This document shows, piece after piece, positions 1 through 64,000 of a stretch of 64,000 nt of DNA; the first letter of the stretch is position 1, and each line of letters opens with the position of its first letter. The DNA is taken from positions 1 through 64,000 of the IMG/VR virus record IMGVR_UViG_3300030491_000004. The stretch is one strand, 5' to 3'. The DNA comes from a virus. The position numbers were made by a program, and so were the translations under genes. A model generated the notes under the pieces. The model ran no database searches, was not told the origin of the DNA, and saw nothing but the letters and a program-made list of their open reading frames with translations.

Positions 1-2
1 AA

Positions 3-338
3 AATAAGATACAGAACCTATACAATATTCTTGACCGCCCAAATAGAAACGATCTTATATTTGTAAGTAAGATTACCGGCCGGGCCATGACGATACAATA
101 TATCAACAACAAAACAAAAGCTTGGAAGATTAGATACAAGCTTACACTTGGAAATTTTTCAACACACACATTCAGGAAAACTTTCGGTAGATACATATAC
201 GATTCTACAGAGAACAAATCTGAAGCCCTGGTAATATTAAATTCCATCTTCAAGCACTCCAGTATAGATATTACCAAGGTGTATATTGGTCTAAGAGAAG
301 ATGAAATAAATTCAGCGTTTAACTTAATACAATTCTGA
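3..338 (+). CDS. Tyrosine recombinase (integrase), C-terminal part
   Basis: The reading frame is open to the left edge, so this is the last 111 codons of a longer gene. The visible part has the tyrosine-recombinase catalytic end: an HxxR box (HTFRKTFG), a second His in KHSS, and the nucleophile Tyr in TKVYIGL. These enzymes integrate and excise circular DNA at att sites through a 3'-phosphotyrosine intermediate. The first catalytic Arg and the core-binding domain lie outside the window. It suggests a temperate phage; a role in dimer or concatemer resolution is also possible. The next gene starts one base after its stop. Confidence 0.85.
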   Translation, partial: NKIQNLYNILDRPNRNDLIFVSKITGRAMTIQYINNKTKAWKIRYKLTLGNFSTHTFRKTFGRYIYDSTENKSEALVILNSIFKHSSIDITKVYIGLREDEINSAFNLIQF

Positions 339-339
339 C

Positions 340-951
340 ATGATTGATCCTACGCTACAAAAAAAAGAAATAGAACCTATTCTTAGGTACGGAAACATAC
401 AAAAATATCATTGTTCAATTTGCGGTAATGAAGAGTATTTGCAGAAGCAGGGCGAAGATTACCGAATACTTTATATAGACAAGGAGATAAATACCATGTT
501 GATTTATAAAGTTTGCCGTAGATGTGCATACTGGATAAATCTAATCCACAATCCTCCTGAAGATTTGGAAATAATAAATAAAGGGGCTTGGATAATAAAA
601 TCAATGATCGAGTCCGGACCACTGAAGTTTATAAATAAATCGAATGAAGAATTTGTAAACATTCAGAGAAAGAATTTGACTTACACCAGAACTAACAGAT
701 CCTACTTCATTGGTTACGTCCCATTAATATTCATAGACAAATTTCCAAACACGGCTAAGTTTATATCTAAGGCTGTTTACAAAAAAATTTGTCGTGGAAG
801 ATTATGTAAGAGGATAGGTTGCTGGGATAGATACAATTGCATGAGATACAATATATCAATAGAAAAATTAAGCGGACCGTATAATGTCATACCTAAGTAT
901 CATGTTATAGGAGACGAGAACTGTCCGTCATTTATTAACTCAAATATTTAA
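340..951 (+). CDS. Cys-rich protein of unknown function, probable zinc-binding
   Basis: This 203-aa protein has an N-terminal CSIC...CRRC pair (about residues 25-60) that looks like a four-Cys zinc site, and a second Cys-rich stretch near residues 147-170 (CRGRLCKRIGC...C). The middle is basic and aromatic. No known family is recognised. It follows the integrase directly and precedes a membrane protein by 3 bp, so the three are probably co-transcribed. Nucleic-acid binding is a guess from the zinc-ribbon-like spacing. Confidence 0.6.
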   Translation: MIDPTLQKKEIEPILRYGNIQKYHCSICGNEEYLQKQGEDYRILYIDKEINTMLIYKVCRRCAYWINLIHNPPEDLEIINKGAWIIKSMIESGPLKFINKSNEEFVNIQRKNLTYTRTNRSYFIGYVPLIFIDKFPNTAKFISKAVYKKICRGRLCKRIGCWDRYNCMRYNISIEKLSGPYNVIPKYHVIGDENCPSFINSNI

Positions 952-954
952 AAT

Positions 955-1296
955 ATGGATTTAACTTTCGTAATAGTAATCGCGACACTTTTCGCGATAG
1001 TGTTATCCGCCGGAGCATTTATGTTCTTCAAGATACAACAGCAAGCAAAAAAGAATTTTGATTTGCTATATAAGGTAATTCTTCCAATGGTAAGAATGAC
1101 AGACTCTCTTATTTACACTCAGACATATTCAACTAATATTTTATTAGAGAACGCGGAGTCTGAGTTAATATCAAAAGACAAGTTTGAAATGGTTAAACAT
1201 TCAAGAGAAGCGCAACAAGCTTTAATTAATAAGCTTACTGTCGATAATAGCAACTCGAAAGCTATTGATAGTATATTGAAAGAAATGGGTTTATGA
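955..1296 (+). CDS. Small membrane protein with N-terminal TM helix
   Basis: This 113-aa protein starts with one hydrophobic helix (about residues 4-26) followed by a polar, helix-prone tail. It lies between the zinc-type protein and the muralytic protein, and its stop overlaps the next start (ATGA), so translation is probably coupled. A holin or spanin-like role is possible because of the neighbouring cell-wall enzyme, but nothing specific shows it. Confidence 0.6.
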   Translation: MDLTFVIVIATLFAIVLSAGAFMFFKIQQQAKKNFDLLYKVILPMVRMTDSLIYTQTYSTNILLENAESELISKDKFEMVKHSREAQQALINKLTVDNSNSKAIDSILKEMGL

Positions 1297-1829
1297 TCAA
1301 GAGATGTATATTACTGGTGGCATTCGCTACATCTACTTGCAATCTAAGTATGCAAAGCCACCAGAACATAACGTTTAATTTCCCGGAATTAAAAAATGTA
1401 GCAGTAATAGAACATATCTACGTGGACTCAACAATGTTGGGGACACAACTGAAGAACCCAGTTAATGTTCGTCATGAAGACAATAACAATTGGCAAGGTC
1501 TGAGTGGACACAAAAAAGGTTTCTGTAAATTCAATTGTTTCAAGAACGGTTACCGAGCCGCGTATATACTGGTGAAGAACTATATCAATATATATCACCA
1601 GAACACTATCCGAAAGATCGTAACCAAGTATGCTCCAGTAAACGAAAACGATACTGAAGAGTATATCGCAAACGTTGAAAGGTGGTCCGGCATCAATGCT
1701 GGAAGAAGAATAAAGCCTACTGATTCAATCAGGTTGGCAAAAATAATAGCTGCAATGACACGTCAGGAAACTGGAACGATCGTTACGTGGCAAAGTATAA
1801 AAACAATAGCATCACAAAACAAATGGTAA
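1293..1829 (+). CDS. Virion muralytic protein, PRD1 P5-like lytic transglycosylase family
   Basis: A short hydrophobic leader (residues 1-17, with a Cys at 16 that may be a lipobox) is followed by a domain with the pattern NPVNVRH...NNWQGLSGHK...GFCKF..F..GYRA, then YI..H...TI.KIV.KYAP..EN.TE.YI. This is characteristic of the phage structural protein P5 / muramidase-like fold that locally opens peptidoglycan. The PNENDT-like turn is present as VNENDT. The leader suggests export. The 178-aa length fits a single domain. It is separate from the N-acetylmuramidase at 42062, so the phage has two muralytic genes. Confidence 0.75.
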   Translation: MIKRCILLVAFATSTCNLSMQSHQNITFNFPELKNVAVIEHIYVDSTMLGTQLKNPVNVRHEDNNNWQGLSGHKKGFCKFNCFKNGYRAAYILVKNYINIYHQNTIRKIVTKYAPVNENDTEEYIANVERWSGINAGRRIKPTDSIRLAKIIAAMTRQETGTIVTWQSIKTIASQNKW

Positions 1830-2035
1830 AGAAAGTAGAAAATATAGATGTAAAGTCTATGGGAAGAGTAAGTATTGAAGAAATGACAGAAGCTTACAAA
1901 GAACAATCCGTATTTGAACCAAACAGATGCCGGGTTGGAAGATTCGCTAAAAGAAATGGGTTCACACTGGCAAAGCAAATGATTGATAGAAAGTTTCATT
2001 ACTTCTACGTCAAACTAACATTGATGAACAATTAA
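1823..2035 (+). CDS. Small basic protein, unknown function
   Basis: This 70-aa protein starts with MVKKVENIDVK at an ATG overlapping the previous stop (ATGGTAA). An upstream in-frame GTG at 1787 would add 12 residues inside the previous gene and is less likely. The sequence is basic with a mixed helical pattern. Its position just before the replication initiator suggests a regulatory or replication-accessory role, but no motif confirms this. Confidence 0.55.
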   Translation: MVKKVENIDVKSMGRVSIEEMTEAYKEQSVFEPNRCRVGRFAKRNGFTLAKQMIDRKFHYFYVKLTLMNN

Positions 2036-2046
2036 AAAACAAAGAG

Positions 2047-3795
2047 ATGGAAGTATCAGAATTTAAGGGGAGTTATTTAGTTGTTCCATTTGGAATAAAC
2101 ATTTTACTTTCTCCAAACGCGATGGAGATATTTATGTTGATATACAAATCTACAGGAGAACTATTAGGAGAAAAACCTGTAATGTTATCATCAGCAAGTA
2201 TAGAAAAAGTTTGCAACCTTAAAAAGTTTGCAGTTAAAACTGGAGTGGATGAATTAATTGATCTTGGAATAATAAACAAGTCAGGAAGCAGAAGAACCAC
2301 TCCAGAATATTCAATCAACTGGAATGAAATAAAATATGTTTGTGAAGCATTTTATGGGTTAAGTTATGATGGCTATGTAAAAATTAGAGAGTTATCTTTT
2401 ATGGGAAATAGTTTCATTCCTGTTTCAAAAATAGACAGCGAAGAGATTGAAAAAATAAAAGAAATGTTTGGTTTTAGAAACGAATCTACGCCAATGACTA
2501 GCGTAGCAAAACATACAACTACGCTAATTACTGGTGTAGATGGATTTGCTACGCCAATGAACAGCGTAGAAGGAAGCTCTACGCCAGTCACCAGCGTAGA
2601 TGATAATGCCTCTACGCCAACCATTAGCGTAGATGGACACAAAACTACGCCAGTGATTAGCGTAGAGCATCAAACTACGCCAATGAACAGCGTAGAAGAT
2701 TTAGGTGATGTTTTCGATAAAGGTGGTGATGAGAACAAAAATTCCATCTACGCTAATGAACAGCGTAGTTTAAGAAAATCTACGCCAATGACTAGCGTAG
2801 AGGATGGTCCATCTACGCCAGTGACTGGATACAGTATATTAAAGAAAGAAATAAATAAAGAAAAAATTAAATACAACGCTAGTTGTATAATAAAGGGGGG
2901 TAAAACGATTGAAGAAGAAAAAAACGAAAACGTTCAGGATAACTCTAAAAATATTCTTTTAAATTCTTCAGAAAATTCTTTAGAGAAAATCTTTAAAAAT
3001 TCTTCAGAACAATCTTCAGAAAATTCTATACGAGATTTGGAACGTTCAAGAGCAGATCAAAAATATAATAAAGTTTCAGAAAAAGAATTTGAAAATATTA
3101 TGCTCTACCCAAAAGATCATGAAGAAGATTTTGAAATTCTAATCAGAGAGGTTTGGAATACTCTACAATCATCTCCAGAAGAAACAACAGGTATTACGGA
3201 CCCGACTGAAATTTTAAAAGTGCTAGATGAAGATGAACTTCCAGTTAGTATTTTCTACGATACAATTCTTCAGCCGATCTATGATGATCTTATTCAAAGC
3301 GATAAGGAATTCAAGTTAACCCCAAAAGAAGCTTCTGATATATTCCAGTTCAAAATCAACATTGATCTTTCCGGCACAAAACTTTTCAAACTAGATTCAA
3401 GAGAACTTAGGAATATTCAATCTCCAGTTACAGAAAAAATTTCTAAGCGTGAGGAGCATATGCTTAACAAGAGATATTTGGAAATCATTCAGGAGGTAGG
3501 AAACGGAGATGTTCAAAACTTAACGGACCTGGAGTATGCTTGCTTTTTACTTCTGAACAAATATCAGAACGGTGAAGTTGTTATGAAATACTTGTACGAT
3601 GATTTTATAGATTCTACAGTAACCGAGTCAAACGTTCCAGCAGATATTCTGAGATCATTGTTCGACTTCAAATGGATTAACAAAAAAGTGTCGCTGTATT
3701 ATCACAACATCTCAGCAAACAAAATTATGGAATGGAATGAAAATAATGACAAAGGGGAACATATCGTTCAGGAAAAATTTAAGGCAGAGAAATAA
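2047..3795 (+). CDS. Putative replication initiator with winged-helix N-terminus and intragenic iterons
   Basis: Residues 1-110 look like a winged helix (hydrophobic helix AMEIFMLIYKSTGELL, recognition-helix-like KKFAVKTGVDELIDLGII, then a beta wing), as in phage replisome organisers and plasmid Rep proteins. Residues about 145-265 are a repeated (S/T)TPxxSV(E/D) linker, encoded by the palindromic iterons listed separately. After this come a Ser/Asn/Glu-rich segment and a mixed C-terminal domain (about 360-582). An origin inside the initiator gene is the arrangement of lambda O. A strong terminator follows at 3819. Function is inferred; no catalytic motif is visible. Confidence 0.65.
   Translation: MEVSEFKGSYLVVPFGINILLSPNAMEIFMLIYKSTGELLGEKPVMLSSASIEKVCNLKKFAVKTGVDELIDLGIINKSGSRRTTPEYSINWNEIKYVCEAFYGLSYDGYVKIRELSFMGNSFIPVSKIDSEEIEKIKEMFGFRNESTPMTSVAKHTTTLITGVDGFATPMNSVEGSSTPVTSVDDNASTPTISVDGHKTTPVISVEHQTTPMNSVEDLGDVFDKGGDENKNSIYANEQRSLRKSTPMTSVEDGPSTPVTGYSILKKEINKEKIKYNASCIIKGGKTIEEEKNENVQDNSKNILLNSSENSLEKIFKNSSEQSSENSIRDLERSRADQKYNKVSEKEFENIMLYPKDHEEDFEILIREVWNTLQSSPEETTGITDPTEILKVLDEDELPVSIFYDTILQPIYDDLIQSDKEFKLTPKEASDIFQFKINIDLSGTKLFKLDSRELRNIQSPVTEKISKREEHMLNKRYLEIIQEVGNGDVQNLTDLEYACFLLLNKYQNGEVVMKYLYDDFIDSTVTESNVPADILRSLFDFKWINKKVSLYYHNISANKIMEWNENNDKGEHIVQEKFKAEK
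2486..2833. repeat. Intragenic palindromic iteron array (candidate origin)
   Basis: Nine copies of a 21-bp unit CTACGC-N9-GCGTAG start at 2486, 2519, 2549, 2579, 2612, 2645, 2675, 2748 and 2780, with a decayed half copy at 2813. Copy 2 has GTGTAG at its right end. Adjacent spacing is 30 or 33 bp except for one 73-bp gap, about three helical turns. Each copy is in frame and encodes TTPxxSV. The arms are almost invariant while the central 9 bp vary. The DNA after 2830 is A-rich and could serve as the unwinding element. Confidence 0.85.
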
Positions 3796-3818
3796 TAACT
3801 ACAAGAATCTTTCAGGAT

Positions 3819-3866
3819 AAGATTTGAAATGAATAGGATAACCTCCCAGACATTTCAAATCTTTTT
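3819..3866 (+). terminator. Intrinsic terminator after the initiator gene
   Basis: A perfect 13-bp stem (AAGATTTGAAATG / CATTTCAAATCTT) with a 19-nt loop ends in a run of T, 23 bp after the stop codon at 3795. Confidence 0.85.
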
Positions 3867-5436
3867 CGTTTTAGTACCAGTGCGATTGTGGATATTATAA
3901 CAGTATGCCGTAAATGGATCATATATCACTCAGGATTGCATTTTGGTATGTGTTTGGATTACTTATATGAATTAGGTACAAACGTTTAAAAAAAGTACCT
4001 TAGAATCGTTTTTACGATATTGGATTATTTCAGGGTACGATTCTAATGCTTCAAGAACAGATAAAAACACTTCTTCAGATACTTCAGGAGAACTTTATGC
4101 GATATTTTGGGAAACCTTCCAGTTGTATGAAACGATATTACAAAATTCCGGTATGTGGCAAAAATAGGTCTTGGAAAATTTGGGTCGGAAAAAATTTTGG
4201 AAATCGTTATATCAAAACTTCTAAAAACATACTTCAGAAATTTATATTGCTCATAATGCATCAGAATGCAAAGTTTTATGCTGGGTGATATAAGTGTTCA
4301 GGATAGTGGTGAAAGTTGATTGTAGTGCATCTATGAGGCTTATTCGGCACTTATTGGGCATAGTTATAATCACTGGGTGCAATGTGTGAATAGTTTGAAA
4401 CGCTATGGGGGATACTCAGGAACGATCGGAGAATGGATGTCGACACTTTTGCATAAAAAATGTATGAACATATAATATAACTGGGAATCAGTAGTGTTAA
4501 AAACCGGACTTGGAAAACTGGGAATTTCTTGTGTATGGTCTTCGCGCCGAGTGCCACCCCCACCGCGCTTTTTTTAGAAAATTTTGACGCTAAAATATTG
4601 ACTATCAGATAGTTAACTACATTCACTTTGTACAAAAGTGAAACTAATATTATAAAATTGCATCCATTACTTTAATTTTTAGGCATTCGGATACTTTTTA
4701 TCAGTACTATAAAATTTAAACCAATAACGTCAATATCCATTTTAACATTTTTTAACATTTAGAGTATGCCCGCAAGCCTTGTAAACGGCTGTATTTATAG
4801 TATCTTTATTCATTTTATATTCATTCAGGCATCATACACAAAGTCCATTAGTAACTTTTGTATACTGTAACGCTGCTATCACATCACAATAACACTACTC
4901 TTATCACATTGTACACACTATCTAAGCACATATCTAAGCACTATACATCATTGTACACATTCAACATACAGATCACTATATCATTTGCAACTTCACGCCT
5001 TAATACTCTTTCGACTCTTACACTATACTCACATCACATCACATCACTATACAGGTCACATCATTTACCCTTACTCTTTGATTCTTTATATTCGTACGTG
5101 CGTGCGTATATTATACCTGCACTGAATACTATTATCATAACTCTACTGCTATATCGGTGTTGACTAACTAGATACAGGACTTATACTCAACCACTTATCT
5201 ATATTTGACCTAATAATACTGTTAACAAGTACTAATATATTTCACATATAGTAACTTAAAATACATTTCATAAAGTATCATTACTCTAAATACACACTTA
5301 TATAGCTAATAGACGTTAAATAACAGGACTAAAATATACACTCTATCAATATACAGCATACATTTGTCATATCAATCGGGAACGAATTGAGTATACGGTT
5401 GACGATTTAGAATACTAACATTTAAAATTATAGATT
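3867..5436. other. 1.6-kb noncoding region with a G-poor block
   Basis: No convincing gene is seen on either strand. The left half (3900-4560) is AT-rich, with the word TTCAGG or CTTCAG recurring. A short GC-rich spot at about 4540-4575 (GCGC...GCGC then a T run) may be a small terminator. From about 4850 to 5080 the + strand is strikingly poor in G (17 G in 240 bases by eye count) and rich in C, with many ATCAC/ACATC words. This is the opposite of the purine-rich + strand of nearby genes. It could be an origin-linked or untranslated regulatory region. Confidence 0.6.
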
Positions 5437-5502
5437 ATGAAGCTAATATGTGTACTAACAGCCGTATTGATTTTGGCTACAATTTATATCTTAGCGTTAT
5501 GA
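5437..5502 (+). CDS. 21-aa hydrophobic microprotein
   Basis: A 21-codon ORF begins MKLICVLTAVLILA and is almost entirely one hydrophobic helix. Its stop overlaps the next start (ATGA), and the start context (GATTATG) matches that of other genes here. So short a gene could be chance, but the coupling to a second single-helix microprotein supports it. It may be a toxin-like or membrane-modulating peptide; function unknown. Confidence 0.4.
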   Translation: MKLICVLTAVLILATIYILAL

Positions 5503-5618
5503 TAGCACAAACTATTTTAGGCTGTAGCCTAGTCGCTTTCTTGATATTCGGACTTATTCATTTGTCTATGGTGATAGGCAAAAGACTTACTAAAAAAGGT
5601 TTTCATTTGCTGAAATAA
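5499..5618 (+). CDS. 39-aa single-TM microprotein
   Basis: The protein has a hydrophobic segment (about residues 5-26, ILGCSLVAFLIFGLI...) followed by a basic tail (GKRLTKKGFHLLK), a typical small inner-membrane protein with positive-inside topology. It is translationally coupled to the 21-aa ORF upstream. It stands alone between noncoding regions. Holin-like, toxin-like and regulatory roles are all possible. Confidence 0.45.
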   Translation: MIAQTILGCSLVAFLIFGLIHLSMVIGKRLTKKGFHLLK

Positions 5619-6040
5619 CAGGCGGTCGCATCCGCCCCTTTTAAAACCGCCAACGAACGTTCTTAAGCACGTTGTGAAAAAGAGTTGAAAGTTGCATCAA
5701 GTGGATGCGTGAAAAGGTTCTTTGAAATATTGCTTTTTGACTGATACGTTTGTCGCTATGATGGTGGCACGCTGCAATAAGTTGAGCACACGCATAATCT
5801 AATTATGTAGTTTGACTTTCTGTTATGATAAGTATCTGATACGAATTGAGTAATCAGTCAAAAAGTATGCACCATGTAAAACCGCCCGCAACCATACAGG
5901 TTGCCGTACGTTGCAAGCCGTATTAAAGTGTTGAGCAAAAATTTAGAATAAACGGGGGTGTTGCATCACTCTTATAAAAACATAACGGTTGCTTAAGGGC
6001 GACCAAACTGTAAATGCAATTACAGTTGAAAGATAACATT
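5619..6040 (+). promoter_or_regulatory. Structured leader region with 13-bp inverted repeat
   Basis: This 420-bp gap before the 6041 gene has no ORF. A perfect 13-bp inverted repeat (CTTTTTGACTGAT at 5733-5745, ATCAGTCAAAAAG at 5853-5865) encloses about 107 nt that contain further small stems, such as CATAA/TTATG near 5811, and a repeated CTGATACG. A GCAAC...GGTTGC hairpin lies near 5889. Composition is less AT-rich than the surroundings. It may be a cis-acting RNA or a small RNA; no known riboswitch is recognised. Confidence 0.45.
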
Positions 6041-6625
6041 ATGATTAAAGTTAACACATTCAAAAATCAAAGCGTTTCTTCATTAGTATTTGACGCTAAC
6101 AGTATTATTCTAGTAAAACAAACCGAACGCCCCTCAAATGATGGTGGGATTGACACAACTGTAAAAGTCCTTACAATAAACGGGCTGAAAGATACCAAAG
6201 AGGTTTCTCTTATCAAGTTGTTTCTTTTAGCTATCGTTTCAGAAAGTAAGGTAAGGGATGAAATTAACGGCGAATCTGATTTGACAAACATCAAGCAAAT
6301 CAGTTACATTAATACGTTCCTTACAAACAACTTTACAATTTTTAGAACAAACGGCGACGGTAAATTGAGCAAGGCGGTTGTAAGTGAACAACCTCTAAAC
6401 AAAACCTGTTTAAAGTTGCGTGCAAAGTACGGACTTATGAAATGCGACCCTAACATGTTTAAAGATACTCTTTCAGCACATGCAAAAGTCTTTTTAGCAC
6501 AGGCTAGATTTTTTACAACTATCAATGAAAAGTTGGACAAATATCTTAAGATTACTGAAGATATTGCCAAAGAAATTGTAGCCGCTCCAAAGTCTGAAAA
6601 GAAAGAAGACAAAAAGGCTGCTTAA
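6041..6625 (+). CDS. Unknown protein with Lys/Ala/Glu-rich tail
   Basis: This 194-aa protein starts at the ATG after AACATT; an earlier in-frame ATG at 6014 is possible but lies close to the leader structure. The body alternates beta-like and helical segments, and the end is a charged, probably disordered tail (APKSEKKEDKKAA). Such tails occur in single-stranded-DNA-binding and chaperone-like phage proteins, but no family is recognised. Its codons are less AT-biased than those of later genes. A strong terminator at 6673 makes it a single-gene unit. Confidence 0.6.
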   Translation: MIKVNTFKNQSVSSLVFDANSIILVKQTERPSNDGGIDTTVKVLTINGLKDTKEVSLIKLFLLAIVSESKVRDEINGESDLTNIKQISYINTFLTNNFTIFRTNGDGKLSKAVVSEQPLNKTCLKLRAKYGLMKCDPNMFKDTLSAHAKVFLAQARFFTTINEKLDKYLKITEDIAKEIVAAPKSEKKEDKKAA

Positions 6626-6672
6626 GCCGAACACATAACCACCCTGTATGAATTTACTAGGCGGTTTGTGAG

Positions 6673-6708
6673 TACTGCAAAGGTTGTAATGATCTTTGCA
6701 GTATTTTT
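6673..6708 (+). terminator. Intrinsic terminator
   Basis: A perfect 10-bp stem (TACTGCAAAG / CTTTGCAGTA) with an 11-nt loop and five T follows the gene ending at 6625. Confidence 0.85.
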
Positions 6709-6746
6709 ACACCCAAAATTTAATTGTTAAAATAATTAACAAAGTT

Positions 6747-7211
6747 ATGAACAAACAAGAAATTCAAAGTGCTATCGAATGTGCTGCAATGCAACACGGT
6801 ATCACTCTAACATTAGCACAGTACGAAAGTGTGCAAAGTGTGATTACGAAAGGTATAAATTTCTTTGTGATCATTCGCAAAAACAAATGGATGCGGGACT
6901 TCAAAGTTATCGTACCGAGTAAAGAAACTCAAAACATAGTCCGTTCACTGATAAAACGTGCCTGTAGAGTAGACTGTGTTCTTTCAGTGACTGCAAACGG
7001 TGTTTCGGCTATTACACCCACAGGCGCAAATAAGGCTTGTAATCGTTTTACGGTTACGACTGATACAAATGTATACGATAGATGCGAACGTGTTGAAAAA
7101 CGCGTTAAAACAGCCTTTGACGAATGCCAAACAAAAGGTATTCGTAAACACTGTAAGACGTACGGTAATGAACGTGCGTTTTTAGCTGCAAAATCTATGA
7201 ATGCTTTGTAG
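6747..7211 (+). CDS. Basic protein of unknown function
   Basis: This 154-aa protein is chosen to start at MNKQEIQSAIEC; an upstream in-frame ATG at 6696 falls inside the terminator and is rejected. It is Cys- and Arg/Lys-rich, with many Thr/Val residues and no clear motif. Codon choice (CGT, ACG) is less AT-rich than in the following island. It lies between two terminators as its own unit. A nucleic-acid-binding role would fit its charge but is not shown. Confidence 0.6.
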   Translation: MNKQEIQSAIECAAMQHGITLTLAQYESVQSVITKGINFFVIIRKNKWMRDFKVIVPSKETQNIVRSLIKRACRVDCVLSVTANGVSAITPTGANKACNRFTVTTDTNVYDRCERVEKRVKTAFDECQTKGIRKHCKTYGNERAFLAAKSMNAL

Positions 7212-7241
7212 TTAAAATATTTGAAAATATAGTCAATTTTG

Positions 7242-7262
7242 AGGGCTTTTTGTGCCCTTTTG
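7242..7262 (+). terminator. Short intrinsic terminator
   Basis: The stem AGGGC/GCCCT, with a small T-rich loop and TTTT, follows the 6747 gene by 30 bp. Confidence 0.6.
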
Positions 7263-7320
7263 GTAAGTCATGTTTGTTGAAAGCGTGGCTTTTTTGAGTT
7301 TATTCCAAATCTGTAAAATT

Positions 7321-7521
7321 ATGATAACAGGTGAAAAAGAATTTAGCGAAATTTTGAAAAACGCTATCACATTAGACGGGGAACGTGTGTTTGATTTATG
7401 GATGCAAGCTAAATGTGTCCATAATGAACGCGACAAAGAAATGATAAGTGAACTTGCAAAAGAAAATGGATATGTGGCTCACTTTAATTGTTTAGGGATG
7501 TTTTACTTTACATTACACTAA
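7321..7521 (+). CDS. Small acidic protein, unknown
   Basis: This 66-aa protein is preceded by AAAATT, the start context common in this island. An in-frame ATG at 7270 is also open but would overlap the region just after the terminator. It is helical and acidic (MITGEKEFSEILKN...), with a Cys/His-containing end. No family is recognised. It is followed 4 bp later by a lipoprotein gene. Confidence 0.5.
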   Translation: MITGEKEFSEILKNAITLDGERVFDLWMQAKCVHNERDKEMISELAKENGYVAHFNCLGMFYFTLH

Positions 7522-7525
7522 AATT

Positions 7526-7795
7526 ATGAAAAAATTGATATTTGTTTTGTTACTATTGCCGGCACTAATTGCCTGTAATCAGGAAGAAATATGCGAAAAG
7601 CATGAAGTTACGATAGAATTGTACGATTTGGTAACAGATCAAGTAACCGCGTACGATATGGAGCTGAATACTGAGGTGGTTATAGACTACTCAAAAGATG
7701 TATTCAAAATGTCAAAGATGGACTTATATAGGGCGCAATATGCACACCCAGTTATGACTTTCTTATGGAGTAATGGTTCTTATTATTCACTGTAA
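7526..7795 (+). CDS. Putative lipoprotein
   Basis: The N-terminus has a Lys pair, a hydrophobic core and a lipobox ending at Cys17 (LPALIAC), typical of a Bacteroidetes lipoprotein exported by Sec and lipidated. The next residues (NQEEICEK) include acidic ones, as expected for surface or periplasmic retention. The mature part is about 73 aa with no recognised domain. Phage lipoproteins often alter superinfection or act in lysis; this is inference only. Confidence 0.6.
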   Translation: MKKLIFVLLLLPALIACNQEEICEKHEVTIELYDLVTDQVTAYDMELNTEVVIDYSKDVFKMSKMDLYRAQYAHPVMTFLWSNGSYYSL

Positions 7796-7808
7796 ATCGA
7801 ACAACGAT

Positions 7809-7943
7809 ATGAAAAAGCGTAGCTTTCTATTATTTCCACTAAAATTTGTGGGGGTGATTTTTTGGATTGCATTTGTACCCCGTGAAGAATGGAGCGAATG
7901 TATGCCTAATTGGGTTAAAAAATTCGTAGAAAAAAGGGCATAA
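7809..7943 (+). CDS. 44-aa membrane-associated microprotein
   Basis: The ORF starts MKKRSFLLFPLKFVGVIFWIAF and has one hydrophobic segment (residues 6-22) and a basic/aromatic tail ending VEKRA. It follows a lipoprotein gene by 13 bp. Its last codons overlap the start of the tRNA-like element at 7935. Confidence 0.4.
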   Translation: MKKRSFLLFPLKFVGVIFWIAFVPREEWSECMPNWVKKFVEKRA

Positions 7944-8031
7944 TTAGCTAAAAGCGTAGCTCTCTTTATAATCAGCGAAGACAAAGTTATACGAATAGCC
8001 GGAACATTCCAGTTCGACTCTGGAGTGCCCA
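7935..8031 (+). tRNA. tRNA-like element with noncanonical middle
   Basis: The 3' part is a consensus T-arm (TCCAG, loop TTCGACT, CTGGA) followed by GTGCCCA, which pairs with GGGCAT at 7936-7941. A D-arm-like AGCT...AGCT pair is present. There is no normal 7-nt anticodon loop: the best central stem is TATAA/TTATA with a 15-nt loop. The CCA tail is not encoded. It could be a degenerate tRNA or a tRNA-mimic RNA; the fold was made by eye. Confidence 0.4.
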
Positions 8032-8054
8032 CTAACAATAAAATAAACAGTATT

Positions 8055-8354
8055 ATGGAATTAGATATAAATAATTTTTGGAATGCGTCTGTAGGTACTT
8101 TTGTGGAAATAGACAAAGTACCAAATACATTCACTCAATTTGCAAAAAGCGGTTCTTCTACTTATTACAAAAATAGCAAAGAAGATACTGTAGTACGAGT
8201 ATCTGATCATTGGGGTAGTGGAATAAGGGAATGCAATTGGTATCTGAAAGGGTATGCAAGAAACAATTCTTTTTTATTCCCCAAATGGAATATGGGCAAA
8301 ATTTGTATTGGTATTATTAAAATAAAAAAATTAACTGATATTCAAAACAAATAA
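8055..8354 (+). CDS. Unknown phage/plasmid-type protein with VRVSDHWG motif
   Basis: This 99-aa protein starts at the ATG after CAGTATT; an ATG at 8025 overlaps the tRNA-like end and is less likely. The core SSTYYKNSKEDTVVRVSDHWG and a Cys-Trp pair resemble short conserved proteins common in Bacteroidetes mobile DNA. No biochemical role is known to me. It opens a run of closely spaced small genes. Confidence 0.6.
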   Translation: MELDINNFWNASVGTFVEIDKVPNTFTQFAKSGSSTYYKNSKEDTVVRVSDHWGSGIRECNWYLKGYARNNSFLFPKWNMGKICIGIIKIKKLTDIQNK

Positions 8355-8358
8355 AGGT

Positions 8359-8700
8359 ATGAAAAATAAAATAGAAATTTCCAGTGAAAATAAGTTGAAT
8401 CAATACGATTTGGCTTGCGGATATGTGCAACTTACAATATATGAAAGCAACAAGAAGCGAGTATACTTGAAACTATACCAGGACGGATGCTATCATGTAG
8501 AAGTTTTTGTGTATGATATAGTGGAGCCGCATAAGGGGTGTCTGGGGATAGAAACAGTCGAAGAATTGGTAATTTGTCATAACTATTTCTCTGGAAAAGA
8601 TTGGAGATCAGATAGTTTAGTTAGTTGCCGTAAAAGGTATGCACGACTAAAAAGGGTTATAAAAAGGTATTTGGAATCAAGCGTCTTCAATAAGGCGTAG
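8359..8700 (+). CDS. Unknown protein, basic C-terminus
   Basis: This 113-aa protein has a beta-rich first half (VQLTIYESNKKRVYLKLYQDG) and an Arg/Lys-rich end (CRKRYARLKRVIKRYLE). It starts 4 bp after the upstream stop. The basic helix could bind nucleic acid. No family is recognised. Confidence 0.55.
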   Translation: MKNKIEISSENKLNQYDLACGYVQLTIYESNKKRVYLKLYQDGCYHVEVFVYDIVEPHKGCLGIETVEELVICHNYFSGKDWRSDSLVSCRKRYARLKRVIKRYLESSVFNKA

Positions 8701-8724
8701 TTTTTTTAAAAATTGAACAAAATT

Positions 8725-8928
8725 ATGGAAAAGTATTATGGAAATTTCAGCATAAATCATGGTTCAATATTTACATGTGTACCATATTTATTTACAAACA
8801 AAAGGGTTGCTAAAAAGGATATGAGAGAAATTGCATTAGGTTATGCAAGCCCAGGTGATACCGTACAGGTTGATATTGAAGATAAAAAGGGGGATTGCAT
8901 CTATACGAAAACATATAACAAGAAATGA
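8725..8928 (+). CDS. Small protein, unknown
   Basis: This 67-aa protein starts at the ATG after AAAATT; an ATG at 8713 would add only MNKI. The second half (PGDTVQVDIEDKKGDCIYTKTY) looks like a small beta-barrel or SH3-like strand set. Function unknown. Confidence 0.5.
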   Translation: MEKYYGNFSINHGSIFTCVPYLFTNKRVAKKDMREIALGYASPGDTVQVDIEDKKGDCIYTKTYNKK

Positions 8929-8930
8929 TT

Positions 8931-9086
8931 ATGGGAACATACGATATTTATTATTTTATGGATAATGTATATTATCTGCAAAAGGGATATTCATCTTTTA
9001 AGATGGCGAAAAAGATGTATGATGAAGATCTTAAGGGGTATATTAAATGTGGAGACAGGATATTGAAAAGATATAGGGGAAAATAA
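8931..9086 (+). CDS. 51-aa basic microprotein
   Basis: The ORF begins MGTYDIYYFMDNVYYLQKGY. It is rich in Tyr and Lys and ends in a basic tail (RILKRYRGK). Spacing of 2 bp to both neighbours and the same start context support it as a real gene. No function can be assigned. Confidence 0.45.
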   Translation: MGTYDIYYFMDNVYYLQKGYSSFKMAKKMYDEDLKGYIKCGDRILKRYRGK

Positions 9087-9088
9087 TC

Positions 9089-10012
9089 ATGACAAATAAA
9101 ACATTAACAATAAACACAAACCTGTTTCCTATATTGGATCCGGGTTTGTATGAATCTTTAATAGGTCCAACTGAAATGGGCGAAAGATTTTGGGAACAAT
9201 ACGAAAGTTCTGATCCCAGATATGAAGACAATTCTTTTGTATATGAGGCTAATTTTGATTTTGACAAATACAAAGAGCTTGTTTTGGAAATTGCAAAAGA
9301 AATATTTGACGAAAATATGTTTGAAAAATACGGATTGAAACTTTCATTAGGCGAATATTATTCACCAAAAGAATACAACAATTCCACTGATTCGATTGAT
9401 ATAATTGTTGAATTTGTAAATGAAAAGCTTTTTAGAAAATCTTTAAAAAACTTAATTGAAGATTTTGTGGAGATTCCTAAAATGTGGAAAAGTTGTGATG
9501 GATTTGATTCATTTATGCCTCAATCAAAGAAAGATGTAATCAATATCTGTAATTGTCCAGATTATGAAGACGCGCAAGATATGGGGGCAATGTTAACTCT
9601 TTTAGCAATAAAAGATGAGTTTCTTGTGATTGATTATTCAGAAGGAGAAATGTCTTCATTACAGGAAGAATTTCAAGAAAGAGTTTATGAAGACATGTTA
9701 TGCGGTGGTTATGATGAGTGTATCACACTGGCAACAATGATCCCCAGAGATTTGGCTAATTTGTATAATAACGATATTGTACTAAACGCTATATTCCACG
9801 GAATTGTTAAAGAAAAAGGAAGATTGTGGTCTGATACTGAAATGTTTTGGTTTTATAATAATTTGGGTGGTGACTCTTCTTTTACGGATAAAGAAAATGA
9901 TGCATGCCAAATGTTATACTGGGCATCACAAATGGGATATAACGTAGACGATTTGATGGAAATGTCTGGAGAGGGTGAATTTTTGAAAGGATTGTATTAC
10001 TGTAAAATATAA
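9089..10012 (+). CDS. Large acidic protein of unknown function
   Basis: At 307 aa this is one of the longest products in the island. It is strongly acidic and helical in its second half. A central motif (SPKEYNNSTDSIDIIVEF) resembles the conserved YNF-x-TDxI signature of hypothetical proteins in Bacteroidetes phages and plasmids. The acidic character suggests a DNA-mimic or antirestriction-type role, but this is only an inference from charge. It is tightly linked to its neighbours (2 and 4 bp gaps). Confidence 0.6.
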   Translation: MTNKTLTINTNLFPILDPGLYESLIGPTEMGERFWEQYESSDPRYEDNSFVYEANFDFDKYKELVLEIAKEIFDENMFEKYGLKLSLGEYYSPKEYNNSTDSIDIIVEFVNEKLFRKSLKNLIEDFVEIPKMWKSCDGFDSFMPQSKKDVINICNCPDYEDAQDMGAMLTLLAIKDEFLVIDYSEGEMSSLQEEFQERVYEDMLCGGYDECITLATMIPRDLANLYNNDIVLNAIFHGIVKEKGRLWSDTEMFWFYNNLGGDSSFTDKENDACQMLYWASQMGYNVDDLMEMSGEGEFLKGLYYCKI

Positions 10013-10016
10013 TAAT

Positions 10017-10280
10017 ATGAGCGCAACAAATGAACAAATTGCCGACATGGTCTACAATATGCGTAGCCATTGTATGCAGCTTACAAATAGACATGATGAG
10101 GATGTTATTTTGTATGTAACTTATGATAAGGATACGAACGAATTCTATGCCGGCGATTGTACAAATTGTGGCGTAATGAAAGAATACTCAATACAATACG
10201 ATCCAGATTTCACTTTAGATCAGAATCTGGAAGCGTTGGTAGAAGAAATTATGGAATCTGATAGATTTAATGAAGAATAA
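10017..10280 (+). CDS. Small acidic protein with Cys pair
   Basis: This 87-aa protein is helical at both ends, with a beta segment DVILYVTYDKDTNEFYAGDCTNCGV that contains a CxxC pair. Only one Cys pair is seen, so metal binding is uncertain. It lies 4 bp after the previous gene and 2 bp before the next. Function unknown. Confidence 0.5.
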   Translation: MSATNEQIADMVYNMRSHCMQLTNRHDEDVILYVTYDKDTNEFYAGDCTNCGVMKEYSIQYDPDFTLDQNLEALVEEIMESDRFNEE

Positions 10281-10282
10281 TT

Positions 10283-10504
10283 ATGGAAATAAAAATAATA
10301 AGTCCGGTAACTTCTGCCGAATATGAAAAAATAAAAATAGAAGATACAACATTGAACATAAATAATCACAATATTTATAATTTGGTTGAATCCGATGGTT
10401 GTCATGAATGTGATATATGTGATTTGTTTTCTGGGGACAGAATGGTAAATTGCATATATTGTGGTTTTTGTACCAGTGGAACTGTATTTAAAAGACAAAA
10501 ATAA
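10283..10504 (+). CDS. Small zinc-binding-like protein
   Basis: This 73-aa protein has a C-terminal cluster CHECDIC...C.YCGFC, giving at least two CxxC pairs about 17 residues apart and likely one zinc site. The N-terminal half is beta-rich. No family is recognised. Confidence 0.5.
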   Translation: MEIKIISPVTSAEYEKIKIEDTTLNINNHNIYNLVESDGCHECDICDLFSGDRMVNCIYCGFCTSGTVFKRQK

Positions 10505-10506
10505 TC

Positions 10507-10833
10507 ATGGAAAAAAAGACAGCGATAAAGGCATTAAAAAACCATATCAAAAAAGATTATGATTTTTTGGAATTATGCAAAAACAAAAAAGCGTTTGAGT
10601 TAATTCTTGAAGACTTGATGTGGTATGTGGACGAAAGTTTTAGCGGATTTTTGTTAGATAAGGAATATCTTGATATTTCTTGGTTCCATATAGGAGGATA
10701 TATATTTGATATGGATGAAATATATTCAGTATTTGCTAGTTATTTGGCTGAAAAAGTAGATGATGCAAAAGCTAAAGGCGTAACTTTTGAAAAGTATATT
10801 GACGATTTGTACGAAGGTAAAATAACAAAATAA
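10507..10833 (+). CDS. Unknown helical protein
   Basis: This 108-aa protein looks mainly alpha-helical and acidic (LENLMWYVDESF-like helix, then YLAEKVDDAKAKGV). It starts 2 bp after the upstream stop with the usual A/T-rich context. No motif identifies it. Confidence 0.5.
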   Translation: MEKKTAIKALKNHIKKDYDFLELCKNKKAFELILEDLMWYVDESFSGFLLDKEYLDISWFHIGGYIFDMDEIYSVFASYLAEKVDDAKAKGVTFEKYIDDLYEGKITK

Positions 10834-10838
10834 AGACA

Positions 10839-11318
10839 ATGAAAAAATTATATATCGTATTGGCAATGATTTGTGCCGGCAATATGAGTGTATTTGGACA
10901 ACTGAAGCCAAAGATTGCAATATCTTATGAGTTGAGTCCATCATACGCTTTTGTTCAGTCTCAAACCATAACAACCTTTCCAATGCCCGGAGTAATTAAT
11001 ACAACTACTGGAGATGTGGTAATAAATTACAAGGAACCTCCTATTATGATTAAAAGTGGTCTGGAGTACCAATATAAGCGTGCTAGTATTTACTTTGATA
11101 ATACGGTATATTGCAAAATGGCTGGTAATCCATTACCTGGTAACTTTTCTCCTCAACAGATAAGATTTGATGTTGGTCTAAAATACCAAATAGCAAAACA
11201 TATCCAGTTTACTTACGAGCACATGTGTACGCATTCGGTTTGTGTGCAATCTACTGAAATGCCTACTACTAGAATGAATGGTAGCTATGACAAGTTTTGT
11301 ATTAGTTACGGTTATTAA
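10839..11318 (+). CDS. Exported outer-membrane beta-barrel-like protein
   Basis: A signal peptide (MKKLYIVLAMICAGNMSVFG, probable cleavage near residue 20) leads into a 139-aa mature part made of alternating beta strands (IKSGLEYQYKRASIYFDNTVYC, IRFDVGLKYQIAKHIQFTYEH). It ends in an aromatic residue (SYGY), as outer-membrane proteins do. The YEHMCTHS stretch is faintly like the His-Ser region of PagL-type lipid A deacylases, but this is weak. A surface protein carried by a phage could alter receptors and block superinfection. Confidence 0.55.
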   Translation: MKKLYIVLAMICAGNMSVFGQLKPKIAISYELSPSYAFVQSQTITTFPMPGVINTTTGDVVINYKEPPIMIKSGLEYQYKRASIYFDNTVYCKMAGNPLPGNFSPQQIRFDVGLKYQIAKHIQFTYEHMCTHSVCVQSTEMPTTRMNGSYDKFCISYGY

Positions 11319-11329
11319 AAAATAGTATC

Positions 11330-11587
11330 ATGAATGATCTTGAAAAAGTAGAAGAGATTCTTACAGATGTGAACAGAATATCTGCAAAGATTAATGATCA
11401 GATTTTCTTGCATAAGGAAGCTAATTATGAAAGAAAAACCTTAGTATGTTTGTATGAAGCAATACAAAATTTAAAATTTGATGTATTGACTGCTGAGAAT
11501 AGACTTAAAAATTTGTATTCTCGAAGAGCACAAGAAGGATCTTCGGTGGAGAAAGAAAAAGTTGTAAAAATAATTAAAAAATTTTGA
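11330..11587 (+). CDS. Small coiled-coil-like protein
   Basis: This 85-aa protein is almost entirely helical with heptad-like spacing of hydrophobics (VEEILTDVNRISAKINDQIFL). Its stop overlaps the next start. Its helical, charged type matches the following gene and the two may interact. Function unknown. Confidence 0.5.
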   Translation: MNDLEKVEEILTDVNRISAKINDQIFLHKEANYERKTLVCLYEAIQNLKFDVLTAENRLKNLYSRRAQEGSSVEKEKVVKIIKKF

Positions 11588-12069
11588 TGATGCATAACTT
11601 ACAATTTTTAAGTGAAATTGAGTCCGATATGGATTCGTTGGTTGTGAAGTTAAATGAAAGAATAAAATACCTTAAGAGTATTGGGAAGGAATATATATTT
11701 TTACTTGTTATTTGTAGTAATATAGAAAATACTAGAAATATTACATCTATTACTGAAGATAATTTGGTTGCGTCCGCAAGACAGGGTTTTTTAATAGAAC
11801 AGGAAAAAGTATTGAGGTTGTATCGTTCGGACTTGAATGAATATTATTCAAAAGATTCAAGTGTTTTATTGATCAATATTAATTCTTTTAATCGTGAAGC
11901 TATGGTTGCTATAAGAAAATCAAAGACGGCTATTTTTATTGATGGAATTTCCGCTGATGATCAAAAAGTAATAAAAAATATAAGAAGAAGATCAAAAGAC
12001 GATATTATTAGAATATCAATGACTAATTTTTATAATGTAAAAGATGAAAAAGATAACAAAAACATTTGA
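11587..12069 (+). CDS. Unknown helical protein
   Basis: This 160-aa protein starts at the ATG overlapping the previous TGA (TGATG); a second ATG follows directly. The N-terminal part is helical (FLSEIESDMDSLVVKLNERI) and the rest is mixed alpha/beta. The 26-nt overlap with the next gene supports operon organisation. No family is recognised. Confidence 0.5.
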   Translation: MMHNLQFLSEIESDMDSLVVKLNERIKYLKSIGKEYIFLLVICSNIENTRNITSITEDNLVASARQGFLIEQEKVLRLYRSDLNEYYSKDSSVLLININSFNREAMVAIRKSKTAIFIDGISADDQKVIKNIRRRSKDDIIRISMTNFYNVKDEKDNKNI

Positions 12070-12664
12070 AGTCTTCGATATATCGGAGCTTTCAGAAGAA
12101 GCTTTAACAAAAGCTTATAATAATTGGCTTAAAGATTTGGATTATCGTGGAGAAGACCCGGAGAACACTTTGCAAGAATTTTCTAAGAGATTTGGAATTA
12201 GATGCCGTTATAATTATGACTCGTGTAGTCATGATTTTTCTTTTGATATAAAATTGCCATTTGAAACTGGTTATCAGAATGAAGATTTAGAGGGTGTTAC
12301 AGGTGTTCGTCTTGCTACATATATTATTAATCATAATTGGAATGATTTATATGTTCCTAGAACAATTTTCCATACTTGTAAGGATGGGAAAAGAAGAAAA
12401 AGGATTAGTAAAATATTTGTAGTGCCCGACTGTCCATTGACTGGAATTACTTTTGATATGGATATACTACATTGTATATACAAATTCATAAAACATCCAA
12501 TAGAAGGCGTTTCTTACAGGTCACTAATAAATGATTGTTTAGAAATGTTCTTTGAACAATGCGAAGCGGATTGCGAACAGGCTGAAAGTATGGAAGCATT
12601 CAAAGATCAATCTAACGATATGGAATGGGAATATTTGGAAGACGGAACATTATTTGAAGAATAG
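12044..12664 (+). CDS. Phage protein of unknown function (LSEEA N-terminus)
   Basis: This 206-aa protein begins with a pattern seen in many phage hypothetical proteins (FEVFDISELSEEALTKAY, helix with LSEEAxxKA), then a Cys/His-containing middle (CRYNYDSCSHDF) and an acidic helical C-terminus. A role in host takeover is often proposed for this kind of protein but is not established. Confidence 0.55.
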   Translation: MKKITKTFEVFDISELSEEALTKAYNNWLKDLDYRGEDPENTLQEFSKRFGIRCRYNYDSCSHDFSFDIKLPFETGYQNEDLEGVTGVRLATYIINHNWNDLYVPRTIFHTCKDGKRRKRISKIFVVPDCPLTGITFDMDILHCIYKFIKHPIEGVSYRSLINDCLEMFFEQCEADCEQAESMEAFKDQSNDMEWEYLEDGTLFEE

Positions 12665-12675
12665 GAGGATTAATT

Positions 12676-12888
12676 ATGGAATCAGAAGAAGAAAAGCAAC
12701 AAGAAGCAAATAGGTGGAAATTTCAGACTAAATTTGATAGTTATGTTTTTACATTCATTGGTGGAATGTTTGTTGTTAGACTTGATGAAGAAGAAGTGCT
12801 ATACATCGCTGAAAAACACAATATTGATGATTTGATAGAAGAAACTCTTCAAATTACTGAAAACTGCACATTAGTAAAAATTTATTAA
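12676..12888 (+). CDS. Small acidic protein
   Basis: This 70-aa protein is very acidic, with a beta-hairpin-like middle (DSYVFTFIGGMFVVRLD) and a helix. It sits in the tightly packed island. A possible GGA-rich ribosome-binding stretch (AATAGGAGG) lies at 12659-12667, unusual here because most genes lack one. Confidence 0.5.
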   Translation: MESEEEKQQEANRWKFQTKFDSYVFTFIGGMFVVRLDEEEVLYIAEKHNIDDLIEETLQITENCTLVKIY

Positions 12889-12900
12889 AACAAAAATATT

Positions 12901-13002
12901 ATGAAAAGAATTAAGAAATTTAGAGATGGCAACTCAATCAAAGTATTAAGTTGCTCAGGTATGCACATTATCAGATGCGAGGTTATACCGGTAAATTGTT
13001 GA
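12901..13002 (+). CDS. 33-aa basic microprotein
   Basis: The ORF begins MKRIKKFRDGNSIKVLSC. It is basic with three Cys and a His. It fills the gap between two genes with 12- and 3-bp spacers and has the common start context (AAATATTATG). Real status is probable but unproven. Confidence 0.4.
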   Translation: MKRIKKFRDGNSIKVLSCSGMHIIRCEVIPVNC

Positions 13003-13005
13003 GAT

Positions 13006-13209
13006 ATGTTGTATCCAATATCTTTGGTTATTGATACTGAAATACAAGCCGATAGTATGAAAGAAGCAATGGAAATTGCTGGTAAAATGAACGAAAGTGT
13101 AGCGTTAAAATATTTGGATTTTGATCGAAGTGGGGATTATGAAGAAGTAGTAAACGTATCCGTGCTTGACCCAGAATCCGATAGAACAGAAGTAATAAAT
13201 TTTCCATAA
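13006..13209 (+). CDS. Small protein, ferredoxin-like pattern
   Basis: This 67-aa product reads beta-alpha-beta (YPISLVIDTEIQADSMKEAMEIAGKM...). The same layout (strand, Ala/Glu-rich helix with EAM) is seen in the 18387 gene, so the two may be distant paralogues. Function unknown. Confidence 0.5.
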   Translation: MLYPISLVIDTEIQADSMKEAMEIAGKMNESVALKYLDFDRSGDYEEVVNVSVLDPESDRTEVINFP

Positions 13210-13219
13210 AATAAATATT

Positions 13220-13408
13220 ATGTTTTACAAAGTAAAAATACAAATAATAGGAACAATAGAAGCAAAAGATTTGACTGAATTGTGTCAAGGTGTAGCTCTT
13301 CTTCCTGAGAATATCGAAGAAGCTATAGGATGTTCGGATAATCTTCAGTTTTTAGAAACTAGACCTAATGGCTGTGTGAGTATTGTTGAGGTTGTTGAGG
13401 CTAACTGA
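13220..13408 (+). CDS. Small protein, unknown
   Basis: This 62-aa product begins with a strand-turn-helix (FYKVKIQIIGTIEAKDLTEL), similar in layout to the preceding gene. The gap to it is 10 bp. It may be another small ferredoxin-like protein; no motif defines it. Confidence 0.45.
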   Translation: MFYKVKIQIIGTIEAKDLTELCQGVALLPENIEEAIGCSDNLQFLETRPNGCVSIVEVVEAN

Positions 13409-13422
13409 AATAATAAAACATC

Positions 13423-13719
13423 ATGGAAAAAGAAGATAACGAAAAATATGATAATTCCGAAGAAAGATATCGAGACTCAGAGGAAATTCTTAGAACTGTT
13501 AGAAGAGCTTACGAAAGTAATGATCCTATTATAAAACACGCCCTTGCGTATAGAATCGAGGAAACTAAAAAACGCAATAAAGATAGAGATCCTATTATTG
13601 ATGATGAAGATGATGAACAATATTGGTGTGAAACATGTGGGTCACATAGCCATCAAAACGATCCAGACACTTCTTTTTGCTATGTGTGTAATACCGACAA
13701 TTGGGAGCCGGAAAATTAG
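13423..13719 (+). CDS. Small protein with C-terminal zinc ribbon
   Basis: This 98-aa protein has a very charged N-terminal two-thirds (Glu/Asp/Arg-rich, probably helical or disordered) and ends in a four-Cys ribbon: CETCG...FCYVCNT (about residues 69-90). This type of ribbon often binds zinc and contacts nucleic acid or protein. No partner is evident. Confidence 0.55.
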   Translation: MEKEDNEKYDNSEERYRDSEEILRTVRRAYESNDPIIKHALAYRIEETKKRNKDRDPIIDDEDDEQYWCETCGSHSHQNDPDTSFCYVCNTDNWEPEN

Positions 13720-13765
13720 AATGAGGTAGTTTAAATTAAAATAATAAATTAACGAATAAAACACA

Positions 13766-14029
13766 ATGAAAAAGTTAACAGTAAAAGTAAGAGAATTCTG
13801 TGGGGTACGTAATCAATTTACGGTAGAGACAGAAGATGGTTTGTATTTTCAAAGTTACCAGTCTGTAATAGTTTTCAAATCAAACCAGGGAAGTATTTTT
13901 ATGGACAAAACCTACTGGGATTATTCAAAAACAACTTCTAAATATAGGAACAGGTTTTTGGATATGGACACAAAACAAATTAAACAAGCAATTGCCGTCG
14001 GAAGTATTCGGTTAATTGATTTAAATTAA
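13766..14029 (+). CDS. Small beta-rich protein, unknown
   Basis: This 87-aa product is mostly strands (KLTVKVREFCGVRNQFTVETEDGLYFQSYQ) followed by a helix (DTKQIKQAIAVGS). The start is the ATG after ACACA. Function not recognised. Confidence 0.5.
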   Translation: MKKLTVKVREFCGVRNQFTVETEDGLYFQSYQSVIVFKSNQGSIFMDKTYWDYSKTTSKYRNRFLDMDTKQIKQAIAVGSIRLIDLN

Positions 14030-14034
14030 AAATC

Positions 14035-14613
14035 ATGGCTAAAAAATTGAATATATATGTATCCATGACAGATAAATGTATGTCTGGATGGGGGATGACT
14101 AAAGGACAAATAAGCAAATTTGTTATAGTTTGTCATTCATGGAAAGAAGCTGATTATGCGGAATACCAAGCTTTAAGAGCTTCAGAAATGAGTAGAGTTA
14201 CGGTTTATAGAACTAAGCCGTATTTTGCTCCAAAAACTCATAATGTACAATTTGAAGAGGTAGAAGAAGCACCTAGATTTAATGCTGGGTGGCTTTATAC
14301 GACTTCTCATTACCAAAATATTGACAGCTTTGTTAATCTGGAAGTAAAAGAAAGAAAAAATTACACATTCTCAATGGTTAAGGAGTGGGTTGAAAAGTAT
14401 AAGATAAAACAAACTTCTTCTTTGATATGGGTAACAGATCGCAGATGGAAGGCTGCAAAATATAAGATGGATGCAAAAGATTGGAACAACGCTGAGGAAA
14501 TATTCAACAAGAGTGATGATGATTTTGATGTTGAAGAAGTAAGTACTCTATATGGCGTAAAGATAGAAGAGAGTGCTGATGGTGATGGAGGATTCTTGTT
14601 TATGTTGTATTGA
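14035..14613 (+). CDS. Unknown phage protein with aromatic core
   Basis: This 192-aa product is rich in Trp and Tyr (KSWGMTKGQ-like N-terminus, WVTDRRWKAAKYKMDAKDW). This general type occurs often in Bacteroides phage genomes with no known function. The stop TGA overlaps the next ATG. No enzyme motif is visible. Confidence 0.55.
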   Translation: MAKKLNIYVSMTDKCMSGWGMTKGQISKFVIVCHSWKEADYAEYQALRASEMSRVTVYRTKPYFAPKTHNVQFEEVEEAPRFNAGWLYTTSHYQNIDSFVNLEVKERKNYTFSMVKEWVEKYKIKQTSSLIWVTDRRWKAAKYKMDAKDWNNAEEIFNKSDDDFDVEEVSTLYGVKIEESADGDGGFLFMLY

Positions 14614-14915
14614 TGGACCCATTCGATATTGAGGATCTAGTAAAAAAGGAGATTAATGTTAGACAGGCTATACTTAATCTCCTTAAGGATCGTTTTAAGA
14701 GCGGTTCTGTAGTGAGAGATATAAGTAATGGGAGAATGTATTTGATTGATTTAACTAGCCCCGCAAGCGTATTTGTGGGTGCTACGTTAGATGGGGAGGA
14801 TATGCTGAGTGTAAAATGCGAATCTCCTTACAAAAATATAGTATATTTGAATTATTTGCACCTGGAAGTTGTATGTTCAGGTGGGGTTAGTAAAAGTAAT
14901 TTTTATAAAGTTTGA
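14613..14915 (+). CDS. Small protein, unknown
   Basis: This 100-aa product starts at the ATG overlapping the preceding TGA (TGATG). A helix (IEDLVKKEINVRQAILNLLK) is followed by an SH3-like beta set (GSVVRDISNGRMYLIDLTSP...). The barrel suggests a nucleic-acid or protein adaptor, without proof. Confidence 0.5.
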   Translation: MDPFDIEDLVKKEINVRQAILNLLKDRFKSGSVVRDISNGRMYLIDLTSPASVFVGATLDGEDMLSVKCESPYKNIVYLNYLHLEVVCSGGVSKSNFYKV

Positions 14916-14918
14916 ATT

Positions 14919-15173
14919 ATGGCAAAAATGAAAAGTAAAAAATTTAATGAAGGTTTTTGGCTTGCAGTCCAAGAATTTTGTGGAAATGGTTGCGGAAACG
15001 ATATGGCATATATTGTAATTGCTAATGCTGGATTTACAAGGCTGGAATTTAAAAGAATGATTAATACCAGCAATTTCAAATGGGAACAGCTGCTTCCTAT
15101 CATCAATGAAATTTTGAAAAGAGACGGGAAAAGGCGTCTGGTGTATCACGAAGACATTGAACAAGTAAAATAA
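14919..15173 (+). CDS. Small basic protein, unknown
   Basis: This 84-aa product is basic and helical with two nearby Cys (CGNGCG) and a C-terminal Lys/Arg-rich segment. The helices could form a helix-turn-helix (AGFTRLEFKRMINTSNFKW), but the spacing is not diagnostic. Confidence 0.45.
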   Translation: MAKMKSKKFNEGFWLAVQEFCGNGCGNDMAYIVIANAGFTRLEFKRMINTSNFKWEQLLPIINEILKRDGKRRLVYHEDIEQVK

Positions 15174-15184
15174 AAATTGAAAAC

Positions 15185-15613
15185 ATGAAAAAATTAGTAG
15201 TTATTTCAGAAGAAGAATTGATGGACATTTATTCGTTATTGAATAGAGTTAAGGCTGGTGAAGACAAAAGCGAAGATATGGCTGTATGTTATCAAAAAGT
15301 GGGTAATATAGCCGACAATATATCACAGCAAATGGAGCCGCGCACATTACAAGCCGCACAAAAGCATGTTGCAGATTTGTTTAATGGATTAGAAGAAGGC
15401 GAAAAGCCGTTGCTATGCTTGCTGTATCCACTTATTATGGACTACACCCCAGAAAAGGATATAGATTTATTGGATCCAGATTACAAAGAACTGTTTAAGA
15501 AGTCTGGAATGAAAGTTATGGAAAATAGATTTAAACGCGCTATTGGCAAAGCTAAGAATGGAGATTCCAGTGAAATTGAAGGCTTTCTGGGAGAGCTTTT
15601 TGGAAAAGATTGA
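15185..15613 (+). CDS. Helical protein, unknown
   Basis: This 142-aa product looks all-alpha and acidic, with Leu spacing throughout (ELMDIYSLLNRVKAG, AQKHVADLFNGLEEG). It lies in line with the island genes (11-bp and 3-bp gaps). No family is recognised. Confidence 0.5.
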   Translation: MKKLVVISEEELMDIYSLLNRVKAGEDKSEDMAVCYQKVGNIADNISQQMEPRTLQAAQKHVADLFNGLEEGEKPLLCLLYPLIMDYTPEKDIDLLDPDYKELFKKSGMKVMENRFKRAIGKAKNGDSSEIEGFLGELFGKD

Positions 15614-15616
15614 GCT

Positions 15617-15991
15617 ATGGATCAAATAACAAAGATAGACTTTCTTATGAAAGTTACGGAAATTGATTCAACGGATATATTTGTTTCTTGCGAAACTATT
15701 AATGGTCCGGAGCCAAAGTTTGAAGTATGTAAAAAGGATTCCTTTTATTTGAATAATATTTTAGATAAATGTGATTTTTTCTATGAGTCTACTTTGGAAT
15801 CTAGGAGTTCAGTTGCAGGGTTTTTTATCCAACGTGTTTCGGATAATCTTAGACCATCAAATATAATACAAGACGATAATTATATTCCCATGCTTAGAAA
15901 GATTTTTGGAATAAAGTCTCGTATTATTACGGCTTGTAGTAGAAACTACGGTCCTGGTTACGATGTTAATGTTTTATGGTTCGGTAAATAA
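15617..15991 (+). CDS. Unknown protein
   Basis: This 124-aa product is mixed alpha/beta, ending in a beta-rich aromatic segment (SRNYGPGYDVNVLWFG). It starts 3 bp after the upstream gene. No motif can be named. Confidence 0.45.
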   Translation: MDQITKIDFLMKVTEIDSTDIFVSCETINGPEPKFEVCKKDSFYLNNILDKCDFFYESTLESRSSVAGFFIQRVSDNLRPSNIIQDDNYIPMLRKIFGIKSRIITACSRNYGPGYDVNVLWFGK

Positions 15992-16027
15992 CTTAAAGCT
16001 TTGCTATCGGCATGACGGGCATTGTTT

Positions 16028-16387
16028 ATGAAAAAATTTTTTAAATCAAATTGGAAAATAATCTGTTTTTGTGCAGTATTTTTTGGAGGTTTGTATTTTG
16101 TTCCGCGGTGTATTAAAAATGATATACAAATTATTAAGGCTGATTTTACAGTTTTGCCTTCGTATGTTCCAGAAACTCCGAAGCAAGAAGATTCGGTGTT
16201 CAATCAAATTTCAGATATTCAAATGGGATTTATAGTTTCAAAGCTTAATGCCAAGAACAATCATCATTTGAATAAGTCCTCAATCGTTAAGGATTATTTG
16301 AATAACAAAGATTGCTATCAATATCTGGATAGTGGTTACAAGTATCGCAATGTTGATTCAGTATTTGTTGCAAATCATATCGAATAA
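16028..16387 (+). CDS. Membrane-anchored protein, unknown
   Basis: This 119-aa product has a basic N-terminus and one TM helix (about residues 10-27, IICFCAVFFGGLYFVP), with the remainder probably periplasmic. The ATG at 16028 is used; the upstream TTG is not needed. Among mostly cytoplasmic proteins it stands out as a possible envelope-directed factor. Confidence 0.5.
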   Translation: MKKFFKSNWKIICFCAVFFGGLYFVPRCIKNDIQIIKADFTVLPSYVPETPKQEDSVFNQISDIQMGFIVSKLNAKNNHHLNKSSIVKDYLNNKDCYQYLDSGYKYRNVDSVFVANHIE

Positions 16388-16389
16388 TT

Positions 16390-16722
16390 ATGAATAGAAA
16401 ATTATTACTGGAAGCCTACAAAAGTCATGAAACTGAAATAAAATCGGTTTGTGATTGGCTTCAGATAGAAATGATGTATGAATTTGCAGAGACATTAAGA
16501 CGAAGTGGGCATGTGTTAATGTTAAATGGAATACATGGAGATGTTTTTGTAGAAGTTGTGAGTTCCCATTATGCGTCTTTCTTTCGTATCTGTGCAATAG
16601 ATGAAGAAACCGATGGTTATTCGGCTACTTCTGAAACAAAAGATGAAGAAGATTTTATAGCCACTTTCTTGGAAGCTTTGGCGGGTTATAAGAAAAAATT
16701 AGAAGAAAATGAAGTATATTGA
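16390..16722 (+). CDS. Unknown protein
   Basis: This 110-aa product reads helix-strand-helix, with acidic residues concentrated near the end (EETDGYSATSETKDEEDF). Its end overlaps the next gene by 14 nt, consistent with translational coupling. No family is recognised. Confidence 0.5.
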   Translation: MNRKLLLEAYKSHETEIKSVCDWLQIEMMYEFAETLRRSGHVLMLNGIHGDVFVEVVSSHYASFFRICAIDEETDGYSATSETKDEEDFIATFLEALAGYKKKLEENEVY

Positions 16723-17242
16723 GTATTTTAGAAATGCAACGGTTCATGAAATAGCCTCATCAAAAGGAAATTGGAATCGTTGCAGAGTTGAGATAGATGT
16801 TCCCTTGGTTAACGCTTTAAGGAGTGATGGAGTACTAAAGAGTTCTTATAAAAACAAGGAAGATGGAACCATCTATCATTTACATGAAAAATACAAAGAA
16901 CGCAAAAAGGAATTTGGGTCATATGTTCACAGATTCCTTTTTGTTAAAGTTCATGGATTAGTTATGGGACTTGATCTAAATGATGTGGCGGATATTTATG
17001 ATAGGCAGTTTGTGTCAAAAATAAAATCTGTTAATGTGTTTTCTATTGTAAAAGACATAACACCTCCATATGGAATGATTTTAGAAGATATAAGATTCAA
17101 CATGGAACTGTTTCGTGGAAAGATCTCTGGAATTTCGGCATCGGAAAAAGAATACAAGAATCTTTTAATGAAATTGAATCGTGAATTTAGTGCTGTTAGA
17201 CCGGTTAAACAAATAAATTGGAAAAGATATGAAGACATTTGA
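16709..17242 (+). CDS. Unknown basic protein
   Basis: This 177-aa product is rich in Lys and Arg, with beta strands (KVHGLVMGLDLNDV) and a basic C-terminus ending VKQINWKRYEDI. It overlaps both neighbours by 14 nt. No recognised domain. Confidence 0.5.
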   Translation: MKYIEYFRNATVHEIASSKGNWNRCRVEIDVPLVNALRSDGVLKSSYKNKEDGTIYHLHEKYKERKKEFGSYVHRFLFVKVHGLVMGLDLNDVADIYDRQFVSKIKSVNVFSIVKDITPPYGMILEDIRFNMELFRGKISGISASEKEYKNLLMKLNREFSAVRPVKQINWKRYEDI

Positions 17243-17399
17243 AGTAACACTTATGATAATTAGTGAAGATGATTTAGTGGATGAAGCTAGTGTAGTTTGT
17301 GCATTTGATAAATATGGACAAAAATCTCTTGACTGTATGTATGGAGAAGATGGAAGTGTTTACATAGACGATATAGAATCTGTAAAAGAAATATTATGA
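17229..17399 (+). CDS. 56-aa acidic microprotein
   Basis: The ORF begins MKTFEVTLMIISEDDLVDEA; a strand-helix-strand layout is likely. It overlaps the upstream gene by 14 nt and the downstream start by 4 nt (ATGA), which argues that it is translated. Function unknown. Confidence 0.45.
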   Translation: MKTFEVTLMIISEDDLVDEASVVCAFDKYGQKSLDCMYGEDGSVYIDDIESVKEIL

Positions 17400-18013
17400 T
17401 AAAATGTAGCGGTATAGGAATAATTCATGGAGTAGTTGGTCAAACTGAAAACATGAATAAAAAATGTGTGTTTAAATGTGTAGACACGATATATGGTGAA
17501 GATTCCAGTAAAAGCTTAGATTTACTTGTGGGTGGAAAAGATGGTTTAATATTTCATCCAGTGGCATGGAATGATGGAAATGGGTACGTTAAGTTGTTTT
17601 GGCGTAGACAGGACTTTGAAGATTGGAATACTTTCGGAGACACAAAGCCGACCGGTGCATTTGTAGATATTACTTTAGATCAATATTATGATGATGAGTT
17701 TGATTCAGAAATGAATGACTTGTTGCTTAAAATGTTTGTTGAAGTGAAGCATCCAGAAATACCACTATGTAAGTTGGCTGTTAAAAGTTTTCCTTTGATT
17801 GCTGATAGAATAAAGTTTTTGAAGGACCACAAGCTTACTGTTATTAATACACCAGTAAGAGAAGATACAAAGCCTGGAGATATTTCTTGGAAAGGAAACA
17901 AATATTTTGTTCAAATTGGGAGCGCGCATAATAAGGTTTCGTATTATTATCATGGATCCATAAGACCTGAAATGTGTGCTAAATGTGTAATTATTAATGA
18001 TTTTTGGGCTTAA
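17396..18013 (+). CDS. Unknown protein
   Basis: This 205-aa product is beta-rich with several Cys. Segments such as WNDGNGYVKLFWRRQDFEDWN and PGDISWKGNKYFVQIGS look like small barrels. Coupled to the 56-aa ORF upstream by an ATGA overlap. No family can be named. Confidence 0.5.
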   Translation: MIKCSGIGIIHGVVGQTENMNKKCVFKCVDTIYGEDSSKSLDLLVGGKDGLIFHPVAWNDGNGYVKLFWRRQDFEDWNTFGDTKPTGAFVDITLDQYYDDEFDSEMNDLLLKMFVEVKHPEIPLCKLAVKSFPLIADRIKFLKDHKLTVINTPVREDTKPGDISWKGNKYFVQIGSAHNKVSYYYHGSIRPEMCAKCVIINDFWA

Positions 18014-18060
18014 TGATGTTGAATAGATTTTGAATTTTGTAATGGAAAATATTAGATAAG

Positions 18061-18381
18061 ATGGATAAAAAAGAAATCGTTATACCAAGACACTCTTCTT
18101 TGAGTGTAGGATATCTTAATAGTCAAAGAAACAAAAGTAATTTTGGAAAAGTAGTTTCTGAATATTCCAGGGTGTATAATAACTGCATGAAAAATGAAAA
18201 TTGCACTTTGGAGGCTCTGGAGTTGGAAAAATTTAAAGGATTGAATGCCGAACAATCGTTTTATCTTTACATGATAATAATGAATGAACAGTCTGGAGAT
18301 TGCTTCTATAAGTCAGATGAAGCGATAAGTTTCCGGAATTTAGATCTTGATGGAGTTGAAGTAACCGATTTATTAGATTAA
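18061..18381 (+). CDS. Unknown protein
   Basis: This 106-aa product is mixed and neutral to acidic, with a helical centre (EALELEKFKGLNAEQSFYLYMII). A 47-bp spacer separates it from the previous gene, longer than usual here and A-rich. Function unknown. Confidence 0.45.
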   Translation: MDKKEIVIPRHSSLSVGYLNSQRNKSNFGKVVSEYSRVYNNCMKNENCTLEALELEKFKGLNAEQSFYLYMIIMNEQSGDCFYKSDEAISFRNLDLDGVEVTDLLD

Positions 18382-18386
18382 ACAAG

Positions 18387-18614
18387 ATGGAACAATACAA
18401 TGTAATATGTACAGCTATTTTTAATAGAGAAATAACTGTAAGGGCTGAAAGTAAAGAAGAGGCTATGGATAAAGCTTCGGATGTTATTTCAGCAGAGTTT
18501 GATGAATGTGGTGCCGATTCTATTAGAAAGAATTGGGAATTTGGAGAAGCTACAGCGGATAGTGCTGAGCCTAGTGAAAAATGGGATGATTTTGACGATC
18601 ACAGTAAAGATTAA
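18387..18614 (+). CDS. Small acidic protein, ferredoxin-like layout
   Basis: This 75-aa product opens with a strand-helix pattern (VICTAIFNREITVRAESKEEAMDKASDVI) like that of the 13006 gene, suggesting an internal small-protein family. The tail is acidic and probably flexible. Confidence 0.5.
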   Translation: MEQYNVICTAIFNREITVRAESKEEAMDKASDVISAEFDECGADSIRKNWEFGEATADSAEPSEKWDDFDDHSKD

Positions 18615-18627
18615 TAAAAATATTGAT

Positions 18628-18966
18628 ATGATAGAAAGAATGAGAAGTTTGCCATTTAAAGAGATATTTGAAATACAAAAAGCTTTAAATGGTTTAGATG
18701 ATGAAAAACGTTTGTTGGAAGATATTATGTCTGATTACGTGGAGGCTTCAAAAAGGTCTTTACAGGCAGGTAAATGCTTTGTTTGTGGAGTAGGGAAAAA
18801 CAAAACCTCTATTTTTATTAAGTCTGTAGATTATGGTGACCAAGAGAGTGATGAAGACGAAACATCGTATGTTGTTATTGTAGAAGACAAGGGAACTGAA
18901 TCTACCAAAGAAGTTAGTGGATTAATAGAAATGTTAGAGTTATTTGAACAATATAATATGTATTAA
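18628..18966 (+). CDS. Helical protein with Cys pair
   Basis: This 112-aa product is set to start at the ATG after TATTGAT; an upstream open frame from 18481 overlaps the previous gene and is not needed. The helical N-terminus (FKEIFEIQKALNGLDDEKRLLEDIM) precedes CFVCG. Zinc binding is uncertain with a single pair. Confidence 0.45.
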   Translation: MIERMRSLPFKEIFEIQKALNGLDDEKRLLEDIMSDYVEASKRSLQAGKCFVCGVGKNKTSIFIKSVDYGDQESDEDETSYVVIVEDKGTESTKEVSGLIEMLELFEQYNMY

Positions 18967-18967
18967 T

Positions 18968-19666
18968 ATGAAACATACAAATTTTAGCACAAAGTTCGGT
19001 GAAATTCGTTCACAATTGCTGAGTGAATTAAAAACAGCGTTGAAAGCACATGGTGGAAAGATTGTATTTAAAGAAGTCACCCCGATATTAAGAAGCTCTG
19101 ACTATTGCACCGAATTAGAAATATTGGTTTTAGCTTTAAGAGAATCTGGAGAGGTTGTTATCGAGAAAGCGGCACAGGATGTTGATGGAATTACATGTTG
19201 GGTTGAAGACAATGTACCAATAAATGACAAAATAGCCATAGAAGATATTGATGGAATATTTGAACTTATTCCGGAGACTGAAGAAGTAAAAAATGTGTCT
19301 GAAGAAGAATATTTTCCAGTATTGCTGTTTTCTAAAGACGATCTAAAACAAAAGAGGTTTATTACAGATGGCTTAACTTCAGGTAAATTAGCCGATATTG
19401 CTGCCGAAATTGGAGAAAAATATTGTAACAGTATGAATTACTGGGACGACATGATTGGAGTAGCTGAATCTCATAATATTCCCAGAAAAACGATTTTGGA
19501 AGCTTCCGATGAATGGTGGAATGATCTTTTGAATCATGAAAAACAAGATCTGTTTATAAAGCATGTCCCAGAACATCCGGACATCTGCTTGAATATGTGC
19601 CAAGCGTGGTGGGAGTCTCTCGTAGATGAGAATAAAGAAAGTTTGTATAACGAATACAATTATTGA
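18968..19666 (+). CDS. Acidic protein of unknown function
   Basis: This 232-aa product is strongly acidic, with Trp-rich repeats near the C-terminus (DEWWNDLLNHEKQDLF and AWWESLVDENKESL), which look like two copies of a short helical motif. It starts one base after the upstream stop. No known family; the repeated WW-x2-L motif may be a protein-binding helix. Confidence 0.5.
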   Translation: MKHTNFSTKFGEIRSQLLSELKTALKAHGGKIVFKEVTPILRSSDYCTELEILVLALRESGEVVIEKAAQDVDGITCWVEDNVPINDKIAIEDIDGIFELIPETEEVKNVSEEEYFPVLLFSKDDLKQKRFITDGLTSGKLADIAAEIGEKYCNSMNYWDDMIGVAESHNIPRKTILEASDEWWNDLLNHEKQDLFIKHVPEHPDICLNMCQAWWESLVDENKESLYNEYNY

Positions 19667-19668
19667 TC

Positions 19669-20016
19669 ATGGAAAAGAAAGAGGTGGTAGTTTACCCTGG
19701 AGTAAATTATGGGGATTTTGTAAAATGTACTGAATGTGGAAAATTAATGCTCCTTCCATTAACTTCAGAAAGGTGTCCGGAATGTGGTGCTGAAGATGGT
19801 CAACTTGTATGGGCTAAGGGTAATGAAGCCAATGTAGACTTACAAGAAATGTATCTTCCAGATTTAATAAAGGATGGGTATAACCTCGTACATTCTGGGA
19901 AAGATTTAAAAATAACAGATTATCATTCAAAAGAGTTTATTGAAGAAGAAGGTTTAGTTGAATCCCCAATAAGCTTAAAAATGCAAGATATAATGGAGCA
20001 AATATCGGGAAGATAA
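19669..20016 (+). CDS. Zinc-ribbon protein
   Basis: This 115-aa product contains CTECG...CPECG (Cys near residues 19, 22, 36, 39), a compact rubredoxin-like zinc ribbon, then a helical acidic tail. The start at 19669 follows ATC; the previous stop is just upstream. Such ribbons often bind RNA polymerase or nucleic acid. The specific role is not known. Confidence 0.55.
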   Translation: MEKKEVVVYPGVNYGDFVKCTECGKLMLLPLTSERCPECGAEDGQLVWAKGNEANVDLQEMYLPDLIKDGYNLVHSGKDLKITDYHSKEFIEEEGLVESPISLKMQDIMEQISGR

Positions 20017-20046
20017 GTTATTTTTATCTAAAACTGTATACGTTTA

Positions 20047-20077
20047 TTCTAAATTATAATATATTTCCGTACTTTTG
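20047..20077 (+). promoter_or_regulatory. Possible Bacteroides-type promoter
   Basis: A TACTTTTG box (20070-20077) matches the -7 consensus TAnnTTTG in the 95-bp gap before the 20112 gene. The -33 element at the expected 19-bp distance is poor (TTCT), so the call is tentative. Confidence 0.35.
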
Positions 20078-20111
20078 AAATTCATTAGTGCGGAAATATA
20101 ATTTTGTCATT

Positions 20112-20393
20112 ATGAAAACAAAAATATTAAAAATCAAAATAGCTGGAACAAAATACGATTCCAGGAGAAAACTTACCGATAAACAAAAGCAAAATGTGTT
20201 TTATTTGCATGACTTGGGGGCGAGTATAAGAAAGATCGCTGAAATCATGGGAGTAAGTGCTGCGGCAATACAACACATATTGAAACCTCCAGCTAAATCT
20301 AAAAAGATAGTTCATGATAATGAATACTGGAGGATTGCAAGGGCTAAAACTGCTCAAAAAAAACAATCACTGTACGAACAAGGAAAAATATAA
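20112..20393 (+). CDS. Small helix-turn-helix protein
   Basis: This 93-aa product has a resolvase-type helix-turn-helix (residues about 17-52: RRKLTDKQKQNVFYLHDLGA then SIRKIAEIMGVSAAAIQHIL), followed by a basic tail. A transcription or DNA-binding regulator is likely. It follows a gap that has a possible promoter, and could control the downstream genes. No catalytic domain is present. Confidence 0.65.
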   Translation: MKTKILKIKIAGTKYDSRRKLTDKQKQNVFYLHDLGASIRKIAEIMGVSAAAIQHILKPPAKSKKIVHDNEYWRIARAKTAQKKQSLYEQGKI

Positions 20394-20398
20394 AAGTT

Positions 20399-20665
20399 AT
20401 GAATGACGAAAGAAGAGAAGATTTAAGTGAGGTAATTGATCAGTTACATGATGCAGCAGATGGGTTGGAGGAAGTTCAGAGTGCGGAACAAGACTCTTTA
20501 GATGAAATGCCGGACGGACTTCAGTCTGGTAAGGTTGGGGAAAAAATAGAAAGTAATATTAAACTTCTTGAAGTAGCATATCAGACCATCCAGGATGTTA
20601 TTTCTACTATTTCCCCAATAGCGAGTAAAAAACGATCGAAACCTAAAACAAAAGATGGAAAATAA
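20399..20665 (+). CDS. Small acidic helical protein
   Basis: This 88-aa product is helical, with a Glu/Asp-rich start (DERREDLSEVIDQLHDAADGLEEV) and a basic C-terminus (SKKRSKPKTKDGK). Such charge-polarised helices are seen in small DNA-associated or scaffold proteins. Unknown function; it overlaps the next gene by 11 nt. Confidence 0.5.
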   Translation: MNDERREDLSEVIDQLHDAADGLEEVQSAEQDSLDEMPDGLQSGKVGEKIESNIKLLEVAYQTIQDVISTISPIASKKRSKPKTKDGK

Positions 20666-21038
20666 AATAGAAAATATTCTATTGAGTTTATTGTTTATTT
20701 TTTCTTCTATAGGAGCGTTTTATTTGATGGCTGAACTGGTAACCTTTACATGGCAACCTATTGATCTTAATAATGGATTGAGGGGTTGCTATGAGGCTCC
20801 AGGGCATAACGAAACATACCATGTTGCTGTATTCATTACCAGATTCCTATTTTCTATATTATTTATTATGGTTACAGCTATAACATTTAGCGTGAAAAAA
20901 TATAGGAAAGATATTATTGTGGGTATGGATTATGTAGTAATAGCTATTGGGGGAATAATTTTAGGTGCTGTATATTACGCTTTAACTGGAATATTCATGT
21001 TGTTTTTGTATGTAGTAACATTAATTTTTAGCATATGA
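20655..21038 (+). CDS. Membrane protein with about three TM helices
   Basis: This 127-aa product has three hydrophobic segments (about residues 8-28, 55-74 and 87-125). A Cys and a short loop separate TM1 and TM2. It is coupled to its neighbours by overlaps. Role unknown; phage membrane proteins of this size include superinfection exclusion factors and holins. Confidence 0.55.
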   Translation: MENKIENILLSLLFIFSSIGAFYLMAELVTFTWQPIDLNNGLRGCYEAPGHNETYHVAVFITRFLFSILFIMVTAITFSVKKYRKDIIVGMDYVVIAIGGIILGAVYYALTGIFMLFLYVVTLIFSI

Positions 21039-21427
21039 AGAAAAATAAAAAAGTATCAATAGAACCTTCAAACATGAGACAAACAATGGCTTCTTGGATG
21101 AGGTATTGGATGTTAAGTGACGAACTGTTTAATGAAAAGAAACCTGAAATATTTAACATTACAGATCTATCAGAAGACAGTGAATTTTTGGATGAAGCTA
21201 AATGTATTACTAAGGACTTAAAGTTAGACTGGGATCATCTTACTCACGATGAGAGCAATCGTATAATGCTTGCATTGCTTAGCTCTGACTTTATGTCTAC
21301 TAAAAATGTGGAAAATGTAGATAATCTACAAATAAATATTACACTGAAGGCTGTAAGGGGAATGGATAGAGAAGATAGAATGGGTGTAAAATGTGAAGTA
21401 GGTAACAAACCAACTGATTGGAAATAA
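21035..21427 (+). CDS. Unknown protein
   Basis: This 130-aa product is mixed, with a helical central part (DEAKCITKDLKLDWDHLTHDESNRIMLALLS). The ATG overlaps the preceding stop (ATGA). No family is recognised. Confidence 0.45.
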   Translation: MKKNKKVSIEPSNMRQTMASWMRYWMLSDELFNEKKPEIFNITDLSEDSEFLDEAKCITKDLKLDWDHLTHDESNRIMLALLSSDFMSTKNVENVDNLQINITLKAVRGMDREDRMGVKCEVGNKPTDWK

Positions 21428-21428
21428 T

Positions 21429-21719
21429 ATGAAAAATAAAGATTACGAATCAAAGCTTTCTGATATTAGATGGAAATGTATGCAGGAAGAAAATTCTTTA
21501 AATCAAAAATTTGTAGAAGAAAATGCCATGTTTTCAGTAGGAGATATGGTTACTGAAAAATGGGGAGAGGGGACTGTTTCTATTGTAATTGAAAAAATAA
21601 GTTATTCAAAATTATCTTCTACTATACCGATTGTGAAGTATATTGGGGAAGTTTTGACCTGTGATTCCACCCCAGAAGTTAGTGGAAAATTAACTATTTA
21701 TGAAAAAGATATAATATGA
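21429..21719 (+). CDS. SH3-like small protein, first of a paralogous pair
   Basis: This 96-aa product has a helical N-terminus and then a barrel-like segment GDMVTEKWGEGTVSIVIEKISY, ending with sGKLTIYEKDI. The next gene has the same layout, including GevLt-DstPevsGK and an acidic E-x-DI ending. A tandem duplication is likely. Function unknown. Confidence 0.55.
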   Translation: MKNKDYESKLSDIRWKCMQEENSLNQKFVEENAMFSVGDMVTEKWGEGTVSIVIEKISYSKLSSTIPIVKYIGEVLTCDSTPEVSGKLTIYEKDII

Positions 21720-22009
21720 CAAATGAAGAATACACCTTAGAGATTCTTGGAATATCCAGAATATCAAGAGAATTAAAACGCGATGTGGCTAAAAGATATA
21801 TTGAAAGCAGGCCTCATTTAAATATTGGAGAAGTTGTAACAAGGGAAGACGATGAAGTGACTATAAAAATAACAAAAGTTACTTTTAGATCTATGTTTAG
21901 ACCGTATCCTGAGTTGGTATATAAGGGGGTTGTTCTAAATAAAGATGGAATTCCCAGAAAAGATGGAAAAACAGATGTGGTATTTGAAAGCGAAATTTTA
22001 AAAATATAA
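21716..22009 (+). CDS. SH3-like small protein, second of the pair
   Basis: This 97-aa product matches the 21429 product in order and motifs (GEVVTREDDEVTIKITKVTF; GVVLNKDGIPRKDGK; FESEIL), although overall sequence has diverged. The start overlaps the previous stop (ATGA). Confidence 0.55.
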   Translation: MTNEEYTLEILGISRISRELKRDVAKRYIESRPHLNIGEVVTREDDEVTIKITKVTFRSMFRPYPELVYKGVVLNKDGIPRKDGKTDVVFESEILKI

Positions 22010-22011
22010 CT

Positions 22012-22221
22012 ATGGGTTTATTTGGATTAGGAAGATGCCCAATACATGGATGCAAGTACGTGCTGGACACGGATGGGCTTGAATATTACAAGTATTGCCC
22101 TCAATGTAGTAGGGAAAACAAAAGAAAAAGAGAATCTGAAGAGCGTGAAGAGGAACTGGAAGATAAAAACAGAGAATTGGAGGAACGTATCAGAAAATTA
22201 GAAGAATCTAAAAAAGAATAA
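22012..22221 (+). CDS. Zinc-binding plus coiled-coil microprotein
   Basis: This 69-aa product has CPIHGC and CPQC in the first 40 residues, likely one zinc site (C-x3-H/C...CxxC), then an almost pure Glu/Arg/Lys coiled coil (EEREEELEDKNRELEERIRK). The layout suggests an oligomeric adaptor. Confidence 0.55.
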   Translation: MGLFGLGRCPIHGCKYVLDTDGLEYYKYCPQCSRENKRKRESEEREEELEDKNRELEERIRKLEESKKE

Positions 22222-22225
22222 AATC

Positions 22226-22732
22226 ATGAGAGTTACAAGATCAATGGCAGACGATGCCGCATTAGCGATGGCATGTAGTAAATACGATCAGAAAATTTCT
22301 GACGCTGAAAAGGAAGAGTTGAAATTAGGAGATGAACTTGTTGGAGTTTTGATTCCGAAAGATGTTATGGAATGCTTTGAAAAAAATAGAAGCTATTTCA
22401 AGTCTTCTTCCAGTATAAGCGCTGTATATGAAAACAGTGAAGGGTATAACCATTACACAAACATAGAATGCTCAATTGGATTACCCGGAAACCTTTATTA
22501 CGATATAGATAAGAAGATTTGTGATCGTGCCGAAGCAATACAAACAAAAAAAAGGAAGTTGGAAAAAGAAAAGGAGAAGGTGAGATGTAGAATTTCAGAT
22601 ACTCTTTTTGCTCTTCGTACTGTAGCTAGAGTGGACAAAGAATTCCATGCAGCAATTAAGTTTCTTACAATTGAGGAAAAACAACTGCCGGCACTTAAAA
22701 TTGATGACCTAATTAAAATGTTTGGAAAATGA
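22226..22732 (+). CDS. Helical protein, unknown
   Basis: This 168-aa product is rich in Lys and Glu; two long helices, QTKKRKLEKEKEKVRCRISD and an earlier SDAEKEELKLGDEL, suggest a coiled coil. The stop overlaps the next start (ATGA). No family is recognised. Confidence 0.45.
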   Translation: MRVTRSMADDAALAMACSKYDQKISDAEKEELKLGDELVGVLIPKDVMECFEKNRSYFKSSSSISAVYENSEGYNHYTNIECSIGLPGNLYYDIDKKICDRAEAIQTKKRKLEKEKEKVRCRISDTLFALRTVARVDKEFHAAIKFLTIEEKQLPALKIDDLIKMFGK

Positions 22733-23574
22733 CACTAGAAAAATTTAAAAGTAGTTTGATTGGAACCGTTATAGATGTCGCCGAACATCCGGAAGAGGTT
22801 GAAAAAAGACTCCTAAAATTAGGAATTGAATTTGAACAAAAGGATACGGTTAGCGAAATGGAGTCGGATGAAAAATTCGGAGACACTGGATTTGTTGAAT
22901 TTTTTAGACCAAAATTAGGTGTACCTACATTAGCCCAGAACTGTTACGTTTCTGAGTATAGAGATTCAGGGCTGGGAATTTCTAGCGTTGACTTCTTGAA
23001 TGCTAATAGAGGTGTTGAATTTAATGATGGAGACTTTCTGATATTTGAAAATTTTGAGGAAACTGAAAGGTTTTTTGCTATCCTGAAGAAAGATTATGAC
23101 GGACAATTCCCAGCTAATGTAATGACTTACGGAACTGTAAGTTTTTCAGAAAATGCAGAACCCGGACATAGGTCTGTTATAGGAAGTCATGAGTTAGGAA
23201 CTTTCTTTGATGTGTTAAGAGAACCTTCTGATAGCGAAATAGAAGAAGCTATGAAAATATTTTTTGATGAAAATGGTAAGGTTTTTGATGAAAATAAAAA
23301 ATGGGTTATTCCAGTGGAAGAGAAAAAGATTTCCATGAAATTAAAAAAAGAAGTAAATTCTTACAATATAACCAGAATGCTTCCATTTACAAAAGTGTTG
23401 GCTAAACTACAGAATGATGTAGATTGGAGGCTTGGGTTTTTTGATCACGCTGAAATTGTAAATGATAAAATGGTGTTTTATCTAGTTGGTGAATTTGGAT
23501 GTGATCAATGTATTCCGTATTCCGGTAACGAAAAATTGTTTAAGTATCATGAAGGTATACTTATTAACCAATGA
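22729..23574 (+). CDS. Unknown acidic protein
   Basis: This 281-aa product is acidic and mixed alpha/beta, with Phe-rich strands (VGFFEFFRP-like GFVEFFRPKLG). The end contains CDQC. It has ATGA overlap upstream and is overlapped by the 23549 start downstream. No recognised domain; one of the longer unknowns of the island. Confidence 0.45.
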   Translation: MTLEKFKSSLIGTVIDVAEHPEEVEKRLLKLGIEFEQKDTVSEMESDEKFGDTGFVEFFRPKLGVPTLAQNCYVSEYRDSGLGISSVDFLNANRGVEFNDGDFLIFENFEETERFFAILKKDYDGQFPANVMTYGTVSFSENAEPGHRSVIGSHELGTFFDVLREPSDSEIEEAMKIFFDENGKVFDENKKWVIPVEEKKISMKLKKEVNSYNITRMLPFTKVLAKLQNDVDWRLGFFDHAEIVNDKMVFYLVGEFGCDQCIPYSGNEKLFKYHEGILINQ

Positions 23575-23917
23575 AGATGTCGCTAAGTTGTCTTCAATAG
23601 TAAAAATTCCCATACCTTTGCTTTCACAGCTTTATAGTATGGGGATGTTGAATTGGCAATTAGCAAGAGACAAATTGATCCTGAATGATTATCGTATCAT
23701 TCGTAGGAAGTCAAAGTACACCTCAAAGCAAATTATTTTAGCTCTCATGAATCAGTACAATGTTTCCAGGAGTAAGGTAGAAGAAGTTGTGTATTTGAAG
23801 AGAGAGAAAAGGTTTTTTTGTTTGGAGTGCGGTGAGAAAATTGGTAAAACAGATAGCATAAAAAACGATGGATTATGTGACAAATGTTTGGCAAAAACTA
23901 TCGAAAAAGTAAAATAG
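23549..23917 (+). CDS. Protein with zinc ribbon and possible HTH
   Basis: This 122-aa product is set to start at the ATG at 23549, overlapping the preceding gene by 26 nt. Its C-terminus is a four-Cys ribbon (CLECGEKIG...GLCDKCL). The middle is helical and basic (SKQIILALMNQYNVSRSKVEEVV), resembling a HTH. A DNA-binding or transcription-related role is plausible. Confidence 0.5.
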   Translation: MKVYLLTNEDVAKLSSIVKIPIPLLSQLYSMGMLNWQLARDKLILNDYRIIRRKSKYTSKQIILALMNQYNVSRSKVEEVVYLKREKRFFCLECGEKIGKTDSIKNDGLCDKCLAKTIEKVK

Positions 23918-23939
23918 TTTTTAAAAAATAGGTGATTTA

Positions 23940-23970
23940 TTTGTTAATTCAAATTTATTGCCTATTTTTG
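23940..23970 (+). promoter_or_regulatory. Bacteroides-type promoter, near-leaderless
   Basis: TTTG (23940-23943), exactly 19 bp, then TATTTTTG (23963-23970) match the Bacteroides sigma consensus TTTG-N19-TAnnTTTG. The ATG of the next gene is at 23978, about 7 bp downstream, so the transcript should start almost at the start codon. Confidence 0.8.
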
Positions 23971-23977
23971 TCAAGTA

Positions 23978-24505
23978 ATGGGAATAATCAGAACCAAAAT
24001 AAAATTCTTTAAATCTACCAGGACTGGAAATCCGGTTGGATTCGTAACCTACAAAGATCATCATTTTGTAGGTGTACGTGAAGAAGACTCTTGTTTAAAA
24101 AGTGTTGTAATTGTTCCAAATTACTTAGTTTATCTGGTAGAGTTAGATTGTTTGTATGAAGTATCAATAACGCAATTGCCTAAAGATAATGGGTATGAGG
24201 TTGTGGAACTTGAAAAGGTTTTGTTTAAGGCTGAAATATCGCAAGAAATTGTCACCGGCAAAAAATATGGTGTTGTTGTAAAATATGGAAACAAAAAGAT
24301 TAAGTGGGCTTATGGGGGAGTAAAATCTAAATCTATTGTAGGTTTAAAGATAGCCTCCTCTTTTGAAATAGCTGACAACTCTTTAGTTTTAGAAGAGTTT
24401 AATTGGCTTGTTGATGAGGTTTCAAAAAAAGCTCAAAAAGATGGTTTTGTAAGACACAAAAAGATACTGGATAGATGTCAGATATACCAACAGAGGGCAT
24501 TATAA
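23978..24505 (+). CDS. Protein of unknown function, followed by RNase H-like gene
   Basis: This 175-aa product starts with strands (GIIRTKIKFFKSTRTGNPVGFVTY) and a central Lys-rich part. It shares a 31-nt overlap with the downstream RNase H-like gene, so they are likely made together. A nucleic-acid-linked function is plausible. The transcript seems nearly leaderless from the promoter at 23940. Confidence 0.5.
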   Translation: MGIIRTKIKFFKSTRTGNPVGFVTYKDHHFVGVREEDSCLKSVVIVPNYLVYLVELDCLYEVSITQLPKDNGYEVVELEKVLFKAEISQEIVTGKKYGVVVKYGNKKIKWAYGGVKSKSIVGLKIASSFEIADNSLVLEEFNWLVDEVSKKAQKDGFVRHKKILDRCQIYQQRAL

Positions 24506-24873
24506 CAGATGCCGCTCATTCAGAAAAAAATAAAAAAACAGAATATAGAGGTCTTATTTTACAGACCGGTAAAATGATTTTTTATGAGGATCTGGGATTT
24601 AAGACGGTAAATATTGGGGAGTTTTTGGCAGTAGTTGATGCCGCCAAGTATATCATAGAAAATGATTTTACTCCCAGGATAATATATACGGACAGTATGA
24701 CTGCTATGACGTGGTTTAATAATAAATCTACAGCGTCTAAAAAGAAATGTAGATTACTTCAAAAGGCTGAGATATTCCTCAAATTACTTGCGGATGATAT
24801 TTCTACAATCGAAGTAAGACATTGGGATAATCTGGGATGGGGAGAAAACCCAGCGGATTTCGGTAATAAATAA
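24475..24873 (+). CDS. RNase H-like nuclease
   Basis: This 132-aa product carries the four acidic positions of an RNase H fold: Asp in TEGIITDAAHS, Glu in NIGEFLAVVDA, Asp in IIYTDSMTAMTWF and Asp in GENPADFGNK. RNase H cuts the RNA strand of RNA/DNA hybrids, for example replication primers, with two metal ions. The length fits a bacterial-type RNase H without extra domains. It overlaps the preceding gene and is followed by a terminator. Confidence 0.7.
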   Translation: MSDIPTEGIITDAAHSEKNKKTEYRGLILQTGKMIFYEDLGFKTVNIGEFLAVVDAAKYIIENDFTPRIIYTDSMTAMTWFNNKSTASKKKCRLLQKAEIFLKLLADDISTIEVRHWDNLGWGENPADFGNK

Positions 24874-24908
24874 ATGGGTTTTATATGTTTTAATAATACT
24901 TGATTCAA

Positions 24909-24946
24909 AGCATTGATGGTTAGACATAATAGTCAATGCTATTTTT
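24909..24946 (+). terminator. Intrinsic terminator
   Basis: The 8-bp stem AGCATTGA/TCAATGCT with a 16-nt loop and ATTTTT tail lies between the RNase H-like gene and the tRNA at 24952. Confidence 0.75.
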
Positions 24947-24951
24947 AAAAC

Positions 24952-25025
24952 GGTTGGGTAGCTCAGTTGGTAGAGCAAGTGGAGTAATTAACCCTGTGTC
25001 GCTAGTTCAAGTCTGGCTCCAACCA
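24952..25025 (+). tRNA. tRNA with abnormal anticodon arm
   Basis: The acceptor GGTTGGG/TCCAACC, the D-arm GCTC...GAGC and the T-arm GCTAG-TTCAAGT-CTGGC all match a Phe/Asn-like tRNA frame. The anticodon stem has mismatches and one base more than expected between the D-arm and the variable loop (AGTGG AGTAATTA ACCCT). No clean 7-nt loop with U33 results, so the amino-acid identity cannot be assigned. Confidence 0.6.
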
Positions 25026-25138
25026 CAACTTGTTTGACATATTTTTTTAATTTATTTGATTCTATTCGTTGTGAAACGCGTAGAATTTTTAGAAGGGCAT
25101 TAGGTAATTTTGATAATTTTTCATAGTTTGTCTTTTTG

Positions 25139-25174
25139 GCACCTCAGTCTATAATTATTCTGGGGTGCTTTTTT
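25139..25174 (+). terminator. Intrinsic terminator
   Basis: The 9-bp stem GCACCTCAG/CTGGGGTGC (one G-U) and a run of T stand just before the 25193 gene, closing the tRNA transcription unit. Confidence 0.8.
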
Positions 25175-25192
25175 AAATTTAAAATAAGAATA

Positions 25193-26047
25193 ATGAAAAT
25201 AGAAGATATTGAAATTGGAGATATAATGTACAGTTGTATTGTAGATCGTTGGGTAATTGCGAAGAAGTCTCGCAAAAACGTGTACATGGGTAATTGTGAA
25301 TGCGCATCTAGTTGTCCATTTTGTTACTTGGGTATTAATTACTGTCCATTTGTAGGTTCAGAAATTTTTTTAAAAGCAATACCTATTTTAGAAATGGATA
25401 AAATAGAATTAATGAAAGTTGGAAGTGTTTTTATATCAAGTCATCAAATTTATATACTGATAAGGGGTACTTATTTGTATGAAGATTTGCTTGTTCCGGT
25501 TAAAATTGGGAGCACTGAAGATAAAAATAAAACTTATAAAACAAAACAAGATATGAAAGATGGAACAGTAAGGCTTTCTATAGAGAAAGCGAGAGAATAT
25601 TACAATGGTAATGATTCCTCATTAAAAGAGATTGCACTTCAGGCTTATGACGAAAAGGATTTAGCTGAAGATTCGTGGTCAAAAAGATTCCTTGGAAAAA
25701 GGATGAGTGGTTATATAATGCAGAACGAAAATTTTGCAATAGAACAGATAAGTAATTCGGCTACGTTTTCTTGTAGTGGGTGGTTTAAAACTAGAGGACA
25801 AGCTGAATCTAGTCGTGCATATGCTAAGATTACCCAGTTAATGGCTGAAGAAGATTATAATGGTGCTTGGGTTCCGGATTGGGATTCTTTCGATTCCAAA
25901 TATTGCATTGAAAGAAATAAAAATGAGATTGTTGGAACCGATCGTGCAGCAGCGGTTAGTAAGTTGGCTTTCAAAAATGAAGAAGTAAGAGATAGGTTCT
26001 TGAATAATTTTAATTACTTGCTAAAACAATATTTTGAAATAGACTGA
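25193..26047 (+). CDS. Cys-rich phage protein, family A (1 of 3)
   Basis: This 284-aa product starts IEDIEIGDIMYSCIVDRWVI and has an N-terminal Cys cluster (CECASSCPFC...C). The middle carries the signature RLSIEKAREYYNGNDSSLKEIALQAY, and the C-terminus a segment with WVPDWDSFDSKYCIE. The 26050 gene shares all these elements and 27225 shares the N-terminus. Such proteins recur in Bacteroides phages without assigned function; zinc binding is likely. The start is taken at 25193, not at an upstream TTG. Confidence 0.6.
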   Translation: MKIEDIEIGDIMYSCIVDRWVIAKKSRKNVYMGNCECASSCPFCYLGINYCPFVGSEIFLKAIPILEMDKIELMKVGSVFISSHQIYILIRGTYLYEDLLVPVKIGSTEDKNKTYKTKQDMKDGTVRLSIEKAREYYNGNDSSLKEIALQAYDEKDLAEDSWSKRFLGKRMSGYIMQNENFAIEQISNSATFSCSGWFKTRGQAESSRAYAKITQLMAEEDYNGAWVPDWDSFDSKYCIERNKNEIVGTDRAAAVSKLAFKNEEVRDRFLNNFNYLLKQYFEID

Positions 26048-26049
26048 GC

Positions 26050-26760
26050 ATGGAAAGAAAAGTTGGAGAAGTTTTTAAATATAAGAATGTCACCCTTCAG
26101 GTTATTAAAGAAGCTGGATGTAAAAAATGCTTTTTTAAAGGCATGAAAAGATCAGATTGCCACTCAAAAGAAAAACATTCCTTAACTGGATACTGTAGTT
26201 TTAGGGAGAGGAAAGATAGTGCTGATGTACAATTTATAAAAATTGATAATATGGAAGAAGAAACAAGAAATTTACAAGTAACTCTTTCAATGGCTAAAGA
26301 ATGGTTCGATGGAAAGGACAAAAATCTAAAAAGGTTAGCCATTATTGCTTTTCCAGATTTGTATCATGACTCCACAAAAACATGGGAAGATATACTAAAA
26401 AACAAAGCATTAATTCCAGATGAAGCGTGTTACATAGATGCGTGTGGGGAAATTAACCTTTTTGGAGGAAGTTTTTTGCGTAATGAGCGTGATAAAAACA
26501 CGTGTTCATCTGAGAGGGTTGCAAAGATGGAAATTGCAATTTCAAAGATAAGCTTGTTAATGCCTTATTATGGTGGAATGATTACAGATGAAGAATGGAA
26601 TATCCCTTATTGTTCTTATTCTATAACGTGTGGATACAAAGAAATGAACATTGTGCGTTCTAGCTGTAGGGAATATTTAGCTTTTCACGAAGAACACCAA
26701 GCTGAAGAGTTTATTGATAACAACAAGAGACTTCTTAAAGATTATTTTATGCTTGATTGA
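26050..26760 (+). CDS. Cys-rich phage protein, family A (2 of 3)
   Basis: This 236-aa product begins ERKVGEVFKYKNVTLQVIKE, then CKKCFF...C...C in place of the zinc cluster. It shares the LSMAKEWFDGKDKNLKRLAI segment and the second-half Tyr/Trp pattern of the 25193 product. It starts 2 bp after it. Tandem duplication is the simplest explanation. Confidence 0.6.
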   Translation: MERKVGEVFKYKNVTLQVIKEAGCKKCFFKGMKRSDCHSKEKHSLTGYCSFRERKDSADVQFIKIDNMEEETRNLQVTLSMAKEWFDGKDKNLKRLAIIAFPDLYHDSTKTWEDILKNKALIPDEACYIDACGEINLFGGSFLRNERDKNTCSSERVAKMEIAISKISLLMPYYGGMITDEEWNIPYCSYSITCGYKEMNIVRSSCREYLAFHEEHQAEEFIDNNKRLLKDYFMLD

Positions 26761-26762
26761 TC

Positions 26763-26921
26763 ATGATAAGTTGGATAATTTCAGGTATGGAATATATGTC
26801 GAATAATACTGAAGTGATATTCGCATGGGTTCTCCTAATTTTTGGAGTGGTTACGGCAATTTGTCTAATATTGATGATTTATTACGGAATACAAGTATTG
26901 TGGTATAATTTTTTCAAATAA
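26763..26921 (+). CDS. 52-aa membrane microprotein
   Basis: The ORF contains one long hydrophobic helix (about residues 18-42, VIFAWVLLIFGVVTAICLIL), with an aromatic C-terminus. It follows the previous gene by 2 bp. It could be a small holin-like or regulatory membrane peptide. Confidence 0.5.
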   Translation: MISWIISGMEYMSNNTEVIFAWVLLIFGVVTAICLILMIYYGIQVLWYNFFK

Positions 26922-27040
26922 TATTAATAATATACAGTACGCGCAGTAATATAGATTAAATTATAATCGCATAATCTTGGAGTAGAATTATGTTTTGGTA
27001 TTAAAGGTAGCGTGTACTGTATTTTTACATTTTAAATAAT
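26922..27040. other. Short gap with imperfect inverted repeat
   Basis: An 11-bp imperfect inverted repeat (TACAGTACGCG at 26933-26943, CGTGTACTGTA at 27011-27021) flanks about 67 nt of AT-rich DNA. It could form a long hairpin in RNA or be a protein-binding pair. There is no T run, so termination is unlikely. Confidence 0.4.
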
Positions 27041-27220
27041 ATGGAAACAAAATCAGTTAGGGTTGATACTCCAAAAATGGATTCAAAAATTCAGGAGATG
27101 TCTTTAAAGGGGTTTAATTTAATCAGTACAACAGTTATACCGGCTACTGGAAGTATCCCAGACGGACATGGTGGAGATTACGGAGATAATGAAAAAGTGT
27201 TGCTAATATTCCAAAAATAA
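27041..27220 (+). CDS. 59-aa small protein
   Basis: The ORF begins METKSVRVDTPKMDSKIQEM and contains IPDGHGGDYGDNEKV. It follows the inverted-repeat gap and is 4 bp before the third Cys-rich family gene. No function recognised. Confidence 0.45.
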   Translation: METKSVRVDTPKMDSKIQEMSLKGFNLISTTVIPATGSIPDGHGGDYGDNEKVLLIFQK

Positions 27221-27224
27221 AAAT

Positions 27225-27998
27225 ATGGAAAGAAGAATTGGAGAAAAATTTGAAGACAATGGGGATCGTTTAGTAGTTATTAGAGGAGGAAAATGTAACA
27301 ATTGCTACTACTACTTTAATGGTTGTACTGATCATAGTGTTAGAGGTGAGTGCTCCAGACTTAGAAGAGAAAAAAGTATGGAAGGTGTAATTTTTAAACA
27401 AATAAAAGAAGATATGGACGAAACAAAAATTAGAAGTGCAATTAGAGTGTATCCGGAACAAGTTCAGGAAAACATGAAAGATGTTATTGTAAAAACAGTA
27501 ACAGAGTTTGGAAAACCGGTTACGTATGTGACGATAAAAATGAAAAATGGATTTACTATTCGCGAGTCTACTACATGTGTGGATCCAGACAATTATGATG
27601 AAGAGGTTGGAAAGAAAATCTGTCTTAAAAAGATTGAAGATAAGATTTGGTGGTTACTTGGATACCAACTTCAAAGCTTTATAAAAAACGATCCTAACCC
27701 TAATGATGGAAGAAAGATTGGCGTCCTTATTGTTAATGGGGATAAACTTGTTGGCTTGTGGATGAAGTTTGACAAATTATGGGAACAATTTTCTGAAGAA
27801 TTAAACTCTGATATGGCCTTCCCAGGTAAGTTGAAGTTCTTTCAAAATTTAAAGGAGGAAAACGATATTCGTGGAGAAATAGCTGTTAAGTATTTTGATA
27901 CATACAAAGAAGCTTCTGAGTATGATCCCAAAAAGGATATGCAAGTACCTTTCCCTAATGAGAAATGTTATTATGCGATGGGAGAAATAGATGCATAA
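27225..27998 (+). CDS. Cys-rich phage protein, family A (3 of 3)
   Basis: This 257-aa product begins ERRIGEKFEDNGDRLVVIRG, followed by CNNCYYY...C...C, the same N-terminal layout as 26050. The rest (residues about 65-257) is different and longer, with a conserved-looking NGDKLVGLWMKFDKLWEQF core and no recognised motif. The shared N-terminal module on different C-terminal halves suggests module shuffling. Confidence 0.55.
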   Translation: MERRIGEKFEDNGDRLVVIRGGKCNNCYYYFNGCTDHSVRGECSRLRREKSMEGVIFKQIKEDMDETKIRSAIRVYPEQVQENMKDVIVKTVTEFGKPVTYVTIKMKNGFTIRESTTCVDPDNYDEEVGKKICLKKIEDKIWWLLGYQLQSFIKNDPNPNDGRKIGVLIVNGDKLVGLWMKFDKLWEQFSEELNSDMAFPGKLKFFQNLKEENDIRGEIAVKYFDTYKEASEYDPKKDMQVPFPNEKCYYAMGEIDA

Positions 27999-28015
27999 AA
28001 ATATTTGTGATTTTA

Positions 28016-28046
28016 TTTGCAGATTAAAAAATAAGGCGTATATTTG
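28016..28046 (+). promoter_or_regulatory. Bacteroides-type promoter
   Basis: TTTG (28016-28019), 19 bp and TATATTTG (28039-28046) fit the consensus exactly. It faces the tRNA region; a strong terminator lies only about 90 bp downstream. Confidence 0.8.
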
Positions 28047-28052
28047 CATAAC

Positions 28053-28143
28053 TCTTTTTTAAGGTTAGTAAAGTAATTAGTATTCATTAATTTTTTAAGG
28101 AGTAAAAGTAGACTGTTGCGACCAGTTCTTTTACTCCTTTTTT
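28053..28143 (+). ncRNA. Short RNA unit between promoter and terminator
   Basis: Transcription from the 28016 promoter should start near 28053 and stop at the 28097-28143 terminator, giving about 90 nt with no ORF. It may be a small RNA or an attenuated leader for the tRNA cluster beginning at 28150. No known family is recognised. Confidence 0.5.
28097..28143 (+). terminator. Strong intrinsic terminator
   Basis: A perfect 12-bp stem (AAGGAGTAAAAG/CTTTTACTCCTT), a 19-nt loop and a T run stand just before tRNA-Tyr. Confidence 0.85.
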
Positions 28144-28149
28144 AAAAAC

Positions 28150-28233
28150 TGGAGAGTAACCTGTAATTGGCAGCAGCGAAGACTGTAAATCTTCTCTTTA
28201 ATTAGACTGTAGGTTCGAGTCCTACCTCCCCAA
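28150..28233 (+). tRNA. tRNA-Tyr (anticodon GTA)
   Basis: The acceptor is TGGAGAG/CTCCCCA with one mismatch. The anticodon stem GAAGA/TCTTC encloses CTGTAAA with anticodon GTA. A longer variable region (TCT...AGA) fits bacterial tRNA-Tyr, and the T-arm is GTAGG-TTCGAGT-CCTAC. The CCA tail is not encoded. It reads UAC/UAU codons. Confidence 0.85.
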
Positions 28234-28586
28234 CTAATAGTTCGTTGATATATTATTGAAAGACGTATGGACCGGAAGGCAGAAGTCCGCACCTCCACCA
28301 GATTCAGATAACCGCTAACCAGCCGCGAAAGTGCTGTAAATAAGAAGTACCTATCTGAGAAATAGGTTGCAGATTTGACCACTGTATAAAGTAACTGGAA
28401 GGATGTTACAAAAATTCTTCTTCTTGTTTAATTTAAAATTGGGGGTGAATAGTTTTGACAGCGTTGAGTTAGGTAATATTGAGAGCTATTAAAGTCAGAA
28501 ATGACAAAAAATTGATTTCTATGGTTCAACCGGTCATGAGAATGGCTGCCTGAACACGCAAGAGGGACGCGAAAGTTCCCTCACAT
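28234..28586 (+). ncRNA. Structured noncoding RNA region, partly tmRNA-like
   Basis: There is no ORF. GGGGGTGAATAGTTTTGACA begins near 28440 and a TAGGTAA follows, resembling the 5' end of Bacteroidetes tmRNA. Upstream, CACCTCC-ACCA (28291-28301) is a 7-nt complement of its GGGGGTG, preceded by a GGAC/CGGA...TCCG helix, as if the tmRNA were circularly permuted; however, the T-loop consensus is missing and no tag ORF is evident. A GCGAAAGT tetraloop hairpin occurs twice (near 28328 and 28570). The region may instead be another large ornate RNA. Confidence 0.35.
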
Positions 28587-28688
28587 GGTTGAGTAGTTTA
28601 ATGATGGAATAGCTAGTAATTGATGTGAGTGCGCCAAGATAACATTAATTAGATTCTGCTGGATCCGGTTTGATTCCGGACTCAACCA
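28587..28688 (+). tRNA. tRNA-like element with extended central helix
   Basis: The acceptor GGTTGAG/CTCAACC is perfect, the T-arm TCCGG-TTTGATT-CCGGA is good, and a D-arm TAGTT...AGCTA is present. In place of a normal anticodon arm there is a 10-bp helix (TAATTGATGT/ACATTAATTA) with a 15-nt loop. At 102 nt it is too long for an ordinary tRNA. It may be a tmRNA-like tRNA domain or a tRNA mimic. Confidence 0.45.
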
Positions 28689-28693
28689 ACCTT

Positions 28694-28766
28694 GCTTCCG
28701 TAGCTCAGTGGTTAGAGCGTTTGCCTGTTAAGCAAAGGGTCGGCAGTCCGAATCTGTCTGGAAGCG
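28694..28766 (+). tRNA. tRNA-Asn (anticodon GTT)
   Basis: The acceptor is GCTTCCG/TGGAAGC, the D-arm GCTC...GAGC, the anticodon stem TTTGC/GCAAA with loop CTGTTAA (GTT), and the T-arm GGCAG-TCCGAAT-CTGTC. Discriminator G fits tRNA-Asn. CCA is not encoded. Confidence 0.9.
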
Positions 28767-28813
28767 CAAACAAATGACCTGGCATATTCCAGGATATAAA
28801 TAAATATATAGAT

Positions 28814-29104
28814 ATGTATACATTAAGAATTATTGAAAACACAAGATCAAACGAAACAGAGAGGTTTGATAGTGTAATTGAAAACTTTGAATTGGGTTGT
28901 TCTTATTCCAGAATTCAAAAAAACAAAACTAAAGAGTTTGATATTTTGATGAAAGAGGAATATCCAAATGTTGACGACACAAACATAGACTCCATTATAT
29001 TTGGAGAAAATGGTAAGAAATTCTTTATTGAGGCTTTTTCTCCTTTAAAAGAATACACTTATTTTATCATGTCGGATAATGGAAATACTTTAGAAAGATT
29101 ATGA
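28814..29104 (+). CDS. Small protein, unknown
   Basis: This 96-aa product lies between tRNA genes. It reads beta-helix-helix-beta (MYTLRIIENTRSNETERFDSV...), with a Gly/Lys turn near the end. A small inverted repeat (CCTGG/CCAGG at 28778-28793) precedes it. No motif identifies a function; conserved hypothetical proteins of this size are common in Bacteroides phages. Confidence 0.5.
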   Translation: MYTLRIIENTRSNETERFDSVIENFELGCSYSRIQKNKTKEFDILMKEEYPNVDDTNIDSIIFGENGKKFFIEAFSPLKEYTYFIMSDNGNTLERL

Positions 29105-29198
29105 TATAACCCGTGAGGGGTCTTCGACTAATAATTGTTTTTCATTAGTGTATAAAGTTAATGTTTAAAATTTCAAGCCCGGAAGTGTCCGGGCAACC

Positions 29199-29269
29199 AG
29201 AAGGATGGTGTAGTGGTAGCACAATAGGCTTTGGTCCTATTAGTTTAAGTTCGATTCTTAATCCTCCTA
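29199..29269 (+). tRNA. tRNA-Gln (anticodon TTG)
   Basis: The acceptor is AGAAGGA/TCCTCCT with one mismatch. The D-arm is GTG...CAC, the anticodon loop CTTTGGT gives TTG, and the T-arm TTAAG-TTCGATT-CTTAA is perfect. A GCCCGG hairpin lies just upstream at 29177-29194. CCA is not encoded. Confidence 0.8.
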
Positions 29270-29274
29270 CAAAT

Positions 29275-29508
29275 AGAAGAGTGGCGGAAAAGTAGACGCA
29301 GCAGCTTTGAAATAAAGGCGATTGAAGGAACTAAAAAGGTATTGGTTGCAAATGAAAGTATCCTCCCAATATTGTTCCGAAGTAGCGAAGAGGGAAGTAA
29401 GGCGCGCGATGTAACAGTCGAGCAACTACGGAAGAATAAGCTAAAACTGACGTAGAGTAAAGCAATAAGGGCACCTCATCCAGGACAAGTTGATTCCTGG
29501 CTCTTCTA
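29275..29508 (+). tRNA. Leu-like tRNA ends separated by a long insertion
   Basis: The termini AGAAGAG and CTCTTCT pair perfectly over 7 bp. The 5' part continues with a tRNA-Leu-like D-arm (TGGCGGAAAAGTAGACGCA), and the 3' part has a CCAGG/CCTGG T-stem with an enlarged loop. The element is 234 nt, so roughly 150 nt are extra. AGCTT near 29304 and AAGCT near 29431 could be the two sides of the anticodon stem, placing an intron there. No group I core was recognised by eye. Confidence 0.4.
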
Positions 29509-29521
29509 TGATATAAATACT

Positions 29522-29594
29522 GGCTCGGCATATATCTGTGGCTTTAAATAGTCAAGTAAGTTGAATCTGATCAATTCATAAGCCGAGCCTTATT
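29522..29594 (+). other. Inverted repeat closing a 52-nt loop, terminator-like
   Basis: The 8-bp stem GGCTCGGC/GCCGAGCC (29522-29529, 29582-29589) is followed by TTATTTTG. It may end the tRNA transcript or be another structured RNA. The loop is long for a simple terminator. Confidence 0.5.
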
Positions 29595-29618
29595 TTGAAA
29601 CAAACAAATAATTACAAT

Positions 29619-29819
29619 ATGGATGAAGCAAAAGATGTTACCAATAAAGAGACAATAGATGCTCTTTATAAATCAGGACAAAGACCTGATAAGTTTAGGT
29701 GCTTAGAGTTGTCAATAGCAGCTTTGGAAAAAGTAAAAGGGATAAAAGAATCTGATCCAGTTGAATTAGCTGAAAGGTTCTTTAAATTCGTAAGTGGAGA
29801 AAGTCCTACCAAAAAATAA
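29619..29819 (+). CDS. Small helical protein, unknown
   Basis: This 66-aa product starts at the ATG after CAATAT; an ATG-like frame 24 nt upstream is not needed. The KETIDALYKSGQRPDKFRCLELSIAALEKV core looks like a compact helical domain found in many Bacteroides phage proteins of unknown function. A terminator follows. Confidence 0.5.
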   Translation: MDEAKDVTNKETIDALYKSGQRPDKFRCLELSIAALEKVKGIKESDPVELAERFFKFVSGESPTKK

Positions 29820-29845
29820 TTTTTTACCTTTAGATGTTAAACTTA

Positions 29846-29877
29846 GGGGGAGTGTAAAAGCTCCTCCTTTTAATTTT
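29846..29877 (+). terminator. Intrinsic terminator
   Basis: GGGGGAG/CTCCTCC (one G-U) with an 8-nt loop and TTTT precedes the 29884 gene. Confidence 0.65.
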
Positions 29878-29883
29878 ACTAAA

Positions 29884-30090
29884 ATGAAACAAAATTTAGA
29901 TTCAGAATTTCATGTAGGAGATCGCGTTAAAATTATCCACAACGATCTCGAACCCCAGTATGAAGGAAAAACTGGAAAGGTTAAAAAAGTGTATCCATCA
30001 TTCACATTAAAGGACGTTGGGTATCGAGTGGAGGTTGAGGAGAAGACTATTAAGGGAATAGCTACTTCTGGAAGCATTCAAAAAGTTTAA
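29884..30090 (+). CDS. Small KOW/SH3-like protein
   Basis: This 68-aa product starts at the ATG just after the terminator; an upstream frame to 29794 crosses it and is rejected. The segment FHVGDRVKIIHNDLEPQYEGKTGKVKKVYP is a KOW-type barrel that in ribosomal and transcription factors contacts RNA. A second KOW-like protein is at 49711. Function unknown. Confidence 0.55.
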   Translation: MKQNLDSEFHVGDRVKIIHNDLEPQYEGKTGKVKKVYPSFTLKDVGYRVEVEEKTIKGIATSGSIQKV

Positions 30091-30137
30091 ATAACTTAAA
30101 ATATATACTGTCGAATAGTTATTTAGATAAAAAGTAA

Positions 30138-30145
30138 TACATTTG
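30138..30145 (+). promoter_or_regulatory. Possible promoter -7 box
   Basis: TACATTTG fits the -7 consensus TAnnTTTG about 35 bp before the 30180 gene. No good TTTG lies at the expected distance, so this is tentative. Confidence 0.3.
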
Positions 30146-30179
30146 TATCAGAGTTTTCTAAAATTAATATTTAATCAAA

Positions 30180-30578
30180 ATGAAAAAGTTTTTATTGATC
30201 GCCTTTTTAGGCATCTTTTCATTTACATGCATGTCTGCCGGAGGGTTACCGAAACAGAATCAACAATCTACAGGTATCGTTAATGTAATAAATGAAAATT
30301 CCCCGGTGCTCCAGTTACAAACCCTTAACACTTACCAAAGGATAAGTACGCCAACCATTTCCAGCGCGGTTCTGAATGAACTAATAACGCAGGAGCTTAT
30401 TTCTCCACTACCTAAAAAATATACTCTTACAGCTAACAAATACGCATATCAGTTAGGTTCTGTGGATATTACTTATGACGAATACATTTTTTTAATACAG
30501 CAGTTACAGGAACTCAGCAAAATGGACTTAATTATACAGACTTATGGTCACAGTTCTAAATATAGTTCTTTTACGTAA
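30180..30578 (+). CDS. Secreted protein of unknown function
   Basis: A signal peptide (MKKFLLIAFLGIFSFTCMSAG, about 20 residues, with a possible lipobox Cys) precedes a 110-aa mature part containing repeated Leu/Gln-rich helices (YEFLI-like IFLIQQLQELSKMDLII). A possible promoter box is upstream and a strong terminator follows, so it is an independent unit within the tRNA region. No domain is recognised. Confidence 0.55.
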   Translation: MKKFLLIAFLGIFSFTCMSAGGLPKQNQQSTGIVNVINENSPVLQLQTLNTYQRISTPTISSAVLNELITQELISPLPKKYTLTANKYAYQLGSVDITYDEYIFLIQQLQELSKMDLIIQTYGHSSKYSSFT

Positions 30579-30657
30579 CGCAAATTTATCTCGGTAGATT
30601 TACTTTAATCACTGGATATAGGACCCAGTAAGATTAAGTGATCATATAAATTCGCAA

Positions 30658-30708
30658 GCACCCGGTAAATTATCTCAGCAAAGAAAGGAACCGGGTGCTT
30701 ATTTTTTT
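30658..30708 (+). terminator. Intrinsic terminator
   Basis: GCACCCGG/CCGGGTGC (8 bp perfect) with a 25-nt loop and a run of T stands before tRNA-Ser. Confidence 0.85.
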
Positions 30709-30709
30709 C

Positions 30710-30807
30710 GGACGAGTGGTGCAATTGGAAGACATACCTATTGAATAGGCGGACTAATATAGCTAGCTGAATAAATCCATTCCCTGGTTCGATTCCAGGC
30801 TCGTCCA
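30710..30807 (+). tRNA. tRNA-Ser (anticodon TGA), long variable arm
   Basis: The acceptor GGACGAG/CTCGTCC is perfect, the anticodon arm CCTAT..TGA..ATAGG gives TGA, and the T-arm CCTGG-TTCGATT-CCAGG is consensus. The variable region (about 32 nt, closed by GGA...TCC) is unusually long even for tRNA-Ser. CCA is not encoded. Confidence 0.75.
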
Positions 30808-30825
30808 CAATTTAAATTATACAAC

Positions 30826-31080
30826 ATGAAAAAATTAATATTTCTAAGTACTTTATTTGTACTATTGATTTCTTGCCAACCCAAAGACACTCACACAAAA
30901 CATATTTATGAATATAGTATTTATAATGGTGGAGTTGCTATTAGTCATAAGATTATCCATACTGATTATGAATTAAAGATTGAAACATCAAGCAGAGGGT
31001 CTAGACAATTAATATCAAATCAATACCATGAACTTTACGAGGATACAAATAGTACTATAGTAATGAATCAAATAAAATAA
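30826..31080 (+). CDS. Lipoprotein, unknown
   Basis: The N-terminus MKKLIFLSTLFVLLISC is a lipoprotein signal with the lipobox ending at Cys17, followed by about 67 residues of mixed polar sequence. It follows tRNA-Ser by 18 bp and opens the next run of small genes. It may act at the cell surface, for example in superinfection exclusion; not shown. Confidence 0.55.
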   Translation: MKKLIFLSTLFVLLISCQPKDTHTKHIYEYSIYNGGVAISHKIIHTDYELKIETSSRGSRQLISNQYHELYEDTNSTIVMNQIK

Positions 31081-31084
31081 TATT

Positions 31085-31579
31085 ATGGGAATATTTTTAA
31101 TTATCGTGATAGTGTCGAGTGTGAGTCTTTTTGTATTAATTATATTTAGTAGTTGCAAAAAAGTACACTTTGCGGAAAGTTTTGGAGAAACTGGGTATGC
31201 ACATGAGGTATGGCTTGATTTAGTGAATTGTAAAATGGAAATTGAAAAAGAAGAGTCTAGGTTAGATAATTTAGATTTAGCTAAACCTGGAGATTGTTAT
31301 AGGTATAAGAACGAAAATAAATATTTTGTGTGTATGAGGATTTTGTCATTAACAGAAAATGGTGAAATTGTTATTGTTCGATTCTATATCGTAAGTGATC
31401 CAGATGAAGAGTTGAACATAAAATACATTCTTAAACAAGAAGTTTTAGGGAAAATATATGTCAATAAAATTATAGAATCTTCTATTAAAATAAGCGAAGA
31501 ATCGTTTAATATTAAATTTAGGTGGTTTATAAATTCAGCTAGACTTAGAAGTTATCCAGTAGAATTTGGTAAAATTTAA
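31085..31579 (+). CDS. Membrane-anchored protein
   Basis: This 164-aa product has one N-terminal TM helix (residues 3-22, FLIIVIVSSVSLFVLIIFSS) followed by a polar domain beginning with Lys/Cys. The soluble part contains beta strands (CVMRILSLTENGEIVIVRF...). It is transcribed with the lipoprotein upstream (4-bp gap). Confidence 0.5.
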   Translation: MGIFLIIVIVSSVSLFVLIIFSSCKKVHFAESFGETGYAHEVWLDLVNCKMEIEKEESRLDNLDLAKPGDCYRYKNENKYFVCMRILSLTENGEIVIVRFYIVSDPDEELNIKYILKQEVLGKIYVNKIIESSIKISEESFNIKFRWFINSARLRSYPVEFGKI

Positions 31580-31584
31580 TAGCA

Positions 31585-32076
31585 ATGAAAAAGATAAGAT
31601 ATTCGATAAGTAAGTCTGGAGTTTCAATCACCAGGTGTAAATATAGGGATAATCTAAAATATATTGATGATTACAGGTTTCCGGAATTACCTAAGTTTAT
31701 TATGGTTGGTGGAAAAACATGTAGAAATTGCAGATATAATACCGGTTCTAATGCAAACAAACACTTCGTAAAGTGTAATTATAGGAAGATGTATGAAGAC
31801 GATGGCTTTCCATGGGGTTGGCTACTGGGAATAGTCATTTTCTTTTTATCTATTTCTATTGCGATAAACACATCCATAAAAGAGGGGCAAAAAATACAAT
31901 ACAAATGTCTTGTACATTATGTAGATGGCGGCAATAAAGTAGTGGAAATAATATCCGTAACGCCTCCAGAAGTTGGGTTTTCTGAAAATAGTGGGTATTA
32001 TTTAGGATATAACATTTGCGATAAAATATATTCGGTATCAAGAGTAGAAATTTTGGAAAAAGATTCTGTAAAATGA
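31585..32076 (+). CDS. Membrane protein with Cys cluster
   Basis: This 163-aa product has CRNC...C near residues 52-72 and a TM helix later (about residues 87-102, GWLLGIVIFFLSISIAI). A zinc-like CxxC before a single TM is an unusual layout. It overlaps the next gene by 4 nt (ATGA). Function unknown. Confidence 0.5.
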   Translation: MKKIRYSISKSGVSITRCKYRDNLKYIDDYRFPELPKFIMVGGKTCRNCRYNTGSNANKHFVKCNYRKMYEDDGFPWGWLLGIVIFFLSISIAINTSIKEGQKIQYKCLVHYVDGGNKVVEIISVTPPEVGFSENSGYYLGYNICDKIYSVSRVEILEKDSVK

Positions 32077-32411
32077 ATATTATGGATAAGGAAGATAGAT
32101 TTAGATTTGTAGCCACTTCAGGGGTAGGAGGAGATTGTACTTCAAATTACAGGGTGAAGTTTTTTGGGCACATGACATTAGCTCAGATGTTAGATGAAAT
32201 AATTTCCGAAAGATCAAATGAATGGGGTGATGTTAAGTATGTGGATGATAAGGATGTTGATCATTTCTTATTTGAATATAGGCATGGAGATATTATCAAA
32301 AAGAGTGAGGAATATGAAAAATATAAAGATCAATTGATAAAAGATATAACAGCCAATGGTGGTTGGAGTTGTATGTGCTATCGAGTTTTTTTTAATTATA
32401 GAGAAGTTTAA
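32073..32411 (+). CDS. Phage protein, unknown (EWG motif)
   Basis: This 112-aa product has the layout VATSGVGG...CTSNYRVKFFGHMTLAQMLDEIISERSNEWGDVKY, typical of a small family in Bacteroides phages (T/S-rich start, -EWG- in the centre). It begins at the ATGA overlap; a second ATG at 32082 is possible. No activity is known to me. Confidence 0.55.
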   Translation: MNIMDKEDRFRFVATSGVGGDCTSNYRVKFFGHMTLAQMLDEIISERSNEWGDVKYVDDKDVDHFLFEYRHGDIIKKSEEYEKYKDQLIKDITANGGWSCMCYRVFFNYREV

Positions 32412-32428
32412 ATTTTAAAATAAATATC

Positions 32429-32827
32429 ATGAAAAAAGAAAATAATAAAATTTCGTATGACAAATTTGGGAATAAGGCAAATCCAAACGTTTCTCTTGTT
32501 CCATTTTGTTTTTTAGATGGATGTGGAAGAATAGCTAAAGAACGTTCTGAGCAATTATTAAAGCATCATTGGTCTATTTCGGAGGATAGATTTTATGGCC
32601 ATGAGGAATTAGTTTCGGCTGCCAAGTTCTGTCTTACATTAAACGAAAAGGATTACCCTCATTCGTGGGGGAATTGGTGGTTTAATAAAGTTATGGCTAA
32701 AAACAAGAGAATGACATCTACCGAATTTAGAGAAGAAATGCTGGCTATTTCTGGGGCATTGTGTGCAGCCGAAATTGATAGGCTGGAGTTTATCAGGAAG
32801 CAAACAGAAGAGAACAATGTATTATAA
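32429..32827 (+). CDS. Unknown protein
   Basis: This 132-aa product is aromatic-rich (His/Trp/Phe: HHWSISEDRFYGHEE, PHSWGNWWFNKVM). It overlaps the next start by 11 nt. No family is recognised, though the Trp cluster suggests a compact fold. Confidence 0.45.
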   Translation: MKKENNKISYDKFGNKANPNVSLVPFCFLDGCGRIAKERSEQLLKHHWSISEDRFYGHEELVSAAKFCLTLNEKDYPHSWGNWWFNKVMAKNKRMTSTEFREEMLAISGALCAAEIDRLEFIRKQTEENNVL

Positions 32828-33065
32828 GCATCCAGAAGCCTTATCTACTGATTACAGGATAGTTAAAATTAAAACTGGGCAATTCAGAGTAGATTATAGA
32901 AAGAGGCTGTTAGGAATTTGTTGGTATGACAAGAATCTTAGGAGAGTTGATAAGGTTGATTGTGATGGGATTTGTATTCCCACAATATTAAAATTCTCAA
33001 TACGATGGAAGCCTCTTCTTTTTGATAATTATTTAGATGCGGTAAAATATAGGATCCAGATATGA
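32817..33065 (+). CDS. Small basic protein, unknown
   Basis: This 82-aa product starts at the ATG at 32817 and overlaps the upstream gene. It is basic with Cys and Trp (RVDYRKRLLGICWYDKNLRRV), beta-rich, and overlaps the next start (ATGA). Function unknown. Confidence 0.45.
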   Translation: MYYKHPEALSTDYRIVKIKTGQFRVDYRKRLLGICWYDKNLRRVDKVDCDGICIPTILKFSIRWKPLLFDNYLDAVKYRIQI

Positions 33066-33334
33066 AATTAATAGACACATTAAAGAAGTGGCCGCCAATA
33101 AAATTATCAAAAAATATTATTGATGGACTTGAAAATTTTGATCCTGAAAAGTATAGGCTTACAACCAAACGTATAATAAAACTTACTAAAAACAAACATC
33201 ATAGTGAGTGCACAAAAGAGGTTGTTGAAGTTATCAGAAAGGAGTTAGTTATAAATAAATTTCCAAGAAAAAAGAAAAAGGAGATTTTGTCTAAATTGAG
33301 AACAGGTAATTATATGGTAGCAATTATAACATGA
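33062..33334 (+). CDS. Small basic protein, unknown
   Basis: This 90-aa product is Lys-rich and helical (RITTKRIIKLTKNKHHSECTKEVVEVIRK-like), with ATGA overlap upstream. DNA or RNA binding is possible from charge; no motif. Confidence 0.45.
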   Translation: MKLIDTLKKWPPIKLSKNIIDGLENFDPEKYRLTTKRIIKLTKNKHHSECTKEVVEVIRKELVINKFPRKKKKEILSKLRTGNYMVAIIT

Positions 33335-33340
33335 AAACAA

Positions 33341-33502
33341 ATGGCAAATAAAGCATTAACAGTCGGAGAGCTTATAGATGAACTTCTAAAACACCCTATG
33401 GACGCTCCAGTTTGGGTAGATACTGAACTTGGCACAGCAAACATTACAAGTGTGTGTCTTTATGAAGATAGTGTAGTAATGCTCTGGGCGGAAAGAAATT
33501 GA
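33341..33502 (+). CDS. 53-aa microprotein
   Basis: The ORF starts MANKALTVGELIDELLKHPM and continues DAPVWVDTELGTANITSVC. This matches short conserved bacteriophage proteins with an LxxELxxxPxDxPV pattern. No function is established. Confidence 0.5.
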   Translation: MANKALTVGELIDELLKHPMDAPVWVDTELGTANITSVCLYEDSVVMLWAERN

Positions 33503-33504
33503 TT

Positions 33505-33915
33505 ATGGAAGAGTTTGAGATTGAAGAATATTTGAAAACAATTGGAGTAAATTTTACCCTAAATGGTGGAAACGAAAAATCTATTATTCAAATAGGAATG
33601 GTAGAAATACCTGTATGGTATATTACATGTCCTATTTGTCATGAAAGATTGGATGTTTACATAACTCCAGTAATTAAGAGCATATACCGCATTTCTTTAA
33701 GAGGGGAATTGAGACAACAATTTCATTCTTCTAAAAAAGATGGATCCTCTTATATAGATCACTTTAATGGATTTATGTGGTGTAAGCACAGATGTTTAGG
33801 TAAGCCCATAGAGGTTCAGATAAGTAATATATTTCCTAATCCAGTAACGGAAGAGGATAAAAAAGACATACAAAGAATTCAAAACGAATTGTACAATCAT
33901 GAACGATCTTATTAA
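33505..33915 (+). CDS. Zinc-finger-like protein
   Basis: This 136-aa product has CPICHERL followed later by WCKHRC, giving two CxxC/H pairs that could bind one zinc. The rest is mixed. It overlaps the next gene by 17 nt. Confidence 0.5.
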   Translation: MEEFEIEEYLKTIGVNFTLNGGNEKSIIQIGMVEIPVWYITCPICHERLDVYITPVIKSIYRISLRGELRQQFHSSKKDGSSYIDHFNGFMWCKHRCLGKPIEVQISNIFPNPVTEEDKKDIQRIQNELYNHERSY

Positions 33916-34237
33916 AATTACAAATATCGAAACCTTAAAGGTTGGAGATAAAATAACAAGAATAGATTCAGAAGACCTTAGGGTTTATGAAGTTATAGCT
34001 TTTGATGATAAGTTGCATCATTATGTTTATTTAATTGATGTAGTTACCCGAGAGCCTATAAGGATTTATACTGGTAATATAAATAAACCTATTAGTATAT
34101 CTGGTGAGTGGTATTGGGGGGCTGATGCGGAGTTCTCCGTAAAAAGACAAATAGAACTCATGAAGCTGAAAGTTTTAAGAAGAGAGTCTTACCTTGGTAC
34201 TATAAGAATAGGAGAAAAAACTATTAAATTCCAGTGA
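33899..34237 (+). CDS. SH3-like protein
   Basis: This 112-aa product begins with a GDKITRIDSEDLRVYEVIAF barrel-type segment, ending in strands (GTIRIGEKTIKFQ). Its start overlaps the previous gene. Role unknown. Confidence 0.45.
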   Translation: MNDLIKITNIETLKVGDKITRIDSEDLRVYEVIAFDDKLHHYVYLIDVVTREPIRIYTGNINKPISISGEWYWGADAEFSVKRQIELMKLKVLRRESYLGTIRIGEKTIKFQ

Positions 34238-34239
34238 CG

Positions 34240-34635
34240 ATGATTGAAGATACATTAACTGGAAGCCAAATGGAAGATCTAATAAAATTAGGAATTCCTG
34301 TCAGACATGAAGGCAGTTTAATTTTTTTGTTTACTTCAAAGAATCTTTGGAATTTACTGAACGAAACATTGAAGCATGTAGAAGAATTGAATCCAAATAT
34401 GAAATTTGCTATTAATGTGAGTAGAGGAGATGTGGGTGCCGAACAATGGATTGGTCGTAATCAATATCACCCATTAGTAAATTACACAGCTTCATTGCTT
34501 GTAAGAATTAAAAATTGTGATGTTGAAAAAGATGTATTTACAGAGGTGTCAGAAAATTATATGGAATCTCTGTTTTTTCTTATTTGTGAGATGGCTAAAG
34601 CTGGAATGATGAATTTTTTAAAAGAAAATAAATAA
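34240..34635 (+). CDS. Unknown helical protein
   Basis: This 131-aa product starts at the ATG at 34240 (an upstream GTG is possible). It is helical; its C-terminal CEMAKAGMMNFLKENK is duplicated, with changes, in the chimeric ORF at 35061. Confidence 0.5.
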   Translation: MIEDTLTGSQMEDLIKLGIPVRHEGSLIFLFTSKNLWNLLNETLKHVEELNPNMKFAINVSRGDVGAEQWIGRNQYHPLVNYTASLLVRIKNCDVEKDVFTEVSENYMESLFFLICEMAKAGMMNFLKENK

Positions 34636-34638
34636 TAT

Positions 34639-35064
34639 ATGGGAGCATTCATATGTAGGCAGCCTAACGGTTTGCTTTGTAGATTTTCTACAGTAGTTGA
34701 CACTATTACGGATTACAACTTAACAGAACAGCAGTACATAAAGATGTGTGCTAAGGGAAATATCGGGGAAGCTGGAGCTATTGACATAATCAAACATCAT
34801 CTTCAGCCATTCTCAGAAGTAAAAGATCATTTCATAAACAGCAACATGACTAAAAAGGAGTTTAATGAAATATTGAAAGATATGGAATTATATACTTTAA
34901 AATTTACCAAGAAAGAACTTGAAAAAGTGATAAATGGTATAGATTCGTATTCTTCCAGTTGTGATGGGGTTGGCGATGAAGAAGTAAGTGGAGAAATGCA
35001 TAAGTGTGTTGATGCGTTTGATAAGGCCTTAAGAAAAATAGGAATTAAAAGACATTTCAAATGA
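34639..35064 (+). CDS. Unknown protein
   Basis: This 141-aa product is helical and acidic in the middle (EKVINGIDSYSSSCDGVGDEEV). It starts 3 bp after the 34240 gene and overlaps the chimeric ORF by 4 nt (ATGA). No family is recognised. Confidence 0.45.
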   Translation: MGAFICRQPNGLLCRFSTVVDTITDYNLTEQQYIKMCAKGNIGEAGAIDIIKHHLQPFSEVKDHFINSNMTKKEFNEILKDMELYTLKFTKKELEKVINGIDSYSSSCDGVGDEEVSGEMHKCVDAFDKALRKIGIKRHFK

Positions 35065-35132
35065 AAAAATGCAAAGATTGTGTTTATTGCGAGATGGCTA
35101 AAAATGGGATGATGAATTTTTTAAAGGAGTAA
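35061..35132 (+). pseudogene. 23-codon chimeric ORF (recombination scar)
   Basis: It reads MKKCKDCVYCE joined to MAKNGMMNFLKE. The first half matches the start of the 35392 gene (MKKCKDCIYCE) and the second half matches the end of the 34240 gene (EMAKAGMMNFLKE). The DNA matches too. It looks like a fusion of a gene start and a gene end from an unequal recombination, leaving a tiny ORF. Confidence 0.65.
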
Positions 35133-35139
35133 TAAAATT

Positions 35140-35373
35140 ATGAGTAAATTTATAGAAGTACTTAATAAAAATAACAGTAAGGAATTTATTAATGTTTTTT
35201 ATATAATTCGTATGTTTGAAGAAGAGGATGTGGGTACAACGTCAAATAACCGTGGAAAATATGTATCATTTACACGTGTATCTATACATGTAAGAGACAC
35301 ACAATTTCTTTATCATGTCAATATGGAGATGGGTAGTTTTTTAAAAATGATAATCAACACTCCAGATTTATGA
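35140..35373 (+). CDS. Small protein, unknown
   Basis: This 77-aa product reads strand-rich (EFINVFYIIRMFEEEDVG; VSFTRVSIHVRDTQFLYHV). It starts just after the chimeric ORF. No motif can be named. Confidence 0.45.
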   Translation: MSKFIEVLNKNNSKEFINVFYIIRMFEEEDVGTTSNNRGKYVSFTRVSIHVRDTQFLYHVNMEMGSFLKMIINTPDL

Positions 35374-35391
35374 AATTTAAAAACATTTAAA

Positions 35392-35559
35392 ATGAAAAAA
35401 TGTAAAGATTGTATTTATTGCGAAGGAGAAGTTTATGGATATTCTGGATGCCATCCTCGTGTAAATAAGAAATATAGATGCCAAATAAACCGTTTTGTTC
35501 CTCCAATTATTCATTTAAATAATTGGGCATGTGGTAAATTTGAACAAAAGAAAAAATGA
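35392..35559 (+). CDS. Cys-rich microprotein, family B
   Basis: This 55-aa product has CKDCIYCE, then C, C and NNWACGKFE, five or more Cys with a HxN-x2-AC pattern. It is a likely small zinc-binding protein. The 35775 product and the start of the chimeric ORF at 35061 are relatives, indicating local duplication. Confidence 0.55.
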   Translation: MKKCKDCIYCEGEVYGYSGCHPRVNKKYRCQINRFVPPIIHLNNWACGKFEQKKK

Positions 35560-35581
35560 TTAACTTAATAAATAAAACATT

Positions 35582-35782
35582 ATGTGGTTAAGAAGAGATG
35601 AGGATGGTAACTTAAAATTATATCTGAATATTCCTTGGGACGAAGAACGTTATTCGGGTACAGAGTTATGTAGTTTACCTATGAACCTATACCCTGAAGT
35701 AACTTTAGAAAATAGTCCAGTAGAAATTGAACTTAAAATAAAAGAGAATGATAGTTCAGAAATTACAGACACATTTGAATGA
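35582..35782 (+). CDS. Small acidic protein, unknown
   Basis: This 66-aa product is beta-rich (EDGNLKLYLNIPWDEERYSG) and ends acidic. It overlaps the family B paralogue downstream. Function unknown. Confidence 0.45.
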   Translation: MWLRRDEDGNLKLYLNIPWDEERYSGTELCSLPMNLYPEVTLENSPVEIELKIKENDSSEITDTFE

Positions 35783-35972
35783 TAACAAAAAATGTAAAAG
35801 TTGTTCATTTTGTAATGGTACTTTGAATTATGGATATTCGATGGTAAGGAAAAATAAAAGATACAATTGTATTATTAAACCAAGCCATATGTCAATTATT
35901 CATTTAAACGATTCAGCTTGCAGTAATTTTAAGCAAAAGGAAAATGAAAATACAAAAGATAGTAGTTGGTGA
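35775..35972 (+). CDS. Cys-rich microprotein, family B paralogue, non-ATG start
   Basis: The product contains KKCKSCSFCNGTLNYGYS and IIHLNDSACSNFKQKE, matching the 35392 family. The only nearby start is TTG at 35775 (L-N-D-N-K-K-C); an ATG at 35748 would overlap the upstream gene by 35 nt. It may use a TTG start or be a copy that lost its proper start. Read-through from 35748 is possible. Confidence 0.45.
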   Translation: MNDNKKCKSCSFCNGTLNYGYSMVRKNKRYNCIIKPSHMSIIHLNDSACSNFKQKENENTKDSSW

Positions 35973-36168
35973 TTCTGGAAGAGTTAGAGCGTACGAGGTT
36001 GGTGTAGACAAAGTAACAGCAATAGAACTATCCAGGAGATGTGCTGGCAGTGAAGTAATAGGAGAAGATTATTTGGTGATGAAGAAGGGTAGGATTCAAA
36101 AAAGAATTCACGCTATAGAATGGAGAGAAGGAAAAAGGTATCATAAGGTAGATGTAACACGTAAATAA
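35944..36168 (+). CDS. Small basic protein, unknown
   Basis: This 74-aa product is basic (KKGRIQKRIHAIEWREGKRYHKVDV) with a beta-rich N-terminus. It overlaps the upstream gene. Nucleic-acid binding is possible. Confidence 0.45.
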   Translation: MKIQKIVVGDSGRVRAYEVGVDKVTAIELSRRCAGSEVIGEDYLVMKKGRIQKRIHAIEWREGKRYHKVDVTRK

Positions 36169-36176
36169 AAATAATC

Positions 36177-36407
36177 ATGAAAATAGAAAACATTGAAAAA
36201 GGATCTAAATTGTTTAAAGATCTTGAAGATATAAACGCTATATTGGAAAAATATCAATTTGGGGCAAACGGAAAATATCATTTTACATTTAGTGAAGATG
36301 GGCTTATGGGTAAAATTATACAGGTTCCACGCTCAGTATATAAGGATTTTATTAAGAGTCTTTATGAGAATAAGGAAAAAATAGAAAATCAAATAAGAGA
36401 ATTATGA
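36177..36407 (+). CDS. Small protein, unknown
   Basis: This 76-aa product is mixed alpha/beta (KLFKDLEDINAILEKYQFG..YHFTFSEDGLMG). It overlaps the next start (ATGA). Function unknown. Confidence 0.45.
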   Translation: MKIENIEKGSKLFKDLEDINAILEKYQFGANGKYHFTFSEDGLMGKIIQVPRSVYKDFIKSLYENKEKIENQIREL

Positions 36408-36715
36408 AAAATATTACAGAGAAGTATTACGGTAAAAGTAGGAATGAAGTTCAACCTCTTATAATGAAAAAGTATAATTTACTCCAGAAAGATTGGGACA
36501 GGTTGACTTTTTTGTGGTATTACTATGGTATGATAGGGGTAGATCATATTGACAAAAGATCTAAACCTAATCATTATTTTCTCCAGGGTATACTTGAACA
36601 TTGCATTATCGAGTGGCATGTTTGGGGAAAGGACATGAATCCTGAACTTATTGAGATATTCAGAAAAGAGTTTCCTCAACTTATGACTAATGATTTAGAA
36701 TTTGATCTAGGATAA
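36404..36715 (+). CDS. Unknown protein with aromatic helices
   Basis: This 103-aa product contains YNLLQKDWDRLTFLWYYYGMIG and IIEWHVWGKDMNPELIEIFR. It is compact, helical and rich in Trp and Tyr. Overlaps upstream by 4 nt. Confidence 0.45.
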   Translation: MKNITEKYYGKSRNEVQPLIMKKYNLLQKDWDRLTFLWYYYGMIGVDHIDKRSKPNHYFLQGILEHCIIEWHVWGKDMNPELIEIFRKEFPQLMTNDLEFDLG

Positions 36716-36717
36716 TT

Positions 36718-36963
36718 ATGAAAACTAGAGCGTTAAAAACGAGAAATGGAAACATACTTTATGGGTACGAGTTCACTTTAGATAGTGGAAGGAAAATAAA
36801 GCTATCAAATAGAGGATCTGATTCCGCTATACCTATTGGATGTATGCTTGAATTAACAAAAGATTTTTGTTCGTTTGGCATATGGATGAGTAAAGAAGAG
36901 ATATTAGAAATTGCCAGTAAAATGGTTGAATTGACTGAATGTTGCGAAGAAAATAAAGGATAA
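36718..36963 (+). CDS. Small protein, unknown
   Basis: This 81-aa product starts with a beta hairpin (TRALKTRNGNILYGYEFTLDSGR) and ends in a helix with CC (EILEIASKMVELTECCEE). Two bases separate it from the previous gene. Function unknown. Confidence 0.45.
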   Translation: MKTRALKTRNGNILYGYEFTLDSGRKIKLSNRGSDSAIPIGCMLELTKDFCSFGIWMSKEEILEIASKMVELTECCEENKG

Positions 36964-36964
36964 T

Positions 36965-37120
36965 ATGAAATGTAAATTAGATTACGATTGCCGCGAATGT
37001 CCATATAATCATTCATGTGGATATGAAAAGAAAAAGTATTTTAACTGGCTTCCCATTGCAATAATTGGATGGGTATTATTTTGTATTTTTCTTTTATTTA
37101 CTGGAGTATTTAGAAATTAA
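36965..37120 (+). CDS. Membrane microprotein with Cys cluster
   Basis: This 51-aa product has CRECPYNHSC in the first 18 residues and one TM helix (about residues 29-46, LPIAIIGWVLFCIFLLFTG). A zinc-like cluster before a single TM is also seen in the 31585 product. It may be a membrane-targeted regulatory peptide. Confidence 0.5.
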   Translation: MKCKLDYDCRECPYNHSCGYEKKKYFNWLPIAIIGWVLFCIFLLFTGVFRN

Positions 37121-37140
37121 TTAACTAATAAATAAGAATT

Positions 37141-37413
37141 ATGTCAAAAGAAATGCAATGTGTAATATTTATTGTGGTATATTTTTCAGGGATAGCTTTA
37201 AATTTTAAAGTTCTAAATGTTGGAAGAAAGTATAAATTTCCACAACCAAAAAGGGATAAGGATGGATATTGGAATGAAGTTGGGGAATATAAGGATTTTG
37301 GATTTATGTTAGCAACAGCATCTTCGTGGATTGGAGTATTTTTCAAAATACTTTGTGATTACAAAATGTTCATTAATTTAATAAAAGTACAATGGAAAAA
37401 GAAACACGCATAA
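37141..37413 (+). CDS. Small membrane-associated protein
   Basis: This 90-aa product has a hydrophobic N-terminus (residues 4-20, MQCVIFIVVYFSGIALNF) and a later amphipathic segment. Its C-terminus overlaps the next gene by 22 nt. Function unknown. Confidence 0.45.
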   Translation: MSKEMQCVIFIVVYFSGIALNFKVLNVGRKYKFPQPKRDKDGYWNEVGEYKDFGFMLATASSWIGVFFKILCDYKMFINLIKVQWKKKHA

Positions 37414-37754
37414 AGAAAACCATAAAAATGGACATAACAAAAGGAATTCCATTTACAACAGATTGTTGCGGAAAGGAAGATTTGGACTTTAATATAATAA
37501 GTGTAGATACTAGATATTGGAGAGATATGACTGCAATGTGTACATTTAGACTATTGAGTAATCAAGATTCGGAAAGGTGGCTCCCAGATGGTACTAGGGC
37601 CGATATTTGTAATGAGGGAGTTGATCTTCTTGAAAGCGGATATATCTCAGGGAATAACAAAGAAGAAACTCAGCAAAATGTTAGGAACTGGATAAATAAA
37701 AATATTTTAAAAGTTATGAAAATGGCTATTAAAAAAATGGAAGATGGGATTTAG
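37392..37754 (+). CDS. Unknown protein
   Basis: This 120-aa product is beta-rich and acidic in the middle (FTTDCCGKEDLDFNIISVDTRYW). It overlaps both neighbours. No family is recognised. Confidence 0.45.
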   Translation: MEKETRIKKTIKMDITKGIPFTTDCCGKEDLDFNIISVDTRYWRDMTAMCTFRLLSNQDSERWLPDGTRADICNEGVDLLESGYISGNNKEETQQNVRNWINKNILKVMKMAIKKMEDGI

Positions 37755-38085
37755 ATGTATCAGGTGTGGAAAAGATTTTGGCCATGACAAGAAAGCTTTG
37801 GAGAGACATTTCCAAGAATCCGCAGATTGCAGTGTAATAAAAGATCTAACACTAACGGGAATTGATGGCATTAAGAAAGTAAAACATACCTCATCTCATA
37901 AAAATTACGAGAATATCTCAGAAAATCACCGTTGGATTAAACAAAATATTATTTCCAATGATGATGGTTGGGATTCCGTTGTTTGTTCTAGGTGTGGAAT
38001 TAAAGCAAAAAGACATTTTAGTGATTTTAAATTTGACATGAGAAGTTCAATGAATAAAATAGAAAATTGTACAGATGATAAATAA
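37744..38085 (+). CDS. Zinc-finger protein before the methyltransferase
   Basis: This 113-aa product has FRCIRCGKDFGHDKKALERHFQ...C, a C2H2-like finger at the N-terminus, and VVCSRCGIKAKRHF near the end, a CxxC pair followed by His. Two small zinc sites are likely. It overlaps the methyltransferase by 11 nt, so it may assist it, for example as a specificity or regulatory subunit; this is inferred from position only. Confidence 0.55.
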   Translation: MGFRCIRCGKDFGHDKKALERHFQESADCSVIKDLTLTGIDGIKKVKHTSSHKNYENISENHRWIKQNIISNDDGWDSVVCSRCGIKAKRHFSDFKFDMRSSMNKIENCTDDK

Positions 38086-39856
38086 CGACATAGAATTAAT
38101 ATACGTAGACTTGTTTTGCGGAGCCGGTGGAACAAGTACTGGAGTAGAAGAGGCTGTAATTAATGGAAAGAAATGTGCCAAGGTGGTAATATGTGTAAAT
38201 CATGACAAAAACGCTATAATAAGCCATCTACAAAATCATCCAGATACTCTTCATTTTACTGAAGACATTAGAGTTTTAGCTTTGATGAGACTCCGGGTGT
38301 ATTTAAATCAATGTCGATTAATGTATCCAAATGCCAGGGTTGTGCTATGGGCAAGTCTGGAATGTACTAATTTCAGTAAGGCTAAGGGCGGCCAACCACG
38401 CGATGCGGATAGCAGAACCTTGGCAGATCATCTGTTCAGATACATAGAAGCAATTAATCCGGACTACATTCAGATAGAAAATGTTGAAGAATTTATGGGT
38501 TGGGGCGACATGGACGATAAGGGGCACCCTATTTCAAAAGATAAGGGTCGTCTTTACGACTTATGGGTTAAAAAGGTAAAGAAGTACGGTTACAATTTTG
38601 ATCACCGTATATTGAATGCAGCGGACTATGGAGCCTATACAACTAGAAAAAGATTTTTTGGAATATTCGCAAAATATGGCTATCCAATAATATTTCCACA
38701 AACAACATACTCAAAGAAAACTGATAAAAAATCTTCTTTAAAACCATGGAAGCCTGTGAAAGATGTATTAGATTTTTCAGATGAAGGGAATTCTATATTT
38801 TCCAGAAAGAAGCCGTTGGTAGAACATACCCTGGAAAGAATATATGCTGGGCTGATAAAGTTTGTTGCCGGCGGTAAAGATTCTTTTATTCAGCAACGTA
38901 ATTCAGGGCCTGGTAAAAGCAGAGTACTTTCAATAGATCGTCCAGCAAGAACGGTTACTACTACCGGTGGTAATATGGAGTTGGTAAAAACATGTTTTCT
39001 TTCAAAGCAATTCTCTGGAGCACCAGGTAGTAAAAATATTTCAGTTAATGGTCCAGCAGGTGCTATAACTACAATAGATCACCATGCGTTTATTTCTACG
39101 TATTATGGACATGGAACAAATCAATCATTAAGATTACCATCGCCAACCGTTCTAACAAAAGATAGGCTTTCACTTGTTCGTCCTTTCTTTGCTAATTATT
39201 ATTCTGGAGGCGGACAACTTGGCAGTGTTTTGGAACCATGTGCGGCAGTTCTTACAAATCCCAAACAAAGATTGGTTAATCCGGTATTTATTGATCAACA
39301 ATTTGGTAAAAGCAAACCTACCTCAATCAATAAACCTGTAGGATGCGTTACCACAAATCCCAAATATGCAGTAGTAAGTTGCAAACCATGGATTATGGAC
39401 ACAAGTTTTAAAAATATAGGAAGTTCTATTGATAAACCTTCAAATGTAATAACAGCAAATAGAAAATGGCATTATCTTATGAATCCTCAGTTCAATAGTG
39501 CTGGTGGAAGTATAGACAAACCATGTTTTACTCTTATTGCTAGAATGGATAAGATGCCACCTTATCTAATAGCTCCACAGAACGGTGTGAATGCTATAAC
39601 TGTACTTGACACTGATTCTCCTATGACTGTAAAAATAAAGCAGTTTATGATCATGTATGGGATAATTGATATAAAAATGAGAATGTTGAAAATTCCAGAG
39701 TTGAAAAAGATAATGGGGTTCCCTGAAGACTACAAGTTGATAGGAACCCAAGCTGAACAAAAGAAATTTATCGGTAACGCTGTAGAGGTTAATATGGCTA
39801 AAGTTTTGTGTGAATCATTGTGCAATAAACTTTTAAAAGAAAAACAATATGCGTAG
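38075..39856 (+). CDS. C5-cytosine DNA methyltransferase with repeated TRD modules
   Basis: Motif I is LFCGAGGTSTGVEEA (about residues 12-26, SAM binding); the catalytic-loop motif is ASLECTNFSKA (about residue 93), with Cys in the expected place but EC instead of the usual PC. The ENV motif (IENVEEFM, about residue 132) is present. Between it and the C-terminus are about eight repeats of a P-x-x-T(V/I)TT-like module (RPARTVTTTGGN, GPAGAITTIDHH, SPTVLTKDR, PVGCVTTNPK, PSNVITANRK...), probably extra target-recognition elements. The length (593 aa) is well above the usual ~330-430. It protects phage DNA by 5mC modification. Confidence 0.8.
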   Translation: MINNDIELIYVDLFCGAGGTSTGVEEAVINGKKCAKVVICVNHDKNAIISHLQNHPDTLHFTEDIRVLALMRLRVYLNQCRLMYPNARVVLWASLECTNFSKAKGGQPRDADSRTLADHLFRYIEAINPDYIQIENVEEFMGWGDMDDKGHPISKDKGRLYDLWVKKVKKYGYNFDHRILNAADYGAYTTRKRFFGIFAKYGYPIIFPQTTYSKKTDKKSSLKPWKPVKDVLDFSDEGNSIFSRKKPLVEHTLERIYAGLIKFVAGGKDSFIQQRNSGPGKSRVLSIDRPARTVTTTGGNMELVKTCFLSKQFSGAPGSKNISVNGPAGAITTIDHHAFISTYYGHGTNQSLRLPSPTVLTKDRLSLVRPFFANYYSGGGQLGSVLEPCAAVLTNPKQRLVNPVFIDQQFGKSKPTSINKPVGCVTTNPKYAVVSCKPWIMDTSFKNIGSSIDKPSNVITANRKWHYLMNPQFNSAGGSIDKPCFTLIARMDKMPPYLIAPQNGVNAITVLDTDSPMTVKIKQFMIMYGIIDIKMRMLKIPELKKIMGFPEDYKLIGTQAEQKKFIGNAVEVNMAKVLCESLCNKLLKEKQYA

Positions 39857-40235
39857 AGCTGACGATTACGAAGATCATGAGGAAGATACCTGTACAAAGT
39901 GTGAAATTCTTGGATATTCTACTCAAACAATACACATGTCTCCCGAACAAGTGAGAAAACTTGTCATTGAATTTCAGAAATTAGAACTGAAAGAGGGATT
40001 AAATAGAAGGCAAAGAGAACTGGAAGAGTTTGCAAGAATTGAAAATGAAAGATACGAGAAGCTTTTAAAGGAAGCAGAAAAAGAGGCTAGAAAATTAAGG
40101 AAAAAAGTAACATTTAACATATATCAGAATTATTTTTGGAAAAGAAAACAGTACATTTGCAAAGGTCACATAGAAAGACCCAGAATAAAGCCAAGAAATA
40201 ATATAAGAAGTAATGGAAATAAAGGTCAAATTTAG
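39849..40235 (+). CDS. Highly charged helical protein
   Basis: This 128-aa product begins with an acidic Cys-containing segment (EDTCTKCEILGY) and continues as a Glu/Lys/Arg-rich helix (ERYEKLLKEAEKEARKLRKK), then a basic tail. Coiled-coil and nucleic-acid binding are both possible. It overlaps the methyltransferase by 8 nt and the YopX gene by 23 nt. Confidence 0.5.
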   Translation: MRRADDYEDHEEDTCTKCEILGYSTQTIHMSPEQVRKLVIEFQKLELKEGLNRRQRELEEFARIENERYEKLLKEAEKEARKLRKKVTFNIYQNYFWKRKQYICKGHIERPRIKPRNNIRSNGNKGQI

Positions 40236-40668
40236 AGGAAAAGATAAAACCGGTATCTGGAGATTTGGTGATTTTACTCACTCTCAGGGTATCGGAGAAG
40301 ACGGAAAACTTCATCCAAGAATATTGATTGGGGGGTACGAAGTTAATAACCGTACTATTGGAAGAATGCTTGCAGAATCTATTCCAAACAATTACGAACT
40401 ATGGGAAGGATTTGAAATATATAATGGAGATATAGTAAAATTTTTGGATTTTTCAGACTCGTATTTTTCAAAAGAAAAATCTGAATTTGAGATGTGTTGT
40501 TCAAAAAAAGAAAGTTTAGTTAATGTGTGTGGAGACATATATTTGGGTAATGGAAAAAAAGTCCAAGTTGGAGCTTCTCCGCATATCGAAATTTTAAATG
40601 TTTTAGGAAATATATTTGATAACCCAGAATTAACAGATTACGAATATGGAGAACATGAATGGAGATGA
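40213..40668 (+). CDS. YopX family protein
   Basis: This 151-aa product starts KVKFRGKDKTGIW.FGDF and has VNNRTIGR, GFEIYNGDIVKF and ILNVLGNIFDNPEL, the ordered motifs of the YopX family found in many Gram-positive and Bacteroidetes phages. The function of YopX proteins is not established; some are proposed to act in host interaction. It overlaps both neighbours. Confidence 0.75.
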   Translation: MEIKVKFRGKDKTGIWRFGDFTHSQGIGEDGKLHPRILIGGYEVNNRTIGRMLAESIPNNYELWEGFEIYNGDIVKFLDFSDSYFSKEKSEFEMCCSKKESLVNVCGDIYLGNGKKVQVGASPHIEILNVLGNIFDNPELTDYEYGEHEWR

Positions 40669-41002
40669 TGTTGTTTTAATAAAAGAAAAATCTACCGGGA
40701 AAGTGATCGCCGCAAGATTTTTTATGGATACTCCTAATCACAAAATGGTTTGGGGTAACGTGGATTTTCCATACGAATACCACGATCATATTGATGTGGT
40801 AATAATGGATGATTCGATTAGAGATACTTTTAAAAATGAAAATATAGAATACGTGAAACTATTTAATAGTATACTTTTTGGATATGCGTCTATTTCAACT
40901 AAAAACGGTAATCCTCACATATTTCAAGAATCAGACATTAATTATATTGCGGAAGGCGCACAATTAGCGCTGGATAAATTAAAACAATTAGGAAGAATAT
41001 AG
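40646..41002 (+). CDS. Unknown protein
   Basis: This 118-aa product is beta-rich at the start (DVVLIKEKSTGKVIAARFFMDTPN) and helical at the end. It overlaps YopX by 23 nt. Function unknown. Confidence 0.45.
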   Translation: MENMNGDDVVLIKEKSTGKVIAARFFMDTPNHKMVWGNVDFPYEYHDHIDVVIMDDSIRDTFKNENIEYVKLFNSILFGYASISTKNGNPHIFQESDINYIAEGAQLALDKLKQLGRI

Positions 41003-41006
41003 AATT

Positions 41007-41519
41007 ATGTTTAGAAAAGAAGAAACTTTATTGTACATGTTCCTAAAACAAGAAGGGGCTGTAGAAAAATTTGATGAGTATACGAAAGAATGGAAGGGCG
41101 GTTTAAATGGATATTATAGACTCTACTGTTCAAATCCAGATGCTATTAGTAGTTCTTTTATATGGGCCGGTTCAAAAGAAGGAGATCTTTATTGGAGAAA
41201 TATCTCCAAAAGATGGAAATCGTATTTAATAAACGGGCACGTTGTTCCTGAAAATAATTGTGAAAAATTGTCTCCAAAAGGAATGTATATAGCGTACGAT
41301 GGAAATGGTTTCAATAATTCAATATATGATTTTTCAAATGCTGGACAAGAATATGAAATTGCTAAAGAAGAAGCTAGAAAGTTAATAGACAAATATCCAA
41401 CTAGTTACCCGTGTATTTTTTCTCTTAACTGGGATCATTTCAATTCAGCTATATTGGTTGATATTGCTACATGTAATTTTAAAAGCATTTTGGAAGACGA
41501 AAGATGTAAGAATTTATAA
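41007..41519 (+). CDS. Unknown protein
   Basis: This 170-aa product has aromatic segments (YLFMFLKQEGAVEKFDEYTKEW-like start, LNWDHFNSAILVDI). No recognised domain. It precedes the DUF4406 gene. Confidence 0.45.
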   Translation: MFRKEETLLYMFLKQEGAVEKFDEYTKEWKGGLNGYYRLYCSNPDAISSSFIWAGSKEGDLYWRNISKRWKSYLINGHVVPENNCEKLSPKGMYIAYDGNGFNNSIYDFSNAGQEYEIAKEEARKLIDKYPTSYPCIFSLNWDHFNSAILVDIATCNFKSILEDERCKNL

Positions 41520-41535
41520 TTTAAAATAAAGAAGA

Positions 41536-42060
41536 ATGAATATTTACATTAGTGTTCCCATGAATGGGAGAGTTAGATCTGACATTGAACAAGATTTAAA
41601 AGAAGCCAAAGAAATCATTAGCAAAAAGTATCCAGAAGCAACCTTAACTACTCCTTATGATGTGTGTGATGAAAAGGGGAAGTCTTATGGATATTATTTG
41701 GGAAAAGATGTTGAATTTATCGTTGATTCAGCAGATCTTATTGTGTTTTGTAAAGGTTGGGGAAATTCAAAAGGGTGTATTGCTGAAGGAGCTATAGCAA
41801 AAACTTATCGTAAGGAATTTAGAGAATTAGCAAGTTTTCTTGAAGACTTTAAGATATTTCACGCTGAACTTGTGGAAGAAGATGAGCCGGATCAATGGGC
41901 TATAGTTGTTGCCTACTCTCAGTGGGAAGTTATAAAAATTTTATCGGAAGCACTTAAGATTGACCCTTCCGATGTATTGTTTACGATAGAAGAAGTTTCA
42001 GATTTGGAAGTTAAAACCGGACAACCAGGAATAGCTGTATGTTCTCTTAAAACAAAATAA
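41536..42060 (+). CDS. DUF4406 nucleoside 2-deoxyribosyltransferase-like protein
   Basis: The N-terminus MNIYISVPMNGR...IEQDLKEAKEII and the second block DLIVFCKGWGNSKGCIAEGAIAKTY match DUF4406/nucleoside 2-deoxyribosyltransferase-like phage proteins. The family's fold cleaves N-glycosidic bonds of nucleosides or nucleotides, suggesting a role in nucleotide metabolism. The C-terminal third (residues about 110-174) is additional and looks unrelated. Confidence 0.7.
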   Translation: MNIYISVPMNGRVRSDIEQDLKEAKEIISKKYPEATLTTPYDVCDEKGKSYGYYLGKDVEFIVDSADLIVFCKGWGNSKGCIAEGAIAKTYRKEFRELASFLEDFKIFHAELVEEDEPDQWAIVVAYSQWEVIKILSEALKIDPSDVLFTIEEVSDLEVKTGQPGIAVCSLKTK

Positions 42061-42061
42061 A

Positions 42062-42646
42062 ATGGATCAGAAAATTATTGGATTAATAAAGGCAGAACCT
42101 TTAGCAAAAGACATTGAAATAGAAGCTAGTTGTAGCTTCCTTTCAGTAGAAACCGGTGGAGTTGGCATTGATGATGAAACTCACAAGATCATTATTCGCT
42201 TTGAAGAAAGCAAATTCCATACCCGCAATCCACGCGCCAATGTATCTGGAAGATGGTATTCAAACAGTCACCATAATCAATCAGAAGAATGGATAGCGTT
42301 TAATAGCGCATTTGCTATAGACAAACAAGAGGCTATGAAATGTACCAGTATCGGACTCGGACAAATAATGGGCTGGAATTATTCAGCTCTTGGTTATAGG
42401 TCCGTGGATGATATGTGGGACGATGCAAAAAAAGGATTAGATCGTCAGGTATATCAGTTCTTCAAATTCGTATCCGTTGATCATAACGGTAATCTTAAGA
42501 AGGCAATCCAAGAAAAAAACTGGGCATTGGCTGCTACGTACTATAATGGAGCAGGATTTCGTGAATTAGCAAAAAAGTATAATCGCACCCCGTATGACCA
42601 AAGCTTATCTCAGGCATATGCTAGGTACAAAAAACAAGGGCTATGA
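42062..42646 (+). CDS. N-acetylmuramidase endolysin
   Basis: This 194-aa product matches the DUF3380/N-acetylmuramidase family: EASCSFLSVETGGVG (Glu in the N-terminal catalytic helix), then FHTRNPR, SIGLGQIMGWNY, a muralytic core, and AATYYNGAG with a C-terminal YA.RYKK. It cuts glycan strands of peptidoglycan at the end of the lytic cycle. It is followed at once by a holin-like gene (4-nt overlap), a typical lysis cassette. Confidence 0.85.
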   Translation: MDQKIIGLIKAEPLAKDIEIEASCSFLSVETGGVGIDDETHKIIIRFEESKFHTRNPRANVSGRWYSNSHHNQSEEWIAFNSAFAIDKQEAMKCTSIGLGQIMGWNYSALGYRSVDDMWDDAKKGLDRQVYQFFKFVSVDHNGNLKKAIQEKNWALAATYYNGAGFRELAKKYNRTPYDQSLSQAYARYKKQGL

Positions 42647-42936
42647 ATAAGTTAAAACAACTAGCTATAAATATTAAGGGTTTTATTGTAGCTATTCCTT
42701 CAAAAATTAAATCCGGTGTTATGTACTTGGTGAATAAGTACAGATCAGAAACTCCAAAAATATATTTGCTTATTCATAATATAAGTAAATATGTTTGCGT
42801 TATTATTTCGGTAATAACTTCTACCTGGGCTATTGGTACTTCAGGTCTTCCTAGCTGGTATGAACCTATTTATCCTTACTTGATATTGGTTCCGGGACTT
42901 ATTTCTGGATTATCTAAATTTAAAGAACAGAAATAA
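42643..42936 (+). CDS. Holin-like membrane protein
   Basis: This 97-aa product has one or two TM segments (about residues 45-65 VCVIISVITSTWAIG... and 73-90 PYLILVPGLIS) and a charged N-terminus. Position next to the endolysin is the main reason for the holin call. Family not identified. Confidence 0.65.
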   Translation: MNKLKQLAINIKGFIVAIPSKIKSGVMYLVNKYRSETPKIYLLIHNISKYVCVIISVITSTWAIGTSGLPSWYEPIYPYLILVPGLISGLSKFKEQK

Positions 42937-43211
42937 TGGATTCAAATATAAAAAGTATCGAAAGCATTCAGATAACTCTGGATAATTACAAAGAAATTTG
43001 TAATTTTTGTGGAAGTTGCCCGACATCAAGAGGTGTTGAAAAAAGTCTTGATACCGAACATCCTATAATTACCAGATATATTTTGGAGATTCCAGCAAAA
43101 TATGGACTTACTTACGGAAGAATGTCATTTGCCAGTACTAGAGATACAATTATGAAATTTCCTAATGGAGATTTAAAAGTTATTAATCAATTTAGTAGTA
43201 TAATTAAATGA
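42936..43211 (+). CDS. Small protein, unknown
   Basis: This 91-aa product has CNFCGSC at about residues 23-29 and a beta-rich end. The Cys cluster may bind metal. Overlaps neighbours by a few nt. Confidence 0.45.
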   Translation: MDSNIKSIESIQITLDNYKEICNFCGSCPTSRGVEKSLDTEHPIITRYILEIPAKYGLTYGRMSFASTRDTIMKFPNGDLKVINQFSSIIK

Positions 43212-43957
43212 AAAAACCTGTTTATCTTAAGGGAAAATTTTGTGGATCAGAATGTACGGTTATGATATTCTCTCCAGGAAATGAACTTACTAGTTTAGGA
43301 CTTATTGGTACGATACCAACGAAAGTAAAAGGTAAAAATGAAAGCGGTAAAATACAATACGAATTTAAGGATTTCAATGGAAATCACAGAATTTGTTGTG
43401 AAGGAGATGCCGTTGTAAAATTTTCTAATGGTGATATTTTATCATTTACTAATTCATTTTTCGCTGAACAATTCAAAGAATATCAGGAGTTGGAAAAGAA
43501 AACTGTCTCAAAAGAAGAACTTGATCGTGCAGATGAAGAGATGGATAAAATTCTAAATCCAAATAAATATGTCACCAAAGTTGATGCAAAAGATTATCTT
43601 AAAAAAGCACTAGAAGACGGATATTTAGTGCCAGATAATTCTTTTATAAAAACTGGAGCAATTATTCTAAAGGGGGTGAATACTTCTTTTTATGGGTTAT
43701 CAATTGACGAAATGAATTTTGATGAAAAGAAAGACCTACCTTTCGGAATAGCTCTTGAATATGTACGACAACTTGGTAAAAAGATGCGCCTACCACAATG
43801 GAAAGAAGATGTATTCATTTCAGCATACGTTCCAGAAAAAGGAGATGTTATTGGAATGACGGCACCGTATTTGTATGTTACTTCCAGGTTCGGACGTGTA
43901 CCTTGGAAAGAAACTATGATTGAGCTATTTTCGACCGATTGGGAAGTAATTGATTAA
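43208..43957 (+). CDS. Unknown protein
   Basis: This 249-aa product is beta-rich at the start (YLKGKFCGSECTVMIFSPGN...) and acidic in the middle. A last-third segment (LPFGIALEYVRQLGKKMRLPQWKEDVFISAYVPE) resembles phage Thoeris-type Tad2-like (DUF2829) proteins, in which a small domain with MRLPxWK... binds a signalling nucleotide; this is a possible anti-defence role, but the similarity is only by eye. Confidence 0.5.
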   Translation: MKKPVYLKGKFCGSECTVMIFSPGNELTSLGLIGTIPTKVKGKNESGKIQYEFKDFNGNHRICCEGDAVVKFSNGDILSFTNSFFAEQFKEYQELEKKTVSKEELDRADEEMDKILNPNKYVTKVDAKDYLKKALEDGYLVPDNSFIKTGAIILKGVNTSFYGLSIDEMNFDEKKDLPFGIALEYVRQLGKKMRLPQWKEDVFISAYVPEKGDVIGMTAPYLYVTSRFGRVPWKETMIELFSTDWEVID

Positions 43958-43959
43958 TT

Positions 43960-44259
43960 ATGAGTGGGTCTGGATTATTGAGATTGTTGTTGATTTCATT
44001 TGGATTCAACAAAAAAGTATCTGTATCTATTTACAGAGGTAATGATGGATGGATAGGATACAATGTATATGCATCAAATGGGGAAATAATATATGATGAG
44101 TCTAATTGCGATGGTTTAATGTTTCATATTCATGAATTATTGTGCTTTATGAATAAAAATAATATAAAACCAAAACTACTTTGTCAAAATAGCGATCTGC
44201 CAGTTAATATTTTACTAAAAATGTCTGACGAAGAATTAGAAAAATTAAAAACAATTTAA
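43960..44259 (+). CDS. Small protein, unknown
   Basis: This 99-aa product has mixed strands and helices (FGFNKKVSVSIYRGNDGWIGYNVYA). No motif. It follows the previous gene by 2 bp. Confidence 0.45.
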   Translation: MSGSGLLRLLLISFGFNKKVSVSIYRGNDGWIGYNVYASNGEIIYDESNCDGLMFHIHELLCFMNKNNIKPKLLCQNSDLPVNILLKMSDEELEKLKTI

Positions 44260-44262
44260 ATT

Positions 44263-44433
44263 ATGGAATACAATATTGAAGTATCAGATACGCAAATTGA
44301 CGATGTATTGAATCAATGTGCACAATCGGAAAACACTGGATCTTCTAAGTTCCCAGGTATGACTTATGAGCAAGGAGTCAAGTATGCTATCAAATGGATG
44401 ATAGGAGACGAACCAAACCCCTTAGATGAATAA
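44263..44433 (+). CDS. 56-aa acidic microprotein
   Basis: The ORF begins MEYNIEVSDTQIDDVLNQCA and continues TYEQGVKYAIKWMIGDE. It is a short helical product that follows the upstream gene by 3 bp and precedes the next by 3 bp. Function unknown. Confidence 0.45.
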   Translation: MEYNIEVSDTQIDDVLNQCAQSENTGSSKFPGMTYEQGVKYAIKWMIGDEPNPLDE

Positions 44434-44436
44434 TCT

Positions 44437-44889
44437 ATGGAAGCCGGATATTATATAAAATGTAAAAATGTGAAAGTTACTCCTATGAAAAGGGGTGACT
44501 TTTGCAAATTATATCATTTAAGTACGTTTGAATTAGCTCCTCACGCTTTCAAAAATATGGAAGATAATGGATGCTGTATAGAACACGATAGTGGACGCCG
44601 AGAATGGATGAGTGATATTGTTTTTGAAGATAAAGAATATTCCGGATATACAAAATGTTTTGGTTTATCTGGAACCATTGCACTATCTTTGATAAAGCAG
44701 TTTGATCTTCGTGGCGGACGTAAATCTAGCGACAATAATTCTGAATTTATTATATACGATGGAAAAGATTTTCGTATTTCTGGAGTTGATCCGGCATGTG
44801 GTACTTTTTCGTTTTATCCAACAGATAAAGAGTTAAAAGCTAAAGATTGGGAAGTGTCTAATAAATATAAAGAAATATACGATGATTGA
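44437..44889 (+). CDS. Phage protein, first of paralogous pair (TPM motif)
   Basis: This 150-aa product has VKVTPMKRGDFCKL, GCCIEHDSGRREWMSDIVFE and GLSGTIALSLIKQFDL in the same order as the next gene. The first part matches a widespread phage family with an A/V-TPM...GYLV.Y.DGY.SW pattern (function unknown). It overlaps the next gene by 8 nt. Confidence 0.55.
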   Translation: MEAGYYIKCKNVKVTPMKRGDFCKLYHLSTFELAPHAFKNMEDNGCCIEHDSGRREWMSDIVFEDKEYSGYTKCFGLSGTIALSLIKQFDLRGGRKSSDNNSEFIIYDGKDFRISGVDPACGTFSFYPTDKELKAKDWEVSNKYKEIYDD

Positions 44890-45313
44890 TGATATGAAAA
44901 CATATGTTGGGTGTAAGATGGTTAATGCTACACCAATGACAGATCAAGAGTTTTGCCGTAAAGTAAGAGATATTCCAGAAATTGCAGAATGGGACGATCC
45001 ACGTAATGGGTATTTGGTTGAGTACAAAGATGGGTATAAATCTTGGTCTCCTGAAGTAACTTTTGAAGAAGCTTATCAAATTAGCGAAGGACTTTCCGGA
45101 AGAGTGGCTCTATCTTTGATTAAACAATTTGGACTTGCCGGAAGACGTGAAATAGGAGATGATAATGATCCAGATACAGTTATGGCTATATTTTATTGTA
45201 AAGAAGATGGGAAATTCCATTCATACAATTATTATTACAAAGGATCTATTTTTACTCCCAATGAAACAGATTTTCTTGCAACTGATTGGAAAGTTTTTAA
45301 TAACAATTTTTGA
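44882..45313 (+). CDS. Phage protein, second of paralogous pair
   Basis: This 143-aa product has VNATPMTDQEFCRKV, GYLVEYKDGYKSWSPEVTFEEAYQ and GLSGRVALSLIKQFGL. The GYLVEY.DGY.SW motif is closer to the family consensus than in the 44437 copy, so the latter probably diverged. Function unknown. Confidence 0.6.
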   Translation: MIDDMKTYVGCKMVNATPMTDQEFCRKVRDIPEIAEWDDPRNGYLVEYKDGYKSWSPEVTFEEAYQISEGLSGRVALSLIKQFGLAGRREIGDDNDPDTVMAIFYCKEDGKFHSYNYYYKGSIFTPNETDFLATDWKVFNNNF

Positions 45314-45315
45314 TT

Positions 45316-45561
45316 ATGAAAAATGAATATTTAAATCAATTGAACGCTACTCATCCAAATGGTAGTGGATTTAATAATAGTTATCTAACAATGGATTGGG
45401 GGTCTTGTCTTGCTTTAATCCCAAAAAATTCTATTAAAAAATACAACAAAGAGGTGGAAAAAATACTTGAAGCTGTAAATATTTTTTGTAAAGAAAATAA
45501 TATTAGTGTAAAATCTAAGAAGAATTTTTTGTGTGAAACAAACGAATATAGTCTTAAATAA
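45316..45561 (+). CDS. Small protein, unknown
   Basis: This 81-aa product starts at 45316, 2 bp after the previous stop. It has PNGSGFNNSYLTMDWGSCLALI and a helical, charged end. No family is recognised. Confidence 0.45.
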   Translation: MKNEYLNQLNATHPNGSGFNNSYLTMDWGSCLALIPKNSIKKYNKEVEKILEAVNIFCKENNISVKSKKNFLCETNEYSLK

Positions 45562-45569
45562 TTTATAAT

Positions 45570-45794
45570 ATGAGTAAAGTAATAGAGAAAAGTACAGGAG
45601 GTTTAGGGTTCGCTGGGGCCTTGTTTATAGCATTTTTGGTGCTTAAATTGTGTAAGGTGATAGCTTGGTCATGGTGGTGGGTTTTTGCTCCATTATGGGC
45701 ACCTATAGTGTTAGCAATAGCTATTCTTATTATAGGTGTGATAATAACGATAATTTCATGTTTATCGGATGGCAAAAAACCTAAAAAAGATTGA
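45570..45794 (+). CDS. Small membrane protein with two TM helices
   Basis: This 74-aa product has two hydrophobic helices (about residues 12-30 and 38-64). The loop carries Trp (VIAWSWWWVFAP). It may be a small membrane-active protein. It stands near the end of the + strand region. Confidence 0.5.
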   Translation: MSKVIEKSTGGLGFAGALFIAFLVLKLCKVIAWSWWWVFAPLWAPIVLAIAILIIGVIITIISCLSDGKKPKKD

Positions 45795-45813
45795 CAACCA
45801 ATTTTTAATTAAT

Positions 45814-45930
45814 ATGTTGTATAAATCAGAAGTGGATGAGAAAGGGTATAGATCTTTTCCGTCAGGTGAAACAGAAGGCAAACGTGATATTGATGAAAGC
45901 ACATTTCCTTCAGATGAAACAGAAATTTAA
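45814..45930 (+). CDS. 38-aa microprotein with internal repeat
   Basis: The ORF begins MLYKSEVDEKGYRSFPSGE and repeats FPSxETE twice. It is polar and probably disordered. It lies between the membrane gene and the bidirectional terminator; real status is uncertain. Confidence 0.35.
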   Translation: MLYKSEVDEKGYRSFPSGETEGKRDIDESTFPSDETEI

Positions 45931-45931
45931 A

Positions 45932-45967
45932 AATAACCCCAGGCGATTAATTTTGTCTGGGGTTATT
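45932..45967. terminator. Bidirectional terminator between convergent regions
   Basis: AATAACCCCAG/CTGGGGTTATT is an 11-bp perfect stem with a 14-nt loop. Both flanks can serve as tails, so it ends + strand transcription and the - strand gene ending at 45972. Confidence 0.85.
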
Positions 45968-45971
45968 CTAT

Positions 45972-47006
45972 TTATATTTGCCAAGGATTTTCATACGGAT
46001 TAAATTGTCTCTCAAATGTTCCAAGCTGCCAGTTTGATACCGGTTCATTTGTATTTCTATCAATTTTTCTATCCAGTTTTGGATTTATTTTTAGTTTAGC
46101 ACAGTCTTTAAGCCATACCATAGCGTGATCGTAATCCACTATCCTGAATTGAGATACATTGTTTGGAGATATTTGCTTGTATAGTTCAAATACCGCTAAT
46201 TGAATCATGTGAGTTACAAGGCTTTCGTTTCTTGGATCATCGTTATCAATATTAGTATTTAGAACTGGAGTGTCTGCATTAGGATTTGTTATTGGATAAT
46301 ATACCTTATCGTTATAAACCACATACTCATGATTACTAAGTTCATAGGTGTCAAGTGTATTGTCATAATTTCCTATAAGCCCCCAGCAAGTTGATGTTTT
46401 TGGATCAACTATATTATCGTACCCGGTCAAAGTTGTAAGCGTATAATAATGACTATCAAATTTAACTACCTCCCAAAGAGTATATGGTGTAGGTTGCCAA
46501 TCGTATGTTTGAATTACATCCCATGCGTTAACTCCAGGCACTCTTATATCATTGAAGCTGTATCCATTGTGGTACATACAAGTATATACTCCCCCACCAA
46601 AATAAACATTATCTCCTTCTTTGTATGTTTCTATTTGAGAATAAGGAACTACTCCGGGTGAATCTTTTTCAAGATTTATGTTCAATTCCCAATATACTGT
46701 AGATGTAGGAGCCTTATAACCATTTATATTTACAATAGCTCTGCAAATATCTCCATTCATATAAAAGTGAGAACCTACTGGATAGGTTATCATTCTGCTA
46801 TAATTGAGAATGTTTTTACCTTTTAGAAGCTCCCCCTCAATATCATAGCTTTCTGTCAAATATTCTGTAACAGCGGATTCAGCAACTCTTTCAGCCTTAT
46901 CGTATTTTGTAAGGTCCTGGTTAGTTCCAGTGCCTATTAACTGGGCGATGGAACTTACGCTAACACTACCCAGATAATCTTTATTGTTTAAAAAACGTCT
47001 ATACAT
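45972..47006 (-). CDS. gp36-like head-completion protein with extra beta modules
   Basis: The start at 47006 (MYRRFLNNKDY) fits the A/T-rich context; an ATG at 47027 would overlap terminase. Residues 1-60 match the Mu gp36-like domain (RRFLNNKDYLG...AERVAESAVTEYLTESYD). Residues about 90-220 are repeated strands with aromatic Gly turns (VYFGGGVYTCMYHNG; VVKFDSHYYTLTTLTG), like small carbohydrate-binding or chitin-binding-like modules. The C-terminus has a virion-type helix. It follows terminase. Confidence 0.65.
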   Translation of the reverse strand: MYRRFLNNKDYLGSVSVSSIAQLIGTGTNQDLTKYDKAERVAESAVTEYLTESYDIEGELLKGKNILNYSRMITYPVGSHFYMNGDICRAIVNINGYKAPTSTVYWELNINLEKDSPGVVPYSQIETYKEGDNVYFGGGVYTCMYHNGYSFNDIRVPGVNAWDVIQTYDWQPTPYTLWEVVKFDSHYYTLTTLTGYDNIVDPKTSTCWGLIGNYDNTLDTYELSNHEYVVYNDKVYYPITNPNADTPVLNTNIDNDDPRNESLVTHMIQLAVFELYKQISPNNVSQFRIVDYDHAMVWLKDCAKLKINPKLDRKIDRNTNEPVSNWQLGTFERQFNPYENPWQI

Positions 47007-47010
47007 AATT

Positions 47011-48585
47011 TTAAAAATCAAAGCCACCGTAGGCTTGTATATTACTTGTTGTTACTCCTCCAGAAAATCCCTTGTACTTATTCCAAGACTTATCTAAAAA
47101 CTGGCATAGGGCATAATCAAGAACATCTGACAAGTGACCGTATTTCTCCGATTTACCCCCTGTATTTACATCTAGTGTCTTAGCCTTACACTTTGTACCA
47201 TCTGACTGTTTCTTTTGATAAATAAGATCTTCCGTCAACTTACGGCACCTTAAATCTATCATTATCTTCCAGCCATCATAATTATTAAATATACTATTCA
47301 CAAATTCCAATCTAGTTATCTGTGGAGGTTGGGATTTCATTATTTGCAACCTCGGTCTTAAGATAGGACTTTTGATGTTATCTAATATAATAGTATAGTT
47401 ATTGGTGTTATTTTCTGTTTGCGTACTACGCGCAAGTCCCGCCGGATCTCCTGTTATTATTAATCCTCCTAAATGCCGTTCATTCAAATACTTCTCTTTA
47501 ATCTTCTTAGATAGTCTGGGAGTGTTGTTTTCCTTTTCTTGTGGTCTTCCCAGGGTTTCTTCCAATACATAGAACTCTTTTTTATCATAGTTTATTTGTA
47601 TTGAAAGAGTGCTCATATATGGGGCCACATTAAAATCCCATCCTACTATAAGTGGATTTAACGGATTGTAAACATTTTCCTTCAACCCCTGTACTAAATG
47701 GATGTCTCCATTGAAGTTCCAGTAAGCTGCCATATCATTAGCCTCAACGAAATCCCAGTTACCATATAGAAGTCTTTCTCTGGTAGCCTTGTCTTTGATC
47801 ATATATAAAGAGGCTACATATGTCTGTCTAAATTTTTCATTAGGGTTATCGAATACGGTAAATCTAACATAAGCTTCTTTTGGCCGGCATATTGCTGGAT
47901 TACCTTCATCGTCTTGCACAAATCTCGTACGCACCCAGTTAACTGTAGGGTTCGTACTCATAAGCATTCTTGAAATCTTAAACGTCTCATCTACTTTCCA
48001 ACGTAAACGAGAGAACAAAACTTCTATAGCTTTTTCTGAAATTTCCGAACACTCATCGACAAATGCTATAGTATATTCTGAAGATCCAAATCTCTCAAAG
48101 TTTGGGTCAGAAGGCAAATCTGTCATTTCCTGCGCGATTATTATAGAATCGTTCCAGAAAGTGATAGTCATGTCTAGGTTATTTATCTTATAGTTCTCTC
48201 CCTCTTTTAATCCCCATAGTTTTAAAACAGTCCTTATGGTATTCCATGTAGAACCCTTAAGAGACTTTAAGGTTTTACGGGCAACTACAGCTCTAATACC
48301 TTCAAATCTCATACAACTGGATACTAGCCAGCATGATCCTATAAATGATTTACCACCACCAGCAGCACCACCTCCAAGTATTAGCTGTGGTATGTCAGTC
48401 ATTCCACATACATCACATACGGGTTTGTATTTCTTATTACCATCCCTATCTGTTCCGTCTTCTTGCTGACTAATAGTACCACCGCACTTAGGGCATCTGT
48501 TAGGCTGAAGCAAGTTCCAAAGCTGATATTGTCTTGTGGATGGTTTAAATTCTATGTTTATATTTCTAGGTTCTACTAATCCCAT
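47011..48585 (-). CDS. terL: Terminase large subunit
   Basis: This 524-aa product has a Cys4 zinc ribbon (Cys31, 34, 57, 60) before the ATPase, a Walker A GGGAAGGGKS (71-80), a Walker B-like IAFVDEC (about 195) and a nuclease part with GWDFNVAPY, ITGDPAG and LSDVLDYAL (D-x3-D). TerL packages DNA into the prohead using ATP and cuts it at the end. The zinc ribbon in front of Walker A is an unusual insertion. Neighbours TerS (50227) and gp36-like fit a packaging module. Confidence 0.9.
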   Translation of the reverse strand: MGLVEPRNINIEFKPSTRQYQLWNLLQPNRCPKCGGTISQQEDGTDRDGNKKYKPVCDVCGMTDIPQLILGGGAAGGGKSFIGSCWLVSSCMRFEGIRAVVARKTLKSLKGSTWNTIRTVLKLWGLKEGENYKINNLDMTITFWNDSIIIAQEMTDLPSDPNFERFGSSEYTIAFVDECSEISEKAIEVLFSRLRWKVDETFKISRMLMSTNPTVNWVRTRFVQDDEGNPAICRPKEAYVRFTVFDNPNEKFRQTYVASLYMIKDKATRERLLYGNWDFVEANDMAAYWNFNGDIHLVQGLKENVYNPLNPLIVGWDFNVAPYMSTLSIQINYDKKEFYVLEETLGRPQEKENNTPRLSKKIKEKYLNERHLGGLIITGDPAGLARSTQTENNTNNYTIILDNIKSPILRPRLQIMKSQPPQITRLEFVNSIFNNYDGWKIMIDLRCRKLTEDLIYQKKQSDGTKCKAKTLDVNTGGKSEKYGHLSDVLDYALCQFLDKSWNKYKGFSGGVTTSNIQAYGGFDF

Positions 48586-48603
48586 AGCATATTATTTACT
48601 GAT

Positions 48604-48640
48604 TAAAAATAGCGGCAATGCTGTGTGTGCAATGCCGCTA
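48604..48640 (-). terminator. Terminator on the minus strand
   Basis: TAGCGGCA/TGCCGCTA with a T-rich tail on the - strand ends the 48702 transcription unit before terminase. Confidence 0.65.
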
Positions 48641-48701
48641 TAAAATAAAAACTTAACATGAAAAAAAGAATCATAAAGAGAGATGTATTTGCGATGTCGG
48701 T

Positions 48702-49037
48702 TTATTTTTTTGCTTTTTCTGCTGTGGCATCATATATTTTTTCGATTGTGTCCCACATATCATCTGCGAGATTTTCTTCTGATTTCTTTTCACTGCAAGA
48801 CTTCATGTAATTAAGCTCATCTTCTGTAAATTCCACAATTAATGGAACTTCTGAATCTTTACTGGGATCCCATTGTATTTGTCCACCCTCTAGCTGCTTT
48901 ACATTATACTCTTTAATGTCTTCTTTGGAAAGAACGATCTTTGCCAAAATTGACTTTTTCAAATTGTACTCTGAATATTTACCGTTTTGAGGGAAAATAT
49001 TAGGTATCAACACCCTTTCTCTAATATGTAACTCCAT
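48702..49037 (-). CDS. Small phage protein, unknown
   Basis: This 111-aa product has ELHIRERVLIPNIFPQNGKYSEYNLKKSILAKIVLSKEDI, a pattern of small proteins in Bacteroides phages (Rx-x-LPxxG, later a W-D/E segment and a helical C-terminus). No function is established. It lies between the packaging genes and a membrane protein. Confidence 0.55.
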   Translation of the reverse strand: MELHIRERVLIPNIFPQNGKYSEYNLKKSILAKIVLSKEDIKEYNVKQLEGGQIQWDPSKDSEVPLIVEFTEDELNYMKSCSEKKSEENLADDMWDTIEKIYDATAEKAKK

Positions 49038-49055
49038 GACCTGATTATTTGTTTA

Positions 49056-49094
49056 TTTAAAAAGAATAGCCCCAACCATTTATCGTGGTTGGGG
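49056..49094 (-). terminator. Terminator on the minus strand
   Basis: A perfect 9-bp stem CCCCAACCA/TGGTTGGGG, with a T-rich run on the - strand side, follows the 49100 gene. Confidence 0.75.
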
Positions 49095-49099
49095 TAATC

Positions 49100-49714
49100 C
49101 TAATTTATTTTTATGTATTCAGCATAATTTAACTTTACATATGGGTTATTTGTAGTTATCGTTTGCTTGATACTTTTTATACCCCATTGCCAGAAAAGGA
49201 ACTTATGCTTTGGAATTATACTTGTAATCTGATTCAATGTTACTGAAAGATTAAACGTATTGAATACAGAGTCGTTCTTTATTGTGGTCTTTACATCAAT
49301 ATTCTTATTACTTTCTTCAGCGGTTCCAACTGTTTTTGTGGTATCATTAATATCTTTCTTGTAAGTTATTTTAGCTTTTGTGTTCGCCTCGACTACAAGC
49401 TTTTGAGTAGATGTAGACTGGACATCTTTAAGCTTAATCCCAAGATTATCAATTACTTCGGTTAAAGAGTCACGATATTTTTTGAACTCTGATTTTTCAA
49501 GAGTAAGTGCTTGTATCTGTACAGTTTGACCGGCAGAATCTGATTTCAATGTTTTCATTCCGGACATTAAACTATAAGTGTTGTTCTTATAACTTCCTAG
49601 CCTTGAATTAGCTTCAGATAATCGGCTACTTAAATAAAATATTAGTAGGATTACTGATAATATAATCAGTATAGCCGCTCCTATTTTATACATTTTAGTT
49701 GTAATCATAATCAT
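49100..49714 (-). CDS. Membrane-anchored coiled-coil protein, spanin-like
   Basis: The start at 49714 overlaps the stop of the 49711 gene (ATGA); a longer frame to 49747 is possible. One TM helix (about residues 10-30, AAILIILSVILLIFYL) precedes coiled coil (RLSEANSRLGSY...TLEKSEFKKYRDSLTEVIDNL) and a beta-rich C-terminal part. This layout is typical of inner-membrane spanins and of DUF6549-type Bacteroides phage proteins. It lies close to TerS/TerL, which is unusual for lysis genes but seen in this phage group. Confidence 0.6.
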   Translation of the reverse strand: MIMITTKMYKIGAAILIILSVILLIFYLSSRLSEANSRLGSYKNNTYSLMSGMKTLKSDSAGQTVQIQALTLEKSEFKKYRDSLTEVIDNLGIKLKDVQSTSTQKLVVEANTKAKITYKKDINDTTKTVGTAEESNKNIDVKTTIKNDSVFNTFNLSVTLNQITSIIPKHKFLFWQWGIKSIKQTITTNNPYVKLNYAEYIKIN

Positions 49715-49917
49715 ACTTTTATTACTGCGTCTTCTGGAATAAACCACTCATCATCGTCGAAATAAGGCTCATCAAATTTTACTATATACCCTTTATTTTT
49801 TCTAGCAGAATCTGTAAGATCTTCCAAAATTGTCCCCTTCCTCCCAGAAAGCTTAAACAAGCCGCAACCACCAAGTTCTTTGGAGTTTGTTACTTTAATC
49901 CTATCCCCTACTTTCAT
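49711..49917 (-). CDS. Small KOW/SH3-like protein
   Basis: This 68-aa product has GDRIKVTNSKELGGCGLFKLSGRKGTILED and a second strand set (YIVKFDEPYFDDDEWFIPEDA). Similar to the 29884 product in fold pattern. Role unknown; it overlaps the spanin-like gene. Confidence 0.55.
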   Translation of the reverse strand: MKVGDRIKVTNSKELGGCGLFKLSGRKGTILEDLTDSARKNKGYIVKFDEPYFDDDEWFIPEDAVIKV

Positions 49918-49922
49918 AATGT

Positions 49923-50222
49923 TTATTTTAAATTTTTTTGTTGTATCGCTTCTATAAAGTTCTCACGAATCTCATGCAGATCTTCCGACATTGAGGAGAT
50001 CTGTTTCATTGTAACCTCAAATACACTTTTGTCAAGCTTTATAGCGTCAAGCTTTTGGTATTGCCTGTCAAGCCTACTATCCAATATTTTGTATTTCACT
50101 TCCAAGTCTTGAACCTGGTATCTATTCAGCGTATATTGTCCATATAAACTGAAAACAAAGAATAGTACATACAGAACTCCTTTGAAGTTTTCTGTGACGA
50201 ATTTTGCGGTTTTATCAGCCAT
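49923..50222 (-). CDS. Membrane protein with coiled coil, holin-like
   Basis: This 99-aa product has one TM helix (about residues 14-28, GVLYVLFFVFSLYG) followed by a coiled-coil-type helix (QVQDLEVKYKILDSRLDRQYQKLDAI). Together with the spanin-like protein it may form a second lysis-related pair. Ends 5 bp after the TerS stop. Confidence 0.55.
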   Translation of the reverse strand: MADKTAKFVTENFKGVLYVLFFVFSLYGQYTLNRYQVQDLEVKYKILDSRLDRQYQKLDAIKLDKSVFEVTMKQISSMSEDLHEIRENFIEAIQQKNLK

Positions 50223-50226
50223 TTTA

Positions 50227-50733
50227 TTATAGATTTTTATCTTCTTTTTCTTCTCTGGGAACTATCACATTGAAGGTTATTCCACCTCCAGATTTTCCAG
50301 CCTCGCCGCCGGTACCTATATTTAGGTTTGTGTCTCTGGCAACTTTAAGAGGATACATTTCTTGTACAGCCTTTATAGCGTTTACGGCTACGGCCCTAAG
50401 TGGTGCTGGAGATTGTTTACCAAATTTACGATCTATAATCTCCATTGTAGAAGTTTCATCGGCTATTGATAGTAATGATTCCGTTAATCTAGTTCTAAGA
50501 GCTTCAAGATCTACAGCATTTCTAGCCTTCAATGTAGTTATATAATCCTTAATTTCTTGTCTCTCCATCAACTCAACCACGTCCATAGAGCAATCTTTCT
50601 CTGTTACAAAGAACAGTTCAGCGTAACATTTCTTTGCGTTTCCTGCATATGGAGAACATCCACATACAAAAATCTCACAAAATTGAGCTTCTTTTTCAGT
50701 TAATCCTTGCGGTATTTTTCTTAATCTTTTCAT
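50227..50733 (-). CDS. terS: Terminase small subunit
   Basis: This 168-aa product has an N-terminal HTH of the TerS type (GLTEKEAQFCEIFVCGCSPYAGNAKKCY), a helical middle for oligomerisation and a beta C-terminal region (GGGITFNVIVPREEKE). TerS recognises the packaging site and loads TerL. The gap to TerL contains other genes, which is less common. It starts right after the terminator at 50749. Confidence 0.75.
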   Translation of the reverse strand: MKRLRKIPQGLTEKEAQFCEIFVCGCSPYAGNAKKCYAELFFVTEKDCSMDVVELMERQEIKDYITTLKARNAVDLEALRTRLTESLLSIADETSTMEIIDRKFGKQSPAPLRAVAVNAIKAVQEMYPLKVARDTNLNIGTGGEAGKSGGGITFNVIVPREEKEDKNL

Positions 50734-50744
50734 ACTATTGCAAT

Positions 50745-50772
50745 TAAAAACCCAGTAAATAATACTGGGTTA
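50745..50772 (-). terminator. Terminator on the minus strand
   Basis: The 9-bp stem AACCCAGTA/TACTGGGTT with a 6-nt loop and TTTT on the - strand separates the 50798 gene from TerS. Confidence 0.75.
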
Positions 50773-50797
50773 TTTTAAAAAGAATAGTATGTTTATT

Positions 50798-51175
50798 TTA
50801 TTTTTGAATAACTTGCTTATTCTTTTTAACAAGACAGTCCATAACTTCTTTTCTAAAAATATCTGTAACGCCCATCAACATGTTTTCTACATCCTGAACG
50901 CTATTCAATAAATCTAAGTTAAACTTGATATTCAAATCATATCCGGTTATTTCCATTATGTTCTGAGAACCATCCTGGGTTTGCACAACAGCCCCTTTTA
51001 AATCAGATATAGCTTTAAATACTACCTCTTTTTCGTTTACATCTCCAACAGGTACTTTCTCTTTTTTTGGTGTAGGCTGATCTACATGTACGGGCGGGGT
51101 AAATATTGGTTCAAAAACAGGTTTAGTCTTCGCTCTGGGTGAAGCCTTTTCATAAAACTCACAATCCTTATCCAT
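50798..51175 (-). CDS. Unknown protein at the end of the replication operon
   Basis: This 125-aa product is Lys/Pro-rich at first (CEFYEKASPRAKTKPVFEPIFTPPVHV), then beta-rich (VVQTQDGSQNIMEITGYDLNI) and helical. It is the last gene of the replication transcription unit, 3 bp after the exonuclease. Function not recognised. Confidence 0.5.
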   Translation of the reverse strand: MDKDCEFYEKASPRAKTKPVFEPIFTPPVHVDQPTPKKEKVPVGDVNEKEVVFKAISDLKGAVVQTQDGSQNIMEITGYDLNIKFNLDLLNSVQDVENMLMGVTDIFRKEVMDCLVKKNKQVIQK

Positions 51176-51178
51176 AAT

Positions 51179-51946
51179 TCAAATTTTAAAATGGTCTCTA
51201 CTTTTTTCTTTTTTTTGTTCTGCTATGCCGCTATCTTCATTTCCACCAGAACTTCTCATTCTTATAGCACATTCTCTAGCTATACCAGTAGTAGCTTCTA
51301 CGTCCGCGTCTGCATCATGCGCATCATCATTTTCAATACCCATTCTATTTGCAAGTAATTCCAGGCTCCAACTATTTATGTCAGATTTATTTCCTAAAGC
51401 TAATTGTCCAAGAACTATGGTATCAATATATAATGGCTGGAAGTTTCCATAAAAGTCTTTTTCTCCTCTTACCAGTGAAGAGAATTTCTTTTCATTGTTG
51501 GTATAAGCCATTACTTGCTGCATAAATCCAATATCAAAGATTATATTTTGGCCTATAAAGAATGGACGTTCAGCTTTCTTTTTTACTAGAGCTGCATTAG
51601 TAGATATGAAGTCGAGTATCTTTTCAGCCACTTCTTCAATATCTGTACCTTTTTCTTCAAGCATAGCCATCGTTATTCCGGTAGCTTTTTCTGCACCTTC
51701 GTTATATTCCAATAGTGGAGCATCCTCTTCTTCATACTTGCTTTTCAATACTTTCTTTTTAGGGACTCCCTTATCCTGTTTCTTGTATGGATAAAAGTAA
51801 AGCACCAGTCTATCAATCACTTCAAAAGTATCAATACGTATAGCATGTATAGCTATCTGAGTACATGCGCATTTTTGGCAATCTAAACCTCCAGTTTCAA
51901 AATCCATAGTAAAAACTACTATGGGAACTTTTTCATCTTTTATCAT
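51179..51946 (-). CDS. DnaQ-like 3'-5' exonuclease
   Basis: This 255-aa product has ExoI (FTMDFETGG, near residue 15), ExoII (IGQNIIFDIGF, near 140) and ExoIII (NDDAHDADADVEATTG, near 205), a DEDDh pattern. Such enzymes proofread polymerase errors. The phage polymerase here has a degenerate PHP domain, so this separate protein probably acts as its proofreader in trans. The insert between ExoI and ExoII is long and Glu/Lys-rich. Confidence 0.8.
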   Translation of the reverse strand: MIKDEKVPIVVFTMDFETGGLDCQKCACTQIAIHAIRIDTFEVIDRLVLYFYPYKKQDKGVPKKKVLKSKYEEEDAPLLEYNEGAEKATGITMAMLEEKGTDIEEVAEKILDFISTNAALVKKKAERPFFIGQNIIFDIGFMQQVMAYTNNEKKFSSLVRGEKDFYGNFQPLYIDTIVLGQLALGNKSDINSWSLELLANRMGIENDDAHDADADVEATTGIARECAIRMRSSGGNEDSGIAEQKKEKSRDHFKI

Positions 51947-51947
51947 A

Positions 51948-52658
51948 TTAATAAACAGTTAAGTTAGATATTTTTGTAAATAAATCTTCTTTGGGTTTAT
52001 TGTTATTTATCACATAATCGTAGAACCATTTTGGGTATCTGGTTCTGTCCTTATCTCTATCGGTTCTTTCATTATCATTAATTTTAATTTCTCTTTCAAT
52101 TAATATTGCACGTAAATCAATTAACTGAAATATAGGTTTGTGCATTAATTGAGAAAGACCGTCTTCGTTAATTACATACACATTCTCTTTTCCTACCCAC
52201 AATTGACCTATAGTAGTCCAATATTCATATTCTCCATATACTGTATAAGCTAGCATAAGGTCATATTCAGGAATTTTATCTTTAGTAACGAAATAATGAT
52301 CAATGCCTTCAACTTCTCCATTTCTTATAGGTCTAGTTGTGTAAGAGGTTATTAAATGAGAACTATTGTGCGAATTAACATAATAGTTTGCAGCTAACGT
52401 CTTTCCTACACCGGAATCACCAATTATACATACTAATTTAATTTTAGGTCTATTCCAAGATTTTACTATAGCGTCAAATCCCACATGCGCTCTAGTCTTG
52501 CAAATACTAAAAAGGTAAGAACTCCTAGATGCCTCTTTGAAACTATTAAGCACATCTTCTCTAGCTTTTTCTTTATCGGACTTCATTTTGTCCAATATAT
52601 TCTGAGGAATAGAATTTTTAGCCTCAGCATCAAAAGTAATACATTTTCTTTTTTCCAT
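51948..52658 (-). CDS. Guanylate-kinase-like P-loop protein
   Basis: This 236-aa product has a P-loop (VCIIGDSGVGKTLAANYY, about residues 80-97) and SYTTRPIRNGEVEGIDHYFV, the nucleotide-binding signature of guanylate kinase. It might make (d)GDP from (d)GMP for DNA synthesis. The N-terminal 75 residues form an extra helical segment. It is 2 bp from polymerase half C and the exonuclease. Confidence 0.7.
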   Translation of the reverse strand: MEKRKCITFDAEAKNSIPQNILDKMKSDKEKAREDVLNSFKEASRSSYLFSICKTRAHVGFDAIVKSWNRPKIKLVCIIGDSGVGKTLAANYYVNSHNSSHLITSYTTRPIRNGEVEGIDHYFVTKDKIPEYDLMLAYTVYGEYEYWTTIGQLWVGKENVYVINEDGLSQLMHKPIFQLIDLRAILIEREIKINDNERTDRDKDRTRYPKWFYDYVINNNKPKEDLFTKISNLTVY

Positions 52659-52660
52659 GA

Positions 52661-54856
52661 TTATACTATTTCTACTAATGAATTTTTTGCAAACTGTAAA
52701 GTATTTTTTCTGGAGAATTCACTAAATCTTATGTTAAACACTCCTACCATCATCTTATTCTTTACATCGCTTATTTTACCAGATCTATTGAACATACTCC
52801 TAACTTGCATCCACTCATCATTCCATATTACAAGTTCTGCGATCGTGTTGTTTTGCTGAAGTAATATCTTACAATAATCTTTAGCTTCTCCGGACTTTTT
52901 GTCTATATATTTTTTCTCTTCAATATCAGCTATAGAAGAGAGTATGATTCCTTTTTTCCCATCATATCTATCTTCTAATGCCATCTCTAAGGTAACCCAT
53001 CCGGCTCTTGTTTTAAGTTTGTTCTTGATCTCCATTCCATCATAAATTCTTTTATAATCAATAGAACCAAGACCACTCACAGCTATTTGTTTTTGGCTCC
53101 AGAAGTAATGTTTTTGAATAGCTTCTTCTGGAAAATCCGCGTCTTTTATTTCAAATTTAAGTATATCCGAAGCTCTATTCAAAAGATCGTACCTTTCAAC
53201 AACCGATAGGACGTGTTCGATATTATCAAAACATCCGGCTAGTATTAGGTTCTTTACATGAAGAGTGTTTACTGGACATTTTTCAGACTCACCGGAGTCA
53301 TTTGGATCATCGTAATATTCTGTTTTCTTAAGTTTGTATTTGAATATCCTTTCTAAGAAATTTTCCAAAGAAGTAAATTCTCCTCTTTTTTCTCTTTCGG
53401 ATATAATAAACTCAATAGTCTTAACTCCAACCTTATCTATCCTAGAGAAAGACCAAAATATTTCATTTAGTTTATAGTCAGTATGAAAGTCTTTTTCAGC
53501 ATTATTTATATCTGGAGGAACGATCTTCGCATCACTACAAATTTCCATCTCACTAATTAATGTAGGTATATTTTCTTTATTAGCCCATTGTAAAGCTACT
53601 GTGTAAAACGCTAATGGATAATGCGCTTTAAGGTACGCACTCACATAAGCCATAGAAGAATATGCTGTGGCGTGTGATTTGTTGAATAGGTACGAACCTC
53701 CAGCTTCCATCATTTCCCATATCTTATCAGCATCTTCTTGCGGACATTTATTATTTTTGGCACCTTTCATGAATTTATCTTTCATGGCCATAATTTTGTC
53801 TACCTTCTTTTTGGAAATAAATTTTACAAGCTTAACTCCTTCACCTAAAGAAAATCCTCCAACCTCTCTAGCTATTCTTGCCAAATCTTCTTGATAACAC
53901 ATTACACCATAAGTATCTTTCAACGCTTCATGAGTACCCCACAAATATACTGGAGTATCATCACCGAGTTTGCAATCTACATATTTTTGTGCACTGCCGA
54001 AAGTAAGTGTAGCTGGGCGATAAAGTGCGTTGGCTGCTGTTAAGTCGTTTATATTTTCAGGCTTAAGGTCGATCAAGAATTTTGTTATTCCATTACCGGT
54101 AAACTGGAAGACATCGTTTGTAAAACCATCCTTTAATAATTCATATGTTTTAGGATCGTCCATATTGCCTGTAACAAGTCCTTCAAGAGACACTCCGGCA
54201 TTATAGGTTGAATTACATATCTTCATTATTGATTGGAGTTTAGACAATTCTTTTGTTGCCAGCACATCGTTCTTCAACAATCCCTGATCATCCAGTGACC
54301 CGCCATCAAATTCAGATATTAGAACACCGTCAATCTTTTTTATAGGAGTATAATCAAAACACTCCATATCTTTTCCGTTTCTATAATCAGGAGTAACCAA
54401 TAGGGCTGAGGCGTGAATAGAAGAAGATCTTGGAGAGTTCATCAACGTCCTTATGTCTTCTATCACTTGTGGAAAATCCATAATAAAACCCTTAACTCTA
54501 GGGTTTACGGCAGCCATCTTAAATAAGTCGGTCCAAGTCATTTTATCATCATCAAATATTTTGGTGATGTATTTAACCGTACTTACAGGAACTCGGTATA
54601 TTCTGGATACATCGGTGATAGCTGCTTTTATTTTCAAAGTAGTAAAGGTGCCGGCAGAAAATACCCTTTGCTTTCCATCATGATTATATCTGGTTTCAAT
54701 ATATTTCTTTACATCTTGCCGTCTATCTGATTGGAAGTCGACATCCACATCCGGCAATGATCCAGACTCACCTTGTAAATAACCACTGTCAACATACATA
54801 TCTAGTACATTGACAGGGTTATTTGATGTTTTTTGTTTAACGCTTACTACTTTCAT
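52661..54856 (-). CDS. dnaE: DNA polymerase III alpha, C-terminal half (split gene)
   Basis: This 731-aa product has the catalytic PDVDVDFQSDRR (residues 35-46), FQFTGNGITKFLIDLKP, a VMCYQEDLARIAREVGGFS thumb/palm motif, FNKSHATAYSSMAYVSAYLKAHYP, and a C-terminal OB fold. Residues 1-30 (KVVSVKQKTSNNPVNVLDMY...) do not belong to DnaE proper; they resemble the C-terminal half of a Hint/intein-like domain. The N-terminal half of the enzyme is the 56168 gene. The two products must associate, or splice, to be active. Confidence 0.85.
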   Translation of the reverse strand: MKVVSVKQKTSNNPVNVLDMYVDSGYLQGESGSLPDVDVDFQSDRRQDVKKYIETRYNHDGKQRVFSAGTFTTLKIKAAITDVSRIYRVPVSTVKYITKIFDDDKMTWTDLFKMAAVNPRVKGFIMDFPQVIEDIRTLMNSPRSSSIHASALLVTPDYRNGKDMECFDYTPIKKIDGVLISEFDGGSLDDQGLLKNDVLATKELSKLQSIMKICNSTYNAGVSLEGLVTGNMDDPKTYELLKDGFTNDVFQFTGNGITKFLIDLKPENINDLTAANALYRPATLTFGSAQKYVDCKLGDDTPVYLWGTHEALKDTYGVMCYQEDLARIAREVGGFSLGEGVKLVKFISKKKVDKIMAMKDKFMKGAKNNKCPQEDADKIWEMMEAGGSYLFNKSHATAYSSMAYVSAYLKAHYPLAFYTVALQWANKENIPTLISEMEICSDAKIVPPDINNAEKDFHTDYKLNEIFWSFSRIDKVGVKTIEFIISEREKRGEFTSLENFLERIFKYKLKKTEYYDDPNDSGESEKCPVNTLHVKNLILAGCFDNIEHVLSVVERYDLLNRASDILKFEIKDADFPEEAIQKHYFWSQKQIAVSGLGSIDYKRIYDGMEIKNKLKTRAGWVTLEMALEDRYDGKKGIILSSIADIEEKKYIDKKSGEAKDYCKILLQQNNTIAELVIWNDEWMQVRSMFNRSGKISDVKNKMMVGVFNIRFSEFSRKNTLQFAKNSLVEIV

Positions 54857-56178
54857 AACGCCAAGGTTTCTTCGATTTTACCGTATTTGTTATTAGCTTT
54901 TTTGTACTTTTCTTCAAAGTCAAGCAAAGGTTGGTCTGGAATAATCATATCTTTTTTTATAAACGAATCAGAAACAATACCTTCCAAAGATCTGCATCTA
55001 CTTAAAGCAACGTATAGTTGGCCCGGACAAAATGCGTGCGACATATGTAACGAAACTTTATTAAACGTAAGACCCTGGCTTTTATGGATGGTAATAGCCC
55101 AAGCCAATGTTACTGGAAATTGGACACAACTTCCAATCTCTTCTTTAGTTATTTCTCCGCGTACAGACGAATATTTAAAATTACTCCATTTACATCTGGA
55201 CACATTCACCAATTTGCCGTTATCTAATTTAAGTAATATTTCAGAAGGCTTTATCTCCATTATTACCCCAAGTGTTCCGTTAGAATACTGTTTTGCTGGA
55301 TCATTTACAAGTGTCATTACCTTTGCGCCTTTACGAATAGAAAGAACTAAATCGCATGGAGCAGCATTTTTAGGAAAATCTCCAGTAACATTTGCTTTAA
55401 ATACATCGGTAGGAACACCAAGCTTTTCTGAATTTATAGCTTCAACATCTCTTTTATAGGTGCATATATGAACGTATTCATTGTCAAAATCTTGACTTAT
55501 TTTACGATCACGCGCCTCATCCAATATTTCTAACTGATCTCTGGAAACATTATATTCCCTTATACTGTTTAATATGGAAATAAAATTTGGATCCGATTGT
55601 CTGAATATGTGAGTTAATTCAATTACATTAAAAAATGATTGATATTTAAACACCCAAGAGTTGAAGAAATAAGTATTCGTATAGAAAGCGTCCAGTATAG
55701 CCTTATCTTCAGATTTAACTACTGGAGGTAATTGAAATAAATCTCCAAACATTACTAGTTGCATTCCACCAAAAGCAAGACTTGATCTTCTTATTATTTG
55801 AAGTTTTTTGTCAACATAATCGAGTAGATCTGATCTTACCATACTTATCTCGTCAATTATCAAAGTGTCTAAATCTCTTAGAAGATCTATTTTTTCTTTC
55901 TTCATTCGTATCTCCTCAATTTTACCGGTAGGAGGTATCGGTCCGAATGGAATATTTAATAAACTGAACAACGTAACTCCACCAGCATTTATAGCTGATA
56001 TGCCGGTAGGTGCTGCGACTACACATTTCTTATTTGTATGCTCCATCAAATACTTCAAAAGAGTGGTCTTTCCAGTACCAGCCTTTCCAGTAATAAATAC
56101 ATGTTCCTTAGTATTACACACTATATCTAAGGCTTTGTTCATCTCTCTTGTTAATTCTAGTTCCATATTAAATTTCAT
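54853..56178 (-). CDS. Pif1/RecD-like SF1B helicase lying between the two dnaE halves
   Basis: This 441-aa product has Walker A FITGKAGTGKTTLL (about residues 30-43), the Pif1 motif VVAAPTGISAINAGGVTLFSLL, Walker B IIDEISMV, GDLFQLPPVV, and the C-terminal ITIHKSQGLTF and YVALSRCR motifs. These are 5'-3' helicases used in fork movement and recombination. Its gene overlaps dnaE-C by 4 nt and dnaE-N by 11 nt, so it occupies exactly the position where an intein would carry its homing endonuclease. Confidence 0.9.
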   Translation of the reverse strand: MKFNMELELTREMNKALDIVCNTKEHVFITGKAGTGKTTLLKYLMEHTNKKCVVAAPTGISAINAGGVTLFSLLNIPFGPIPPTGKIEEIRMKKEKIDLLRDLDTLIIDEISMVRSDLLDYVDKKLQIIRRSSLAFGGMQLVMFGDLFQLPPVVKSEDKAILDAFYTNTYFFNSWVFKYQSFFNVIELTHIFRQSDPNFISILNSIREYNVSRDQLEILDEARDRKISQDFDNEYVHICTYKRDVEAINSEKLGVPTDVFKANVTGDFPKNAAPCDLVLSIRKGAKVMTLVNDPAKQYSNGTLGVIMEIKPSEILLKLDNGKLVNVSRCKWSNFKYSSVRGEITKEEIGSCVQFPVTLAWAITIHKSQGLTFNKVSLHMSHAFCPGQLYVALSRCRSLEGIVSDSFIKKDMIIPDQPLLDFEEKYKKANNKYGKIEETLAL

Positions 56179-57871
56179 TTAAAGTAAATAGTACATCTCT
56201 GTTATCAAATAAAATATCATCATCTTCTTTTAACTCACTAGCTTCAATTTCTAGTGGTTCTTCAACTCCATCTCTATTAACTAATAAGATGGCATCATTA
56301 GCTATCTTGTATTTTTTATTATTTGACAAGGTAACTTCTGTATATTCTTTAACTTCAATATCTTCTCCAACAATAGTTGTTTTTGATGGATACAATCCAG
56401 CACGTTCCGGAAGAAGAAATCTTTCAAAAATTAAATCGTATTTTATTGGATCTATTAACGTTATACCTAAAAGATATAACACAAGACAACCACCGGCAGA
56501 TCCACGCCCTGAACCGACAAGTATATCGTTAGCGCGTGCCCAATTGACAGTATCATATTGAACAAGCATATAATCCAGATTATTAGTGGATTCAAGAACA
56601 TATATTTCATAATCTAACCTTTTTTTATATATTTCCTCTTTTCCTTTTGGAACGAGTTTTTTAAATCCATCATCTAACAACTGGAGAAACATACTGTGTT
56701 GATCTCCGTATTTTTCTATTTCTTCCGGTGTCATGTCGTATGCTGGCATGAAGTTGTGCTCAGTATCAAAACTAGCCTTAGCACCATTTAAAATAGAAAC
56801 CGTATTATCACAAGCCATTTCAAAAATACTATTAACATCATGTTTTGAATGGTCAAATAACCCATCTAGCAAATCATACTGCTCATCCAAATCTTTGAAA
56901 TATTGCCCAAGACTTTGTTCATGAGACGCACCTGAAGCGATTTTGTTAAGTATTACTTTGTTTCTTGAATCGTCTTTATCCAAATAATAACAATCTGTTA
57001 TCAATATTGGAGAAACATCAATGTCTTCATTATCAAAATAATACTTAGTCGCTTCAAGTACTTTTATGTCTATTCTTTCTGATTTGTATTCAGTTAAATC
57101 TAATTGATAAAAACAATCAATAAATTTATCATAAAACAAATCAATATTTTCTCCAAGTGACTTAAGCCAATATGAAGAATATTTGTCGAACACTATCACA
57201 TTACCCGGACCATATTTAAGCAAATCCTGAATGTCTATTGTTTTATCTTGCGAATCAACATTTATTGCTTTTTGAATCCTGAGTAAGTTTTGCAATCCGT
57301 CTTGTGATTGCACGTATATTTTTGCTCCTACTTTATTTTCTCCGTCTGTAAATATAAGAGAGTATCCAAATATAGGGGTTACTCCAGATTTTTTGCATTC
57401 TTTCTGCAATATTAAATGTGATGCCATTGTATTGTAATCACACACTCCTATTCCAGATTCTCCTAAATACTTAGCCTTTTTAATCCAATCGCCTATAGAA
57501 AAACTACCATTCAACAGTTCAAATTGTGAATGTATTCCCAGATTTACAAACTCTCTGGAATGTTTTAGTGATGGCGTTTTGCCAACGTATTTAAGTATGT
57601 TGAATTCAAACTCCTCGCGAAGATCGTAATAATAAAAGTTATCTCCAAATTTAAACGCAATATAATTTATATCTTCTTTCATTAATGAAGAAGTACTCTC
57701 CATAGAATTGAACTTAACTTCTTCATTTTCATCAATTCTAAATATAGAATGTAGTGAGTCAGTATCTTCATAAAAAACTTTTCCAAAGTCCTCTATCTCA
57801 AATACTTCATTATCTATTACGTGATATTGTATTTTATTATTGTTCAACCACGCTAAAAGTTCTTCGTTCAT
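56168..57871 (-). CDS. dnaE: DNA polymerase III alpha, N-terminal half (split gene)
   Basis: This 567-aa product has a degenerate PHP domain (HSQFELLNGS, ICDYNTMAS-like) and VGSGRGSAGGCLVLYLLGI, ending the DnaE-like part at LIFERFLLPERAGL (about residue 493). The last about 74 residues (from YPSKTTIVGEDIEV to the stop) contain TEVTLSNNKKYKIANDAILL and ASELKEDDDILFD, resembling the N-terminal half of a Hint domain but lacking a Cys/Ser at position 1 and the TxxH. The polymerase continues in the 52661 gene. Confidence 0.85.
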   Translation of the reverse strand: MNEELLAWLNNNKIQYHVIDNEVFEIEDFGKVFYEDTDSLHSIFRIDENEEVKFNSMESTSSLMKEDINYIAFKFGDNFYYYDLREEFEFNILKYVGKTPSLKHSREFVNLGIHSQFELLNGSFSIGDWIKKAKYLGESGIGVCDYNTMASHLILQKECKKSGVTPIFGYSLIFTDGENKVGAKIYVQSQDGLQNLLRIQKAINVDSQDKTIDIQDLLKYGPGNVIVFDKYSSYWLKSLGENIDLFYDKFIDCFYQLDLTEYKSERIDIKVLEATKYYFDNEDIDVSPILITDCYYLDKDDSRNKVILNKIASGASHEQSLGQYFKDLDEQYDLLDGLFDHSKHDVNSIFEMACDNTVSILNGAKASFDTEHNFMPAYDMTPEEIEKYGDQHSMFLQLLDDGFKKLVPKGKEEIYKKRLDYEIYVLESTNNLDYMLVQYDTVNWARANDILVGSGRGSAGGCLVLYLLGITLIDPIKYDLIFERFLLPERAGLYPSKTTIVGEDIEVKEYTEVTLSNNKKYKIANDAILLVNRDGVEEPLEIEASELKEDDDILFDNRDVLFTLNEI

Positions 57872-58911
57872 AATTGAATTTTATTTAATTTATATTCCCT
57901 TGGTGTTTTTATGTTTAAAGAAAAAGTATCGTACGCTTCCCAGAAATCCATATCATCAAAATCATGACTGGAGTCTTGAATATCTGCTATATATACGTCA
58001 AAATAATCATTTAGTTGATCTGCTGTTTTGTTTATAGCGTTCACGGCATCTCCATCGTAGCCTATGACCACCGTACGTACACCTTTAGACTGTATCTTGT
58101 ATATTTGTATGTCAGATATTTTCTTTCCAAATGTGGCCACTACAGCTATCCTGTGGTTGTTGTACAAATTGAACTTTCTTATAAGAGACATGCAAGTAAA
58201 TATTCCCTCAACTATTATAACTGTGTCGGTTTCATTTTCTATTATTGAATCGTAATTATACAACAGCTTTACAAATTCATTTACTTCATTACTATTTTTA
58301 TACCTGGGTACTTGATATTTCCCAAGTATTTTCATTTTGTGATTATATTTCTCAATCTCTTCTTTGGACCATATATGTCTACCAATATAACCCACACATT
58401 CTCCAGCATCAATTATCTGAAATAAAACATAGTCGTCAAATTTAAAGTTTAATCCTCTAGTGGTTCCTACTGGAAATTTTAAATAATCTATTGGAGTAAA
58501 TCCACGGCTCTTCAAATAAGCGTTTTTGCGAACAGTTTTGAATCCTTCAGGCATCTCCACAATCTCCAAAGAATCATCTATCTCATTTGCTTTATCTAAA
58601 AAATCTAGCGGAGTAGAGGAATTCATTTCAGCAAAGTCAACAATCTCTTCAGGGATAAGGTCTGTTCTATTTATATCCCTGAGTAGTTGTTCTATATCTC
58701 TCACAGATTTTCCACAAGAGAAACAGTGAGACATAAATGGTTTTTTCTTTTCGGTTGGAGGTCCGATATATATACCAAATTTACCCCCCTCATGTCCGCA
58801 ATACGGGCATATAGGAACCACCAAATTCTTTCTTCCGCCATCAATAGTGGCATCTAATTCGATAGTTAATTCAGATATTAAAGACTCTGACTCTTCTTTA
58901 TTAAGTTTCAT
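57868..58911 (-). CDS. DNA primase (DnaG type)
   Basis: This 347-aa product has an N-terminal CHC2-like zinc ribbon (Cys35, 38, 63, 66) and a TOPRIM domain with VIIVEGIF (Glu) and VVIGYDGDAVNAI (D-x-D). It makes RNA primers on the lagging strand. The length is short for DnaG and lacks a long C-terminal helicase-binding part. It overlaps dnaE-N by 4 nt and the helicase by 1 nt. Confidence 0.85.
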   Translation of the reverse strand: MKLNKEESESLISELTIELDATIDGGRKNLVVPICPYCGHEGGKFGIYIGPPTEKKKPFMSHCFSCGKSVRDIEQLLRDINRTDLIPEEIVDFAEMNSSTPLDFLDKANEIDDSLEIVEMPEGFKTVRKNAYLKSRGFTPIDYLKFPVGTTRGLNFKFDDYVLFQIIDAGECVGYIGRHIWSKEEIEKYNHKMKILGKYQVPRYKNSNEVNEFVKLLYNYDSIIENETDTVIIVEGIFTCMSLIRKFNLYNNHRIAVVATFGKKISDIQIYKIQSKGVRTVVIGYDGDAVNAINKTADQLNDYFDVYIADIQDSSHDFDDMDFWEAYDTFSLNIKTPREYKLNKIQL

Positions 58912-60278
58912 TATGCGGCTGATTTTCTAACAATAAGTCTTATTGATCTTCGCCTATCATAGAAAGCTTCATGGTCATAATCGGTAGCTATTTTAAATGT
59001 AGGTTCACCACGTTTAAAGAACCTAGCTTTCGCGATATGAATTCTCATAACATTCTCCTTTCTTTCGTTGTCACTTTGATTAAGTGTTATAAGATGGGTT
59101 ACCGGTCTTGACAATCCTTTTGATTCAGACATATTGTATTCGGTTAATACATTCGTTTCATCATTAAGCCATTCTCTGTTTTCAATAGTTGTTTGGTAAG
59201 TAACAACAACCCAAGCATTTATCTCTTCAGCTAACTTCTTTAAATCCTGTGCGACAGCTATTCTTTTAAGCCTTTCTCCTTTTTCACTCCACTTTCTACC
59301 ACTTGAATCAGTACACAAATCCCCAGAATCAATTATTATAATACTGGGGTATTCTCCATATACCTTGTGATATTTTTCTATTTCATTCTTGATATTACTT
59401 GTTGGTACGTCTCCAGTAAAAGCCTTATAAGCCTTAACCTTTATGCTCCCAGCCATCTTTTTTATGATTCCTATAGAATGATCCATTTCATCATTAGACA
59501 AATCGCCAGTTTCATATTGGTAAGATGTGCATCCAACTAATGAAGCCGAATAAGCATCAAGTACCTCTTTTTGCTTACCCTCTAACTGGAAATGGAGAAC
59601 ATTTAATCCATCCTCAAATGCTGCACACTTGCCTATCCATCTAGCTATATGTGATTTACCAACTCCAGTAGAAGCAGCTAGATAAGTAAGTTGACCCCTC
59701 AAATCTCTGCCTTTATTTAAAGCATCCAACTGATCTATATAAAATCTAGTAACCGGTGGAAGTTTAGAATTTCCAGAACATGCTTCTTTATTTTTAGCAT
59801 ATCTGGAAGAAAACGTCTCGGCTACGTCCGTAAAGTCTGTTTTAGAAAATCCAAAATTTGATTTCCATTCACTAAAATCATCAAAGACTTTCATGGCTTC
59901 TTCTTCTTTCTTTTGAGCCTGGAACTCTCCCATTTCTTTTAGTGCTTGATGAAACTTTACTTGTTTAATATATTCTTCAAATTGCTCTAAGATAATTTCA
60001 GGCTCTACATCTGTTGAATAATCTCTTATGTCGTCCAATAAAGAGCTAACCCCTCTATTTGTGGAAACCATTTGAGACATTACATTTGGTGTAGGAGCCA
60101 TTCCATGCTCTTTGTAGAATTTTGAAATATAATTTTGTAAAGAAATAAAATCCCTGTCCGGAAGGTAAGAAGTTTCCATATAAGAGCACATAATACTGCA
60201 AACATTATCATGTTCCATGCAGCACCGGTATAGCTCATAAAGGAAGTCTTCAGTTAATAAATTAGCATTATTTTTCAT
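58911..60278 (-). CDS. DnaB-like replicative helicase
   Basis: This 455-aa product begins at ATG 60278 (an upstream TTG is not needed). It has the helicase-loading N-terminal region and RecA-type ATPase: Walker A LAASTGVGKSHIARW (about residue 205), ILHFQLEGKQ, Walker B IIIIDSGDL, and later motifs. As the fork helicase it acts with the adjacent primase. It overlaps the upstream gene by 11 nt. Confidence 0.85.
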   Translation of the reverse strand: MKNNANLLTEDFLYELYRCCMEHDNVCSIMCSYMETSYLPDRDFISLQNYISKFYKEHGMAPTPNVMSQMVSTNRGVSSLLDDIRDYSTDVEPEIILEQFEEYIKQVKFHQALKEMGEFQAQKKEEEAMKVFDDFSEWKSNFGFSKTDFTDVAETFSSRYAKNKEACSGNSKLPPVTRFYIDQLDALNKGRDLRGQLTYLAASTGVGKSHIARWIGKCAAFEDGLNVLHFQLEGKQKEVLDAYSASLVGCTSYQYETGDLSNDEMDHSIGIIKKMAGSIKVKAYKAFTGDVPTSNIKNEIEKYHKVYGEYPSIIIIDSGDLCTDSSGRKWSEKGERLKRIAVAQDLKKLAEEINAWVVVTYQTTIENREWLNDETNVLTEYNMSESKGLSRPVTHLITLNQSDNERKENVMRIHIAKARFFKRGEPTFKIATDYDHEAFYDRRRSIRLIVRKSAA

Positions 60279-60873
60279 GTTCTGCTCTTTCAAGTCTAAT
60301 TCTATATAATTCTGGAAAGGTTTCTCTCGTCATTTCCTTGCATTTATCAACATTATTGCATTTGTTACAGGTAGGAGAAAAAGGACTCCACCCTAATGTA
60401 GATGTCGAACAAAGAAAATAACCCGTTGGAGAATTGAAGAATCTATTTTTAGCAACCTCTTCAGATTTCATGTAAATATATTCTTCTAGTGGGTGAGTGG
60501 CAGCTTTTTCTATTAAACTCAATAAAGAAGATCTAGTTAAATCAAATGATTGTAACCATTTGTCTTCAATATAGGATTTGCCCTTTGAAGACATTTCGGT
60601 GTATTTTTTGATAGCCGTATCTCCGAATGACGAAATTGATAATTGTTGTTGCCATTCGGAGTTTTGGTTTTTATGTGCCTGGAAGATACAATAATCCACC
60701 ATTCTTGAATTATTCATTTCTCCGCCACATATAACTGAAAACTTATTTACAAATTTGGATAATTGCTCTATCGCCTTTCCTCTTTCTGGGAATTTGAATT
60801 TGGGGTCTATAGTAGTTTTAACTATCTTGGAATAAACCTTAACAATATCCTTAATCTGTCTTTTTGTTTCCAT
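60268..60873 (-). CDS. Unknown protein with Cys cluster in replication operon
   Basis: This 201-aa product is helical with a Cys-rich C-terminal part (CSTLGWSPFSPTCNKCNNVDKC). Its place just before the DnaB-like helicase gene suggests a helicase loader or accessory, but no loader motif was found. Confidence 0.5.
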   Translation of the reverse strand: METKRQIKDIVKVYSKIVKTTIDPKFKFPERGKAIEQLSKFVNKFSVICGGEMNNSRMVDYCIFQAHKNQNSEWQQQLSISSFGDTAIKKYTEMSSKGKSYIEDKWLQSFDLTRSSLLSLIEKAATHPLEEYIYMKSEEVAKNRFFNSPTGYFLCSTSTLGWSPFSPTCNKCNNVDKCKEMTRETFPELYRIRLERAEHEK

Positions 60874-61462
60874 ATCTATCTATCTCTTCTTTAAGTTTTT
60901 GTCGGGCCAAGAATAGCCTGCTTTTAATAGTGTCGACATTATTCTTTTTAATATTTCCGGATTTATACTCAATATCTGCAATTTCTTTTAGTTTGAATCC
61001 GGCTTGTTGAAGTAATATGGCTGATTTGTAAGGTTGTTCAAGTTTATCTATCGCTTTCAAAACATTATCTGTATAGAATTCCTTATAATTATCAACAGAA
61101 AAGACATTTTCCCCAAGCGAGGATTCGTCAATCAATGTTCCGAATCCTTCGCCTAGATCATCCAATCTTCCCTGCAACATACCAAGCCGCTTTTCTTTTA
61201 AATTAAGCTGATATACGCAATGTTTTGTTACAATATGTAACCATGCTTGAATAGGTCTTTCTGGATTATAAGTTCTTATATACTTGTACAAGTTTATTAG
61301 AACTTCCTGGAAGTTATCTTCCACATCTTTCGGATCATCCGTATAATTACTACAAACTTTAAAAACCAACCCCATATTAGGAGTCACATACCTCTCGAAT
61401 AAGTCGCGCATTACTGCCGCATCTTCGTCACTTATTTCTCTGCCTTTTTTTCGTGATACCAT
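60851..61462 (-). CDS. RNA polymerase sigma factor, ECF type
   Basis: This 203-aa product has sigma region 2 (DVEDNFQEVLINLYKYIRTYNPERPIQAWL) and region 4 HTH (LEQPYKSAILLQQAGFKLKEIADI). It could redirect host RNA polymerase to late phage promoters, since early promoters match the host consensus. Overlaps neighbours by about 20-30 nt. Confidence 0.8.
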   Translation of the reverse strand: MVSRKKGREISDEDAAVMRDLFERYVTPNMGLVFKVCSNYTDDPKDVEDNFQEVLINLYKYIRTYNPERPIQAWLHIVTKHCVYQLNLKEKRLGMLQGRLDDLGEGFGTLIDESSLGENVFSVDNYKEFYTDNVLKAIDKLEQPYKSAILLQQAGFKLKEIADIEYKSGNIKKNNVDTIKSRLFLARQKLKEEIDRYGNKKTD

Positions 61463-61758
61463 GCTTCTCGTACATTATCTTTAAATAACTGATAAGCTTT
61501 TGGCATCATATGGTTTTTCGCGCAATACTGCATCCAGCGACCATTTCTGTTTGTGAATTCATCCCTCACTTCTTGATCTGAGGGTTTGTTTTTTTGACCT
61601 AAGAAGTCGTAAAAACCAGTTAATAATCTGGTAAGAGTACTTGAAAACTCTTCTTTTTTACGATTCTCAATTCTTCTTTGTTTTCGTGTTTTTGGAAGGT
61701 CTGCTTCCTGTGTAGGAATAGGTCTTTCTCTAAAATCACGTCTTTGTAAGTATTCCAT
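61432..61758 (-). CDS. Small basic protein, unknown
   Basis: This 108-aa product is Arg/Lys-rich (KTRKQRRIENRKKEEF) with a helical, Trp-containing end. It overlaps the sigma factor gene by 31 nt, possibly acting as a partner. No family. Confidence 0.45.
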   Translation of the reverse strand: MEYLQRRDFRERPIPTQEADLPKTRKQRRIENRKKEEFSSTLTRLLTGFYDFLGQKNKPSDQEVRDEFTNRNGRWMQYCAKNHMMPKAYQLFKDNVREAWYHEKKAEK

Positions 61759-61759
61759 G

Positions 61760-62260
61760 CTATTCTAATTTATAGATTCTTTTGTAATACATAAAAATAT
61801 GTGTTGCATCTGCCATATTATCATCGTTTCCTGGATCAATATGCCACCTTGTTCGGCAATAATCCATCATCATTTGTTTATCTGCGTGGCCATCTCCAGT
61901 AGCCCATTTTTTTACAGATACAACATTTACAAACGCTGGATGAGGCATACCAAGTTCTGCACATACAAGAAAAAGAATGCCCCTAAATTCACATAACTTT
62001 CTCATGTCTATAAAATGATTGTTTACATTTACATCTTCTGCAACTATCATCTTTATATTGTTCAGTGTGCAATAACTTTTTAACTTGTTGTAAAAACTTA
62101 AGTGGCAGCTTTCTTCATGTATACCTTTTTTAGAAAAGTCCCAAGTTCCAGCAGAATGTTTAGAGTAATACCCACAATGAGTGGCTATATCTAATGACAA
62201 TAAATTATCACCAGTTATTCCAAGGTCGTTGTATGGTATTTTTTCTTCAATTTTCTTCAT
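61760..62260 (-). CDS. RuvC-like Holliday junction resolvase / RNase H-fold nuclease
   Basis: This 166-aa product has acid residues in an RNase H fold: LSLDIATHCGYY, IVAEDVNVN, and DDNMADATHI, with a DGHADKQMM loop. RuvC-like phage enzymes resolve branched DNA before packaging. Located within the replication operon beside the SbcC-like gene. Confidence 0.75.
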   Translation of the reverse strand: MKKIEEKIPYNDLGITGDNLLSLDIATHCGYYSKHSAGTWDFSKKGIHEESCHLSFYNKLKSYCTLNNIKMIVAEDVNVNNHFIDMRKLCEFRGILFLVCAELGMPHPAFVNVVSVKKWATGDGHADKQMMMDYCRTRWHIDPGNDDNMADATHIFMYYKRIYKLE

Positions 62261-64000
62261 TATTCTTCAATTTTTGAAATTCCATTTGTTTTTCTTATCA
62301 TGGTCCGATAAGGATAATTTTCAGCTATATCCATCTGAGAGATCATTAATACAGTTATTCCTAGAGTATCTGTTGCAACTGCCATTGATTCTATGCCGGA
62401 TTCATCTGAAACCCCTAATATATCGTCTACAATCAACAAATCAAGCCCCTTATCGGTATCACAATTCTCATTAGTTAATTGATGCATAGCTAGTATATTA
62501 GCCATATTAACTCTTACTTTTTCACCTTCTGAGAACTTTCCAAAAGATCCACAATCAACCCCATCTCTAAGCAATGAAATAGAAATCTTATCTCTTATTT
62601 TTCCAGACTTAAGGACCGTGTACCCGGAAAAACTGATTCGTATATCACTACCAATCTTTTCTAAAAACTTATTGGTAATATCTGAAAGAGAGTCAATCTT
62701 TTTATTCGCTAAATAAGTTTTAAAGTCAACGTATAAGGCTTCTTGTGCCTTAAATCCTTCAACTTTTTCAGCTACTTCCTCTTGATTTTTAACTATATTA
62801 GAATAATCTTTTTTGTATTGTTCCAGAGATTTTTTTAAACCACCAAGAGTAGTACTATCTACCACTGGTTTATTTAAATTTTCAATAGCCTCCTCATATG
62901 AAGCTATACTTCCTTCGCAAACTGAAATATTACTCTTGCAAGTTTTATTCTTAGCTTCATAAAAACTAGTTGCATCATCCACTATTTGATAGGCCTCATC
63001 GAACATTTTACCACGGATTCCAGATATGAAAGAATTTATACTTTCTATATTTGAATTAATAGTATCAAGCTCGCGTGACAAAGATAAGTAATTATTGTTT
63101 AAATTGGATACATTGGTGGATAATTCTGTGATTTTGTTTGCTAAAGAGTTTTTTTCATTTAAAAGAGCTGCCTTTGAAGCTTCCGTTTCTTGAACGGAAG
63201 AATTAGCTTTTTCAATATTAGTTTTGCTTTTACTAATCTGTGAATCAATAAGTTCTACTTCTTTTTTATAACTTTCAAGATTCAATTTTTCTTCTTCAAC
63301 ATCTACATTATCATTCAATACAAACTCATGCTTACACTTCGGGCACACAATAACTCCGGCCAAAACATTGATAGCCGAAGCCACTTTACTTTCAGATACT
63401 CTTTTCTTTGCTTCATAATCACTCTTTTCTTTATTTAGTGCAGTTATTTTATTATTTATCTCATAGAGCTTTTCAGCAACCTTCCCAAGTTTCTGAGGAA
63501 AATCTTCTTTATATTTTTCATAATTAGAAACAAGATTCTCGTAATCTTTTTTAGCTCTACTCAATTCTGAATTTTTACCGGAAGTGTTTATTGATTGAAC
63601 ATCTAATTTTACCTTCAATACAGTGAGTTCGCATTGTTTTGAAGAAATTTCAGATAAGTAGTCTTTTATCTCATTGATCTTTGCAGTTTTAAGTGCTTCA
63701 TTTATCTTATGGAACACCTCCTCAGTTTTAAGCTCTGAATTATCTTCAAGCTTCTCTAACTCTTCCTCGGCAATGTCTATACCACCAAGAAGATTTTCAT
63801 TAAAGGATATGTTATCTTTATTCAGCCTTATACTACCTCTTTCATCGGATATTTTAGTTTTTAATTCTAAAATTTTTGACGGCTTGTTAGAAAACGCAAT
63901 TTTTTCGTTCTCTTCAGCAAGTGATATTTGTTCCTCAATAGCTGAAACCTTTCCTGAATATTTTGAAGTTTTCTCTTCGGCTTCATGTAACATATCAACA
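62260..64000 (-). CDS. SbcC/Rad50-like ATPase, C-terminal part
   Basis: The frame is open to the right edge, so the Walker A domain is outside the window. Visible are two coiled-coil arms around a CPKCKHEF zinc hook, the signature motif FSEGEKVRVNMANI and a Walker B LLIVDDILGV. It corresponds to phage gp46-type recombination endonuclease subunits that partner a gp47/SbcD nuclease. It is the first gene of the visible - strand replication operon. Confidence 0.85.
   Translation of the reverse strand, partial: VDMLHEAEEKTSKYSGKVSAIEEQISLAEENEKIAFSNKPSKILELKTKISDERGSIRLNKDNISFNENLLGGIDIAEEELEKLEDNSELKTEEVFHKINEALKTAKINEIKDYLSEISSKQCELTVLKVKLDVQSINTSGKNSELSRAKKDYENLVSNYEKYKEDFPQKLGKVAEKLYEINNKITALNKEKSDYEAKKRVSESKVASAINVLAGVIVCPKCKHEFVLNDNVDVEEEKLNLESYKKEVELIDSQISKSKTNIEKANSSVQETEASKAALLNEKNSLANKITELSTNVSNLNNNYLSLSRELDTINSNIESINSFISGIRGKMFDEAYQIVDDATSFYEAKNKTCKSNISVCEGSIASYEEAIENLNKPVVDSTTLGGLKKSLEQYKKDYSNIVKNQEEVAEKVEGFKAQEALYVDFKTYLANKKIDSLSDITNKFLEKIGSDIRISFSGYTVLKSGKIRDKISISLLRDGVDCGSFGKFSEGEKVRVNMANILAMHQLTNENCDTDKGLDLLIVDDILGVSDESGIESMAVATDTLGITVLMISQMDIAENYPYRTMIRKTNGISKIEE

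Follow-up and report, generated by a model that had tools for sequence, protein, structure and literature searches.

A virus DnaE divided within a probable splicing-dead split intein, with a helicase gene in the place of the endonuclease

The window analyzed here is a 64-kb stretch of a 66.8-kb virus record. Its DnaE is interrupted beside the active site by what is very probably a split intein that no longer splices, and a helicase gene occupies the position expected for the endonuclease; the locus thereby departs from the fractured genes described so far. We found that DnaE is split, that the tails of both halves are homologous to a split intein inserted at the same site in other viruses, and that the splicing residues are lost. 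Furthermore, the split position is conserved and the cargo of the gap is interchangeable. Taken as a whole, the locus is very probably best explained by a decayed same-site split intein, a helicase having the place of the endonuclease and the tails clamping a two-chain polymerase. The tails would then act as a dimerization joint, or noncovalent clamp.

Organization of the split DnaE locus

In agreement with the earlier note, DnaE is encoded by two minus-strand ORFs: DnaE-N (57871 to 56168; 567 amino acids, with PHP and the N-part of PF07733) and DnaE-C (54856 to 52661; 731 amino acids, with the remainder of PF07733, the fingers domain PF17657, and HHH_6). The break lies immediately upstream of the catalytic motif PDVDVDF (54734 to 54754, minus strand) and divides the Pfam domain DNA_pol3_alpha itself, the N-half covering profile positions 4-99 and the C-half positions 93-260. 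The N-half proper (56402 to 57871, minus strand; residues 1-490) comprises PHP and the N-part of the palm (...GRGSAGG...FERFLLPER) and has matches in 1,191 phage records. The remaining C-half (52661 to 54733, minus strand; palm, fingers, and HhH) corresponds to PF07733 positions 93-260, PF17657, and PF14579. Both halves also carry the described tails that do not align to DnaE: exactly 74 residues lie between LPERAGL and the stop of DnaE-N (77 when counted from LPER), and 34 lie ahead of PDVDVDF in DnaE-C (32 ahead of SLPDVDVDF). The N-tail spans positions 56171 to 56401 (residues 491-567; AGLYPSKTTIVG...ELKEDDDILFDNRDVLFTLNEI) and the C-tail positions 54761 to 54856 (MKVVSVKQKTSNNPVNVLDMYVDSGYLQGESG), both on the minus strand. 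The catalytic motif follows right after the C-tail and the +1 Ser (SL-PDVDVDF), as placed by alignment with unsplit, insert-free relatives. Such relatives, e.g., Chryseobacterium phage MA9V-3 (GRVGKSLPDIDNDI), are uninterrupted across the site.

Between the halves lies a Pif1/Dda-type helicase gene (54853 to 56178, minus strand; PIF1 PF05970, E value 5.7e-29; phrog_325 "Dda-like helicase," E value 9.9e-78). It overlaps both of them, as the earlier note had stated, by 11 bp at the end of DnaE-N and by 4 bp (ATGA) at the start of DnaE-C, which suggests coupled translation. The split is neither a chance event nor an assembly error, since it recurs in the cultured Bacteroides phage BS-TP1, whose gap also holds a helicase, and, with adjacent halves, in Cellulophaga phage phi13:1 and Tenacibaculum phage Larrie. 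Dozens of IMG/VR contigs share it as well, as do Bacteroidales genomes. Bacteroidales are the hosts of the window's group. In all split relatives, the break point is constant and separates a strand whose end reads (E)GD(D)I from a start of the form MK(V/I)..I.

The cargo of the gap varied. Helicase was the commonest (about 30 loci before dereplication) and the gap was empty in about 20 relatives; other loci carry an N6/N4 DNA methylase (in some cases together with HNH), only HNH (PF07463/PF13392), GIY-YIG, a GH16-like protein, or small unknown genes, and a scan for HNH added few further DnaE loci. The gap gene of the window is a helicase and not a homing endonuclease. The suggested capture of a helicase is one outcome only. 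We classified 139 dereplicated cores automatically, in a sample that the searches had biased: 62 were insert-free, 11 had a short insert of 11 residues, 6 had an unsplit insert, about 52 were split, and 8 showed no N-half. A DnaE core tree, built by a quick method and with some long branches, showed at least 12 changes of the insert state and 9 of the split at this one site. Gain and/or loss of the element has occurred repeatedly at a single codon, as expected of a mobile element.

Hint relationship of the tails and intact inteins at the same site

The N-tail could be recognized as Hint-like on its own. When its profile was compared to 177,635 PDB sequences, the best four matches were all inteins (E values 0.004 to 0.024), and PF14890 (Intein_splicing) matched the window's own insert with an E value of 7.7e-4, under the Pfam cut-off. 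Using hhalign, N-tails of the window type were aligned to same-site N-inteins at 96% (E value 2.6e-9), reaching nearly to the N-intein end; the unrelated negative control of this profile-profile alignment gave 0.5%. The link to the intact intein rests on profiles because direct BLASTP of the window N-tail against an intact N-intein gave no match, single tails being too weak for this method. Seven positions (G2, L3, A54, L57, D61, D66, and D69) were invariant in 21 N-tail sequences.

When the unsplit insert of a relative (L129) was modeled with AlphaFold, mean pLDDT values were 84 to 95 in ten-residue blocks across residues 41-90. Foldseek comparison of this model to 350,542 chains returned inteins and hedgehog autoprocessing (Hint) domains as the nine best matches, with 1.6 to 1.7 Å across 42 columns for 2jmz and 4o1s. 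The individual E values were weak (0.09 to 0.5) because the domain is short (about 42 to 50 residues); even so, nine Hint matches out of nine are hard to attribute to chance. A longer model of 385 amino acids retrieved DnaE and noise only, with no Hint match. Based on the PDB sequence matches and the homologous L129 model, the half-Hint beta-domain of the window was placed at positions 56210 to 56353 (minus strand; residues 507-554).

The L129 model, which was made from a purer alignment than the longer one, gave a result for the N-tail only. The C-tail was left undocked on the N-tail (pLDDT under 45), and its profile alone found no intein in the PDB. By itself, it is not recognizable as Hint, and its assignment depends on the same-site comparison: hhalign aligned the C-tails to same-site C-inteins (MKIKSINK...LTHN) from residue 1 (77%, E value 2e-5), and the C-heads match C-intein residues 1-23. 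We conclude that the tails belong to the Hint superfamily by descent, the N-tail on its own and the C-tail only in comparison to the same-site intein. The resemblance to Hint described in the earlier note was recovered, by sequence profile and by structure prediction, for the N-tail but not for the C-tail taken alone.

The DNA pattern HN-(S/T/C)-x-PDxDxD, run on 2.9 million viral contigs, detected seven stretches, all seven in DnaE (L347 to L353); at the DnaE site of bacterial and archaeal genomes, it had no match. These contigs, which represent two to three sequence types because several are near-identical, carry an apparently intact split intein before PDxDxDF, with all canonical residues (C1...SPNH / M...DHTF...HN, then SFPDIDSDF). 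The C-parts have their own Met start and read MKIKSINKRILDQSIQLIDIGVEQDHTFFVSDKLDGTYVLTHN directly before SFPDIDSDF, or close variants. N-halves were recovered in L349 to L352 and end with CLLPTTYVLA...EDGTILTSSPNHLWIVIREGKEIEVRADEIRETDEFIKML-stop. Their gap contains an endonuclease-like ORF of 290 to 320 amino acids with zinc-finger and YTPDF..VELKG motifs, labeled so by motif inspection and weak Pfam similarity. The gene break in the window is at the same split point as in L349 to L352, i.e., inside the intein at the canonical split, and the intein comprises 77+32 residues in the window versus 99+43 in L350. Together with the profile alignments of both tails, these contigs support the proposal that an ancient intein lost splicing; their endonuclease-like ORF likewise supports the expectation that an intein gap would hold a homing endonuclease.

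In the history that we favor, a split intein whose gap held a homing endonuclease would originally have separated DnaE-N residue R490 from DnaE-C residue S33, immediately ahead of PDVDVDF, an arrangement still present in L347 to L353. The window lineage would have lost the splicing residues and most of the first sub-domain, and a replication helicase would have taken over the endonuclease place. DnaE-N and DnaE-C would be separate chains, with the half-Hint N-tail and the short C-tail folding together into a noncovalent clamp that joins the two palm pieces, and the gene overlaps would couple translation of the N-half, the helicase, and the C-half. DnaE of this gut phage would be made as two proteins because the old intein landed beside the active site and lost splicing, and reliance of the two-chain polymerase on the clamp would explain why the relic persists. 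The survey of related phages for an unsplit version, suggested earlier, yielded unsplit inserts (L129, L094, L143, and L317), the L129 insert being Hint-like, so the tails can sit inside a folded polymerase.

It is rather unlikely that these polymerases instead possessed a lone half-Hint domain (or a small Hint-like beta domain) from early on, before any split, and that the split and the true inteins arose afterwards at this hot spot. Such an order of events would fit the unsplit inserts that are most compact (L143, L094, L317, and L076), as they consist of a half-Hint and a short strand without block A and have no recognizable first sub-domain. However, active split inteins exist at the identical boundary and split point, the N-tail of the Bacteroides group retains a block-A-like start and a sister clade retains Cys1, the C-heads match the C-intein, and the insert is scattered over the tree like a mobile element.

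The intein residues of the window were placed by alignment with the intact same-site intein, using L350 as the reference. Residue 1 is Ala491 (LPER/AGLYP), so the Cys/Ser nucleophile is missing, and block B (T/S)xxH reads ANDA at 524-527 versus SPNH in L350. The block-F His is gone, and the terminal HN is changed to Ser-Gly directly before Ser33 (...ESG/SLPDVDVDF; ...DSGYLQGESG), the +1 Ser being kept. The full two-subdomain Hint fold is also absent, the first subdomain being mostly deleted. This alignment located the losses that had been listed before (Cys/Ser, TxxH, and His-Asn). We infer that no splicing takes place in the window, because Cys1, the block-B His, the block-F His, and His-Asn are all lost. 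That the tails still splice or cleave in a noncanonical way to give one covalent polymerase is very improbable: a position-1 Cys survives in the sister clade (L042, L061, and L128; RCGLSW...), but the block-B His, the block-F His, and the terminal Asn are absent, in the window along with Cys1. Least credible is ordinary gene fission with tails as unrelated, drifting read-through peptides from gene insertion, since, despite the intein-free gene-in-pieces polymerases and reductases of T4-like phages (PMC2988022), the tails are conserved at the seven invariant positions, foldable, and homologous to split inteins, and the same-site inteins contradict it.

At one codon, there is a near-complete series: no insert; an active split intein with an endonuclease-like ORF; a splicing-dead split insert with an endonuclease, helicase, or methyltransferase; dead adjacent halves; and an unsplit insert. 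Therefore, the fate of an intein after splicing loss is directly testable. Our results suggest that a replicative polymerase can come to use a former selfish element as the joint between its protein chains.

Candidate bypass elements in relatives

In 10 relatives (L035, L036, L037, L121, L003, L051, L139, L081, L007, and L288), the DnaE core is not in the frame of the C-tail. The switch falls precisely at the junction of SLP(D/V) with the codons for the catalytic Asp residues (SLP/DVD), at a hairpin with 7 to 43 extra bases, mostly 7 to 8 nt and, in L007 and L288, 40 to 43 nt. The junction reads ...GGC TCC CTG CCG TAA ggtcg GAT GTA GAT in L035, CCG TAG gg CCG GAT in L037, GTC TGA cg GTA GAT in L139, GAC TAG c GAT in L081, GAT-37 nt hairpin-GAT in L007, and CCT-40 nt hairpin-CCA GAT in L288. 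At all 10 loci, the downstream ORF can be read only by leaving the frame at the take-off codon beside the hairpin; the element is absent from the window. An endonuclease is encoded just upstream in 8 of the 10 (HNH in L003, L035, L036, L037, L051, and L121; GIY-YIG-like in L007 and L288). L081 has none upstream, and in L139 only the helicase was identified among the gap genes.

The 45 nt upstream of the junction had fold energies of -17.7 to -27.3 kcal/mol (mean -22.1) in the frame-changed relatives and of -7.9 ± 4.0 kcal/mol in 145 in-frame relatives, only 3 of which reached -17.7. In the stem shared by L035, L036, L037, and L121, 40 of 40 cells pair and two changes are compensatory, a modest support because only four sequences are compared. 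The L036 and L121 cores are 96% identical (dN 0.021, dS 1.28, dN/dS 0.016) with gaps of 7 and 8 nt, respectively. Since strong purifying selection acts on these cores despite the difference, the core must be expressed, whatever its precise frame.

Several other explanations of the frame break were considered. A sequencing error was rejected because the 10 loci break at an identical codon although their assemblies are unrelated and include an isolate genome (L357). A plain +1/-1 frameshift is unlikely, since L036 needs +1 and L121 the other frame, with 7 versus 8 nt before cores that are 96% identical. The gaps of 7 to 43 nt are too short for a group I intron. Re-initiation is disfavored because, at most loci, the core frame offers no ATG, GTG, or TTG from the preceding stop up to the catalytic motif, exceptions being L036 and L003, which carry ATG or TTG there. 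The dN/dS ratio, and the lack of a second C-half in those records, speak against a pseudogene.

L036 and L027 are about 97 to 99% identical on both flanks, with 659 nt (HNH, C-tail, and element) in L036 versus 98 nt in L027, and strong identity resumes at the GAT codon. This replacement looks like a homing event. In two endonuclease-bearing loci without the element (L033 and L034), the SLP codons are altered (SCG and TMS), consistent with self-protection. For the frame-changed relatives, the data suggest a programmed bypass by the ribosome similar to that of T4 gene 60; the matched codons at the junction could also be a by-product of the insert's origin. We consider it moderately probable that the hairpin element at SLP/DVD, which would accompany the homing endonucleases next to the split DnaE and have a stop after the take-off codon and 7 to 8 or 40 to 43 nt bypassed, represents a recurrent, horizontally moving bypass family distinct from T4 gene 60. 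This family would be linked to a split intein that has decayed into the clamp of a two-chain replicase.

Comparison with known systems

Dassa et al. reportedly described, in 2009, "fractured genes" with split inteins and free-standing endonucleases. The state in L349 to L352 is alike, with the host gene broken within a split intein and an endonuclease in the gap. In the window, by contrast, the intein is splicing-dead, the gap holds a helicase, and the halves would have to act as separate chains. The cyanobacterial Ssp and Npu DnaE split inteins are splicing-competent. They are also DnaE split inteins divided in the same part of the Hint fold, but, unlike that of the window, they use another DnaE insertion site and splice.

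Split phage replication enzymes are known to reassemble, as in Aeh1 nrdA/mobE and gene 43A/43B of phages 25 and 44RR, the split polymerase being active (PMC2988022). These, too, are two-chain phage replication enzymes after gene splitting; they differ from DnaE of the window in having no intein-derived joint, and the polymerase is of another family.

In T4, the replication gene 39/mobA/gene 60 is split by an HNH homing endonuclease (PMC3014915, PMC5009743), and gene 60 with mobA has a stop after take-off, a matched landing codon, and a 5' stem-loop, the bypass being called apparently unique in 2010 (PMC3014915, PMC5009743, PMC11194080). L035, L036, L037, L121, L003, L051, L139, and L081 similarly have a hairpin, a post-take-off stop, a matched or near-matched landing codon, and a frame change, and L007 and L288 have longer gaps. 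Unlike in T4, the gene is DnaE and mostly 7 to 8 nt would be skipped (40 to 43 nt in L007 and L288); the window itself is without the element. If the bypass-like elements are true, the near-isolation of T4 gene 60 is ended, and cultured systems for ribosome hopping become available, e.g., Bacteroides sp. 224 (L357).

Frame-break elements at the C-tail/core junction

In seven relatives, the C-tail (the intein-relic start of DnaE-C) and the DnaE core lie in different frames. At the joint between them (L035, ~6100; L036, 6100; L037, 3870; L121, 6030; L003, 7985; L051, 5985; L139, 7060) there is a hairpin with almost perfect pairing, the take-off codon is followed by a stop codon, and 7 to 8 nucleotides are added. 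These joints are candidate translational bypass elements. The L035 case is the same as L357, found in Bacteroides sp. 224. In two further relatives, L061 and L127, a hairpin is also present at the C-tail end, but it is in frame and lacks the stop and extra bases; it is possibly a precursor or a reverted state of the bypass element.

The near-identical phages L036 (5454-6112) and L027 (6008-6105) differ by one replaced block, which comprises an HNH gene, the C-tail and the element in L036 and a plain C-tail in L027. The L036 block stops at the catalytic Asp codon. This exchange is likely a natural homing event.

At the same DnaE codons (SLP/DVD), GIY-YIG-linked versions in L007 (990-1040) and L288 (3955-4000) contain a hairpin gap of 37 to 40 nt between matched codons (GAT/GAT and CCT/CCA), near T4 gene 60 in size.

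Inteins and other insertions in DnaE

In seven phage contigs (L347-L353) the DnaE active site is interrupted by a split intein that appears to be active; where the N-half was recovered (L349-L352), the gap holds an ORF for a putative zinc-finger, PD-(D/E)xK-like endonuclease. A separate mini-intein was observed in the L007 DnaE C-half, near YSFNK|C...TCN|SHAAAY; it keeps Cys1 and TGNH and ends in Cys-Asn, not His-Asn. Because C-half matches in L057, L061, L311 and L370-L372 exceed the usual length by 400 to 850 nt, another insertion (intein, intron or endonuclease) probably lies within these C-halves. In Bacillus phage KLEB27-3 (L009, 4657-5666), DnaE is split differently, at another site and with an HNH endonuclease.

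Replication genes upstream of DnaE-N

In the window, primase-like and DnaB-like genes (57868-60293) are located directly upstream of DnaE-N and form a compact replication operon with it. The arrangement is the same in the cultured Bacteroides phage BS-TP1.
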